Assembly: GCA_025451295.1 (NCBI GenBank)
Contig: JANWKQ010000100.1
Coordinates: 1 to 41,501, forward strand
From: Flavobacteriales bacterium
Lineage (GTDB): Bacteria > Bacteroidota > Bacteroidia > CAIKAF01
Direction: 5' to 3'
Length of the DNA: 41,501 nt
Below are positions 1 through 41,501 of the stretch, in pieces. How positions within the stretch are numbered: the first letter of the stretch is position 1; the number at the start of each line of letters is the position of its first letter. The notes under the pieces are model-generated. The model worked only from the letters and a program-made list of their open reading frames with translations. It had not been told where the DNA came from and ran no database searches. The translations under genes and the position numbers were made by a program.

Positions 1-298
1 CGATACCGAAAAATAAACCAACAATTAAACCCAGTGTACTCCCCCAGGTTCCATATTTAGATCCGCCAAATTTTTTCGTTCCTACAATGGGGATCACATA
101 ATCGAGAATCAAAACACCAATGACCAAGACGATGAACACGATATGCACCCATATCGCAATGTTGTTTTCATTGGCACTAAAGTGAAAACACAAGACCCCG
201 ATATACGAGACCGGGGTGCCTGGAATTCCAGGAATAATAGATCCAATAATGCCGATAACCGCACAAAGCAATGCCAGAGAAATCAACAGCCAGTCCAT
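1..298 (-). CDS. DUF456 family membrane protein (3' part cut by window edge)
   Basis: The reading frame begins at ATG 298-296 and runs off the window edge, giving about 99 residues (MDWLLISLALLCAVIG...). It is very hydrophobic: one membrane segment at residues 1-20, a Gly/Pro turn (SIIPGIPGTP), then a second and third segment (VHIVFIVLVIGVLILDYVIP and GSTLGLIVGLFFG). This glycine-rich N-terminal pattern is typical of DUF456 integral membrane proteins, whose function is unknown. It follows ybeY with a 1-nt gap (ybeY TGA at 302-300), so it is probably the last or next gene of the DUF4175-ATPase-ybeY run. The C terminus lies outside the window. Family assignment is from recognised sequence pattern. 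Confidence 0.75.
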   Translation of the reverse strand, partial: MDWLLISLALLCAVIGIIGSIIPGIPGTPVSYIGVLCFHFSANENNIAIWVHIVFIVLVIGVLILDYVIPIVGTKKFGGSKYGTWGSTLGLIVGLFFGI

Positions 299-299
299 C

Positions 300-719
300 T
301 CAGCCTAACATCCTTAGTTTCTCATTTTCCTTTCTACGCATCTCTTTCTGGTTCAATTCGCCCTTGTCTTTATAGCCACATAAGTGCAATATGCCATGAA
401 CCATTACCCTGGAAAGCTCCGTTTTAGTGTTATCCTTATACTTTGCCGCATTCTCTTTTACCCGCTCAAGGCTTATATAAAGTTCCCCGGAAATCACCCT
501 TCCCTCCGTATAGTCGAAGGTGATAATGTCCGTATAGTATTCATGGTTGAGAAATTTTTTATTGATGTCTAACAAATATTCGTCAGAACATAGAATAATG
601 CCAATGTCCCCGCATAGTTTTTTCTCTGATGCAATAACATCCTTGATCCAATTATATAAAACTCTTTTATTATCCAGTCGAATAGAAACATCCGCCAGAG
701 CAATCGAAATGGTTGACAC
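300..719 (-). CDS. ybeY: YbeY endoribonuclease / 16S rRNA maturation factor
   Basis: A 139-residue protein of the YbeY/UPF0054 family, a single-strand-specific metallo-endoribonuclease acting in 16S rRNA 3' end maturation and ribosome quality control. The signature is HGILHLCGYKD at residues 108-118: H108 and H112 match the first two metal ligands, but the third position of the usual H-x3-H-x5-H motif is Asp118. The start is GTG at 719-717, immediately after the TAA of the ATPase gene (720-722), with no ATG nearby; the conserved beta strand begins at once, so the GTG is credible. The gene is translationally linked to both neighbours (0-nt and 1-nt gaps). A 10-bp tandem duplication spans the upstream junction. 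Confidence 0.92.
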   Translation of the reverse strand: MSTISIALADVSIRLDNKRVLYNWIKDVIASEKKLCGDIGIILCSDEYLLDINKKFLNHEYYTDIITFDYTEGRVISGELYISLERVKENAAKYKDNTKTELSRVMVHGILHLCGYKDKGELNQKEMRRKENEKLRMLG

Positions 720-732
720 TTATTGACACTTA
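713..732. repeat. 10-bp perfect tandem duplication at the ATPase/ybeY junction
   Basis: TTGACACTTA occurs twice in direct tandem (713-722 and 723-732, plus-strand reading). On the coding (minus) strand it contains the end of the ATPase gene, its TAA stop and the GTG start of ybeY. The duplication therefore sits exactly on the stop/start junction of two adjacent cistrons. Confidence 0.85.
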
Positions 733-1130
733 AATGAAAAGGAGACACAAGATCCATCCTTGTCAAAATCTACCCTATCGGCTAATCTTTTGATCAGGAA
801 TACACCCCGTCCACATGGTTTATCAATATATTCAGGTTCCGTTGGGTCAGGAAGATTGTCAAAGTCAAAACCTTTCCCTTCATCAGAGACTCTAATATTG
901 AGTACAGGCTCCGAGAAATCAAAATTAATAACCACCTTTTTTTCCGCATCATAGGCATTTCCATGCATGATGGCGTTATTGGCGGCTTCTGTAAGTGCAA
1001 TTAATACATTTCCATACAACTCTTGGTTGATGTGAAAACGATCAAAAATCTCACTAACCAGGCCTTCAACCTTGGAGATTTCGTTGATGTCGGAGTTAAG
1101 TGTAACCGTGTTTTCCATTACTGCATTCAT
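720..1130 (-). CDS. RsbW-like HATPase (anti-sigma/serine kinase type ATP-binding protein)
   Basis: A 136-residue stand-alone GHKL ATPase domain (HATPase_c_2). Visible motifs are the N box (E48-A-A-N-N52-A-I-M-H-G), the G1 box (D83-E-G-K-G-F) and the G2 box (G107-R-G-V-F-L-I-K-R). Relatives include RsbW/SpoIIAB anti-sigma factor kinases, which phosphorylate STAS-domain antagonists. No STAS protein or sigma factor lies beside it here; in Bacteroidota such proteins may act without a sigma-factor partner (inference). ATG 1130-1128 starts 1 nt after the DUF4175 stop (TAG 1134-1132), and its own TAA abuts the ybeY start, so it is in the middle of a tight operon. Confidence 0.85.
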   Translation of the reverse strand: MNAVMENTVTLNSDINEISKVEGLVSEIFDRFHINQELYGNVLIALTEAANNAIMHGNAYDAEKKVVINFDFSEPVLNIRVSDEGKGFDFDNLPDPTEPEYIDKPCGRGVFLIKRLADRVDFDKDGSCVSFSFKCQ

Positions 1131-1131
1131 A

Positions 1132-4100
1132 CTAGAAGTTGTTAAGGTACTGCGAAACTTTTGATTTATAATAGGGCCTCAGCACCGGGGGGATCGTTCG
1201 GATCAGCTCCAGTTCCTGGCTCTTCTTTTTAAAATAATCATCCACTTTTTGATTGTTGTTATCTGTTTTATCCACACCCTCATTAGACTTTCTCTTGTCA
1301 TCCTGGTCCTGATTTCTCAGTGCCTTCTCAGAGTCCATCATTTTTATTGTTATCTCTTCCGTTCTATCTATAGTCCCGTTCGAAATTCTTTTATTCAAAA
1401 TATCCTGCTCATTCTCTTCCATCTTTTTGAGGATATCATTGATCTGTTTTTTCTGATCTCCCTCCACATCCTTTGTCATTTCCTGTAACTCTTTCCGGAT
1501 CATTTCCTGCTCATTCGCAAGCTTTACCAAATCCCTGGCGATATCTCCATTCTCTCCATTTTGCGGCGTTTGTCCTTTCATTTTGCCTTGCATCTCCATC
1601 ATTTTCTGCTGAAGACCCATCTGCTTTTGAAGCAAGCCCTCCATATTTGGATTTGAGCTGCCTGGCTTCTTGCAGGATTTACTGCCCTGACTCTGCATGT
1701 TGCTCATCATTTGCTGCTGCATTTGTTTGATGGCCTCACTCAGCAAGAGTGCTAAATTATTCAAAGAAGTAAGGGCATATTGTTGTTTCTGGACCGATGT
1801 TGACTTGTTTCTCTCTTCGAGCAACTCGAGGGATTTCTCCATCGAAGTTTTTACCTGTGTGATCTCCCGGTTAACGATCGACTGAATTTCAATGACCCTT
1901 TTACTTAAAGCAAGCAGACTATCCTCTATAATCCTGCTATCATCAATCAACTTTTTCTGCTCTTTTAATATGTCTTTAAACTGCGGATTGCTCACATTTG
2001 TTCCATTTGTGTTGTTAATGAGCGCCTCCTGATCAAATGAAAGCTTTAAAGTATTGTCTAACAGCTGTCTTAAATCCTCTAGATTTTCTTCCTGGCTTTC
2101 CTGCTCCATCTCTTGCTGCATACCAGAGAGCTGATCTTTCATCTCTTGCGTTTTACTCTTAGCACCCTGCATACTCTTGGAAGACTTGCTTTTCTGATTA
2201 TTGCCCAACTCCTGCTTGGAGTTGTTCATCTCATTCTCCATATCCTCCATCTTCTGGTCAAGACCTTCCATATCCTTCTTCTCGTCGAGTCCATTATTCA
2301 TCTCCTCTAATTTTTTAAGGTCCTCTTTTAATTCCTGCATCTTCTCATCCACTTTATCCTGCTGTTGCTTCAGCTCATTCTCATCCACATTCTTATCATT
2401 GGCATCCTCGGTGAACTTATCCTGCTCCTTCATCAGATCATCCGTTTTTTTAAGGACATCCTCCAGCTTATTTTCAAACTGCATTTCTTTGAAAAGAGAT
2501 AAGGTTCTGTCAAGTTCTTTTTCTATATCCCTATTCTCCAGCTCCATTTTGTCAAGCGCATCCATCATCTTGTTCTTGTCCATCTTATCCATCATCTTCT
2601 CCAGCTCATCCATCATTTTTTTAAGATCATCATTGTTGAGTTCTTCAAACAATTTGTCGATCTGGTCCTGCTTGTCCAATAATCTTTTTTCATCATCAGA
2701 AAGTTCCTCTTTCTGAATATCGTTCATTTCATTTTTATCCTGAACGCCATCCATTTTTTCTTTTAGCTCTTTCTGTTTTGCAATGATATCCTCCAGTTTC
2801 TTTTTATCATCCCATGAAAGTTCTTTCTTCTGATATAAAGATTTCTGCAATTCATCAATTTGCTTTTGAAGATCATCAGACATACTCTTAGAGTCGGATA
2901 GATCATTCTTGATGTTTTCGCTTCGTTTGCTAATATTTTCCTTAATCTCGTCCTCCGTTGGTATGGAAAACGTCATCATTTGAGAACGGGTAGATTTTGG
3001 TCCTCTAACGCCATCATTATCAAATACTTCAAAGAAGTATACCAGTTTGTCCCCTGGTTTCATATCCAGGAGCTTTGTATCAAATGGGTAATTAAAACCT
3101 TGTGATACCAGGCTTCCCGAGATCGGTAGGTTAACCACATTCTTTTCACCCTCTATTTGTCCTTTATAGACCGTATAATGAAACTTTAGCATTCTGAGGC
3201 CATAATCATCCTTAATTTCCCCTTCGAAGTTCAGAAGGCTTAAAAAGACGGAATCCTTGGATTCCCTTACATCAATACTTGGATAGAGGTCCGGAATGAT
3301 ATTTATGCTTGCGGATAAGGAATCCTTAACCGGCAATCTGTTTCCCGAGTTTCTAGGCAATAATGATATCAGATCTGAAGTATAGGCTTTAAAAGCAAAA
3401 TTATATTTACCGGACCCATTCAGGATATAAGCAGTATCATTCCTGTATACCTTTAAACTATTCGAATTATCAGCCATAATGTTCCACGTGAGCTGTGTCC
3501 CTTCGGGAAGTGTCATATCAGACGGATTCGATAACACCTCATCCTTCATATTCAAATAGTCAGGATAATCTACCACCACGTCAATCGATCTGATGGATGG
3601 TTTGGAAATCGCTTTCAAAGAATATACATCATATTCCTCATCATCCGCAATAATCTTAAAGGGCACATCCTTCTTTATATTGGCAAAAACAAAAGAAAAT
3701 TTTTGTCTGTTGAGGTTATCAGCCTTATATCTTTTATTGTCATATTCGATAAATACTTTTTCCGGAAGTTCACTTCCTTCCAGGTGAAAGTTGAGCACAT
3801 AATCTTCTCCTACCACGGCTTCCAGAGGACCATCCAACAATACCGTAAACGGGAAACTTCGCTTAAATACTTTATTGTATTGAACGATCCGCTTTGTTCC
3901 TAAATTGATGATTGCCGGAAACGCAATACACATTCCTCCGAAAAGAAGAAACACCGGAATCAGAAATTTTAAATATTTTCTATTTTTCTTGTAGTCAATT
4001 GCCGACTTAAAATCAACTGGTTTAAGATCACTGGTTTTTTGCTCAATAGAAGCAATTACCAATGAATTATCTGCTGAATTAAATCCATCTAATTGAAGAA

Positions 4101-4437
4101 TATTGGTCAACTTATCCTGAACCTCTGGAAAATGGTTTCCAATCACCTTTGAAGCCATCTCAAAAGATAATCTTCTACCAATCTTAACCAGGGCGAAAAA
4201 GGGCATTAGAATAAATTTTCCGATTACAAACAGGGAGGAGGAAACAAAGCTTAGTAAAAGGGCCAGACGAATTCCACCTGAATATCTACCATAATATTCA
4301 AGTGTTACCACAAAAAGATAAAAGGCCAATAAAATAGAAATAGATAAAAGGCTTCCTTTTATTATCTGGTTTTTATAATACTTTCTTATAAAGCCCTCTA
4401 GTTTAGGGTATATATCATTACTTACCTTATTCCCCAT
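1132..4437 (-). CDS. DUF4175 family membrane-anchored coiled-coil protein
   Basis: A 1101-residue protein with three hydrophobic segments near the N terminus (about residues 28-48, 57-84 and 157-177), a beta-rich extracytoplasmic region (about 190-500), then several hundred residues of Lys/Glu/Met/Gln-rich heptad sequence predicted as long coiled coil (about 505-1075, with stretches such as MMDELEKMMDKMDKNKMMD). This architecture is that of the Bacteroidota DUF4175 family; its function is unknown. Conserved linkage to the small ATPase and YbeY downstream (1-nt and 0-nt gaps) suggests co-expression. The start is ATG 4437-4435. A -7-like element (TACGTTTG, 4455-4448) lies 10 nt upstream in the gap after rpiB. 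The C terminus ends in a conserved-looking PPVLRPYYKSKVSQYLNNF. Confidence 0.85.
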   Translation of the reverse strand: MGNKVSNDIYPKLEGFIRKYYKNQIIKGSLLSISILLAFYLFVVTLEYYGRYSGGIRLALLLSFVSSSLFVIGKFILMPFFALVKIGRRLSFEMASKVIGNHFPEVQDKLTNILQLDGFNSADNSLVIASIEQKTSDLKPVDFKSAIDYKKNRKYLKFLIPVFLLFGGMCIAFPAIINLGTKRIVQYNKVFKRSFPFTVLLDGPLEAVVGEDYVLNFHLEGSELPEKVFIEYDNKRYKADNLNRQKFSFVFANIKKDVPFKIIADDEEYDVYSLKAISKPSIRSIDVVVDYPDYLNMKDEVLSNPSDMTLPEGTQLTWNIMADNSNSLKVYRNDTAYILNGSGKYNFAFKAYTSDLISLLPRNSGNRLPVKDSLSASINIIPDLYPSIDVRESKDSVFLSLLNFEGEIKDDYGLRMLKFHYTVYKGQIEGEKNVVNLPISGSLVSQGFNYPFDTKLLDMKPGDKLVYFFEVFDNDGVRGPKSTRSQMMTFSIPTEDEIKENISKRSENIKNDLSDSKSMSDDLQKQIDELQKSLYQKKELSWDDKKKLEDIIAKQKELKEKMDGVQDKNEMNDIQKEELSDDEKRLLDKQDQIDKLFEELNNDDLKKMMDELEKMMDKMDKNKMMDALDKMELENRDIEKELDRTLSLFKEMQFENKLEDVLKKTDDLMKEQDKFTEDANDKNVDENELKQQQDKVDEKMQELKEDLKKLEEMNNGLDEKKDMEGLDQKMEDMENEMNNSKQELGNNQKSKSSKSMQGAKSKTQEMKDQLSGMQQEMEQESQEENLEDLRQLLDNTLKLSFDQEALINNTNGTNVSNPQFKDILKEQKKLIDDSRIIEDSLLALSKRVIEIQSIVNREITQVKTSMEKSLELLEERNKSTSVQKQQYALTSLNNLALLLSEAIKQMQQQMMSNMQSQGSKSCKKPGSSNPNMEGLLQKQMGLQQKMMEMQGKMKGQTPQNGENGDIARDLVKLANEQEMIRKELQEMTKDVEGDQKKQINDILKKMEENEQDILNKRISNGTIDRTEEITIKMMDSEKALRNQDQDDKRKSNEGVDKTDNNNQKVDDYFKKKSQELELIRTIPPVLRPYYKSKVSQYLNNF

Positions 4438-4447
4438 ACAAAGCGAA

Positions 4448-4455
4448 CAAACGTA
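4448..4455 (-). promoter_or_regulatory. Possible -7 element for the DUF4175 operon
   Basis: On the minus strand TACGTTTG matches TAnnTTTG and lies 10 nt before the DUF4175 ATG, inside the 42-nt gap after rpiB. No TTG is found at the expected 19-21 nt upstream, so it is only half of a promoter. Confidence 0.4.
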
Positions 4456-4479
4456 TTGTTAAACAATTTTGTTTCATTA

Positions 4480-4908
4480 TTAACATGCTATCTTGTTTAC
4501 CCTGGTTAAATGCCTTCCTCCCTCAAATTCGGCCTTTAGAAAAGCATCTACAATTTCCTTTGCTTCTTCCAATGACACGAATCTGGCTGGAATAGCAACG
4601 CAATTCGCATTGTTATGTTGTTTAGCCAGAGAGGCCACAATCGGCAACCAGCACAGCGCGGATCTCACTTTATTGTACTTGTTCGCTGTTATATTCACCC
4701 CGTTACCCGATCCACAAAAGATAAAACCCTGATCAATAACTCCCTCATTTATACCTTTAGCTAAAGGGTGGATGAAGTCGGGATAGTCAACACTATCCGG
4801 GGAATGCGTTCCAAAATCCTCTACCTCGTATCCTAAAGAAATAAGGTAAGACTTTATAAACTCTTTGCAGTCAAATCCTGCATGATCTGCAGCACAACCA
4901 ATTTTCAT
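4480..4908 (-). CDS. rpiB: Ribose-5-phosphate isomerase B
   Basis: A 142-residue RpiB/LacAB-family isomerase interconverting ribose 5-phosphate and ribulose 5-phosphate in the non-oxidative pentose phosphate pathway. It shows the N-terminal AADHAG motif (D8, H9), the active-site cysteine in FCGSGNG (C65) and H98 in KQHNNANC, all at the positions expected from E. coli RpiB. Length is normal for the family. The start is ATG 4908-4906. DUF4175 follows after 42 nt on the same strand; a -7-like element in the gap allows separate transcription. Upstream lies a 391-nt AT-rich gap holding its promoter. Confidence 0.95.
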   Translation of the reverse strand: MKIGCAADHAGFDCKEFIKSYLISLGYEVEDFGTHSPDSVDYPDFIHPLAKGINEGVIDQGFIFCGSGNGVNITANKYNKVRSALCWLPIVASLAKQHNNANCVAIPARFVSLEEAKEIVDAFLKAEFEGGRHLTRVNKIAC

Positions 4909-5299
4909 TTTCGCTATTAATAAAGTATGTTAATAAACTACCCTAAAAAAACTAACAACAAAATTACCATAATTCAATTCATTTACGAAGAAGAATGGTT
5001 TATCAACAAAACAAATCATTCATGCATAAATTTCTATTCAATTAGAAACAAGATAGCAACAATCCTTTGATTGTTGGTAAACATCAGATACCTGTTCATA
5101 CCCAAAAAGGCTCACCTGTTAAATAGTGTATCAACTATCTAAAAAACAGTATATTGGATACTCGTAACTAGTTTAATAACTATGAAATAACTATATATAG
5201 GATCCTTTCCGGGCTGAGATAATAACAAATCAACAGCCCCTTCTTAATACTGTCTTTTATATATATATAAATTTAAAATAATTAATAGAACTGTAAAAC
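4909..5299. other. AT-rich intergenic region (391 nt) between rpiB and the quinone reductase
   Basis: No credible coding frame was seen on either strand. The sequence is strongly AT-rich, with a TATATATATATA tract near 5260-5272. It holds the rpiB promoter region (a TAATTTTG on the minus strand near 4960, without a good -33 partner), a perfect 8-bp hairpin at 5057-5076, and a GGGCTG/CAGCCC inverted pair at 5211-5239 with a 17-nt loop. It also contains diverged inverted copies of an ACAGTAT-type sequence near 5147 and 5252. No strong terminator with a T-run was found. Confidence 0.5.
5057..5076. repeat. Perfect 8-bp hairpin in intergenic DNA
   Basis: CAACAATC (5057-5064), loop CTTT, GATTGTTG (5069-5076). 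There is no T-run after it on either strand, so it is not a classical intrinsic terminator. It could be an operator or an RNA hairpin. Confidence 0.6.
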
Positions 5300-6322
5300 C
5301 TATTTCCACTCTATAGCAAGTTTTCCAACAGATTCTCTGCTTTCAAGCAAATTATGAGCTTCTGAAATATCAGAAACCGGAAAAGCCCGCCCAATTGGTT
5401 CCGGGATCGTTTTGTTATTAATGAGTTCTATAATATTTTCCATGGCCATTTTAATACTGGATGGCCTTTCGTCCGAGATCCTTAACATGTTCACCCCTAT
5501 AAACGATTTACTTTGCATTAGAAAACTTATAGGGGAATAGATACCAAAACCTATGGCTAATTTAAGATCGTTGATAATACCACTTCCATCGCTTCTTTTG
5601 GAGCCTCCATAACAAACGATCCTTCCCCCGGGTGAGAGAAGTCTGAATCCTTTCTTTACACTTTTTCCACCAATACTATCAAAAATGATATCCAACCCAT
5701 CACTGCCACGAATATTTTCAATTTCCTCCACAAACTCACTTTCCTCTGAATTGATAGGATAATTTACGCCCAGATCTTCGAGCATTTTGATTTTCATATC
5801 GGAGCTTGCAGTTGCATATATAACACAATTCTTCAATTTGGCGAGTTGAATAAGCGCCAAGCCAACCCCTCCAGCGGCGGCATGGATCAATACATGATCA
5901 CCCTCAAAGATATTAGTGGCCATATTGGAGGCATAATAAGCAGTGGAATATTGTGTGGCAAGAGCCGTTGAGGCGGCATTCGACAATTCGTTGTTGATCG
6001 GATGCGCCACTAGTTGGTTAGCGACGACATACTCCGCATAACCACCAAATCTGGTCAGAGCTACCACCCGTTGTCCAAGTAATTCTTCATCTGCTCCCGG
6101 ACCAAGCTTATCCACATGCCCCACCACATCATATCCAATGACTGCCGGAAGAGGAGGAGCGTCCTTATACATGCCCTTTCTTGCCATCACATCGGCATAG
6201 TTTAAACCAAAGGCCTCCACTTTTATTCGTACTTCTCCTTCTTTGGGCTCAGGCTTATTAAGCTCTCTCAATTCAAAGGCTCTTTCAGGATTCCCATATT
6301 TTACCAATACGACTGCTTGCAT
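5300..6322 (-). CDS. MDR-family quinone oxidoreductase, VAT1/synaptic-vesicle-like
   Basis: A 340-residue medium-chain dehydrogenase/reductase of the zinc-free quinone oxidoreductase type, expected to reduce quinones or enones with NADPH. The N-terminal GroES-like domain (about residues 1-120) has VEAFGLNYADVMARKGMY and PAVIGYDVVG. The Rossmann domain carries the cofactor loop HAAAGGVGLALIQLAK (about 148-163). The C-terminal GKLAIEW is typical. The zinc-ligand cysteines of alcohol dehydrogenases are absent. The spacer around SPISFLMQSKSFIGVNMLRI resembles VAT1-like proteins more than QorA. The start ATG is 6322-6320, divergent from the TerC-family gene, with a 57-nt AT-rich gap. Substrate unknown. 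Confidence 0.88.
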   Translation of the reverse strand: MQAVVLVKYGNPERAFELRELNKPEPKEGEVRIKVEAFGLNYADVMARKGMYKDAPPLPAVIGYDVVGHVDKLGPGADEELLGQRVVALTRFGGYAEYVVANQLVAHPINNELSNAASTALATQYSTAYYASNMATNIFEGDHVLIHAAAGGVGLALIQLAKLKNCVIYATASSDMKIKMLEDLGVNYPINSEESEFVEEIENIRGSDGLDIIFDSIGGKSVKKGFRLLSPGGRIVCYGGSKRSDGSGIINDLKLAIGFGIYSPISFLMQSKSFIGVNMLRISDERPSSIKMAMENIIELINNKTIPEPIGRAFPVSDISEAHNLLESRESVGKLAIEWK

Positions 6323-6354
6323 GAAAAAAGATTATTTTAAAGTCTAAATATATT

Positions 6355-6362
6355 TATTTTTG
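6355..6362 (+). promoter_or_regulatory. Possible -7 element for the TerC-family gene
   Basis: TATTTTTG matches TAnnTTTG, 17 nt before the ATG at 6380. No TTG lies at the proper distance upstream. Confidence 0.35.
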
Positions 6363-6379
6363 TTATCTACAGCTATTTA

Positions 6380-7129
6380 ATGGAGATTTTCTTACACACA
6401 AGCACCTGGTTTATTCTTCTAACCCTTACCTTTCTTGAAGTTATCCTGGGGATTGATAACATTATTTTTATCTCCATTGTTACCAATAAGCTTCCCGAAA
6501 AGAGCCAGGCACCTGCAAGAAACATTGGTTTGATCGTTGCACTGCTTTTTAGGATTGCCCTTTTATTTGGAATTTCTCTTATCATGAGCTTAGACCGCTC
6601 TTTTTACACCACTGCTAAGTATAGTTTCGGAGATTTGGTCATAGATCCTATTTCCATTACCGGAAAGGCCATCATCTTTTTCATAGGAGGGTTATTCCTG
6701 ATCGCAAAAAGCACCTCTGAAATGTTTCAGAAACTCGAAAAAAACAAAAAGGAATCAGTAAAAAACAAAAAAACGTTCTCTTTTGTATGGATTGTGTTAC
6801 AGATCATTTTGCTGGATGTTATTTTTTCTTTTGATTCTATTCTTACTGCAATAGGGCTATCAGACAATATTCTCATCATCATTATCTCATTGGTATTGTC
6901 TATGATTGTTATGATGTTATTTTCAGGCTCGGTGAGCCGGTTCATTAATAAATTTCCAAGTTTGCAAATTCTTGCACTATCCTTTTTGATCCTAATCGGA
7001 TTTACATTATTAATGCAGGCAATTGGAAAAGAAATTCCAAAGGGATATATCTATTTTGCGATCTTCTTCTCATTGATCGTTGAACTGATTAACATCCGCA
7101 TCAGAAAAAGAAATCAGCATAGTTCATAG
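6380..7129 (+). CDS. TerC family integral membrane protein (likely metal export)
   Basis: A 249-residue protein with about seven hydrophobic segments and the two family signatures: LEVILGIDNIIF (E20, D26, N27) and LDVIFSFDSILTAIG (D146, D152), which place acidic residues in the membrane. TerC/Alx/YceF relatives are linked to manganese efflux or loading of exported metalloproteins; the substrate here is not shown by the sequence. A lysine-rich cytoplasmic loop (about residues 119-132) divides the two halves. The start ATG 6380 fits the first membrane segment. Its 3' end overlaps the convergent dprA gene by 16 nt (7114-7129). Confidence 0.88.
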   Translation: MEIFLHTSTWFILLTLTFLEVILGIDNIIFISIVTNKLPEKSQAPARNIGLIVALLFRIALLFGISLIMSLDRSFYTTAKYSFGDLVIDPISITGKAIIFFIGGLFLIAKSTSEMFQKLEKNKKESVKNKKTFSFVWIVLQIILLDVIFSFDSILTAIGLSDNILIIIISLVLSMIVMMLFSGSVSRFINKFPSLQILALSFLILIGFTLLMQAIGKEIPKGYIYFAIFFSLIVELINIRIRKRNQHSS

Positions 7130-8214
7130 GATTTTCCAGGAAGACTTCTAACGACCCCTTTCATTTCAAGATTAAATAGCAGAGCTGAACAACTACTTAT
7201 GCTCAGTTGGGATTTGGTGGAAATATTATCCAGTCCAACTTTCGAGCTCTCATGTAAAATGCGAACAATGTTCAATTCATCTGAGGTCAGGTCTACTGTT
7301 TGTTTTTTTTTGATCTTCCGCTTTTTAAAACCAAGCTCTTCGACCAGAGAGTCAATCGATAAAATAGCTTTTGCTCGTCCAGTCCTGATCAATGCATTAC
7401 AACCCTCCGAATATTTATCATTGTATCGCCCTGGAAGGGCAAAAACTTTTCGATGATAACCGGAAGCAAATTCAGCCGTAATAAGTGCCCCACCCTTTTT
7501 GGCTGCTTCAATAACAATCGTTGCGTACGAGAGCCCTGCAATGATCCTGTTTCTTTTGGGAAAGTTTTCACGGTTGGGTTTTTCATCATAGAAATATTCA
7601 CTAATAAGTCCGCCACGTTCCTTGCACATTTGTTCAGCATAGGGCTTGTGAATACCTGGATAAACCGTGTGGAGGCCATGGCCAACAATTCCAAATGTAG
7701 GCAAGTGGCAGTTCAGTGCCTCTTTGTGAGCAGCAATATCAATTCCTGCCGCTAGTCCGCTTATCACGGAGGTGTCGCTATCTTTAATGGCGGAGAATAG
7801 TTCTGTGATGGCATCCTGACCATAACCCGTAGCAAGACGTGTGCCCACAATGCTAATGCAAGGAGTTAAATTAAGGATCTCTATGCTCCCTTTAAAGAAC
7901 AGGATTAACGGAGGATTGTCAATTGAGAGCAAGCTCCTGGGATATGCGCTGTCCCGAAAAATTACATAATTAATGCGGGCTTTTTCAATTTTTTTCAGCT
8001 CTTTTTCGACCGCTTTAAAATCTATTCCACTTTGTAAAAGATCAAAAACCCTCTCCGGAATGCCCGGAATACTGGACAAGTGCTTCTTTTTTTCCTTGAA
8101 GACGGAGCTGGCGCTTCCGCAATGTGTGATCAATTTATGAGCAGTGGCATCTCCAATGCCACCACACATTTTAAGCGCTATCATCGATTTGAGCTCTTCC
8201 AAAATTTCTGTCAA
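7114..8214 (-). CDS. dprA: DNA-processing protein DprA
   Basis: A 366-residue DprA/Smf protein, which loads RecA on incoming single-stranded DNA during natural transformation. An N-terminal helix-hairpin-helix region (MCGGIGDATAHKLI, about residues 16-29) precedes the Rossmann core with SIVGTRLATGYG, VISGLAAGIDIAAH and FPKRNRIIAGLS. A C-terminal winged-helix (DML1-like) region covers about 300-366. The longest frame starts at TTG 8214, preceded on the minus strand by AGGAAAG at a good Shine-Dalgarno distance; the first ATG (8181) would give a protein shortened by 11 residues that still keeps the HhH motif. I favour TTG because of the ribosome site. It converges on and overlaps the TerC gene by 16 nt. 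Confidence 0.93.
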   Translation of the reverse strand: MTEILEELKSMIALKMCGGIGDATAHKLITHCGSASSVFKEKKKHLSSIPGIPERVFDLLQSGIDFKAVEKELKKIEKARINYVIFRDSAYPRSLLSIDNPPLILFFKGSIEILNLTPCISIVGTRLATGYGQDAITELFSAIKDSDTSVISGLAAGIDIAAHKEALNCHLPTFGIVGHGLHTVYPGIHKPYAEQMCKERGGLISEYFYDEKPNRENFPKRNRIIAGLSYATIVIEAAKKGGALITAEFASGYHRKVFALPGRYNDKYSEGCNALIRTGRAKAILSIDSLVEELGFKKRKIKKKQTVDLTSDELNIVRILHESSKVGLDNISTKSQLSISSCSALLFNLEMKGVVRSLPGKSYELC

Positions 8215-8308
8215 GATTAACTTTCCTAATTAAAAAAAATTTTGGCATTTTTTAGAAAAAGATTTAGGTTTGACTATATAAATTTATCAATAAAACCCTT
8301 GGACCGTG

Positions 8309-10783
8309 ATGAGAAAAACGATATTAGTGGCTACAACAGTGCTCCTGCTGTCAGGAATAGTCAGTGCCCAGAAGGGAACCATCAAGGGGGTCGTTACAGA
8401 CGGAGAAACCAGTGAACCACTGCAATTCGTGAATGTACTCGTAGAGGGTACCTCTACCGGAACTGTTACGGATGCAAACGGAGCCTTCCAGATAAGTCTT
8501 GAACCCGGAACTTATAATCTCATCCTTACTTTGATTGATTATGAAACCACGCCGGAAAAGATCACAATTGGACCGGGAGAGACCAAGGAGATAACCAAAA
8601 CAATGAAGGAAAAGCCTATAGAGCTGGGGATTTTCGTAAAATCAGAAGGAAAATACGAAAAGAGATTTGAGGACATTACTGTAACCATGGAGGTACTGAA
8701 GCCCAACATTGTGAATAATAAAAATGCCACAAACGCCTCCCAATCTCTTCAGCAGGTTCCGGGCGTAAACATTGTAGACAGTGAACCTCAGATCAGATCC
8801 GGGAGCGGATACAGCTTTGGTGCAGGAAGCAGGGTGATGGTATTGGTAGATGACGTTCCATTGCTTACAGGTGATGCCGGAAGACCAGCATGGCCCTTTA
8901 TTCCAATAGAAAACCTTGAACAAATTGAGGTGATCAAAGGAGCTTCTTCTGTTTTATATGGCTCCTCAGCACTCAATGGTGTCATCAATGTTCGAACGGC
9001 TTATCCCAGGGATAAACCATTTACACGTATCACGACATTTTCGGGAGTTTCTAATTTGCCCGATTCACTTAACTGGGCTACCGACTTCCCACCTTTCCAA
9101 ACCGGAATCAGCTTTTTACATTCCAGAAAGATCAAACAAAATTTTGACCTGGTTATTGGAGGGAACCTGTTTGCCGAAAAAGGATATATCGGCCCATCAA
9201 AGCTGGATGTTCCATCCGCCGACACCGTCATGAACGGAGAGAATGAATATCGAGGCAGGATCAACTTTCAAACAAGGTATCGTTTCAGAAAAAAAATTGG
9301 ACTATCCATTGGCCTCAATGCAAACTTTTTGTACGGCGTAAGCTCAGGTTCTTTTCTGTTCAACGATCCGGACAAAAATGTTTACCGGGCATACAATAAT
9401 GCACTTACCAGAACGATTTCTACCCTGTTTAATATTGACCCATACCTAAGCTATGTTGGGACATTGGGAAGTACCTTTAATTTAAGGACCCGGTTTTTCT
9501 ACGTGAATTATGATAATGACAATGGGCAGGGAAATGGCAGTAACCAATTCTTCGGCGAACTTCAATATCAAAAAAGGTTTTTAGGACCTATCTCATCCAA
9601 GAAAAAATTTCTCAAAAATTTTACCATTACAGCGGGTGTCATGACCACATTTACAGTTGGCAGGGCAGAGCTTTTTGCGGGGACCCCACCCAACCCTCCC
9701 GGTGTGGATTCAGTGAAGGTGGATGATATTTACACCAATAATTTTAATCTGGCTGTCTATACACAATTAGAAAATAAATTCTTCGACCGGTTAACAGTTT
9801 CTGTTGGCGCAAGACTTGAATACTTCAATATTGGCAAATACGATCGCTATACTACTTATAATGGCGGAAGTGAAAGTGGATATTATGATACCAGTGTTGT
9901 AACCACCGGCCTTACTCCGGTGTTCAGAGGAGGCCTTAACTTCAAGGCGGCAAGTTATACCTTCATTAGGGCATCTGCAGGACAGGGATATAGGTTCCCG
10001 TCCATTGCGGAGCGTTTTATACGGACAACCGTTGGTGGTGTAACCATTGCCCCAAATCCAAATTTAAGGCCTGAGAGAAGCTGGAGTGTTGAGCTCGGCG
10101 TAAAGCAAGGGTTTAAGATCGGGAAAAACTTCATGGGTTATGCTGATATTGCCGGATTTTATCAGGAATATGAAAACTTTATTGAGTTTAATTTCACCAA
10201 TATTCCAGGTGTGGGCCCCGGGTTTATTTCTTTAAATACAGGCGGTGCCAGGATTGCCGGGATTGATTTTTCAATTATGGGTGGAGGCAAGTTTGGAAAG
10301 AACTGGACATTAAATGTTTTGGCGGGATATAACTGGAGTTTACCTCAAAGTACAACGCCAAATTATAACTATGCGATTGATACTTCCGGAGGATTTACCT
10401 TGAATTATCTGAACTCAAGTACTGATACAACCGATCATATTTTGAAATACCGTTTTCAGCATACAGTAAAGGTGGATGCAGAGGTTACCTATAAATTTAT
10501 TTCATTTGGCGCCTCTATCAGGTATAATAGCTTTATGCAAAATATTGACAACGCATTTATAACCCTTCACGACCTCTTGAATGTGGTTCCTGATATTGAA
10601 AAATTCAGACAAAATCACAATATGGGAGACTGGGTAATGGACATGCGTTTGGCAGTTCAGATCAGTAAATCTTCCAAGCTGTCGTTCATAGTGAATAATG
10701 TCGCCAACCGGCTGTATTCCATGAGGCCCGGTAAGGTCGAAGCCCCCAGATCTTTTGTTGTGCAATACAATTATCAATTCTAA
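8309..10783 (+). CDS. TonB-dependent receptor with CarboxypepD_reg-like N-terminal domain
   Basis: An outer-membrane TonB-dependent transporter of 824 residues. The signal peptide is MRKTILVATTVLLLSGIVSA, followed by a beta-sandwich carboxypeptidase-regulatory-like domain (about residues 22-100), the plug (about 120-230, with QQVPGVNIVD and EVIKGASSVLYGSSALNGVINV), and the beta barrel ending in the aromatic YNYQF signature. The frame is open from GTG 8306, but ATG 8309 is the natural start. No SusD-like partner, sigma/anti-sigma pair or other nutrient-uptake gene adjoins it, so the substrate cannot be inferred; siderophore, cobalamin or another small ligand are all possible. Glutamate dehydrogenase follows after 31 nt but has its own -7 element. 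Confidence 0.92.
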   Translation: MRKTILVATTVLLLSGIVSAQKGTIKGVVTDGETSEPLQFVNVLVEGTSTGTVTDANGAFQISLEPGTYNLILTLIDYETTPEKITIGPGETKEITKTMKEKPIELGIFVKSEGKYEKRFEDITVTMEVLKPNIVNNKNATNASQSLQQVPGVNIVDSEPQIRSGSGYSFGAGSRVMVLVDDVPLLTGDAGRPAWPFIPIENLEQIEVIKGASSVLYGSSALNGVINVRTAYPRDKPFTRITTFSGVSNLPDSLNWATDFPPFQTGISFLHSRKIKQNFDLVIGGNLFAEKGYIGPSKLDVPSADTVMNGENEYRGRINFQTRYRFRKKIGLSIGLNANFLYGVSSGSFLFNDPDKNVYRAYNNALTRTISTLFNIDPYLSYVGTLGSTFNLRTRFFYVNYDNDNGQGNGSNQFFGELQYQKRFLGPISSKKKFLKNFTITAGVMTTFTVGRAELFAGTPPNPPGVDSVKVDDIYTNNFNLAVYTQLENKFFDRLTVSVGARLEYFNIGKYDRYTTYNGGSESGYYDTSVVTTGLTPVFRGGLNFKAASYTFIRASAGQGYRFPSIAERFIRTTVGGVTIAPNPNLRPERSWSVELGVKQGFKIGKNFMGYADIAGFYQEYENFIEFNFTNIPGVGPGFISLNTGGARIAGIDFSIMGGGKFGKNWTLNVLAGYNWSLPQSTTPNYNYAIDTSGGFTLNYLNSSTDTTDHILKYRFQHTVKVDAEVTYKFISFGASIRYNSFMQNIDNAFITLHDLLNVVPDIEKFRQNHNMGDWVMDMRLAVQISKSSKLSFIVNNVANRLYSMRPGKVEAPRSFVVQYNYQF

Positions 10784-10786
10784 GTG

Positions 10787-10794
10787 TATATTTG
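10787..10794 (+). promoter_or_regulatory. -7 element upstream of glutamate dehydrogenase
   Basis: TATATTTG is a full match to TAnnTTTG, lying just after the TonB receptor stop (10781-10783) and 20 nt before the dehydrogenase ATG. TTG triplets upstream (10755-10760) are too far for a standard -33 box. Confidence 0.5.
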
Positions 10795-10814
10795 CACATT
10801 CTAAAAATGGTTAT

Positions 10815-12245
10815 ATGGCTAAAAAACTTGATTTACAGAGAGAAAACTCTTTCTTTGATGATGTATTAAAGTACTTTGATCACGCTGCCCAATTCGTAAA
10901 AACAACCCCCGGTATATTAGAACAAATTCGCCATTGTAATAGCGTTTACAGGATCAAATTTCCTGTAAAAGTGAAAGGTGGATACGAAGTAGTCGAAGCT
11001 TATAGAGTGGAGCACAGCCACCATAAACTTCCAACGAAGGGAGGGATCCGGTATAGTGAGCATGTAAATCAGGATGAAGTGATGGCACTTGCTGCCTTAA
11101 TGACCTATAAGTGTTCGATTGTGGACGTTCCCTTTGGCGGTGCCAAAGGCGGCGTAAAAATAAATCCTAGAAAATACAGTGAGGAAGAACTGGAAAGAAT
11201 TACCCGCCGGTATACTTCTGAATTGATCAAGAAAAACTTTATTGGACCAGGCATAGATGTTCCGGCACCCGACTATGGAACCGGTGAAAGGGAAATGAGC
11301 TGGATTGTGGATACCTACAATACCTTTCACATGAATGATATCAACGCCTTGGCCTGTGTTACCGGAAAACCGGTTGGTCAGGGTGGAATCAGGGGGCGTA
11401 AAGAAGCAACCGGTTTGGGAGTGTTTTACGGCATTCGTCAATATCTTTCTGATGCAGGACGTGCAAAAGCATTGGGCCTTACTACAGGAATAAAAGGCAA
11501 AACAGTGGTTGTGCAGGGTCTGGGAAATGTAGGCTACCATGCTGCCAAGTTCTTTTATGAAGCGGGTGCTATTATTGTTGGTTTGGGAGAATGGAATAGC
11601 GCCGTAACCAATACCAAAGGGATCAATCCTGAAGAAGCATTCAACTATTTTAAAGCACATTCAACCCTGGATGGTTTAAAGGGCTGTAAAACGCTTAAAA
11701 ACAACACCGATGTGTTGGAGGTAGAATGTGATATTCTTATTCCAGCAGCTCTTGAAAACCAGATCAATAAGGAAAATGCCTCCCGTGTTAAAACAAAGAT
11801 CGTTGGTGAGGCTGCAAACGGACCTGTAACTCCGGAAGCGGAACAGGTTTTATTAAAGAAAAAGACGGTTATTATTCCTGATATTTATTTGAATGCCGGA
11901 GGAGTAACAGTTTCATATTTTGAGTGGTTAAAGAATCTTTCCCATGTACGTTTAGGAAGAATGGAAAAGCGCTATCAACAAGCACAAAACCATAATTTAC
12001 TGGATGCCATTGAAAGCAGCACTGGTAAAAAGGTAACAACCGCTCAGAGAAAAATGCTCGACCATGGTGCTGATGAAATTGATCTGGTATATTCTGGTTT
12101 GGAAGAAACGATGATCGATTCCCTGGAGCAGATCATTAAAACCATGAATGACAATAAAAAGATAACCGATCTTCGCACAGCGGCTTTTGTTACTGCCATC
12201 AGCAAGATCGTTGTTTCCTACGAAAAACTTGGGGTATTCCCATAA
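10815..12245 (+). CDS. Glu/Leu/Phe/Val dehydrogenase, probable glutamate dehydrogenase
   Basis: A 476-residue amino-acid dehydrogenase catalysing reversible oxidative deamination, most likely of glutamate to 2-oxoglutarate. It shows the substrate/catalytic segment LPTKGGIRY...MTYKCS...VPFGGAKGG, with lysines K75, K99 and K111, and the NAD(P)-binding VQGLGNVG in the C-terminal Rossmann domain. The C-terminal LRTAAFVTAISKIVVSYEKLG is usual. The frame is open 60 nt further upstream into the TonB gene, but ATG 10815 (MAKKLDLQREN) is chosen because it leaves a 31-nt gap containing a TATATTTG -7 element. A hairpin terminator follows. Coenzyme preference is not evident. Confidence 0.93.
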   Translation: MAKKLDLQRENSFFDDVLKYFDHAAQFVKTTPGILEQIRHCNSVYRIKFPVKVKGGYEVVEAYRVEHSHHKLPTKGGIRYSEHVNQDEVMALAALMTYKCSIVDVPFGGAKGGVKINPRKYSEEELERITRRYTSELIKKNFIGPGIDVPAPDYGTGEREMSWIVDTYNTFHMNDINALACVTGKPVGQGGIRGRKEATGLGVFYGIRQYLSDAGRAKALGLTTGIKGKTVVVQGLGNVGYHAAKFFYEAGAIIVGLGEWNSAVTNTKGINPEEAFNYFKAHSTLDGLKGCKTLKNNTDVLEVECDILIPAALENQINKENASRVKTKIVGEAANGPVTPEAEQVLLKKKTVIIPDIYLNAGGVTVSYFEWLKNLSHVRLGRMEKRYQQAQNHNLLDAIESSTGKKVTTAQRKMLDHGADEIDLVYSGLEETMIDSLEQIIKTMNDNKKITDLRTAAFVTAISKIVVSYEKLGVFP

Positions 12246-12268
12246 TAAACTTTTGAAATACTTAACGA

Positions 12269-12299
12269 AGCCTCTTCTTTTTTTAGAAGGTGCTTTTTT
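12269..12299 (+). terminator. Intrinsic terminator after glutamate dehydrogenase
   Basis: AGCCTCTTCT (12269-12278) pairs imperfectly (one mismatch, one G-T pair) with AGAAGGTGCT (12285-12294) around a short T-rich loop, followed by six T residues. Confidence 0.65.
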
Positions 12300-12324
12300 A
12301 TTGGGGGACTTCGCCCCCTAACGG

Positions 12325-13416
12325 TTAATTGATAATAACCGACTTCTTGAAAAACGAATCGTTGTTTTGAATCACTAAGTGATAGGCTCCTTTGGGAAGC
12401 TGCGAAACATCCAGCGTTATGTCAGCTGAACCTCCGGAGATGTCAGTAATAACGACCTGTCCAGATGAGTTGATCAGATGTAGTTTTTGCCAACTGATGT
12501 ATTGCGGATTTGAGATAGTTAAAACCTCTGAAGCGGGATTTGGATAAACAGAAAAATCCAGTTGAGAAACCTCTTCAATACCATCAATATTCATTTCGTT
12601 CTTATACCTTACTCCAATAACGGTCTCCGGACCTGTAAACAAAAGGAGTGGTTGGGTGGTAATCGTTAATACCGGCTCTAATTCGCCAGCGGCCATAAAT
12701 TTATATTCTGTCTGGGTTCTTGGGATTGGAATAGTAAAGCCCAAAGCATCTATGTGTATAGAATCCATAATATGTAAAACCGAAGCAAGCCGGATCACAT
12801 CATATGTATATCCATTGGGCAAATTCAAGGTGCCGAATCCATCTACATTGTTTTCTCTCTGGCCAGCCTGATTCCAATAGCCGAGTGTAGGCACGTTTAC
12901 CTCGAAATAATAATTGGATGTGTCCATATTTCCATAGGCAAGTGGAAACTGATAGATCTTGTCTCCGCCCTGATATTGAATAGGTGTTGGAATGCTGTTG
13001 ATCGTAGCCCCAAACCCCACCATTTTGAAGGATGATGATGTGTTTTTATAAAAATTAAACACATTGGTTACCTCAAAAGGAATTTGCGAAGGAAGAACGA
13101 TATCACTGCCAGGCTGGGCATGTGTAGCATCATAGGCAGGATATAGAAAATTATTAAATATCAGCTGATAAACGAATGGAGTAGATGCCGGGTTGGCAAA
13201 ACTATCTTCAGCAAAACCCGTTTCTACAAGGCTGGTATAATCCCAAACAACATCGGCACCTGTCTGAGAAAAATCTACGCCAACAGTTGAGGCTGTATGA
13301 AAATGATAGATCGAATCGACTAACGGCATATCCGATGAGGTGATTACGGGCTGGGCAGATAGCTTTAAACAAAACGAAACGGCTGTTAGTATTCCAAATC
13401 TTAGGGCTGATTTCAT
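12325..13416 (-). CDS. Secreted protein with T9SS C-terminal sorting domain, function unknown
   Basis: A 363-residue protein with a signal peptide (MKSALRFGILTAVSFCLKLSA) and a type A T9SS sorting domain over the last 80 residues (FSVYPNPASEVLTIS...LPKGAYHLVIQ...KKSVIIN), so it is exported across the outer membrane by the type IX system and probably cell-surface attached or released. The roughly 260-residue middle is beta-rich with no motif I recognise. The frame is open upstream to 13449, but ATG 13416 sits directly before the signal peptide. A TACATTTA element ends 4 nt before this ATG, with a TTG 18 nt further up, suggesting a leaderless mRNA. Confidence 0.85.
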   Translation of the reverse strand: MKSALRFGILTAVSFCLKLSAQPVITSSDMPLVDSIYHFHTASTVGVDFSQTGADVVWDYTSLVETGFAEDSFANPASTPFVYQLIFNNFLYPAYDATHAQPGSDIVLPSQIPFEVTNVFNFYKNTSSSFKMVGFGATINSIPTPIQYQGGDKIYQFPLAYGNMDTSNYYFEVNVPTLGYWNQAGQRENNVDGFGTLNLPNGYTYDVIRLASVLHIMDSIHIDALGFTIPIPRTQTEYKFMAAGELEPVLTITTQPLLLFTGPETVIGVRYKNEMNIDGIEEVSQLDFSVYPNPASEVLTISNPQYISWQKLHLINSSGQVVITDISGGSADITLDVSQLPKGAYHLVIQNNDSFFKKSVIIN

Positions 13417-13420
13417 AGTA

Positions 13421-13449
13421 TAAATGTATAAATAAATCCTTATTTGCAA
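13421..13449 (-). promoter_or_regulatory. Near-consensus promoter 4 nt before the start of the T9SS gene
   Basis: On the minus strand TTG (13449-13447), 18-nt spacer, TACATTTA (13428-13421), then 4 nt and ATG. It has one mismatch in the -7 box and a spacer one base short of the usual 19-21. Confidence 0.45.
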
Positions 13450-13472
13450 GCATTTCTGGCTGTGACGGCATC

Positions 13473-13497
13473 CTTTTCCAACTGGAAATTGGAAAAG
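13473..13497 (-). repeat. Perfect 9-bp inverted repeat downstream of the PhoD-like gene
   Basis: CTTTTCCAA (13473-13481), 7-nt loop, TTGGAAAAG (13489-13497). It lies 31 nt past the PhoD-like stop. There is no T-run after it, so a terminator role is possible but unproven. Confidence 0.5.
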
Positions 13498-13527
13498 ATA
13501 TAGTGGAAGACGGATAAAAATGCCCGC

Positions 13528-15321
13528 CTACTGTTTCATAAATTTACGAACCGCTTCATTGTTGATGCGAAGGAAATAAATACCCGGAGGCAGTTGCTCA
13601 ACATTCAGCAAATGCATATTTCCCCAGTTAAATCCTGAAAGTATTTCGTGAATATGTAATCTTCCCAACGCATCGAATACTGACAAGGTGATATCTGTTG
13701 TTGGTTTTTCAATGAATTCTATTGTCAATAAACCGGTGGTTGGATTTGGAAAGAGATTAAACGTATTGGTGTTGTTTTCCACGGAGGAGTATCCGGAATT
13801 TCGTGACCAGTGATTTTCGGCATCTTTTACGATAAGTGTTGCACCTAAGGAATCCTGTGTGCTGATCTGCAGTTTGGGTGTATACCAGAACTGTGCAATC
13901 GAGCTATCAGGCATTAAATGCAGAATTCCATAACCATGATTGAAGAAATCGGTAAACTGATGTTGTGGATTGGCATTTCGATCTACATTGTTGATGAGAT
14001 CAAATGTGCCGAGGGGGGCTCCAGATTCGTCCATATTGCCACGCGATACGCTTGTTGGAAGAAACTCCACCCCAACTGATCCAAGTCCCGTATTAGGGTC
14101 ATACATGGAGATATTATTGGGATCCTCCACCAAGTCCTGTGCTATAGAAACATGAGCATCGCCACTGAGTACAATCGTATTATCGATAAAGCTGGTCCTT
14201 AGAAAATCAAAGAACAGGGCTTTGGTTCCGGGAAAACCATCCCATGAACCATCATCAAAAACAGGTCCGTTGTTGGGGATCATGGCCAAAACCCATGCTG
14301 GAATTCCCGTGGTGTACCAGCCCCCAATCATTCGTTGTTGTGGAACCAGTTTCCATTTGGCGGTTGAGTTCAATAATTGCTGGGTTAACCATTGAAATTG
14401 AGTATCCCCAAGCATATTGTATTCACCATTTGTCAATGTATCTCCATGACGGAACATCAGCGCATCCGTTACCATGATATCCGCCAGGTCACCATAGGAA
14501 AAACTACGGTAGATATTTAGCTGATTCGTGGTATCTGGCACACGTATGGGCATCCATTCAAGAAAAGCTTCATTACCGCCCTGATAAAAACAACTATAAT
14601 TTCCTCCACAATCCTGGTCGTGATTATCCCAAAGACAAATCCACGGAAGCATCGCCTTGGCTGCCCGAAGATCCGGATCCAGCAAATAATATTCATGACG
14701 GTCCCGCCAATCATGCAGGGTTACGGGATCACCGGGGTATGGACTCGGAACCCTTATCTGCTCTTCGGCATCCACAAAGTCATAAATATAATCACCAAGA
14801 TGGATGGCTGCATATAAGCTGTCGGACTTTTCGGATACACGGGCATACGCATTAAAGAAACCAGAGAAAACACTGCTGCAGGAAAACACCGCAAACTTCA
14901 GATCGGTTGTACTTCCGGTAGGGGCCGTCCGCGTTCTGCCATTTACACTATAATTTCCGCTCCCATTATCAAAACGATAATAGTAGATCGTGTTGGGGGA
15001 TAAACCGGTGACGTCTTTTTTGACCGTCCAATCAAACGAACTATCGGTGATCACTGAACCGGACGCCAAAACAGAAGAAAAGAGGCTATCCAAGGACAAC
15101 TCATAATTTACCGTTAACGGAGTAAAATCAGCGGGGGCAGGAGTAATTCTCGTCCAAATAATAACTGCATTTGATAACGGATCACCAGAGGCTACCCCAT
15201 GATAAAATGGGGCATGAGAACTATCTGCAAAGGTTCTTGGAGGATAGGTAATCTGCGCATCTGCATTGACAAATGCGAGCAATAGAAAACCACTCACGGT
15301 TATTTTTTTCAGGCGATGCAC
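13528..15321 (-). CDS. PhoD-like alkaline phosphatase/phosphodiesterase with T9SS sorting domain
   Basis: A 597-residue secreted metallophosphoesterase. A signal peptide (residues 1-22) is followed by a fibronectin-like N domain (HGVASGDPLSNAVIIWTRI, about 41-133) and the PhoD catalytic domain (FAVFSCSS, HLGDYIYD at 174-181, WDNHDQDCGG, VLSGDAHVS). A type A T9SS tail covers the last 80 residues (LFPNPTTGLLTIEF...LPPGIYFLRI...VRKFMKQ). PhoD enzymes release phosphate from mono- and diesters; the usual WDDHE motif reads WDNHD here. The only start that keeps the Lys-containing signal peptide n-region is GTG 15321; an in-frame stop lies just upstream. A full promoter ends 4 nt before this GTG, implying a leaderless transcript. 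Confidence 0.9.
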   Translation of the reverse strand: MHRLKKITVSGFLLLAFVNADAQITYPPRTFADSSHAPFYHGVASGDPLSNAVIIWTRITPAPADFTPLTVNYELSLDSLFSSVLASGSVITDSSFDWTVKKDVTGLSPNTIYYYRFDNGSGNYSVNGRTRTAPTGSTTDLKFAVFSCSSVFSGFFNAYARVSEKSDSLYAAIHLGDYIYDFVDAEEQIRVPSPYPGDPVTLHDWRDRHEYYLLDPDLRAAKAMLPWICLWDNHDQDCGGNYSCFYQGGNEAFLEWMPIRVPDTTNQLNIYRSFSYGDLADIMVTDALMFRHGDTLTNGEYNMLGDTQFQWLTQQLLNSTAKWKLVPQQRMIGGWYTTGIPAWVLAMIPNNGPVFDDGSWDGFPGTKALFFDFLRTSFIDNTIVLSGDAHVSIAQDLVEDPNNISMYDPNTGLGSVGVEFLPTSVSRGNMDESGAPLGTFDLINNVDRNANPQHQFTDFFNHGYGILHLMPDSSIAQFWYTPKLQISTQDSLGATLIVKDAENHWSRNSGYSSVENNTNTFNLFPNPTTGLLTIEFIEKPTTDITLSVFDALGRLHIHEILSGFNWGNMHLLNVEQLPPGIYFLRINNEAVRKFMKQ

Positions 15322-15325
15322 TCTT

Positions 15326-15356
15326 CAAATGTAAAAAATAAAGGATAGATAGACAA
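15326..15356 (-). promoter_or_regulatory. Consensus promoter immediately before the PhoD-like gene
   Basis: On the minus strand TTG (15356-15354), exactly 20 nt, TACATTTG (15333-15326), then 4 nt to the GTG start. It is a full match to the Bacteroidota -33/-7 pattern. The transcript would begin at or next to the start codon. Confidence 0.78.
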
Positions 15357-15422
15357 GACACATGACGTTATCAGACCATTTTAAAAACCCACTAATCATT
15401 ATCCGCAATGCCGAAAGAAAAC

Positions 15423-15458
15423 AAAAAACCCACCCCTGACGGTACCGTCAGGGATGGG
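15423..15458 (-). terminator. Strong intrinsic terminator for the 59-residue membrane protein gene
   Basis: A perfect palindrome CCCTGACGGT/ACCGTCAGGG (15434-15453) is extended by four more base pairs with one mismatch to 15429-15458. On the minus strand it is followed by six T residues (15428-15423). It lies 24 nt beyond the small gene's stop. On the plus strand it is followed by A residues, so it acts on minus. Confidence 0.82.
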
Positions 15459-15482
15459 AAATAAAAAAAAATGGAAGAAATA

Positions 15483-15662
15483 TTATTGTTTTCTAAACAG
15501 TCCTTTGTCGTTTTTTCTGTGAATCCAGGTCTGATAAAACCAGTAAATCATGAGGACACCAGTAGCACCACAAATAAAAAGATCTGCTTTCCAGTTAAGT
15601 CCGGCAATTATTTTAAAGGTCCAGACAAAAAAGTTGCCAATAGGTTCAAACAGCCAATCCAT
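15483..15662 (-). CDS. Small membrane protein, 59 residues, conserved-looking, function unknown
   Basis: ATG 15662-15660 to TAA 15485-15483 encodes MDWLFEPIGNFFVWTFKIIA and then GLNWKADLFICGATGVLMIY, ending in a basic tail (HRKNDKGLFRKQ). It has an amphipathic or re-entrant N-terminal segment and one clear membrane helix (about residues 27-45). It is probably genuine because it is flanked by a full promoter (TTG, 19 nt, TAATTTTG, ending 17 nt before ATG) and a strong minus-strand terminator. It is divergent from purN; the pairing resembles small proteins seen beside purN in other Bacteroidota (from memory, not checked). No function can be assigned. Confidence 0.8.
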   Translation of the reverse strand: MDWLFEPIGNFFVWTFKIIAGLNWKADLFICGATGVLMIYWFYQTWIHRKNDKGLFRKQ

Positions 15663-15679
15663 AGTAAAAGAATTTGTAG

Positions 15680-15709
15680 CAAAATTAGGGGATTTTACAA
15701 AGTCGCCAA
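15680..15709 (-). promoter_or_regulatory. Consensus promoter of the 59-residue membrane protein gene
   Basis: On the minus strand TTG (15709-15707), exactly 19 nt, TAATTTTG (15687-15680). The -7 box ends 17 nt before the ATG at 15662. Confidence 0.75.
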
Positions 15710-15726
15710 ATAAAAGGGCAAAAAAC

Positions 15727-15734
15727 TATCTTTG
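15727..15734 (+). promoter_or_regulatory. -7 element just upstream of purN
   Basis: TATCTTTG is a full match to TAnnTTTG and ends 7 nt before the purN ATG. No TTG lies at 19-21 nt upstream. The leader would be only a few bases. Confidence 0.5.
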
Positions 15735-15741
15735 CCCATTC

Positions 15742-16320
15742 ATGAAAAACGCCAGACTGGCCATATTTGCATCGGGGACGGGCAGCAATGCCGCGAAGAT
15801 TATAGAATATCTGAAAGATGATACGGGAATAGAGATTAGTCTTGTTTGTACCAACCGGAAGGATGCCCCGGTCATTGATCTATCAAAGCAAAACAACATC
15901 CCTGTAGCCATATTTAGCCGGGATGATTTTTATTCCTCGGATCGGGTGTTGAATATCCTGAATGATACGGGTATTACCCATATTGTTTTGGCTGGATTTC
16001 TGTGGTTGATCCCGTTAAAACTTATTGAAAAATATATGGGAAGGATCATCAATATCCATCCGGCCTTATTGCCCCGACACGGAGGGAAGGGGATGTACGG
16101 TATACATGTACACGAGGCGGTAAGTGCTGCCGGCGAAAGCGAAACAGGGATTACCATTCATGAAGTAAATGAACATTATGATGAAGGAAAATATCTGGTG
16201 CAAAAAAAGATCAGCCTAGATGGAACAGAAACAGTGGAAGAGATTGCCAATAAAGTACAGCAATTGGAGCATCTGATCTATCCCTTAACCATTAAAAACT
16301 GGATCAATAACGACCTATAA
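15742..16320 (+). CDS. purN: Phosphoribosylglycinamide formyltransferase
   Basis: A 192-residue PurN, transferring the formyl group of 10-formyl-tetrahydrofolate to GAR in step 3 of purine synthesis. It shows the phosphate-binding FASGTGSNA loop (residues 9-17) and the catalytic triad N104 and H106 (INIHPALLP) with D147 (HYDEGK). The PRHGGKGMYG variant after the catalytic loop is the form common in Bacteroidota. The frame is open to 15550 but the family start is ATG 15742 (MKNARLAIFASG). Its stop is 2 nt from the stop of the convergent lipoprotein gene. Confidence 0.95.
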   Translation: MKNARLAIFASGTGSNAAKIIEYLKDDTGIEISLVCTNRKDAPVIDLSKQNNIPVAIFSRDDFYSSDRVLNILNDTGITHIVLAGFLWLIPLKLIEKYMGRIINIHPALLPRHGGKGMYGIHVHEAVSAAGESETGITIHEVNEHYDEGKYLVQKKISLDGTETVEEIANKVQQLEHLIYPLTIKNWINNDL

Positions 16321-16322
16321 GT

Positions 16323-16808
16323 TTATTGGATCGTCTTATAAACTCTGCCTTTCTGCGATTCAAAATACTCCAGTTCGTCTGGCCTGCAAATTCCATACAA
16401 CCCGTTGGCGGCCTTGTACCCGAGTATCGTATCACCACTGAGGGTCTCCGCCTGCATAATGGCGACGAATTTTGGTGGTTTATTATCGGATTGCTTTAGA
16501 AAAGCATAGAAAGGAATATTGATATTTAATGCACGGTGAGAAGGGTCTTTTTTGCTGTCCATATTAAAGACGGCCTCCTTGCTGTTTACATCCTTCTTTG
16601 TGGCAACCCTACCCTTAAATGCAACCACATCCGTTAACATCAGGAATTCATTAAACTCTTCGGGTCTTTTTTTGAGATAGTCTTTATTGGCAACAGGAGG
16701 TGTATTAACTTTGACCGTATCTGTTTTTGGCGTTGTTTTTTTCTCTTTAGGTTTTTCGCCGCAGGAGAAAAGTAAAGGCAGTGCCAGCAATAAAAAAAGC
16801 TTTTGCAT
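16323..16808 (-). CDS. Putative lipoprotein, function unknown
   Basis: A 161-residue protein with a lipoprotein signal peptide MQKLFLLLALPLLFSC, where C16 fits the lipobox and would be lipidated. A Lys/Thr/Pro-rich linker (about 17-42) and a compact domain follow (DYLKKRPEEF...VAFKGRVATKKDV...GYKAANGLYGICRPDELEYFESQKGRVY). I do not recognise the family. Upstream TTG codons extend the frame to 16817, but ATG 16808 opens the signal peptide. A -7-like TACTTTTG ends 17 nt upstream. The 3' end converges on purN with a 2-nt gap. Confidence 0.75.
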   Translation of the reverse strand: MQKLFLLLALPLLFSCGEKPKEKKTTPKTDTVKVNTPPVANKDYLKKRPEEFNEFLMLTDVVAFKGRVATKKDVNSKEAVFNMDSKKDPSHRALNINIPFYAFLKQSDNKPPKFVAIMQAETLSGDTILGYKAANGLYGICRPDELEYFESQKGRVYKTIQ

Positions 16809-16825
16809 CTTCAACAAAGTTTAGG

Positions 16826-16833
16826 CAAAAGTA
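16826..16833 (-). promoter_or_regulatory. Possible -7 element of the 161-residue lipoprotein gene
   Basis: On the minus strand TACTTTTG, 17 nt before ATG 16808. The nearest upstream TTG is 23 nt away, slightly beyond the usual spacing. Confidence 0.4.
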
Positions 16834-16850
16834 AAGTAAAAACCGGACAC

Positions 16851-18599
16851 TTAAACCAAGGACATTTTGGGAATAGCATCAATCAGCTTGCGGGTGTATT
16901 CCGAAGCAGGAGAATGATAGATCTGATCTGCTTCACCAATCTCTTCAATTTTTCCCTGGCTCATTACAGCAATACGATCACTGAAATGTTTTACCACTCC
17001 CAGATCATGAGAAATAAAAATATAGGAAAAATGCTCTACTCTTTTAAGTTGCTGGAGGAGATTGAGGATTTGTGCCTGAACACTTACATCCAATGCAGAG
17101 ACACATTCGTCACAAACAATAAATTCAGGTTTAACAGACAAGGCCCTTGCGATAACGATCCGTTGTCTTTGCCCTCCGCTAAACTCATGTGGATACCGAT
17201 CATAATGTTCGGGCTGGAGGCCCACTTTTTCCAACAGCTCAATAGTGGCTGTTTTGCAGGCTTTTTTCGACGAATGGATTTTATGAACAAGCATTGGTTC
17301 GGCGATGGCTTCTCCAATCCTCATAATGGGATTTAATGAAGAGTAGGGGTCCTGAAAAACAACTTGCATTTTTTTTCTGAGCTGTCTCATCTCTCCTCCA
17401 GAAAGATCCAGTATGTTTTTTCCGGCATAGGATATTTCACCCGAGGTGGGTTCAAGCAATCGAAGTATCATTTTACCCAGGGTAGATTTTCCAGAACCGC
17501 TTTCTCCAACCAACCCGAGGGTTTCTCCCGGATATACAGAAAAGCTAACCTGATCTACCGCAGTAATATGATCACGACCGAATCCCAGCCCTGGACGCCT
17601 CACAGAAAAAACCTTATGAATGTTTTTTAAACTGAGGATTGGTTCTTTTTGATACAAGGCTTCATGTCGGAGCGCTCTTTCTTCTTTGGATTCAAGCAGG
17701 TTTTTGTTTTGAGGATCAGCAGTAAAACCAGTTGGAGAAAAACTACCATCTTCATTTTCTTTCATGAAATCTTTGATGGTTGGTAAGGATTTCCACCTCA
17801 CCTTAAAATCAGGCTTACATGCAAGCAACCCTTTTGTATAAGGATGTTGTGGATTCCGTAAAACATCAGCGGCCTTTCCAATTTCCACAATTTTCCCTCT
17901 GTACATGATCGCGACCTGATGGGCCAGCTCGGAAACAATGCCCAGATCGTGTGTAATAAAGATCATACTCATGCCGAATTCCTGCTGAAGATCTTTCAGT
18001 AATTCCAATATGCTTTTTTGCACCGTTACATCCAATGCCGTGGTTGGCTCATCCGCAATCAACAGACTCGGCTGACAGCTGATCGCCATCGCAATCATGA
18101 TCCGTTGCTTTTGACCACCGCTGAGTTGATGTGGATAGGTATAATAAATATGTTCGGGTCGCGGTAATTTTACTTTTTCGAACAGCGCAATGGTTTTTTG
18201 TTTGGCTTGCTGCCGGTTCATTCCCATATGTAACCGAAGACTTTCGGCGACCTGTTCACCACATTTAATAACAGGGTTCAAAGAGGTCATAGGCTCCTGA
18301 AAAATCATGGAGATCTCCTTTCCCCGGAACTTTCGCATTTCTTTTTCCGGAAGCTTTAAAAGATCAGTAAACTTTCCATCTTTTTGAAAATTTATTTTGC
18401 CTGTTATACTTGAAGATGATTCATTCAGCAAACGAAGAACAGACAATGAAGTAACGGACTTTCCAGAACCGGATTCTCCAACAATGGCCAACGTTTCTCC
18501 TTTGGTAATCGAAAACGACACATCATTCACCGCCACAAAACTACGCCCCTCTGTTTTAAAGGAGGTTATTAGATTTTTTATGTTCAGTAGTTCTTCCAC
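16851..18599 (-). CDS. Fused two-domain ABC ATPase of the oligopeptide/dipeptide type (DppD-DppF fusion)
   Basis: A 582-residue protein with two complete ABC ATPase domains. The first has Walker A GESGSGKS (41-48), signature LSGGQKQR and Walker B LLIADEPT. The second has a repeated GESGSGKS, signature FSGGQRQR and a Walker B reading FIVCDEC. Between them lies the oligopeptide-type C-terminal extension (HPYTKGLLACKP). The architecture matches fused GsiA/DppDF-like ATPases that energise peptide or glutathione uptake or export. No permease or binding protein adjoins it. The start is GTG 18599-18597, directly after the TAG of the upstream lipoprotein gene, so the two are translationally coupled. 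Confidence 0.92.
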   Translation of the reverse strand: MEELLNIKNLITSFKTEGRSFVAVNDVSFSITKGETLAIVGESGSGKSVTSLSVLRLLNESSSSITGKINFQKDGKFTDLLKLPEKEMRKFRGKEISMIFQEPMTSLNPVIKCGEQVAESLRLHMGMNRQQAKQKTIALFEKVKLPRPEHIYYTYPHQLSGGQKQRIMIAMAISCQPSLLIADEPTTALDVTVQKSILELLKDLQQEFGMSMIFITHDLGIVSELAHQVAIMYRGKIVEIGKAADVLRNPQHPYTKGLLACKPDFKVRWKSLPTIKDFMKENEDGSFSPTGFTADPQNKNLLESKEERALRHEALYQKEPILSLKNIHKVFSVRRPGLGFGRDHITAVDQVSFSVYPGETLGLVGESGSGKSTLGKMILRLLEPTSGEISYAGKNILDLSGGEMRQLRKKMQVVFQDPYSSLNPIMRIGEAIAEPMLVHKIHSSKKACKTATIELLEKVGLQPEHYDRYPHEFSGGQRQRIVIARALSVKPEFIVCDECVSALDVSVQAQILNLLQQLKRVEHFSYIFISHDLGVVKHFSDRIAVMSQGKIEEIGEADQIYHSPASEYTRKLIDAIPKMSLV

Positions 18600-19097
18600 C
18601 TATTGATCTTTCATTGTTGAATCACGGTCTTGTGATAGAATAAATCTAACCTTTCCCATCATTGCCTCCCTGCTTTCATCAAAAAGACTTGCATAAAAGC
18701 CCTCTTGTTTCCAAAAAATGATACCCGCCTTGGTATAGGATTTCCCAAGGATCTTATCATATCTTTTTTGAATGAGCTGAACCATCTTTGCCCCATCTTT
18801 CTCTTCTCCCAGATATGCATCAAACTGAATTTCGGACACTTTATCCTCCTCAAAAATATAGGCCCAGTGGTATTCTTCTGTATCCGAAACATGGTACATA
18901 TACTTGATAATATTACTATCAGGGAATTGCATATAATCTTTATTCTCTGTCTTTAATACATTGTTATACGAATCGCCGATGGTAAGACCTCTGAAAACCT
19001 TTTTCCCAAAAACCTTGTCAATATGCCGTTCAAATGGCTTGCCATTGTTACAGGATATAAGCAGAATAAAAAAAATGAAAATCCATCTTTTTTTCAT
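18600..19097 (-). CDS. Putative lipoprotein, function unknown
   Basis: A 165-residue protein beginning MKKRWIFIFFILLISC, a lipoprotein signal peptide with C16 at the lipobox. The mature part (VFRGLTIGDSYNNVLKTE...EYHWAYIFEEDKVSEIQFDAYL...) has the alternating strand pattern of a small alpha/beta lipoprotein; I do not recognise the family. ATG 19097 overlaps the TGA of the exonuclease gene (ATGA overlap) and its TAG abuts the GTG of the ABC ATPase, so the three genes form one tight operon. Confidence 0.75.
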   Translation of the reverse strand: MKKRWIFIFFILLISCNNGKPFERHIDKVFGKKVFRGLTIGDSYNNVLKTENKDYMQFPDSNIIKYMYHVSDTEEYHWAYIFEEDKVSEIQFDAYLGEEKDGAKMVQLIQKRYDKILGKSYTKAGIIFWKQEGFYASLFDESREAMMGKVRFILSQDRDSTMKDQ

Positions 19098-19819
19098 GGA
19101 ACCATTTTTATGTTTTCTGGTAAAATAAACGGCTCTGCTTTGTATCGCATAAGTACCTGGATAAGTGTAATCACATCCTTATTGCAATATTCCACGATTC
19201 TGTCCAGGTTATCCTCCTCATAGTAAACCTGCCGAACCATACTGCCATCCATATTATCTTTAGGGGATGGGATATTAAAAATATCTGCCAGCAGATCCAG
19301 GGAAACAAAGCTCTTGTAGTCACCAAACTTCCACATCTCCATTGTATCCAGCAGCTGTATCTCTTTGGCATATTTTCCCCGAACGTCCAAAATAGAAGGG
19401 ACTGACAGGCCATTCACTAATAAACGCCGGCTTATATAGGGAAAATCAAATTCCTTTCCATTGTGAGCACATAAGTACCATTTTTGAGGGCTCTGTTCGA
19501 GTTTTTTGATGATCTCCAGAAATTGAGAAAGAATAGTGCGTTCATCATGACCATAGATGGATTTGATGTGCAGCTCGGTGTTCCCATTGACTGTTTTCAA
19601 AAAGCCACTGCTGATGCAAATGATCTTACCAAACTCGCTGTATATACCTGCACGTTCATATAAAACTTCCGGGGTTTGATCCTCGCTTTTTGCCAGAAAT
19701 GAGGCTTTATGATCCCAGAATTTTCGCTTGCCCTCGGGAACCGCTTCGTATGCTTTATACTGAGGTACGGTTTCTACGTCTAAAAACAATACCTGTTCTT
19801 TTTTTACGTCATTCAGCAT
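19094..19819 (-). CDS. Predicted 3'-5' exonuclease, PolB-like DEDDy family
   Basis: A 241-residue stand-alone exonuclease resembling the proofreading domain of family B polymerases (DNA_pol_B_exo2). It shows Exo I FLDVETVP (D14, E16), Exo II CAHNGKEFDFPYISRRL and Exo III IVEYCNKDVI with the DEDDy Tyr and Asp. These residues bind two metals and remove 3' nucleotides from DNA or RNA. The start ATG is 19819-19817. Its TGA overlaps the ATG of the downstream lipoprotein gene. It is read as the first gene of a three-gene operon; the role in repair or RNA turnover is unknown. Confidence 0.87.
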   Translation of the reverse strand: MLNDVKKEQVLFLDVETVPQYKAYEAVPEGKRKFWDHKASFLAKSEDQTPEVLYERAGIYSEFGKIICISSGFLKTVNGNTELHIKSIYGHDERTILSQFLEIIKKLEQSPQKWYLCAHNGKEFDFPYISRRLLVNGLSVPSILDVRGKYAKEIQLLDTMEMWKFGDYKSFVSLDLLADIFNIPSPKDNMDGSMVRQVYYEEDNLDRIVEYCNKDVITLIQVLMRYKAEPFILPENIKMVP

Positions 19820-19860
19820 AGCTCCGTTTTTTCGGAAAAGTAGAAAAAACTATCCAATTT

Positions 19861-20361
19861 TTAAAAAGAAAATTCTGCCTGCTTGTTAGGATTTACCAAT
19901 TTGGTACTTTGTCTTTCCTCATCCCAATAAACATGTACCATGTTGGTTTGTTCTTCGAGAAAATCAAATAGAAGTGAATTTATGACCGACACTGACCCGT
20001 TAAGAGATGAACAGGAGCCTTCCAAATAACACCAGGTGGATTCTTCTATGTTCTCACATCCAATAAGTGTATATGCTTGTTTTTTCCCATCTATAGAGAT
20101 CTCAAGACGGGCAGAGATATACTTGTAAATAAGATCCAGAAATTCTGTTGCATTCAGTTGTTTCTTCACATCGATCTGTGTGGAATAAACAGATTTGATG
20201 GCTGATTCGAGGTCTTCCGTAAACATACTACAACTTACTTCGAAGTTTTTTTTCTGGCTTGAAATATGGATTTCGGTTACACTTATAAAATAGGGATGAG
20301 CATAATTTTTTTGAAGAAATGAAAACGCCACTAAAAGAAAACAAATGCCTCCTTTATTCAT
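19861..20361 (-). CDS. DUF6702 family exported protein
   Basis: A 166-residue protein with a signal sequence (MNKGGICFLLVAFSFLQKNYA) and the DUF6702-type opening HPYFISVTEIHISSQKKNFE, a beta strand repeated in Bacteroidota homologues, then SCSMFTEDLESAIKS. The mature protein is predicted periplasmic. Function is unknown. The ATG (20361-20359) lies 1 nt after the stop of the delta-60 repeat gene, so the two are co-transcribed. HupE/UreJ-like and M1 peptidase genes sit just upstream in the opposite direction; I recall this trio of families being neighbours in other Bacteroidota, which hints at a shared envelope or metal-related role (inference). Confidence 0.75.
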   Translation of the reverse strand: MNKGGICFLLVAFSFLQKNYAHPYFISVTEIHISSQKKNFEVSCSMFTEDLESAIKSVYSTQIDVKKQLNATEFLDLIYKYISARLEISIDGKKQAYTLIGCENIEESTWCYLEGSCSSLNGSVSVINSLLFDFLEEQTNMVHVYWDEERQSTKLVNPNKQAEFSF

Positions 20362-20362
20362 G

Positions 20363-21883
20363 TTAATTCGATTGAATAATTAGTTTACCTCTGGCTACGG
20401 GTGTATGTTCTTTGGCGATTTCATAAAAATAAGTTCCAGCAGGCAGATTTGTTTCCACTGTTTCTGTTTTAGCAAACATGGGTTTTTTGTAAACCACTCT
20501 TCCTAAGGCATCGTAAATTTGCAAAGCAATGTTTTTCATATCCAGCTCTTCATTCTCGATCATGAATGTAACAAAAGATGCGGAAGGATTGGGAAACAAT
20601 GTTATTTTTATTTCAAGCACCCCTGTCTGTTCTATGCCTATAAATCCCTCGTGATATCTGGCTACCGCAAAATTGGAGAAAATGTTATCGTTGGCGGATC
20701 CTGCCACCAGAATTTTGCCTCCATCCTGCATAACTACAGCGTTTCCTTTGTCGTTAGAACCGACAGCAAAATCAGTCAACAGGATACCCGCCGTTCCAAA
20801 ACCATTGTCAAGGCTTCCGTCGGGATTGTAACGCACCACCGCAAAGTCATAGACTGAGCCGGTATATGCCGCTCCTGCAAAAACAATTTTTCCATCAGGC
20901 TGGACGGTAACCGCATTTCCATAATCGCCAGTACTAAATACATTCGTTGTTTGCTTTCCATCCAAACTAAAGGAAGGGTCCAACGATCCATTGCTATTAT
21001 AACGGGCAATGGCAAAATCCCCTTGATTAAATCCGGCAGCAATAATTTTTCCGTCACTCTGGATGGCAACGGAATTAGCCTGATCATAAATCGTCCCAAA
21101 ATCTGTTTTAACCTTTCCGTCCAAACTAAAGGTGGAGTCTAAGCTACCATCTGTATTATAACGTGCCAGTGCAAAATCATTGGCAACACCGTAACCGCCA
21201 CTTTCTCCTGCAACCACAATTTTTCCGTCACTTTGCAGAGCAATTGCATTAGCCTGATCAAAAATATTTGCAAAATCTGTTACTACCATTCCGGTTCCTC
21301 CAAACGTGGTGTCCAGGCTCCCGTCTGTATGATAGCGGGCAAGTCCAAAATTGTTATCTGGCCCATCGCCATAATAACCGGCAATGACTATTTTACCATC
21401 CGATTGAATAACGACTCCTTGGCCGGTATCATAATAACTTCCAAAATTGGTAATGACCCTTCCGGCAATGCCAAAGGACAAATCCACGCCTCCGCTATCG
21501 AAAATTCGGGTAAGCACATAGTCTGAACCATTATTTCCGGCCAGTATTATTTTCCCATCACTTTGAATCGCCATTGAATGTAATTCATCATCGCCGAATA
21601 CTTCAATAATGGTAAACCCATCTTCACTAAAACTAATATCCAGGGTTCCGTCATCATTATATCGCGCCACCGCAAAGTCATAACCCAAACCATTAGCAAT
21701 TCCCCCAACCAGGATTTTATTATCAGGTTGGATCAGCATCGTATAGGCTGCACTGCTCATCGATCCAATGGTTGTGGTTACCGTTCCATCTCCGCCAAAA
21801 GTATTGTCCAAAGCGCCTGGTTGAGCACACAAGGACGGATAAAAAAATCCCAAAAAGAGTAGAAAGGTCAGTCTTGTTTTCAT
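20363..21883 (-). CDS. Delta-60 repeat protein with T9SS sorting domain
   Basis: A 506-residue secreted protein. A signal peptide (MKTRLTFLLFLGFFYPSLCA) is followed by seven tandem units of about 50-60 residues, each with a core like IQSDGKIVVAG and FALARYNTDGSLDSTF (delta-60 repeats), then a type A T9SS tail (LFPNPSASFVTFMI...LPAGTYFYEI...RGKLIIQ). Seven such units would suit a seven-bladed beta propeller (inference). It is exported by T9SS; the ligand is unknown. The frame is open to 21913, but ATG 21883 begins the signal peptide. DUF6702 follows after 1 nt. Confidence 0.9.
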   Translation of the reverse strand: MKTRLTFLLFLGFFYPSLCAQPGALDNTFGGDGTVTTTIGSMSSAAYTMLIQPDNKILVGGIANGLGYDFAVARYNDDGTLDISFSEDGFTIIEVFGDDELHSMAIQSDGKIILAGNNGSDYVLTRIFDSGGVDLSFGIAGRVITNFGSYYDTGQGVVIQSDGKIVIAGYYGDGPDNNFGLARYHTDGSLDTTFGGTGMVVTDFANIFDQANAIALQSDGKIVVAGESGGYGVANDFALARYNTDGSLDSTFSLDGKVKTDFGTIYDQANSVAIQSDGKIIAAGFNQGDFAIARYNSNGSLDPSFSLDGKQTTNVFSTGDYGNAVTVQPDGKIVFAGAAYTGSVYDFAVVRYNPDGSLDNGFGTAGILLTDFAVGSNDKGNAVVMQDGGKILVAGSANDNIFSNFAVARYHEGFIGIEQTGVLEIKITLFPNPSASFVTFMIENEELDMKNIALQIYDALGRVVYKKPMFAKTETVETNLPAGTYFYEIAKEHTPVARGKLIIQSN

Positions 21884-22004
21884 AGATAGTTTTTTGTGAT
21901 GCAAATGAACCAAGTATCCCAGGCTTTTCCATAGGGGTTAACCCTGAAACAACTAAGTTATAAAAAAACAGTAAACTTGCTATAACATTTAAACAAATCA
22001 GCCA
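21884..22004. promoter_or_regulatory. Divergent promoter region between delta-60 and HupE-like genes
   Basis: A 121-nt gap driving genes in both directions. It contains a GGGTTAACCC palindrome (21935-21944). Near-matches to -7 boxes occur on both strands (TTCATTTG on minus, TAAACTTG on plus), but none is a full consensus. Confidence 0.4.
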
Positions 22005-22577
22005 TTGAGCGATTTTACATTGTGGTTTACCGAAGGGTGGCGTCATATTGCTGATGTAAGGGCCTATGATCACATTCTTTTTCTGGTCGTTTTGTTCGCC
22101 GGATGTGAACTCAAGGATTGGAAGAAAATGATGTTGCTCATCACCGCCTTTACCATTGGGCATTCTGTAACACTGGCGCTAAGCGTTTTGTCGATCGTTA
22201 AAATCAAAACCAGTATGGTGGAATTTCTCATCCCATGTACCATTTTGGCGACAGCACTTTACAATCTTTTTACCCTCAAAAAAACAGACAGGAATATATG
22301 GTTCAGTTTTATAATGACCATTTTTTTTGGCATGATCCATGGCCTCGGATTTTCAACCCTTCTCAGATCATTATTAGGGAAGCTGCATAATATCACCTTC
22401 CCCCTTTTTTCCTTTAACCTTGGGCTTGAAGTTGGTCAGCTCATCATCATCAGTTTTGTGTTAACGGCTACGATTATCAGTGTTAAGATCTTCAGGATCT
22501 CCAGCCATCATTGGCGTTTTTTCCTTTCCTCGGCTGCATTTGGTATTGCTTTCCTCATGGCGATAGATCGACTTTAA
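22005..22577 (+). CDS. HupE/UreJ-like integral membrane protein
   Basis: A 190-residue protein with about six hydrophobic segments and the HupE/UreJ_2 hallmarks: YDHILFLVVLF near the N terminus (D22, H23), FTIGHSVTLALS in the second helix and FGMIHGLGFS in the fourth. These membrane His residues suit a metal (nickel/cobalt) channel in characterised HupE; the substrate here is unknown. The start is TTG 22005, since no ATG precedes the conserved N terminus and homologues begin with MS-E/D-F. It is divergent from the delta-60/DUF6702 pair and is followed 95 nt later by the M1 peptidase. Confidence 0.83.
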   Translation: MSDFTLWFTEGWRHIADVRAYDHILFLVVLFAGCELKDWKKMMLLITAFTIGHSVTLALSVLSIVKIKTSMVEFLIPCTILATALYNLFTLKKTDRNIWFSFIMTIFFGMIHGLGFSTLLRSLLGKLHNITFPLFSFNLGLEVGQLIIISFVLTATIISVKIFRISSHHWRFFLSSAAFGIAFLMAIDRL

Positions 22578-22672
22578 AGAATTGTTTTTCCAGAATTTAG
22601 ATTCCTTTAACGGATTTTGGAATTTTTTAAAAGGATATTTAAGTAGATTTAGCGACTAATTAAACTGAAAAG

Positions 22673-25024
22673 ATGAGATCTGCACTCCTAACCATTTGTC
22701 TTTTATCAGCTCCTGCTATTCTTTTTTCTCAAAACATACAGAACAATCCCACCTCTAATCATGGGAATAAATTCGAACAGCTGGGAACCATTTTGCCCGA
22801 TCCAAATACTTACAGGACTGCCTCGGGAGCACCCGGACATGAGTATTGGCAGCAAAGAGCGGACTATAAGATCACTGCTTTTTTGAATGAAAAGGATTTA
22901 ATATTAGAAGGCGAAGAGGAGATCACTTATTATAATAATTCTCCGGATGCTTTAAGCTACTTATGGCTGCAGTTGGACGAGAACCAGCATTTACCTGAAG
23001 CGGAAAGCAATAATTTTGATGGAAGTAATGTAGATGCGCCTCTAACAACGGGTGATCTGAACGGTCTTAATTTCAAAGAAAACCTTCAGGGCTATGGTGT
23101 AAATATTATCTCGGTTACAGATGCAAAAGGGAATTCGCTCCCTTATACGATCAACTATACCATGATGCGGGTGGACCTGCCAGCGGTAATAAAAGCAAAA
23201 GGGAAATATGTATTGAAAATCAAATGGAATTATAAAATTCCAGAGCGAATGAAAATAGGCGGCCGGGGCGGATATGAAAAATTTGCGGATGATGGCCAAT
23301 CTGTTTTTACGATCACACAATGGTATCCAAGAATGTGTGTATATAGTGATTTTCAGGGGTGGAACAATAAACAGTTTACCGGCCGAGGAGAATTTGCACT
23401 GGCTTTCGGGAACTTTGATGTGACCATGAAAGTCCCTGCTGATCATATCATAGGAGCTACGGGAGTGTGTACCAACTATTCAAAAGTGCTCACAAAAACG
23501 GAACTTTCAAGGTGGAAACAAGCCCAGACTTCCGATAGTCCAATCCTCATCGTAACCCGTGAAGAAGCATTGGCCAAAGAAAAAAATCCAAATCTAACGG
23601 GATATAAAACCTGGAATTTTAAAGCAGAAAATGTACGCGATTTTGCCTGGGGAAGTTCGAGAAAATTTGTTTGGGATGCGATGGGAATTAAAGTGGATGG
23701 AAAGAAAGTAATGTGCATGAGTTATTATCCGGATGAAGCTTATTCATTATACAGCAGGTATTCAACCAAAGTGGTGGCCCATACCATCAAGGTATATTCT
23801 AAATTTACGATCCCTTATGCTTATCCGGTTGCGATCAGTGTAGAGGCATCCAGTGGAATGGAATATCCGATGATCTCATTTAATTTCGGAAGAACCGAAC
23901 CAGATGGAACCTATAGTGAAGCTACAAAATATGGAATGATTGGTGTGATCATTCATGAAGTGGGACATAACTTTTTCCCGATGATCATTAACAGCGACGA
24001 ACGTCAGTGGAGTTGGATGGATGAGGGGCTCAATACTTTTGTTCAGTTTTTAACTGAGCAGGAATTCGACAATAATTATCCAAGTAGAAGAGGGCCGGCG
24101 AATAAAATGACGGATTATATGAGGTTACCCGCTGATCAGCTGGAACCTATTATGACGAACAGCGAAAACATTATTGGGTTCGGGAATAATGCTTATGGAA
24201 AACCTTGTACGGCTTTAAATATTTTACGTGAAACGATCATGGGTCGCGAATTATTTGATCATGCATTCAAAGAATATTGTAAACGATGGGCTTATAAACA
24301 CCCTACCCCGGCTGATTTTTTTCGCACCATGGAAGATGCATCCGGCATTGATCTCGACTGGTTCTGGAGAGGGTGGTTTTACGACATTCAGCCGGTGGAT
24401 ATTTCGATGGATTCCGTAAAAGCCTATCAGGTTGTATTAGGAGAAACGCTTCCGGTTAAAATGGACACCTTTACCAGAAGAGGAAATAATCGCAAGGAAT
24501 ATGAGCATGTGTCCAGGATCCGCAACAAAGAAAGTGGCATGGTGTTTCTGGTGGACAAGGATACCAGTCTGCGTGATTTTTATTATTTCTACAAACCGGA
24601 AGAAACTGCAGGCAAAGAAATGATTGAAAATCGTTACAGCAACCTGGAGAAATTAGCAACGGAAGATTTTAAAAAATACGAAGGCAAATTTATTTATGAA
24701 TTGTATTTTACAAATAAAGGAGGATTGGTGATGCCCATCATTATTCAATGGAATTTTAAGGATGGCACCAGTGAAGTTGAACGTATCAGTGCCTATATCT
24801 GGCGTAAGGATGAACAGAATGTGGTAAAGGCATTTGTAAAGGATAAAGAAGTGGAGAGCATAGTATTGGATCCTTATCTTGAAACAGCGGATATTGATAC
24901 AAAAAATAATCAATGGCCTCAACTCCCCAAACTAACCAGGTTTGAATTGTTCAAGAACAAGACAACAGTTCGTGGCGGCAATAATGCCAATAATCCTATG
25001 CAAAAGGCAAAGATGACCAATTAG
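22673..25024 (+). CDS. M1 family metallopeptidase (aminopeptidase N-like), exported
   Basis: A 783-residue gluzincin. A signal peptide (residues 1-19, MRSALLTICLLSAPAILFS) and a beta-rich N domain are followed by the catalytic domain with the zinc site HEVGHNFF (H428, E429, H432) and, 18 residues on, E451 in WMDEGLNTF. The exopeptidase motif SSGMEYPM stands where GAMEN is in aminopeptidase N. The C-terminal part (about 590-760) is beta-rich. It is expected to cleave N-terminal residues from peptides in the periplasm; substrate preference is unknown. No T9SS tail is seen. It converges on the tail-fibre-like gene, 25 nt away. Confidence 0.92.
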   Translation: MRSALLTICLLSAPAILFSQNIQNNPTSNHGNKFEQLGTILPDPNTYRTASGAPGHEYWQQRADYKITAFLNEKDLILEGEEEITYYNNSPDALSYLWLQLDENQHLPEAESNNFDGSNVDAPLTTGDLNGLNFKENLQGYGVNIISVTDAKGNSLPYTINYTMMRVDLPAVIKAKGKYVLKIKWNYKIPERMKIGGRGGYEKFADDGQSVFTITQWYPRMCVYSDFQGWNNKQFTGRGEFALAFGNFDVTMKVPADHIIGATGVCTNYSKVLTKTELSRWKQAQTSDSPILIVTREEALAKEKNPNLTGYKTWNFKAENVRDFAWGSSRKFVWDAMGIKVDGKKVMCMSYYPDEAYSLYSRYSTKVVAHTIKVYSKFTIPYAYPVAISVEASSGMEYPMISFNFGRTEPDGTYSEATKYGMIGVIIHEVGHNFFPMIINSDERQWSWMDEGLNTFVQFLTEQEFDNNYPSRRGPANKMTDYMRLPADQLEPIMTNSENIIGFGNNAYGKPCTALNILRETIMGRELFDHAFKEYCKRWAYKHPTPADFFRTMEDASGIDLDWFWRGWFYDIQPVDISMDSVKAYQVVLGETLPVKMDTFTRRGNNRKEYEHVSRIRNKESGMVFLVDKDTSLRDFYYFYKPEETAGKEMIENRYSNLEKLATEDFKKYEGKFIYELYFTNKGGLVMPIIIQWNFKDGTSEVERISAYIWRKDEQNVVKAFVKDKEVESIVLDPYLETADIDTKNNQWPQLPKLTRFELFKNKTTVRGGNNANNPMQKAKMTN

Positions 25025-25049
25025 TTTTGTCTTTGCTACCGCTAAAATT

Positions 25050-26327
25050 TTACTGACCCAGATAAATAAATGTATTTACACTTAAGTACGAAGGTGTAGA
25101 ATTGATCGACGTTCCGGAACCACCGCTGCTTACGCTTACTGTATGCGTATGACTACCAGTGGTCGAGGAGGTAGTAGAAGCAACATCTACTGTATGAACA
25201 TGGTCTCCATTAGCCTGTATATCTCCATTGTCCTGGGTTAATTGTCTGCGATCGGTGGTTCTGAAACCCATGTGCACCCCGGTTGGAGGAGCCGCAGGCC
25301 AACCCTGAGCGTCGGCATTATTTACATCACAAAGCGCCGTATAAAAGCTATGCCCGTGAGATCCATTGGTGGTGGTATTCACAGCAGCCGGATCTACGGT
25401 ATGTGCATGATCACCATTGGCGGCAGCTGTTCCTGTAAAGTTAACACTCGGCAAATTGTTTTGACTCAGCGTGATTGAATTGGTTCCACCAGTGCTTCCG
25501 TTTGGACCAATATCTGCCAGGAATCTGTTAGCCGCATTCGGAAGATTAGCTACAATACCCAATGATGCAGCGTTGGCTTGTGCATTGGCAGGTAATAAGG
25601 TTAAAGCCCTACCATCCACCAAATACCAACCGTTATGATCTGCATTCTGGTAACCATGCTTAACATCACCTACGGTGATAGCGGTTGAACTGATCACATT
25701 AGAAGCAATATTAATACCTGTTCCTGCCGTATAAACGTTTACAGTATCATTATAAGACCCACCGCCATTGCTTAGTGTAACTACTAATCCGGTTCTCGAA
25801 ATCGTTTGTAATTCATTGGTAACTGAACCATCTACTTCACCGGTAATATATCCGGCATCATTGGTAAAGGCACTTACATTCGTTGGCGTATTGGTAAGAT
25901 CATTATAATCACCGCTGAATCCGTTTTCTGCGGTCTTTGCATAAAGGGCATAAGGAACACTCAGGAGCTGACTTGTTCCGGTGATGGTATATGCAGTTCC
26001 TCCTGTGGGATCCGTTTCTGTTTTTATGAAATAAGGTCCGCCAGCCCAGTTAATGGTGCTGAAATTTCCTGAAACCACCACACCTCCACCAATTTCAATA
26101 GTTACTAAACCATTCGTATTGGAAGTAGGGGTTTGTGTTTCCACATATACCGAAGGGCCACTTGCAGATCCCTGCAATATGCTGATCTGCATTCCAACAG
26201 GAGAGCCAACAATTAGATTGTTGGTGGCATTTCTGATCACCGCCTGGTAACTCATTCTGGATGGAGCCTGTGCAAAGGCAAACGATGCAAATGAGATGAA
26301 TGATAAAAGGATAAATATTTTTTTCAT
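25050..26327 (-). CDS. Secreted protein with phage tail-collar/fibre-like C-terminal domain
   Basis: A 425-residue protein with a signal peptide (residues 1-19) and the common Bacteroidota N domain (APSRMSYQAVIRNATNNLIV to about 135). A low-complexity Asn/Thr/Gly spacer (136-215) leads to a C-terminal region like phage tail collar and tail-fibre proteins: HNGWYLVDGRALTLLP (231-246), LPNAANRFLADIG and the closing TPSYLSVNTFIYLGQ. Four HxH pairs (H307/H309, H324/H326, H376/H378, H393/H395) sit in GDHxHT/GSHxHS contexts, as in T4 fibre-tip proteins that bind metal in a trimer. It has no T9SS tail of its own. ATG 26327 is 5 nt after the stop of a small T9SS gene. Confidence 0.85.
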   Translation of the reverse strand: MKKIFILLSFISFASFAFAQAPSRMSYQAVIRNATNNLIVGSPVGMQISILQGSASGPSVYVETQTPTSNTNGLVTIEIGGGVVVSGNFSTINWAGGPYFIKTETDPTGGTAYTITGTSQLLSVPYALYAKTAENGFSGDYNDLTNTPTNVSAFTNDAGYITGEVDGSVTNELQTISRTGLVVTLSNGGGSYNDTVNVYTAGTGINIASNVISSTAITVGDVKHGYQNADHNGWYLVDGRALTLLPANAQANAASLGIVANLPNAANRFLADIGPNGSTGGTNSITLSQNNLPSVNFTGTAAANGDHAHTVDPAAVNTTTNGSHGHSFYTALCDVNNADAQGWPAAPPTGVHMGFRTTDRRQLTQDNGDIQANGDHVHTVDVASTTSSTTGSHTHTVSVSSGGSGTSINSTPSYLSVNTFIYLGQ

Positions 26328-26332
26328 GATGT

Positions 26333-26821
26333 TTATTTTTTGATGATTTTAAATGATTTGATTTTGTCGGTTGAGTTTAAGACTTGCAGAATATAGGTTG
26401 CAGATGGAAACAATTCCATTGGAATATTAGTGATCTTGTCTTTGATCTTTTGACTGGATAGTTTTTTGCCATCCATATCATACAACTCATAAGAAAGATT
26501 TTCCAGATTCTCTTTGTCAATTTTCAGGTTGACAAATGTGGTGGTTGGATTTGGATAGACGGATAGCAGAAGACTTATTTCCAGATTATCCTCTATGCCC
26601 ATCGTAAAAAACTCGTAGGGTTGCTGTAACCCTTCATTCGTATTTCCATTACCACCGCTTGTGGCAATATAATCAACCTGACCGATTGAATAGCTTACTG
26701 TACCGCCACTACCACTGGCTTCTCCACCAGATGCGACCACACCTTTTTGGGCATAGATGGAAGAACCACACAGAAGTAACAGACATGAACAGTAAATTGG
26801 AATTGCGTATTTTTTTATCAT
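26333..26821 (-). CDS. Small T9SS cargo protein, function unknown
   Basis: A 162-residue protein. A signal peptide (MIKKYAIPIYCSCLLLLCGSSIYA) leads to a Gly/Ser-rich segment (VVASGGEASGSGGTVSYSIGQVDY, about 28-52) ending in EGLQQPYEFF, then a type A T9SS domain (SVYPNPTTTFVNLKI...LFPSATYILQV...SFKIIKK). Such mini-proteins, essentially a short strand pair plus the sorting tail, are frequent in Bacteroidota; the function is unknown. It is 5 nt upstream of the tail-fibre-like gene and surely co-transcribed. Possibly it helps present that protein on the surface (inference). Confidence 0.85.
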   Translation of the reverse strand: MIKKYAIPIYCSCLLLLCGSSIYAQKGVVASGGEASGSGGTVSYSIGQVDYIATSGGNGNTNEGLQQPYEFFTMGIEDNLEISLLLSVYPNPTTTFVNLKIDKENLENLSYELYDMDGKKLSSQKIKDKITNIPMELFPSATYILQVLNSTDKIKSFKIIKK

Positions 26822-26975
26822 AGGGTGTATTTGTTTTAAATATAAAACTTTTTATAATACAAAGATCAGACCCAATGATCGAAATGGCCTTACATGGTTT
26901 TGGAACTTCGTTATATAATTCAAAGCCAGTATAAAACAGGTCAATACGCCGTGCTGAACAAATTTTCAGAAATAA

Positions 26976-27005
26976 TTGAAAGTTTAAAAGCAATCGCTAG
27001 TTTTG
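26976..27005 (+). promoter_or_regulatory. Consensus promoter 4 nt before the GbsR/MarR start
   Basis: TTG (26976-26978), exactly 19 nt, TAGTTTTG (26998-27005), then 4 nt (ACGT) and ATG 27010. It is a full -33/-7 consensus predicting a transcript that begins at the start codon. Confidence 0.78.
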
Positions 27006-27009
27006 ACGT

Positions 27010-27510
27010 ATGGAAACAAATCAGCACGTCGAAAAATTTTACCAGGCATGGGGCACCCTTGGCTCCAACTGGGGGATCAACAAAACCATGGCCCAGATAC
27101 ATGCCTTATTATTGATCAGCGAAAATTCCTTAACCACCGAGGATATTATGGAAAAACTGAACATTTCCAGGGGAAATACCAACATGAATTTAAGAGCGTT
27201 GATGGATTGGGGCCTGATTCAAAAAGAACATAAAAAGGGAGAAAGAAAAGAACATTTTGTTGCAGAAAAAGATATCTGGAAAGTGTCGCGTCTCATTGCC
27301 AGGGAACGTAGAAAAAGAGAATTAGAGCCAGCCTTAAAGATCCTGGAAGAGCTCAGGTCAATTAAAGACACAGATGCTGAATCGAAACGATTTAAAAAAC
27401 AAATTGATGAGGTTTATAAATTTACCTCGATGGTGGATTCGATCCTTGATAAGTTCATTAAAAGTAATACCAGCTGGATGATGAAAATTTTCGCCTACAT
27501 TGCCAAGTAA
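27010..27510 (+). CDS. GbsR/MarR family transcriptional regulator
   Basis: A 166-residue winged-helix regulator. The N terminus HVEKFYQAWGTLGSNWGINKTMAQIHALLLIS with the HTH SLTTEDIMEKLNISRGNTNMNLRAL (about residues 41-65), a wing (LIQKEHKKGERKEHFVAE, with the typical KGERKEHF) and the C-terminal coiled-coil dimer segment are all GbsR-like. Members repress osmolyte or envelope genes in other bacteria; the target here is unknown. The promoter ends 4 nt before the ATG, so the transcript should be leaderless. The CoA-transferase gene follows on the same strand after an unusual G+C-rich spacer. Confidence 0.88.
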   Translation: METNQHVEKFYQAWGTLGSNWGINKTMAQIHALLLISENSLTTEDIMEKLNISRGNTNMNLRALMDWGLIQKEHKKGERKEHFVAEKDIWKVSRLIARERRKRELEPALKILEELRSIKDTDAESKRFKKQIDEVYKFTSMVDSILDKFIKSNTSWMMKIFAYIAK

Positions 27511-27520
27511 CTTTTTCATT

Positions 27521-27631
27521 GTGCCATGGCTCTGAAGGGGTCGCAGCAGGAAGCATGGGGACCCTGAGTGGGAAAAGCTGATGCCATTGAGTCCGTCACT
27601 TCACCATCACGAAGGACGAGGGGGGCGCCCG
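27521..27631. repeat. G+C-rich intergenic spacer, candidate dispersed repeat
   Basis: The 110-nt stretch between the regulator and the CoA-transferase gene is visibly richer in G+C than its surroundings (it ends GGGGGGCGCCC). It contains a GGGTC/GACCC inverted pair (27538-27564). Read on the minus strand it has an open frame (APLVLRDGEVTDSMASAF...) that looks like part of a non-coding repeat seen in other Bacteroidota rather than a gene; that is a recollection and has not been searched. Confidence 0.4.
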
Positions 27632-27674
27632 AATGAAGAAAAATCACTACTTTCGGGCCTTCAATAACAAAACC

Positions 27675-28331
27675 ATGCTCGATAAGTTCGGAATTGCACA
27701 ACGAATTGCCCGTGAACTCAAAGATGGAATGTATGTAAACCTCGGAATTGGTATTCCCACACTTGTGGCCAATTATGTTCCACAAGGCATGACCATTATT
27801 CTTCAAAGCGAAAATGGTTTATTAGGAATGGGCCCCTTTCCTGTAGAAGGAGAAGAGGACCCAGATACCATTAATGCAGGTAAACAAACTATCACCACCT
27901 TACCTGGTTCCAGTATTTTTGATAGTGCCATGAGTTTTGGAATGATAAGGGCTGGCAAAGTAGACCTTACTGTATTGGGAGCCATGGAAGTGGCAGACAA
28001 TGGAGATATTGCTAACTGGAAGGTTCCCGGAAAAATGGTGAAGGGAATGGGAGGAGCGATGGACCTCGTTGCGAGTGCAAAAAATATTATTGTGGCTATG
28101 CAACATTGTGATAAAGCTGGCAATAGTAAATTACTGAAAAAATGTTCACTGCCCATTACTGGTCTTGGTTGTGTAAAGAAAATAGTAAGCGACCTGGGGG
28201 TTTTTGATGTAACCCCCAATGGATTCAAGCTGCTGGAAAGGGCTCCCGGGATCAGCGTGGAGGAGATTAAAGCAAAAACCGAAGGACGGTTGATCGTTGA
28301 AGGAGATATTCCTGAGATGATCATTAACTAA
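27675..28331 (+). CDS. scoB: 3-oxoacid CoA-transferase subunit B
   Basis: A 218-residue beta subunit of SCOT-type CoA-transferase, exchanging CoA between succinyl-CoA (or acetyl-CoA) and acetoacetate or similar 3-oxo acids. It shows [15 protein letters not shown] (20-34) and the catalytic glutamate in [12 protein letters not shown] (E46). The C-terminal half has [15 protein letters not shown]. The frame is open to 27633, but ATG 27675 ([15 protein letters not shown]) is the family start. The alpha subunit that normally forms the enzyme is not adjacent or anywhere in the window. The gene is 20 nt upstream of the GT2 gene. Confidence 0.9.
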
Positions 28332-28351
28332 TACAAAGACGAACTACTGGA

Positions 28352-29077
28352 ATGAAACTTTCAATCGTTATACCGGCTTACAATGAAGAGAAAACGATAC
28401 ATCTTATTCTCGATAAGGTGTTGGCGGTAAAGCTGGAAGGCGGAATGGACAAAGAGATCATTCTTGTGAACGACTGTTCGAAAGATGATAGTAAGGGAGC
28501 TATTGAGCGGTATATCCAAAGCCATCCCGAAGCTTCGATGGTGCTTTATAATCATGAAGTAAATAAAGGCAAAGGTGCCGCACTGCATACCGGGATTGAA
28601 AAAGCTACCGGAGACTATGTGATCATTCAGGATGCAGATCTTGAATATGATCCGGAAGAATATAATTTATTGCTAAAGCCTGTTTTAAACGGAATGGCAG
28701 ATGTGGTTTACGGATCCCGTTTTATGGGAGGTAATCCTCACCGGATCCTTTTCTTCTGGCATTCCATTGGGAACAAAGGCCTTACTTTTGCCAGCAACAT
28801 GTTTACCAATCTCAATCTTACGGATATGGAAACCTGTTATAAATTGTTCAAGCGTGAAACGGTTCAAAGTCTGTTGCTAAAGGAAAAGAGATTCGGATTT
28901 GAACCAGAGGTGACTGCGAAAATTTCGAGGGTGAAAGACATTCGGATTTACGAGGTTGGCATCTCCTATTATGGCAGAACCTATGCGGAAGGTAAAAAAA
29001 TAGGCTGGAAGGATGCGTTTCGTGCTTTATATTGTATCTTGAAGTACAATATTTTCGACCGAAAGGCGGTTAAATGA
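28352..29077 (+). CDS. Family 2 glycosyltransferase, polyprenyl-phosphate sugar synthase-like
   Basis: A 241-residue GT-A enzyme. It shows the nucleotide-sugar binding start [14 protein letters not shown], the DxD-like motif in [13 protein letters not shown], and [12 protein letters not shown] and [10 protein letters not shown] typical of dolichyl/undecaprenyl-phosphate mannose or glucose synthases. It lacks C-terminal membrane segments, so a separate membrane protein is needed. That could be the next gene (DUF2079), which its TGA/ATG overlap (29074-29077) ties to it. The likely product is a lipid-linked sugar used by a GT-C-type transferase (inference). ATG 28352 is the conserved start. Confidence 0.9.
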
Positions 29078-30555
29078 GTGCCCTCAATAAAATCAACCCA
29101 AGATGGCTCGTGATCGGGATCATCCTTTTTTTTGGAGCCGTTTATTGCTCCATCTCCCTTTACAATCATTATAACTTCAGAACATTCGCCTTCGACCTGG
29201 GGATTAAAAATCAGGTATTATGGGATTATGCTCATGGCAGAATGAACTACAATACCATTATGCCAGAACTTGGAGGGAAGGTAAATGTACTCGCCAATCA
29301 CTTTGAACCCATCCTCTTTCTGTTTGCGCCTTTGTATTATATTTTTGGCAGCTATACGCTGCTTATTGTACAGATCGGCTTTATACTGCTAGGGGGCTAT
29401 GGTGCCTATAAATACATTGCGGAAATAAGTGGAGACCGTGTATTTGCAGCACTGGGAATGGCGATGTTCTATGCCACGTGGGGAATTTTTGGAGCCCTAT
29501 CATTTGATTTTCACACGAATGTACTAGCTGCTGTGATCGTCCCGTGGTTGTTTTTTGCCATTCAAAGAAAAAAACCGTTACTCTGGATATTGGTTCTTTT
29601 ATTGATCCTCTTGTGCAAAGAAAACATGGCTTTATGGATGATTTTTGTGGGGCTGGGAATTTTTCTCCATTGGATCAAGGACAAAAAACGAAGAAACTTT
29701 GGATTGTTCACAGCCGGCATAAGTGCCTTGTATTTTGTGGTTGTAATGAAATATGCCATGCCATTTTTTTCCGATGGAAAGCTGCCTTATATGCATTTTA
29801 AATATGCTGCACTTGGATCCAGCTGGGGTGAAGCAATGCAAACGGTTTTTACGCGTCCAGGCTATACCATTAGGCTCCTGTTTGAGAACCATTTGCCGGG
29901 AGGCGATCTGGTTTTTAATGATAAGGCAAAATGGCAGTTGCATACTTTTGTGTTTCTGTCTGGAGGTATATTTCTCCTGCTAAAGCCCCAGTTTCTGGTG
30001 ATGCTTATACCCGTTTATGCGCAGAAAATGTTTAGTGACGACCCTGTTAAATGGAGTATTTTTCAGCAATACTCCATTGAGTTTGTACCAATCATAGTGC
30101 TTGCCACCTTTACTTTTATTAACCGATCGGAAAATGCTACGGTGAAAATACTGGCTGCATTATTGATCTTCCTGGCATCTTTCGACACCTCCAAGGAATT
30201 CCTCGCAGTTTGGAAACCCCAACCTTATGGAATGGATCTGGCCAATTTTTATCAGCGATCGCATTATAAAAGAGAAATTAGCCGCAAGGAGGTCCGGGAT
30301 TTACTCAAGGCCCTTCCTAAAAAAACAAGTGTTTCGGCCACCTTTTATGTACTTCCGCATGTGGCAGACCGAAAAAAGATCTATCAGTTTCCGGATGTAA
30401 GGGATGCGGAATATATTCTAACACTCAATGATGGGATCATGACCTATCCGCTCGATCAGCAGCAGTATCAGTTGACGGTAGACAGCATTTTAAGTACCGG
30501 TAGATGGAAAACCGAACTAAAAACAGATCATGGGTACCTACTTAAACGCCAATAA
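29074..30555 (+). CDS. DUF2079 family polytopic membrane protein (GT-C-like)
   Basis: A 493-residue membrane protein with about ten hydrophobic helices in the first 350 residues and a hydrophilic C-terminal domain. Motifs [39 protein letters not shown] and [18 protein letters not shown] (with the conserved DxHTN) are the DUF2079 signature. Family members are predicted to have the GT-C fold, with the acidic residue of the first extracytoplasmic loop acting like that of oligosaccharide transferases. The overlap with the GT2 gene suggests the pair builds and transfers a lipid-linked sugar; the acceptor is unknown. Confidence 0.87.
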
Positions 30556-30628
30556 CCACAGGGAGATTGAATAAAATTTTCGACCAAAAAAAAAATAAAC
30601 GGCAGGCCCTTGTTCCAAAAAATACCCC

Positions 30629-30636
30629 TATATTTG
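30629..30636 (+). promoter_or_regulatory. -7 element upstream of the MerR gene
   Basis: TATATTTG, a full match, lies 27 nt before ATG 30664. A TTG at 30610-30612 gives only 16 nt of spacer, too short for the standard -33. Confidence 0.5.
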
Positions 30637-30663
30637 AACACATTCACCACAGTCTTCATTACA

Positions 30664-31005
30664 ATGCCTTACAAAGAAAAAACGGAAAATGAATTAAAAC
30701 TCTACTATACCATCGGTGAAGTGGCTGATATGTTTGATGTGAAAACATCCCTCATCCGCTTCTGGGAAAAAGAGTTTGACATTATTAAACCCAAGAAAAA
30801 TAAAAAAGGCAACCGACTTTTTACAAAGGAGGATGTCGATAACTTTTATATCATCTTCCATCTTGTCAAGGAAAGAGGCTATACCTTAGAGGGCGCCAAA
30901 AAGAAGTTAAGGCAAAACAAACCTGACACATTGAACCAGGTTGAGATTGTAAGGTCACTCAATAAAATCAAGGATTTCCTGGTTGAATTGAAGACCCAGC
31001 TTTAA
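30664..31005 (+). CDS. MerR family transcriptional regulator (short form)
   Basis: A 113-residue protein with the MerR winged-helix N domain (YYTIGEVADMFDVKTSLIRFWEKEF, about residues 12-36, then KKNKKGNRLFTKEDVDNFYIIFHLVKERGYTLEGAKKKL). It ends soon afterwards, so it lacks a ligand-binding C-terminal domain. This short form is widespread in Bacteroidota. Target genes are unknown. The frame is open to 30610, but ATG 30664 is the natural start and lies downstream of a TATATTTG box. The next gene begins 32 nt after its stop. Confidence 0.88.
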   Translation: MPYKEKTENELKLYYTIGEVADMFDVKTSLIRFWEKEFDIIKPKKNKKGNRLFTKEDVDNFYIIFHLVKERGYTLEGAKKKLRQNKPDTLNQVEIVRSLNKIKDFLVELKTQL

Positions 31006-31037
31006 GTATGGCATTGTTTTAGCATACGCTTTCCCGA

Positions 31038-31913
31038 ATGAAAAAGTGCTTCGTAATACTGTTAGTACTTGTGAACCATTTTCTGGTGGCCCAACTAAAT
31101 GTGGGTTTTTCTGGAACCAGAGGCTCTTATACCTTTTCAAAACCGTTTAAAACCATCCGGGATATTCCAAGGTTTAGCGAATGGGACAGCTTGCCTAACG
31201 GAAAGTGGAAACAGCTCTATGAAGGCGGTCAGCTGGCGATGGAATATACCATGAAAAAATACCTGTTGAATGGCGCCGCCAAAGGATATTACCCGGGAGG
31301 TGGTTTAAGGTATGAGTTCACCATGAATGGGAACTATATTGATGGTGAATTCAAGGAGTACTATGCGAGTGGTGCGCTATGGAGGCTGTACAATTATTTT
31401 GAAGGCTTTTTAAACGGCCCATGGTATATCTACTATGAGGATGGAATAAAAATGGCGGAGGGTGAACATAAGGAAGACAAAAAGGTTGGCAAACTTTATC
31501 ATTGGTGGCCCAATGGAAATCCAAAGGAAGAAAGGACATATAGAAATGACACCATTAATGGGATGTCGGTTTATTGGTATGAAAGCGGACAAAAAATGAT
31601 GGAAGGGAATCAGCATCCTATTGATACGAAAATTGGAGCATGGACCTTTTGGTGGGAGGATGGGACCCAACAAAAAGAAGCAGAATATGTAAATGGTCTT
31701 GAGCTGATCCATAATGCCTGGGATCGTAAAGGTGTCCAAATGGTAACCAACGGCGAGGGGAAATATACATTTACCACGTTATCAGGTGCAAAACTGGTTG
31801 AAGGCCTGTATCATGAAAGCATGCAGGAGGGGCCCTGGTTATTTTGGGATGAGAAAAATCTGAATGCTGAACCCAAAAAGATCTATTTCATAAAGGGAAA
31901 AAAGACCAAATAA
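31038..31913 (+). CDS. Exported MORN-like/YwqK-type repeat protein
   Basis: A 291-residue protein with a signal peptide (MKKCFVILLVLVNHFLVA) and about eight beta-hairpin repeats of roughly 22 residues with cores such as NGKWKQLYEGGQLAMEYT, DGEFKEYYASGALWRLYNYF and VGKLYHWWPNGNPKEERTY. The G-x-W/Y-x-x-Y/W-x-x-x-G pattern is that of MORN and YwqK antitoxin-like repeats. It is exported; the function is unknown. No toxin gene is adjacent. It may share a promoter with MerR upstream (32-nt gap). Confidence 0.85.
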   Translation: MKKCFVILLVLVNHFLVAQLNVGFSGTRGSYTFSKPFKTIRDIPRFSEWDSLPNGKWKQLYEGGQLAMEYTMKKYLLNGAAKGYYPGGGLRYEFTMNGNYIDGEFKEYYASGALWRLYNYFEGFLNGPWYIYYEDGIKMAEGEHKEDKKVGKLYHWWPNGNPKEERTYRNDTINGMSVYWYESGQKMMEGNQHPIDTKIGAWTFWWEDGTQQKEAEYVNGLELIHNAWDRKGVQMVTNGEGKYTFTTLSGAKLVEGLYHESMQEGPWLFWDEKNLNAEPKKIYFIKGKKTK

Positions 31914-31968
31914 TTTTCCTCCGGTTCGGTTGTGGCTTCATGAGCTCAATTCGTGTAGCGCTTTATAT

Positions 31969-31976
31969 TAACTTTG
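31969..31976 (+). promoter_or_regulatory. Possible -7 element of the DUF5686 gene
   Basis: TAACTTTG matches TAnnTTTG and ends 8 nt before ATG 31985. No TTG is correctly spaced upstream. It lies inside the alternative longer frame, supporting the downstream start. Confidence 0.4.
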
Positions 31977-31984
31977 ATACCCGG

Positions 31985-34408
31985 ATGAAACAAGCCACTT
32001 ATAAGAGATTTCTGTTTGCCTCCGTGCTGCTTGTCTGGGTTTATTTCATAACTGGGAATCTTTACTCACAGGTTACCATTAGCGGAACGATCAGGGATAT
32101 ATCGACCAACGAGGCTTTGGCATTTGCTGGAGTGGTGGAGAAAGGAACAACCAATGGATCTGTAACGGATCTGGATGGAAAATTTTCTTTCAAAATAAGA
32201 TCGCTTCCAGTCACCCTTCAAATATCACTCATTGGATATGAGTCCAAAGAACTCGTAGTTGAACAGACGAAAATAGTCATTGGATTAAAGCCAACTTTTT
32301 ATCATTTAAAAGAAGTTGTTGTAATGGCTGGAGAAAATCCAGCGGATAAGATCATTCGGAAAGTAATTGCCCGACGTGATTCGTTAAATCCGGAAAACCT
32401 GGCATCGTTTACCTATAGTACTTACAATAAGACCCTATTTACGGGAAAAAAAGATACGGTCATTAATCCATTTGCCGGACTTTTCGGAGCTGTAGATACC
32501 ATGAGTCAACAGGTTGAAGACGTGTTTAAACGTCAGCATTTATTTATTAATGAGTCTGTAACAGAAAAAAAATACAGAAAGCCTGGGAATCACCATGAAA
32601 CGATCATTGCTTCACGAACTTCGGGATTATCGAATCCAATATTTTCAACACTAACAACCCAGCTACAATCTTTATCTTTTTATGAGAATAGTCGCTTTCA
32701 GATCCTGAGTACAGAATATAATAATCCGCTTTCCGATGATGCTTTTGACAACTATAAATACAACATCGAGGATACTACTTTTAACGGAACGGACTCGATT
32801 TTTGTGATCTCATTTCAACCTAAAAAAGGTAGGAAGGCGACGGGAATGTCGGGGTTCCTCTACATTAATAAAACCTATTATGCGCTTGAAAGTGCTTTCG
32901 CTTCCCCAACCACTACCAATCAAATGCTGGTGATCGTACAACAGGTGTATACGCGATGTGAGGATGGACATGGGTTTCCGGTTCAATTAAACACGGATAT
33001 GATCTTAAATGGCCTTAAGATCTCTAACCACAAGATGGTAGTGGAGGCCAGGACCTATATTAAAGATGTGGTGATCAATCCTGTTTTAAAATTAGGAGAG
33101 TTTGGAGCCGTGGAAATTGAGGTGGATGAAAATGCCGTAAAGAACCAGGAAAAAATTCTACCACTTTTCCGGGAGAATCCATTGGACCGAAAAGATTCCA
33201 CCACTTATACTTCCATCGACAGTTTGTCTAAACAAATGAAGCTTGAAAAACGGATTGATTTTTTGGAAGCAGCACTGGAAGGAAAAATAAGGGTTTGGAT
33301 CTTTGATATTCCGATTGACAAAATTTTCTCTTACAATAACTATGAAGGGTTTCGCTTAGGGGCAGGATTGGAGACAAATCATCGGATGTTGAAATGGATG
33401 AAACTGGGTGGATATTTTGCATACGGATTTACCGACAATGCCATTAAGTATGGTGGATTTGTAGAGTTTTTACCCTACCATAAAATGGACATGCGGCTTC
33501 GGTTAGATTATAGACAGGATGTTTTCTCGAGTGGATTTACCGATTTTCCGCAAATGGGGCCCATAGATCTTAGCCAAACCACCACCCAGCTCGTATTAAA
33601 TGTTTTTGACAGCATCCGGTTGTTCGAAGGAAGCTTTTCCATCAAACCTTTTCAAAACTGGCAGCTGCGGTTTGCGATGAACCATCAGCAAATGGATCCA
33701 ACCCGTCCTTATCGTTTTTTACCAGACACAAGCATAAATCAACATTATAATCTAACAGAAATTGATCTCTCCACCCGCTGGGGCATCAAAGAAAAATATA
33801 TTACAGTTGGGAGGAAACATATTGCAAAACCTACGAAATTTCCTATTCTTCAGTTACATCTTATACAAAGTTTATCCGGTTTAGGTGGCCAGTTCTCTTA
33901 TACCAAATTAATGGGAAGAATTACCCAGACTTTTTATGTTCGGAAGCTGGGCAAAACAAAAGTAATACTGGAGGGAGGATATATTTTTGGAGATGCACCT
34001 TATGCAAAAATGTTTGCGAATCGTGGTACCTTTTCCAATTTTTCCATTGTATCCAGGAACGGATTTGAGACCATGCGGTCGAACGAATTTCTCATGGATA
34101 GTTATTTCTCCTTTTATTTTTCTCACAATTTTGGAACACTCTTTCGTGTAAAAAAATTCATTCGTCCGGAGCTTTCAGTAGTGCATAATCTGGGATTTGG
34201 ATGGATCAGAGAACCCTTACGACATACAGGTATTCCATTTAAAACCATGAAGCATGGATTTTTTGAAACCGGAATCGTGATTGATAATATTTTAGTGCTA
34301 AGCAATATGGGTTTTGGTCTTGGCGTGTATTATAGATATGGATCCACAGCGAGTGGAGATCCCCTGAAGAATTTCTTTTTTAAGATGGCTATCTCAACCA
34401 CGTTTTAG
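31985..34408 (+). CDS. DUF5686 outer-membrane protein with CarboxypepD_reg-like domain
   Basis: An 807-residue protein. A signal peptide (about residues 1-28, MKQATYKRFLFASVLLVWVY...) is followed by a carboxypeptidase-regulatory-like beta sandwich (VTISGTIRDISTNEALAFAG, about 30-110), then the long DUF5686 region (MAGENPADKIIRKVIARRDSLNP and on) and C-terminal beta strands ending in FFFKMAISTTF, as for an outer-membrane barrel. Members are predicted outer-membrane proteins of unknown substrate, abundant in Bacteroidota. The frame is open to ATG 31940, but ATG 31985 begins the signal peptide and follows a TAACTTTG box. It converges on the next gene with a 3-nt gap. Confidence 0.88.
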   Translation: MKQATYKRFLFASVLLVWVYFITGNLYSQVTISGTIRDISTNEALAFAGVVEKGTTNGSVTDLDGKFSFKIRSLPVTLQISLIGYESKELVVEQTKIVIGLKPTFYHLKEVVVMAGENPADKIIRKVIARRDSLNPENLASFTYSTYNKTLFTGKKDTVINPFAGLFGAVDTMSQQVEDVFKRQHLFINESVTEKKYRKPGNHHETIIASRTSGLSNPIFSTLTTQLQSLSFYENSRFQILSTEYNNPLSDDAFDNYKYNIEDTTFNGTDSIFVISFQPKKGRKATGMSGFLYINKTYYALESAFASPTTTNQMLVIVQQVYTRCEDGHGFPVQLNTDMILNGLKISNHKMVVEARTYIKDVVINPVLKLGEFGAVEIEVDENAVKNQEKILPLFRENPLDRKDSTTYTSIDSLSKQMKLEKRIDFLEAALEGKIRVWIFDIPIDKIFSYNNYEGFRLGAGLETNHRMLKWMKLGGYFAYGFTDNAIKYGGFVEFLPYHKMDMRLRLDYRQDVFSSGFTDFPQMGPIDLSQTTTQLVLNVFDSIRLFEGSFSIKPFQNWQLRFAMNHQQMDPTRPYRFLPDTSINQHYNLTEIDLSTRWGIKEKYITVGRKHIAKPTKFPILQLHLIQSLSGLGGQFSYTKLMGRITQTFYVRKLGKTKVILEGGYIFGDAPYAKMFANRGTFSNFSIVSRNGFETMRSNEFLMDSYFSFYFSHNFGTLFRVKKFIRPELSVVHNLGFGWIREPLRHTGIPFKTMKHGFFETGIVIDNILVLSNMGFGLGVYYRYGSTASGDPLKNFFFKMAISTTF

Positions 34409-34411
34409 AAA

Positions 34412-35353
34412 CTACCTTACAAACCTTGCTACAATCTCCTTCACAGGCAATATCTGATAGGTATGCTCAATACTGGGTCCGGCACACCAGACAGTTTTGT
34501 AAGTATTTGTAAAGGCCGCTTTATTGATGGCCTTCATGCCTTTTAAAAAAGTAAACATCTTAATCCACTTTTTTATTCGCCTGTTTTTACTCAATACCTT
34601 TTCAAGCCAGTTTTGTTTGGTTCCCACACTTTGCACATAAGGAGTGTTGATTACCGAACAGGGGGTGCCGGATATTTTTGTGGTCATTACAATGTCTTCT
34701 TTGCCATATTCCACGCAGGCATTTTTATATTCATCAGAAATTTCTGCTTCCACACAGGCAATAAACGGACTTCCAATGGACAATCCATCTGCGCCCAGTT
34801 TTAAAATATGATCCACTTCCTCTTTTGTGCCTACACCACCTGCGGAAATCACAGGGATCTTGCAGTATTTTTTCAATAACGGAATTAGTTTTTCCGGTGG
34901 AAGGTTCCCGGCATGTCCGCCGGCTTTTGAGTTAACGGCTATCACCGCATCTGCACCCATTGCTTCCACCTTCATTGCATATTTTTCCTCCACCACATCG
35001 CAAAATACTTTTATTCCAAGCGGTTTGCAGACTTCTATCACTTTAGCAGGGCTCCCCAACGATGTAATAATAAAATCCACTTTTAAGGCCACGCAGGTAG
35101 CCAATTGTTGTTTCATCTTCAGGTTCGACTTATTCACGATGAGATTAATGCCCAATCCCTTTCCATTTGTTTTGCTCCGGATTTCTGTGATGGCTGCTTT
35201 GAACTCTTCATCGGTTCTGTAGTTCAATGCTGGTACGGCCGCCGCAATGCCTGAATTGATCGCCTCTATCATCATGCTGGCATTCGTCACCAAAAACATG
35301 GGTGCCATAATGATGGGATATTGAATATTTAATATTTCGGTGAGTTTTTTCAT
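34412..35353 (-). CDS. Nitronate monooxygenase-like NAD(P)H flavin oxidoreductase
   Basis: A 313-residue TIM-barrel FMN enzyme of the nitronate monooxygenase/FabK-like group. It begins with YPIIMAPMFLVTNASMMIEA, has the FMN phosphate region GGHAG (145-149) and VISAGGVGTKEEVDHILKLGADGLSIGSPF (173-202). It oxidises alkyl nitronates or acts as an NAD(P)H:quinone reductase in relatives; the true substrate is unknown. The C-terminal CAGPSIEH is usual. The start ATG is 35353. It converges on DUF5686 with a 3-nt gap and is followed upstream by the SRPBCC gene. Confidence 0.9.
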   Translation of the reverse strand: MKKLTEILNIQYPIIMAPMFLVTNASMMIEAINSGIAAAVPALNYRTDEEFKAAITEIRSKTNGKGLGINLIVNKSNLKMKQQLATCVALKVDFIITSLGSPAKVIEVCKPLGIKVFCDVVEEKYAMKVEAMGADAVIAVNSKAGGHAGNLPPEKLIPLLKKYCKIPVISAGGVGTKEEVDHILKLGADGLSIGSPFIACVEAEISDEYKNACVEYGKEDIVMTTKISGTPCSVINTPYVQSVGTKQNWLEKVLSKNRRIKKWIKMFTFLKGMKAINKAAFTNTYKTVWCAGPSIEHTYQILPVKEIVARFVR

Positions 35354-35396
35354 TGATGATCGGAGCGTCTTTGCATCTCAGCGCTAAATCTTTACT

Positions 35397-35891
35397 TCAT
35401 TTAAAATTGCTATGTAACTCCATATTTTTATTCCTCAGATCAATTCCGCCCTCTATCATCGATTTTAAATTGGCCAGGTAAAAAGTCCAGCCGATGGAAC
35501 ATTGAACATATAAATTTTTTGTTGGATCTGTTTCCTCCGGTATTTCGCTTTGTATTAATTCGAGAATGGTAAGTCCTTCTTTTTCTGTTAAGCCAACCGT
35601 TACAATACAATGATCTGTAAATGTAAATTTAAAAAGATCTTTTCCATTTGCTTCAACCACTTTGCCGGTTTCGCAAACATCATCAGAATAGCCATGCCAT
35701 AGCCAGGAATAGGTGTCACCGGCCTTTAAATAGGTATCTTTGCTAATGGATTTTCCATCAGTACCGGTAAAATCTGCACTCCTCAAAAACCAGTATTCCA
35801 GTCCTGCGGGTTTGGCCCATACATCATAAATAGCCTGCATCGGGGTGTTGAAATTGGCGGTTACATTAAATGACTTCCAGAGTTTGTTCAT
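35397..35891 (-). CDS. SRPBCC (AHSA1-type) domain protein
   Basis: A 164-residue START-like fold protein. It begins WKSFNVTANFNTPMQAIYDVWAKPAGLEYWF and has the AHSA1-type middle (GDTYSWLWHGYSDDVCETGKV) and end (NLYVQCSIGWTFYLANLKSMIEGG). AHSA1 domains bind hydrophobic ligands or Hsp90; which applies here is not known. It lies 43 nt upstream of the nitronate monooxygenase-like gene on the same strand. The start ATG is 35891. Confidence 0.83.
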   Translation of the reverse strand: MNKLWKSFNVTANFNTPMQAIYDVWAKPAGLEYWFLRSADFTGTDGKSISKDTYLKAGDTYSWLWHGYSDDVCETGKVVEANGKDLFKFTFTDHCIVTVGLTEKEGLTILELIQSEIPEETDPTKNLYVQCSIGWTFYLANLKSMIEGGIDLRNKNMELHSNFK

Positions 35892-35951
35892 AGTTGTTTA
35901 TGTTATGTTTTCCGTTTCCGGCTCAAAAAAAATCAACGTTCGTGCATCTCA

Positions 35952-35983
35952 TTGTTCAATCCGAGGTCCTGGGTGTAGTTTTG
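35952..35983 (+). promoter_or_regulatory. Consensus promoter of the small cysteine-rich lipoprotein
   Basis: TTG (35952-35954), exactly 21 nt, TAGTTTTG (35976-35983). The -7 box ends 22 nt before ATG 36006. Confidence 0.75.
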
Positions 35984-36005
35984 ACTAACGATTAAATACA
36001 AAAAT

Positions 36006-36200
36006 ATGAAAACTAAACTAACCATTTTTATTCTAACTATTATGTCCTCGATGTTTTTATTCTCCTGTAAGGAGTGTCAGACATGCACTGATCCTGATGA
36101 CGAAACCCAGGTAGAGATTTGTGAGGGTGAAAGCCGGGATTATTATCTGCAGCAAATTACCACTTATGAAACAGCCGGATATACCTGCGTAAAAAAATAA
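36006..36200 (+). CDS. Small cysteine-rich lipoprotein, function unknown
   Basis: A 64-residue protein with a lipoprotein signal peptide (MKTKLTIFILTIMSSMFLFSC; C21 fits the lipobox). The mature part has four further cysteines (C24, C27, C39, C61), enough for disulfides or metal binding. Its last residues are TTYETAGYTCVKK. It has its own full promoter and a strong bidirectional terminator, so it forms a single-gene unit between minus-strand neighbours. No family is recognised. Confidence 0.8.
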   Translation: MKTKLTIFILTIMSSMFLFSCKECQTCTDPDDETQVEICEGESRDYYLQQITTYETAGYTCVKK

Positions 36201-36234
36201 AGTTCTTTTGATGTTGGGGTATTTACACAGTAAA

Positions 36235-36270
36235 AAGGGTCAACAATCGTTGACCCTTCCTCTATTTTTT
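36235..36270. terminator. Bidirectional intrinsic terminator
   Basis: AAGGGTCAAC (36235-36244), loop AATC, GTTGACCCTT (36249-36258), a perfect 10-bp stem. On plus it is followed by T-rich sequence (36264-36270), on minus by a T-run (A residues at 36232-36236). It separates the small lipoprotein gene (plus) from the methyltransferase gene (minus), serving both. Confidence 0.9.
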
Positions 36271-36288
36271 AAAGATGATTTTTACGAA

Positions 36289-37536
36289 TTAACTTAATAC
36301 AGGCTTTTCAAATGTAGCCGCAGGTGTTTCAACAGCGAAAGTTCTCACATTTTTCAATTGCATTCTTTCGCCTAAGTTTTCTCTGCCGATATAACGGTTT
36401 CTGTTTACCTGGTCGCTGTTTAAGTTCTTGTAAGCAGCAATGCTCCAGCAGGTAGAAGATCCGTTAGCAACGATCACCACGCTCCAGTAAAGGAACAATC
36501 TCCACAAACGGTACCACCATTCGCCATATTTCTCTAATACCTGTTCTTTATTTCTTTCCCAGTTCTTATACCACTCATGTAAGGTATGTGAATAGTGGAT
36601 ACCAATATTTTCTACTGTTTGTACTTCAAAGTTTGCGTCCTGTAAAGTTTTTACAAGGAAAGCCAAGGGGGTAGACGCATCTGCTCCGGAGAAAATATAT
36701 TCGTTCATAAATAATCCCCATGCCAAATCCTCCCAATGTTTTCCTTTTTTTGTGATTCCCGGATTAGCACGTAAACCAGCTTGCTGAATGTAGAACATTC
36801 CGTCATCATTCAATTTATCATATATTTTATTGATAAAACCCTGGAATTTGCGGATACCCACATGTTCTCCCATTTCCAAACAAGTGATCTTATCGAATTT
36901 TTGAGTATTTGATGGATTGTAAAGCATGTCTCTATAATCCATTCTCAGGATTCTTGCACGATCCTGAAGGCCATGTGCTGCAATTTGTTTGTTGCCATGG
37001 TCGGTTCCATCCTGAGCCAGGGTAATACCGGTTCCATCCGTTCCATAAAATTTTGCAGCATAAGCAATTAATGTTCCCCATCCGCAACCAATATCCAGAT
37101 GTTTGTCACCCGGTTTCATCATGAGTTTTTCACAAACCATGGTCATTTTGCGGTCCTGGGCTTGCTCTAATGTTTCATTTGCACGATCAATCCAAAAACC
37201 ACCCGTATAAACCATACGAGGGCCTAAGAAAAAACTAAAGAAATCATTTCCTCTATCATAGTGATCACGAACAATTCTTTCGTCCTGTTTTTTAGAATGG
37301 CTTACCACTTCAGGTATCATACGACTAAAGAAAAACTTAGTGTGGTGGCCGGTCAGTTTAAAATCGAAAAAAGTATTTCGTAAATCCATAAACTCTTCAA
37401 AGTCACCGTTTACGTCAACTTTACCACTAATATAATCTTCCACAAAGTGTCCAAAAGAACCTCTTTTACCCTTCTGATAGCGGCTTTTGGCCGAGGGTGA
37501 TTTTACCTCGATGAAATCTAAAGCATTTTTTTCCAT
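36289..37536 (-). CDS. CFA-synthase-type lipid methyltransferase, resembling sphingolipid C9-methyltransferases
   Basis: A 415-residue SAM-dependent methyltransferase of the cyclopropane fatty acid synthase superfamily. It shows VRDHYDRGNDFFSFFLGPRM (89-108), SAM motif I LDIGCGWG (147-154), CLEMGEHVGIRKF (219-231; E224 at the CFA active-site position) and the stretch GLFMNEYIFSGADAST (274-289). FFLGPRMVYT, MDYRD and IFSGADAST resemble fungal sphingolipid C9-methyltransferases more than E. coli Cfa. Those fungal enzymes carry N-terminal membrane helices that are absent here. The substrate, phospholipid acyl chain or sphingolipid, is unresolved. An operator-like palindrome lies within its promoter. 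Confidence 0.88.
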   Translation of the reverse strand: MEKNALDFIEVKSPSAKSRYQKGKRGSFGHFVEDYISGKVDVNGDFEEFMDLRNTFFDFKLTGHHTKFFFSRMIPEVVSHSKKQDERIVRDHYDRGNDFFSFFLGPRMVYTGGFWIDRANETLEQAQDRKMTMVCEKLMMKPGDKHLDIGCGWGTLIAYAAKFYGTDGTGITLAQDGTDHGNKQIAAHGLQDRARILRMDYRDMLYNPSNTQKFDKITCLEMGEHVGIRKFQGFINKIYDKLNDDGMFYIQQAGLRANPGITKKGKHWEDLAWGLFMNEYIFSGADASTPLAFLVKTLQDANFEVQTVENIGIHYSHTLHEWYKNWERNKEQVLEKYGEWWYRLWRLFLYWSVVIVANGSSTCWSIAAYKNLNSDQVNRNRYIGRENLGERMQLKNVRTFAVETPAATFEKPVLS

Positions 37537-37558
37537 TTCTTTTTTTTTAAAAGTGGTG

Positions 37559-37589
37559 CGAAGTTAAGCTTTTTTGGGAGCTTAACCAA
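37559..37589 (-). promoter_or_regulatory. Promoter of the lipid methyltransferase gene
   Basis: On the minus strand TTG (37589-37587), exactly 20 nt, TAACTTCG (37566-37559; one mismatch to TAnnTTTG). The -7 box ends 22 nt before ATG 37536. A perfect inverted repeat occupies the spacer. Confidence 0.5.
37563..37586. repeat. Operator-like inverted repeat between the -33 and -7 boxes
   Basis: GTTAAGCT (37563-37570), 8-nt spacer, AGCTTAAC (37579-37586), perfectly complementary. It overlaps the -7 box and spans the promoter spacer, a position suited to a repressor operator. Confidence 0.6.
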
Positions 37590-37632
37590 GCAGCACAAGG
37601 CTTTTTAGAGGGCCAAATGCCGCCATCCGCTT

Positions 37633-37723
37633 ATAGTGCCCACCCAGGAGGCAGTGCCACAGTGGCTTGGCCTGGTATTTATGCCTTCTACTCGGCCAAG
37701 CCTATTGGCACTATGCCTCCTGG
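37633..37723. repeat. Large imperfect hairpin in a G+C-rich intergenic element
   Basis: A left arm (37644-37672, from CCAGGAGGCA to GGCTTGGCC) and right arm (37694-37723, GGCCAAGCC to TGCCTCCTGG) are inverted copies of about 29 bp with a few mismatches and small bulges, around a 21-nt loop. A second pair, ATAGTGCC (37633-37640) and GGCACTAT (37707-37714), offers an alternative fold. It lies between rluA-like (ends 37785) and the methyltransferase gene. Confidence 0.75.
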
Positions 37724-37784
37724 CCGGTGCAGCTACCGCTGCTGTCGACTGCCCACACTCGCTGTTTTTGTAGAGTATCGGGAA

Positions 37785-38432
37785 TTAAAAAACAAGATCT
37801 GTTTTTACTTTTATTTCCATCGCTTCACCCGTTTTCGGATGCGTAAAGCCCAGTGAATAGGCCTGTAACATTATTTTACCTTCCAGTTCAATATTACTTC
37901 CATATAACTTATCGCCAACGATTGGATGACCAGCATGTCCCAGTTGAGCTCTGATCTGATGATACCTGCCGGTGATTAATTGGATCTCCAACAAGCTTTT
38001 TCCATTTTTTTCTTCCAGCACTGCATATCGGAGTGAGGATTGTTTAGAATCCGGTTGTGGCTCATCAAAGATCAATGCCTTTTTTTGTTTGGGATCTTTC
38101 AGCAGATAGTTTTCAATTTTCCCCATTTGGTTGGGCATCTGTCCTTCTACAACTCCCCGGTATATTTTATCCCAGCCCTCTTCCTGCATTTGTTGCTGGA
38201 GATCTTTGAGCATCGATAAAGTTTTAGCTAATATAATAACGCCATTAACAGGTCGATCGATCCGATGCACAATTCCCAAATAATGATTCCGATGATATTT
38301 CTCCAGATAATTTTGGGCCTCCTCTTCGAGGCTTGGGTGGCCAAAACGGTCACGTTCTACCTGCAATCCGGCAGGCTTGTCAACTACCAGAAGATCCTTG
38401 TCTTCGAAAAGAATGTGTTGTTCAATATTCAC
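37785..38432 (-). CDS. RluA-family pseudouridine synthase
   Basis: A 215-residue pseudouridine synthase converting uridines in rRNA or tRNA. It shows LVVDKPAGLQVERDRFG (15-31), the catalytic loop HRIDRPVNGVIILAKT (56-71, with D59) and LLEIQLITGRYHQIRAQLGHAGHPIVGD, all RluA hallmarks. There is no S4 domain, and it is shorter than RluC/D, closer in size to RluA-type enzymes. The start is GTG 38432-38430 because no ATG precedes the conserved strand. A full -7 box ends 4 nt before it, suggesting a leaderless mRNA. Confidence 0.9.
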   Translation of the reverse strand: MNIEQHILFEDKDLLVVDKPAGLQVERDRFGHPSLEEEAQNYLEKYHRNHYLGIVHRIDRPVNGVIILAKTLSMLKDLQQQMQEEGWDKIYRGVVEGQMPNQMGKIENYLLKDPKQKKALIFDEPQPDSKQSSLRYAVLEEKNGKSLLEIQLITGRYHQIRAQLGHAGHPIVGDKLYGSNIELEGKIMLQAYSLGFTHPKTGEAMEIKVKTDLVF

Positions 38433-38436
38433 CCGA

Positions 38437-38444
38437 CAAATATA
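38437..38444 (-). promoter_or_regulatory. -7 element 4 nt before the RluA-like start
   Basis: On the minus strand TATATTTG, a full match, then 4 nt and GTG 38432. The -33 position carries TTA (38466-38464) rather than TTG, with a spacer of 19 nt. Confidence 0.5.
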
Positions 38445-38477
38445 ACGGAAATGCTCCAGGGATTAATCGTACCCGGA

Positions 38478-38507
38478 TTTGTCATCCTGAGCTTGTCGAA
38501 GGACAAA
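38478..38507. repeat. Intergenic palindromic repeat (CATCCTGAGCTTGTCGAAGG type)
   Basis: TTTGTC (38478-38483) and GACAAA pair around the core CATCCTGAGCTTGTCGAAGG; outer CCGGA and TCCGG (to 38520) extend the hairpin. This core is, to my knowledge, a very common dispersed repeat in bacterial genomes, often mis-called as a coding frame (HPELVEG). It lies between the SLT/LysM stop and the RluA-like start. Confidence 0.65.
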
Positions 38508-38522
38508 ATCGTAAGTCCGGCA

Positions 38523-40055
38523 TTATGCTTTCTTTACAATCAACTTCATCCCAATATAAATGGTTTTGCCATTATACAGCTTATTCCACTTCTTGAGATT
38601 ATCAACCGAGGTATTGTACTTCTGAGCCAATGCCCATAGTGTATCACCCTTTTTAATGGTATGATATTTTGTGGTTGAAGTTTGGGTGTTTGTATTTGTG
38701 GTGGTTTGGTTGGCTGTTTGGTTTCCACCTTCCTTGAAATCTTTAGGCACCTTTATTTTTAATGTCTGGTCAATGTATACCACCTCGGTGGTCATTTGGT
38801 TCCATGCCTTAATGCTATCAATGGGGACGCTATAATTGCGTGAAAGGATCGCCAGGTATTCTCCCTTTACAACTTTGTGATTGATGATCTTATAATTAAG
38901 ATCTGAATTGGTCACTGTTTGATTTGCATTATTGATATTAGCAGAATCCGTTTTAATACTATCTGTTTTAACTACGTTATCAGCGACCAGCAGTGTTTCA
39001 GGATCAGCCGAATATTTATAGATATTCTGTTCGTTCGCCAGAAAATCGCCGATATAGTTTTTAGGAAGATATAATGCATATCCATAATCACCACCTGGCA
39101 CGTAATCCAAAATATAACTTGGATTGAGTAAACGAAGATCTTCCAGTGTAACATTTACATATTGCAATACCTGACTGAATTTTACCGGTTTGGTAACCCA
39201 GATGCTATCGATTTCATAACTGAAATATTTTGGGGTGCTCGGATAAATATTATGTTCTTTGTGATAGGCCATTATATAGTTAACCGCGATGAAAGCAGGC
39301 ACATAGCTGGCTGTTTCTTTCGGCAAAAACGGACGTATTTCCCAGAAAGTTCTTTTACCTCCAGAACGACGGATCGCCTTGTTTACATTTCCAGCACCAC
39401 AATTGTAAGCTGCTAATGCCAGTTGCCAATCGTTTTGAAAATATTTGTATAGATATTTTAAATATACGCAAGCAATCTCGGTTGATTTTTCAGGATCAAA
39501 TCTTTCATCAATATAAGAAGTAACTCTGAGGCCATACATTTTTCCGGTAGCTACCATGAATTGCCACAAGCCTCCGGCACCAGCTCTGGATTTGGCGGTA
39601 GGGTTGAGAGCTGATTCAACGATGGCGAGGTATTTTAATTCAAGCGGCATTTTATGTTCCGATAACTTCTGTTCAAACAATGGGAAATATAATTCTGCCA
39701 TTCCTAAACATTTGGATACTGTGCCTCGACGCTTGAATGCATACAAACCAATAAACGTTTTTACCTCATCATTATAGTCCAGTTGAAACGGAGTTTCACG
39801 ATCAAGCTTCATCATCCGATCTCTGTATACCTCGTCTGTAAAGGCCGGGACACTGTCTTTCGGATAGTTATAAATGTTGAGCACATTCACATCATCTGTA
39901 AATGTATGATGATTAAAAAAATGAAGGACATCCAAACTATCCAATTGTGCTAACACAGGATCGTCAGGCAGAAAATTACCGGAACTTATTTGCCCATGTG
40001 CCAGAGAGAGCTGAAGAAGAAAAACGATTGGAAGTATTTTTCGGAGTATCCTCAT
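38523..40055 (-). CDS. Membrane-bound lytic transglycosylase with SLT and two LysM domains (MltD-like)
   Basis: A 510-residue exported murein hydrolase that cleaves the glycan strand between MurNAc and GlcNAc. A signal peptide (residues 1-21) is followed by a leader region, the SLT domain (about 125-270) with the catalytic E147 in AIVESALNP, GAGGLWQFM and ALAAYNCGAGNV. A middle region (275-385) precedes two LysM modules (392-436 and 463-508) that bind peptidoglycan, joined by an Asn/Thr/Gln-rich linker (441-462). The start ATG is 40055. It lies downstream of gatA on the same strand after 144 nt in which I see no strong promoter. Confidence 0.93.
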   Translation of the reverse strand: MRILRKILPIVFLLQLSLAHGQISSGNFLPDDPVLAQLDSLDVLHFFNHHTFTDDVNVLNIYNYPKDSVPAFTDEVYRDRMMKLDRETPFQLDYNDEVKTFIGLYAFKRRGTVSKCLGMAELYFPLFEQKLSEHKMPLELKYLAIVESALNPTAKSRAGAGGLWQFMVATGKMYGLRVTSYIDERFDPEKSTEIACVYLKYLYKYFQNDWQLALAAYNCGAGNVNKAIRRSGGKRTFWEIRPFLPKETASYVPAFIAVNYIMAYHKEHNIYPSTPKYFSYEIDSIWVTKPVKFSQVLQYVNVTLEDLRLLNPSYILDYVPGGDYGYALYLPKNYIGDFLANEQNIYKYSADPETLLVADNVVKTDSIKTDSANINNANQTVTNSDLNYKIINHKVVKGEYLAILSRNYSVPIDSIKAWNQMTTEVVYIDQTLKIKVPKDFKEGGNQTANQTTTNTNTQTSTTKYHTIKKGDTLWALAQKYNTSVDNLKKWNKLYNGKTIYIGMKLIVKKA

Positions 40056-40199
40056 GAATAAAAAATAAGTAGAGATCGTTTATTTATTCTATAAAAAAAC
40101 GAAATTTATTTGTAAGTATAAAGTGTTCTAAATGTAAAACGCTGTTAACAAAAAGCTATTGTCCTAGTGCTGTGTGGAATTGCGGAGAGATAAAATCTG

Positions 40200-41501
40200 T
40201 TAATAATTCATTATAGACGATGCCATATCAAGCATCATTTTCTCTGAAAATGCTTTTGACATGAGTTGCATACCAATCGGAAGACCTTGATCATCCTTGC
40301 TTACAGGCACAGTAACAGATGGATGACCAGTGATATTTGCCTGAACCGTGAACAGATCTTCCAGATACATTGTAATTGGATCATTACTATTTTGCCCGAA
40401 TTTAAAGGCGGTACCGGGGGTTGATGGAACTAAAATAAAATCAGAAGTTTTAAAAATTTCATCGGTTGCCTCTTTCACGAGACGACGAACTTTTTGTGCT
40501 TTGGTATAATAAGCATCATAGTATCCGGCGCTCAGGACAAAGGTTCCAAGCATAATGCGTCTTTTTACTTCTTTTCCAAATCCTTCACTTCTGCTTTTTA
40601 AATAAGTCGATTCAAGATCTGTTGCTGCGGAACTGCGATAACCATAGTGAATTCCATCATACCTGGAAAGGTTGCTGGAGGCCTCGGCCGTAGTGAGTAC
40701 ATAATAAATAGGAACCAGAAAATCGAGATATGGAAAATGTACCGTGATAATTTCGTTACCATCACTTTCCAATTTTTTTACGGTTGCTTTATAAGCTTCC
40801 ATCACAGAAGGCTGGATAGACGGGTTGTTCATAACCACATCGAGGATGGCAATTTTTTTCCCACTTATTTTTTTTATGTCTCCGTAAGTTTCAGTTTTTG
40901 TGGAAGAGCTTGTCGCATCTAACGGATCTTTACCAGCCATGATCTCCAAAAGGAGTCCGGCATCTTCCAATGAATGTGCAATCGGACCTATCTGATCAAA
41001 AGAGGAACCATAGGCCAATAAACCATATCTGGAAACCCTTCCATACGTAGGCTTTAATCCGACAAGCCCGCAGAAGGAAGCAGGTTGACGAATAGAACCT
41101 CCTGTATCGCTACCTAACGAAGCAAGGCACATATCTGCGGCAACGGCCGCAGCGCTTCCACCGGATGATCCTCCAGGCACCCTTGATGGGTCTCTGGGAT
41201 TCTTTACAAACCCAAAGGCAGAATTCTCATTGGAGCTTCCCATGGCAAACTCATCACAATTGGTACGGCCAATAATGATCACATCTTCTGCAATAAGCCT
41301 TTGGATGGAGGTTGCAGAGTAGATGGACGTATAGTTTTCGAGGATTTTGGAGGAGGCAGAAACAGAATGGCCGGCAACGCAAATATTGTCTTTAACTCCC
41401 AGAACCATGCCGGCTAACCTTCCCAAAGGCTTTCCAGATCTCTTTCTTTCATCGAGTTCACGGGCCTTCTCAATAGCTTCATGACTGAATACCTCCAGGA
41501 A
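40200..41501 (-). CDS. gatA: Asp-tRNA(Asn)/Glu-tRNA(Gln) amidotransferase subunit A (5' end cut)
   Basis: GatA, the amidase subunit of the GatCAB complex that converts Glu-tRNA(Gln) and Asp-tRNA(Asn) to their amidated forms in organisms without GlnRS or AsnRS. The visible 433 residues run from the window edge (FLEVFSHEAIEKARELDE) to TAA 40202-40200. The amidase-signature triad is present: Lys in VLGVKDN, and the two serines in PGGSSGGSAAAVAAD and SDTGGSIRQPASFCG. The frame continues through 41427-41501 without a break, so the true start lies beyond the window. The internal TTG at 41426 is not a start. gatB and gatC are not in view. Confidence 0.95.
   Translation of the reverse strand, partial: FLEVFSHEAIEKARELDERKRSGKPLGRLAGMVLGVKDNICVAGHSVSASSKILENYTSIYSATSIQRLIAEDVIIIGRTNCDEFAMGSSNENSAFGFVKNPRDPSRVPGGSSGGSAAAVAADMCLASLGSDTGGSIRQPASFCGLVGLKPTYGRVSRYGLLAYGSSFDQIGPIAHSLEDAGLLLEIMAGKDPLDATSSSTKTETYGDIKKISGKKIAILDVVMNNPSIQPSVMEAYKATVKKLESDGNEIITVHFPYLDFLVPIYYVLTTAEASSNLSRYDGIHYGYRSSAATDLESTYLKSRSEGFGKEVKRRIMLGTFVLSAGYYDAYYTKAQKVRRLVKEATDEIFKTSDFILVPSTPGTAFKFGQNSNDPITMYLEDLFTVQANITGHPSVTVPVSKDDQGLPIGMQLMSKAFSEKMMLDMASSIMNY

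Follow-up and report, generated by a model that had tools for sequence, protein, structure and literature searches.

Translation in Bacteroidota works without Shine-Dalgarno sequences. Regulators of the MarR/GbsR family are winged-helix proteins, for which a palindrome over the regulator's own promoter is the usual layout of self-repression, and leaderless repressor genes are exemplified by lambda cI and some TetR genes. For the phylum itself, the closest descriptions come from transcription start maps. In Flavobacterium johnsoniae, the −7 box lies 4–5 nt from the transcription start and follows the consensus TAHHTTTG, with G nearly absent from position 3 (PMC6847099); H at positions 3 and 4 is a preference of this species and not an absolute requirement. 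Leaderless mRNAs or very short leaders make up 5.5% of the 890 mapped mRNAs in Flavobacterium psychrophilum (PMC9723704), ~3.7% of the 5′ UTRs of Bacteroides thetaiotaomicron are under 10 nt (PMC7366714), and 13% in F. johnsoniae have leaders of 10 nt or less (PMC6847099). The preliminary description of the locus analysed here, which considered leaderless genes with a fixed box-to-start distance little described for Bacteroidota, was thus right only in part, because the maps of three species already report such minorities as well as the 4–5-nt spacing. Neither gbsR nor pyrE is named as leaderless in the consulted passages of the F. psychrophilum and B. thetaiotaomicron papers, and our literature search found no paper that mentions both GbsR and Flavobacterium. 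While this kind of gene start is known, what is new here is its sequence-level demonstration in the present lineage, its conservation among gbsR and pyrE orthologs, and a module combining operator, promoter and start codon.

The window, by which we mean the whole 41.5-kb stretch of Flavobacteriales DNA that was analysed (41,501 nt), contains a gene for a GbsR/MarR-family regulator. Read directly, its upstream sequence has TTG, 19 nt, TAGTTTTG, ACGT and ATG in succession (Table 1), exactly the TTG-19-box-4-ATG geometry originally described. TAGTTTTG matches TAnnTTTG, the −7 element of the Bacteroidota primary-sigma (sigma-ABfr type) promoters, and departs from TAHHTTTG by the G at position 3, which is uncommon but present in the sampled genomes (20 of the 227 boxes). 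The encoded protein scores above the curated Pfam cut-offs for a MarR-type winged helix (PF12802, 30.8 bits versus 27; PF01047, 27.1 versus 24.6), and its best NCBIfam hit, CudC (NF047500, the GbsR-type choline regulator), reaches 50.5 bits against a cut-off of 218 bits. By these profile scores the protein is GbsR-like but not the choline regulator.

Table 1. Promoter features at the gbsR/marR gene and at the companion genes of the window.
Feature	Position	Strand	Remarks
Palindrome TTTCAGAAATAATTGAAA (TTTCA-N8-TGAAA), probable GbsR/MarR operator	26964..26981	+	In 57/62 box-bearing orthologs; extended site rare genome-wide
TTG, earlier called −33 element	26976..26978	+	Inside right arm of palindrome
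−7 element TAGTTTTG, TAnnTTTG type	26998..27005	+	Orthologs align TACATTTG (G013), TAATTTTG (G011), TATATTTG and others
4-nt spacer ACGT	27006..27009	+	Transcription predicted to begin at the A of ATG or beside it; −7-to-start spacing 4–5 nt in F. johnsoniae (PMC6847099)
GbsR/MarR-family transcriptional regulator, 166 aa	27010..27510	+	Pfam MarR_2 E=3.4e-7; NCBIfam CudC E=2.1e-13, far below cut-off
TACATTTA + 4 nt before ATG (13416) of T9SS-sorted protein gene	13417..13428	-	Box with one mismatch
TACATTTG + 4 nt before GTG (15321) of PhoD-like gene (13528-15321)	15322..15333	-	Perfect box
TATATTTG + 4 nt before GTG (38432) of RluA-like gene (37785-38432)	38433..38444	-	Perfect box

We consider it likely that this region is the autoregulated, leaderless promoter of the gbsR/marR gene itself, with the mRNA starting at the start codon. 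RNA polymerase carrying the Bacteroidota primary sigma factor would read TAGTTTTG as the −7 element and, because the published spacing is 4–5 nt and the box ends 4 nt before the ATG, transcription is predicted to begin with the A of the ATG; the gbsR message would then be leaderless and translated without a 5′ UTR. The palindrome TTTCA-N8-TGAAA covers the −33 region, where binding of a GbsR dimer is predicted to block the polymerase and so to repress the regulator's own gene. With autoregulated MarR/GbsR repressors the locus has the palindrome-over-promoter layout in common, to which it adds the predicted leaderless start. With lambda cI and some TetR genes it would share the combination of a self-regulating repressor and a leaderless message, although these belong to unrelated protein families and have sigma-70-type promoters. 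Within the phylum, the mapped primary-sigma promoters have the same −7 element, and their published 4–5-nt spacing explains the 4-nt rule (PMC6847099, PMC9723704, PMC7366714), whereas the window differs by the G at box position 3 and by an operator palindrome that overlaps the −33 region. Likewise, F. psychrophilum and B. thetaiotaomicron have a minority of genes whose transcription begins at the start codon or close to it; their figures are percentages from mapped starts, whereas here the class is known from sequence, in an uncultured lineage, and from ortholog conservation of gbsR and pyrE.

Box-to-start distances were collected from the host genome assembly (3.41 Mb in 257 contigs, 78% complete), using 1.12 Mb of contig stretches chosen regardless of matches and excluding from the statistics the contigs picked for matches. 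Genes were called simply as the longest ORF from its first ATG, which left 606 starts preceded by an intergenic space of 40 nt or more. Here, TAnnTTTG ended 3, 4 and 5 nt before the ATG in 3, 11 and 6 cases, respectively, and never at 0–2 or 6 nt, with a separate, broad leadered peak at ~16–25 nt. Against these 20 boxes at 3–5 nt, 1000 column permutations and 1000 within-sequence shuffles gave 1.3 on average and never more than 6, and the best of 29 motifs made by rearranging the letters of TAnnTTTG gave 4; the 20 boxes constitute ~14% (20/144) of the canonical boxes that lie no more than 45 nt from a start. A same-genus genome (355 kb) has 2, 6 and 4 boxes at 3, 4 and 5 nt. Across 30 genomes of the class, searched independently of gene calls, TAYATTTG-Nx-ATGA yielded 58, 160, 87 and 72 matches at x = 2, 4, 6 and 12, compared to ~25–34 for each of the reversed-pattern controls. 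The proposal of a discrete leaderless class set by the −7-to-start distance, which hinged on a genome-wide excess at 4 nt, stands, since the genome-wide excess at 3–5 nt over shuffled controls is strong and peaks at 4 nt, and the class-wide counts show an excess as well. Its wording of a "fixed" distance holds as a narrow constraint but not as a single value, given the range of 3–5 nt and of up to 8 nt in some pyrE lineages. As far as it can be recognised by sequence, the leaderless class is real but a minority.

Besides gbsR, a 4-nt distance had been ascribed to PhoD-like, RluA-like and T9SS genes of the window, and all three were found in the sequence, the first two ahead of GTG. The PhoD-like counterpart in the same genus (G013) has the box, 4 nt and an ATG (L199:5047), which makes the GTG start of the window's PhoD-like gene credible. 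For the RluA-like gene, 5 of the 29 homologs show a box no more than 60 nt upstream, and in 3 of these it lies at 4 nt. GTG starts at 3–5 nt from a box numbered just one in the genome sample, and we rejected the idea that leaderless genes broadly include GTG starts; because of this rarity, the PhoD-like and RluA-like genes are exceptions, the former backed by its ortholog.

Exact TAnnTTTG-N4-ATG occurs a single time in the window, against a chance expectation of ~1, and the match is thus not significant by itself; it gains significance because it sits at a gene start and is retained in close and distant orthologs. We read the upstream regions of 80 gbsR relatives from Flavobacteriales, Cytophagales and Chitinophagales, to which the window and G011 were added, and the layout recurs across the phylum. 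A box was present within 60 nt in 62 gbsR genes, ending 1 nt before the ATG in 1, at 3 nt in 5 and at 4 nt in 22, with none at 5–8 nt, so that 27 of the 62 have the box at 3–4 nt and the rest are mostly leadered (34 genes, box 9–44 nt before the ATG). Among cultured strains, gbsR is predicted to be leaderless in Tenacibaculum aiptasiae a4, Aureivirga marina, Chitinophaga cymbidii and Chitinophaga costaii, and leadered in Chryseobacterium oranimense and Chitinophaga eiseniae. Some orthologs, for instance in Saprospiraceae, have no canonical box, no palindrome, or neither. On a quick protein tree, at least 9 changes between the leaderless and leadered forms are needed, 6 of them forced by well-supported (starred) branches, and one change depends on the odd pair L145/L147. 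These repeated changes imply a recurrent gain or loss of the leaderless gbsR form, at almost the same spacing in every case, and, as more than half of the box-bearing orthologs are leadered, leaderlessness is not required for function.

Another leaderless gene from the sample, pyrE, was followed through its orthologs in 49 further genomes of this class. In the 40 orthologs with a box within 60 nt, the box lies exactly 4 nt before the ATG in 25 and at 4–8 nt in 36, and pyrE is apparently leaderless in most of the families sampled, as judged from these distances. Seven pyrE boxes carry G at position 3, one of them being TAGTTTTG at 4 nt (L317), identical to that of the window; the TAG form is thus probably usable. 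Many of the pyrE upstream regions (L228-L256, L317-L336) have in common a promoter that resembles AAAACTTTATACATTTG-N4-ATG. Among the remaining sampled genes, tatD is mixed (8/29 with a box, all at 4–7 nt), and tsaE was rejected as a conserved leaderless gene because no relative keeps the box geometry. With tatD partial and tsaE devoid of the pattern, conservation of the leaderless geometry is gene-specific.

The palindrome was searched as TTTCA-N8-TGAAA, the stricter TTTCAA-TTGAAA not matching the window copy. A gap of 16±1 nt separates its end from the −7 box in 54 of the 57 palindrome-bearing gbsR orthologs, leaderless and leadered alike, whereas the two Aureivirga species (L096 and L122) have a gap of 6 nt, which brings the palindrome 10 bp closer, by one helical turn. 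The intergenic nucleotide alignment of the window with same-genus G013 picks up again at 26956, immediately ahead of the palindrome. A second palindrome is present in 19 orthologous gbsR loci, mostly directly after gbsR, in front of a gene that encodes either a small membrane protein or a member of the epimerase family, and the extended site TTTCA-N8-TGAAAGTT occurs only twice in the 3.41-Mb genome. The second copies, the rarity of the extended site and the locked spacing fit an operator read by GbsR itself, and the conserved palindrome is most likely GbsR's own operator; as in the autorepressor layout, it lies over the gene's own promoter and is conserved together with gbsR. The TTG, initially taken for a −33 element, is indeed present at a spacing enriched genome-wide (N19-20 upstream of the box in 20 of the 118 leadered boxes, versus ~4 expected), but its reading as an independent element is not upheld, as it is part of the right arm of the palindrome. 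Because of this enrichment in other promoters, it may have a double role, serving as both operator arm and −33 contact; at N19 it is missing in the Aureivirga and L131 orthologs. We rejected an equivalence with the B. thetaiotaomicron motif PM2, which consists of elements at −10 and −30 and is linked to oxidative stress, no connection having been found.

Several further copies of the palindrome were noted. The sole other extended site in the genome (G000:C111:21498-21518, within L338, G000:C111:20000-23000) lies ~200 nt upstream of an ORF of at least 433 aa and is a possible second GbsR target. In G011 (L222 position 638, G011:C29), an extended palindrome is followed by TACATTTG and then by the gene for a 294-aa protein that, judged by eye, looks like a membrane fatty-acid desaturase. 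The second palindrome of Aureivirga (L096, L122) precedes an NAD-dependent epimerase-family gene. Compared with same-genus L093 (5501-7306), the window (27510-27633) is missing ~1.7 kb that would separate gbsR from the CoA-transferase gene, a segment that includes a 117-aa membrane protein gene with its own upstream palindrome copy; a relative of this protein was not found in the window's genome, the assembly of which is incomplete.

Alternatively, the box could be a coincidental match within AT-rich intergenic DNA, with the real promoter further upstream and an ordinary leader. Such a match would accord with the chance expectation for the window and with the less common TAG form, but the position of the box is kept in G013 (TACATTTG, 3 nt), G011 (TAATTTTG, 4 nt) and many distant orthologs, and no other TAnnTTTG lies within 250 nt upstream of gbsR, leaving this reading very improbable. 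Closer to the preferred one is a transcript that is not strictly leaderless, starting a few nucleotides up- or downstream and having a 1–4-nt leader or an internal start codon. The pyrE distances that reach 6–8 nt and the alternation of 3 and 4 nt in gbsR are compatible with it, whereas the peak at 4 nt, in gbsR as well as genome-wide, equals the mapped spacing, and the window gene has no in-frame ATG within the 25 codons after 27010; we regard it as rather unlikely.

It could also be that the promoter is leaderless while the palindrome is another regulator's site or an extended sigma contact. The general enrichment of TTG 19–20 nt upstream of the −7 box in leadered promoters means that part of the palindrome's conservation could reflect sigma contact. 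Against this, both arms are conserved and go together with gbsR genes, extended sites are very scarce in the genome, the Aureivirga palindrome is shifted by 10 bp relative to the box, and 19 loci have a second copy near or just after gbsR, so that we hold this reading to be unlikely. An autoregulated, leaderless gbsR promoter remains our preferred explanation, with the rarity of G at position 3 in mapped promoters, the leadered majority among gbsR genes and the orthologs without box or palindrome speaking against it.

These findings bear on how Bacteroidota, which translate without Shine-Dalgarno sequences, choose their start codons. Orthologs that keep one conserved promoter while switching between leaderless and leadered forms are matched pairs for testing the role of the leader. 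Moreover, the layout of the gbsR operator and box predicts a specific regulon for this uncharacterised regulator, which occurs in many genera of Bacteroidota, among them the cultured Tenacibaculum, Aureivirga, Chitinophaga and Chryseobacterium. More speculatively, and with considerable doubt on our part, leaderless starts in Bacteroidota might be a selected, gene-specific state, in which gbsR, pyrE and other genes would stay leaderless in much of the class because they have to be translated differently from ordinary leadered mRNAs, by ribosomes that make no use of Shine-Dalgarno pairing.
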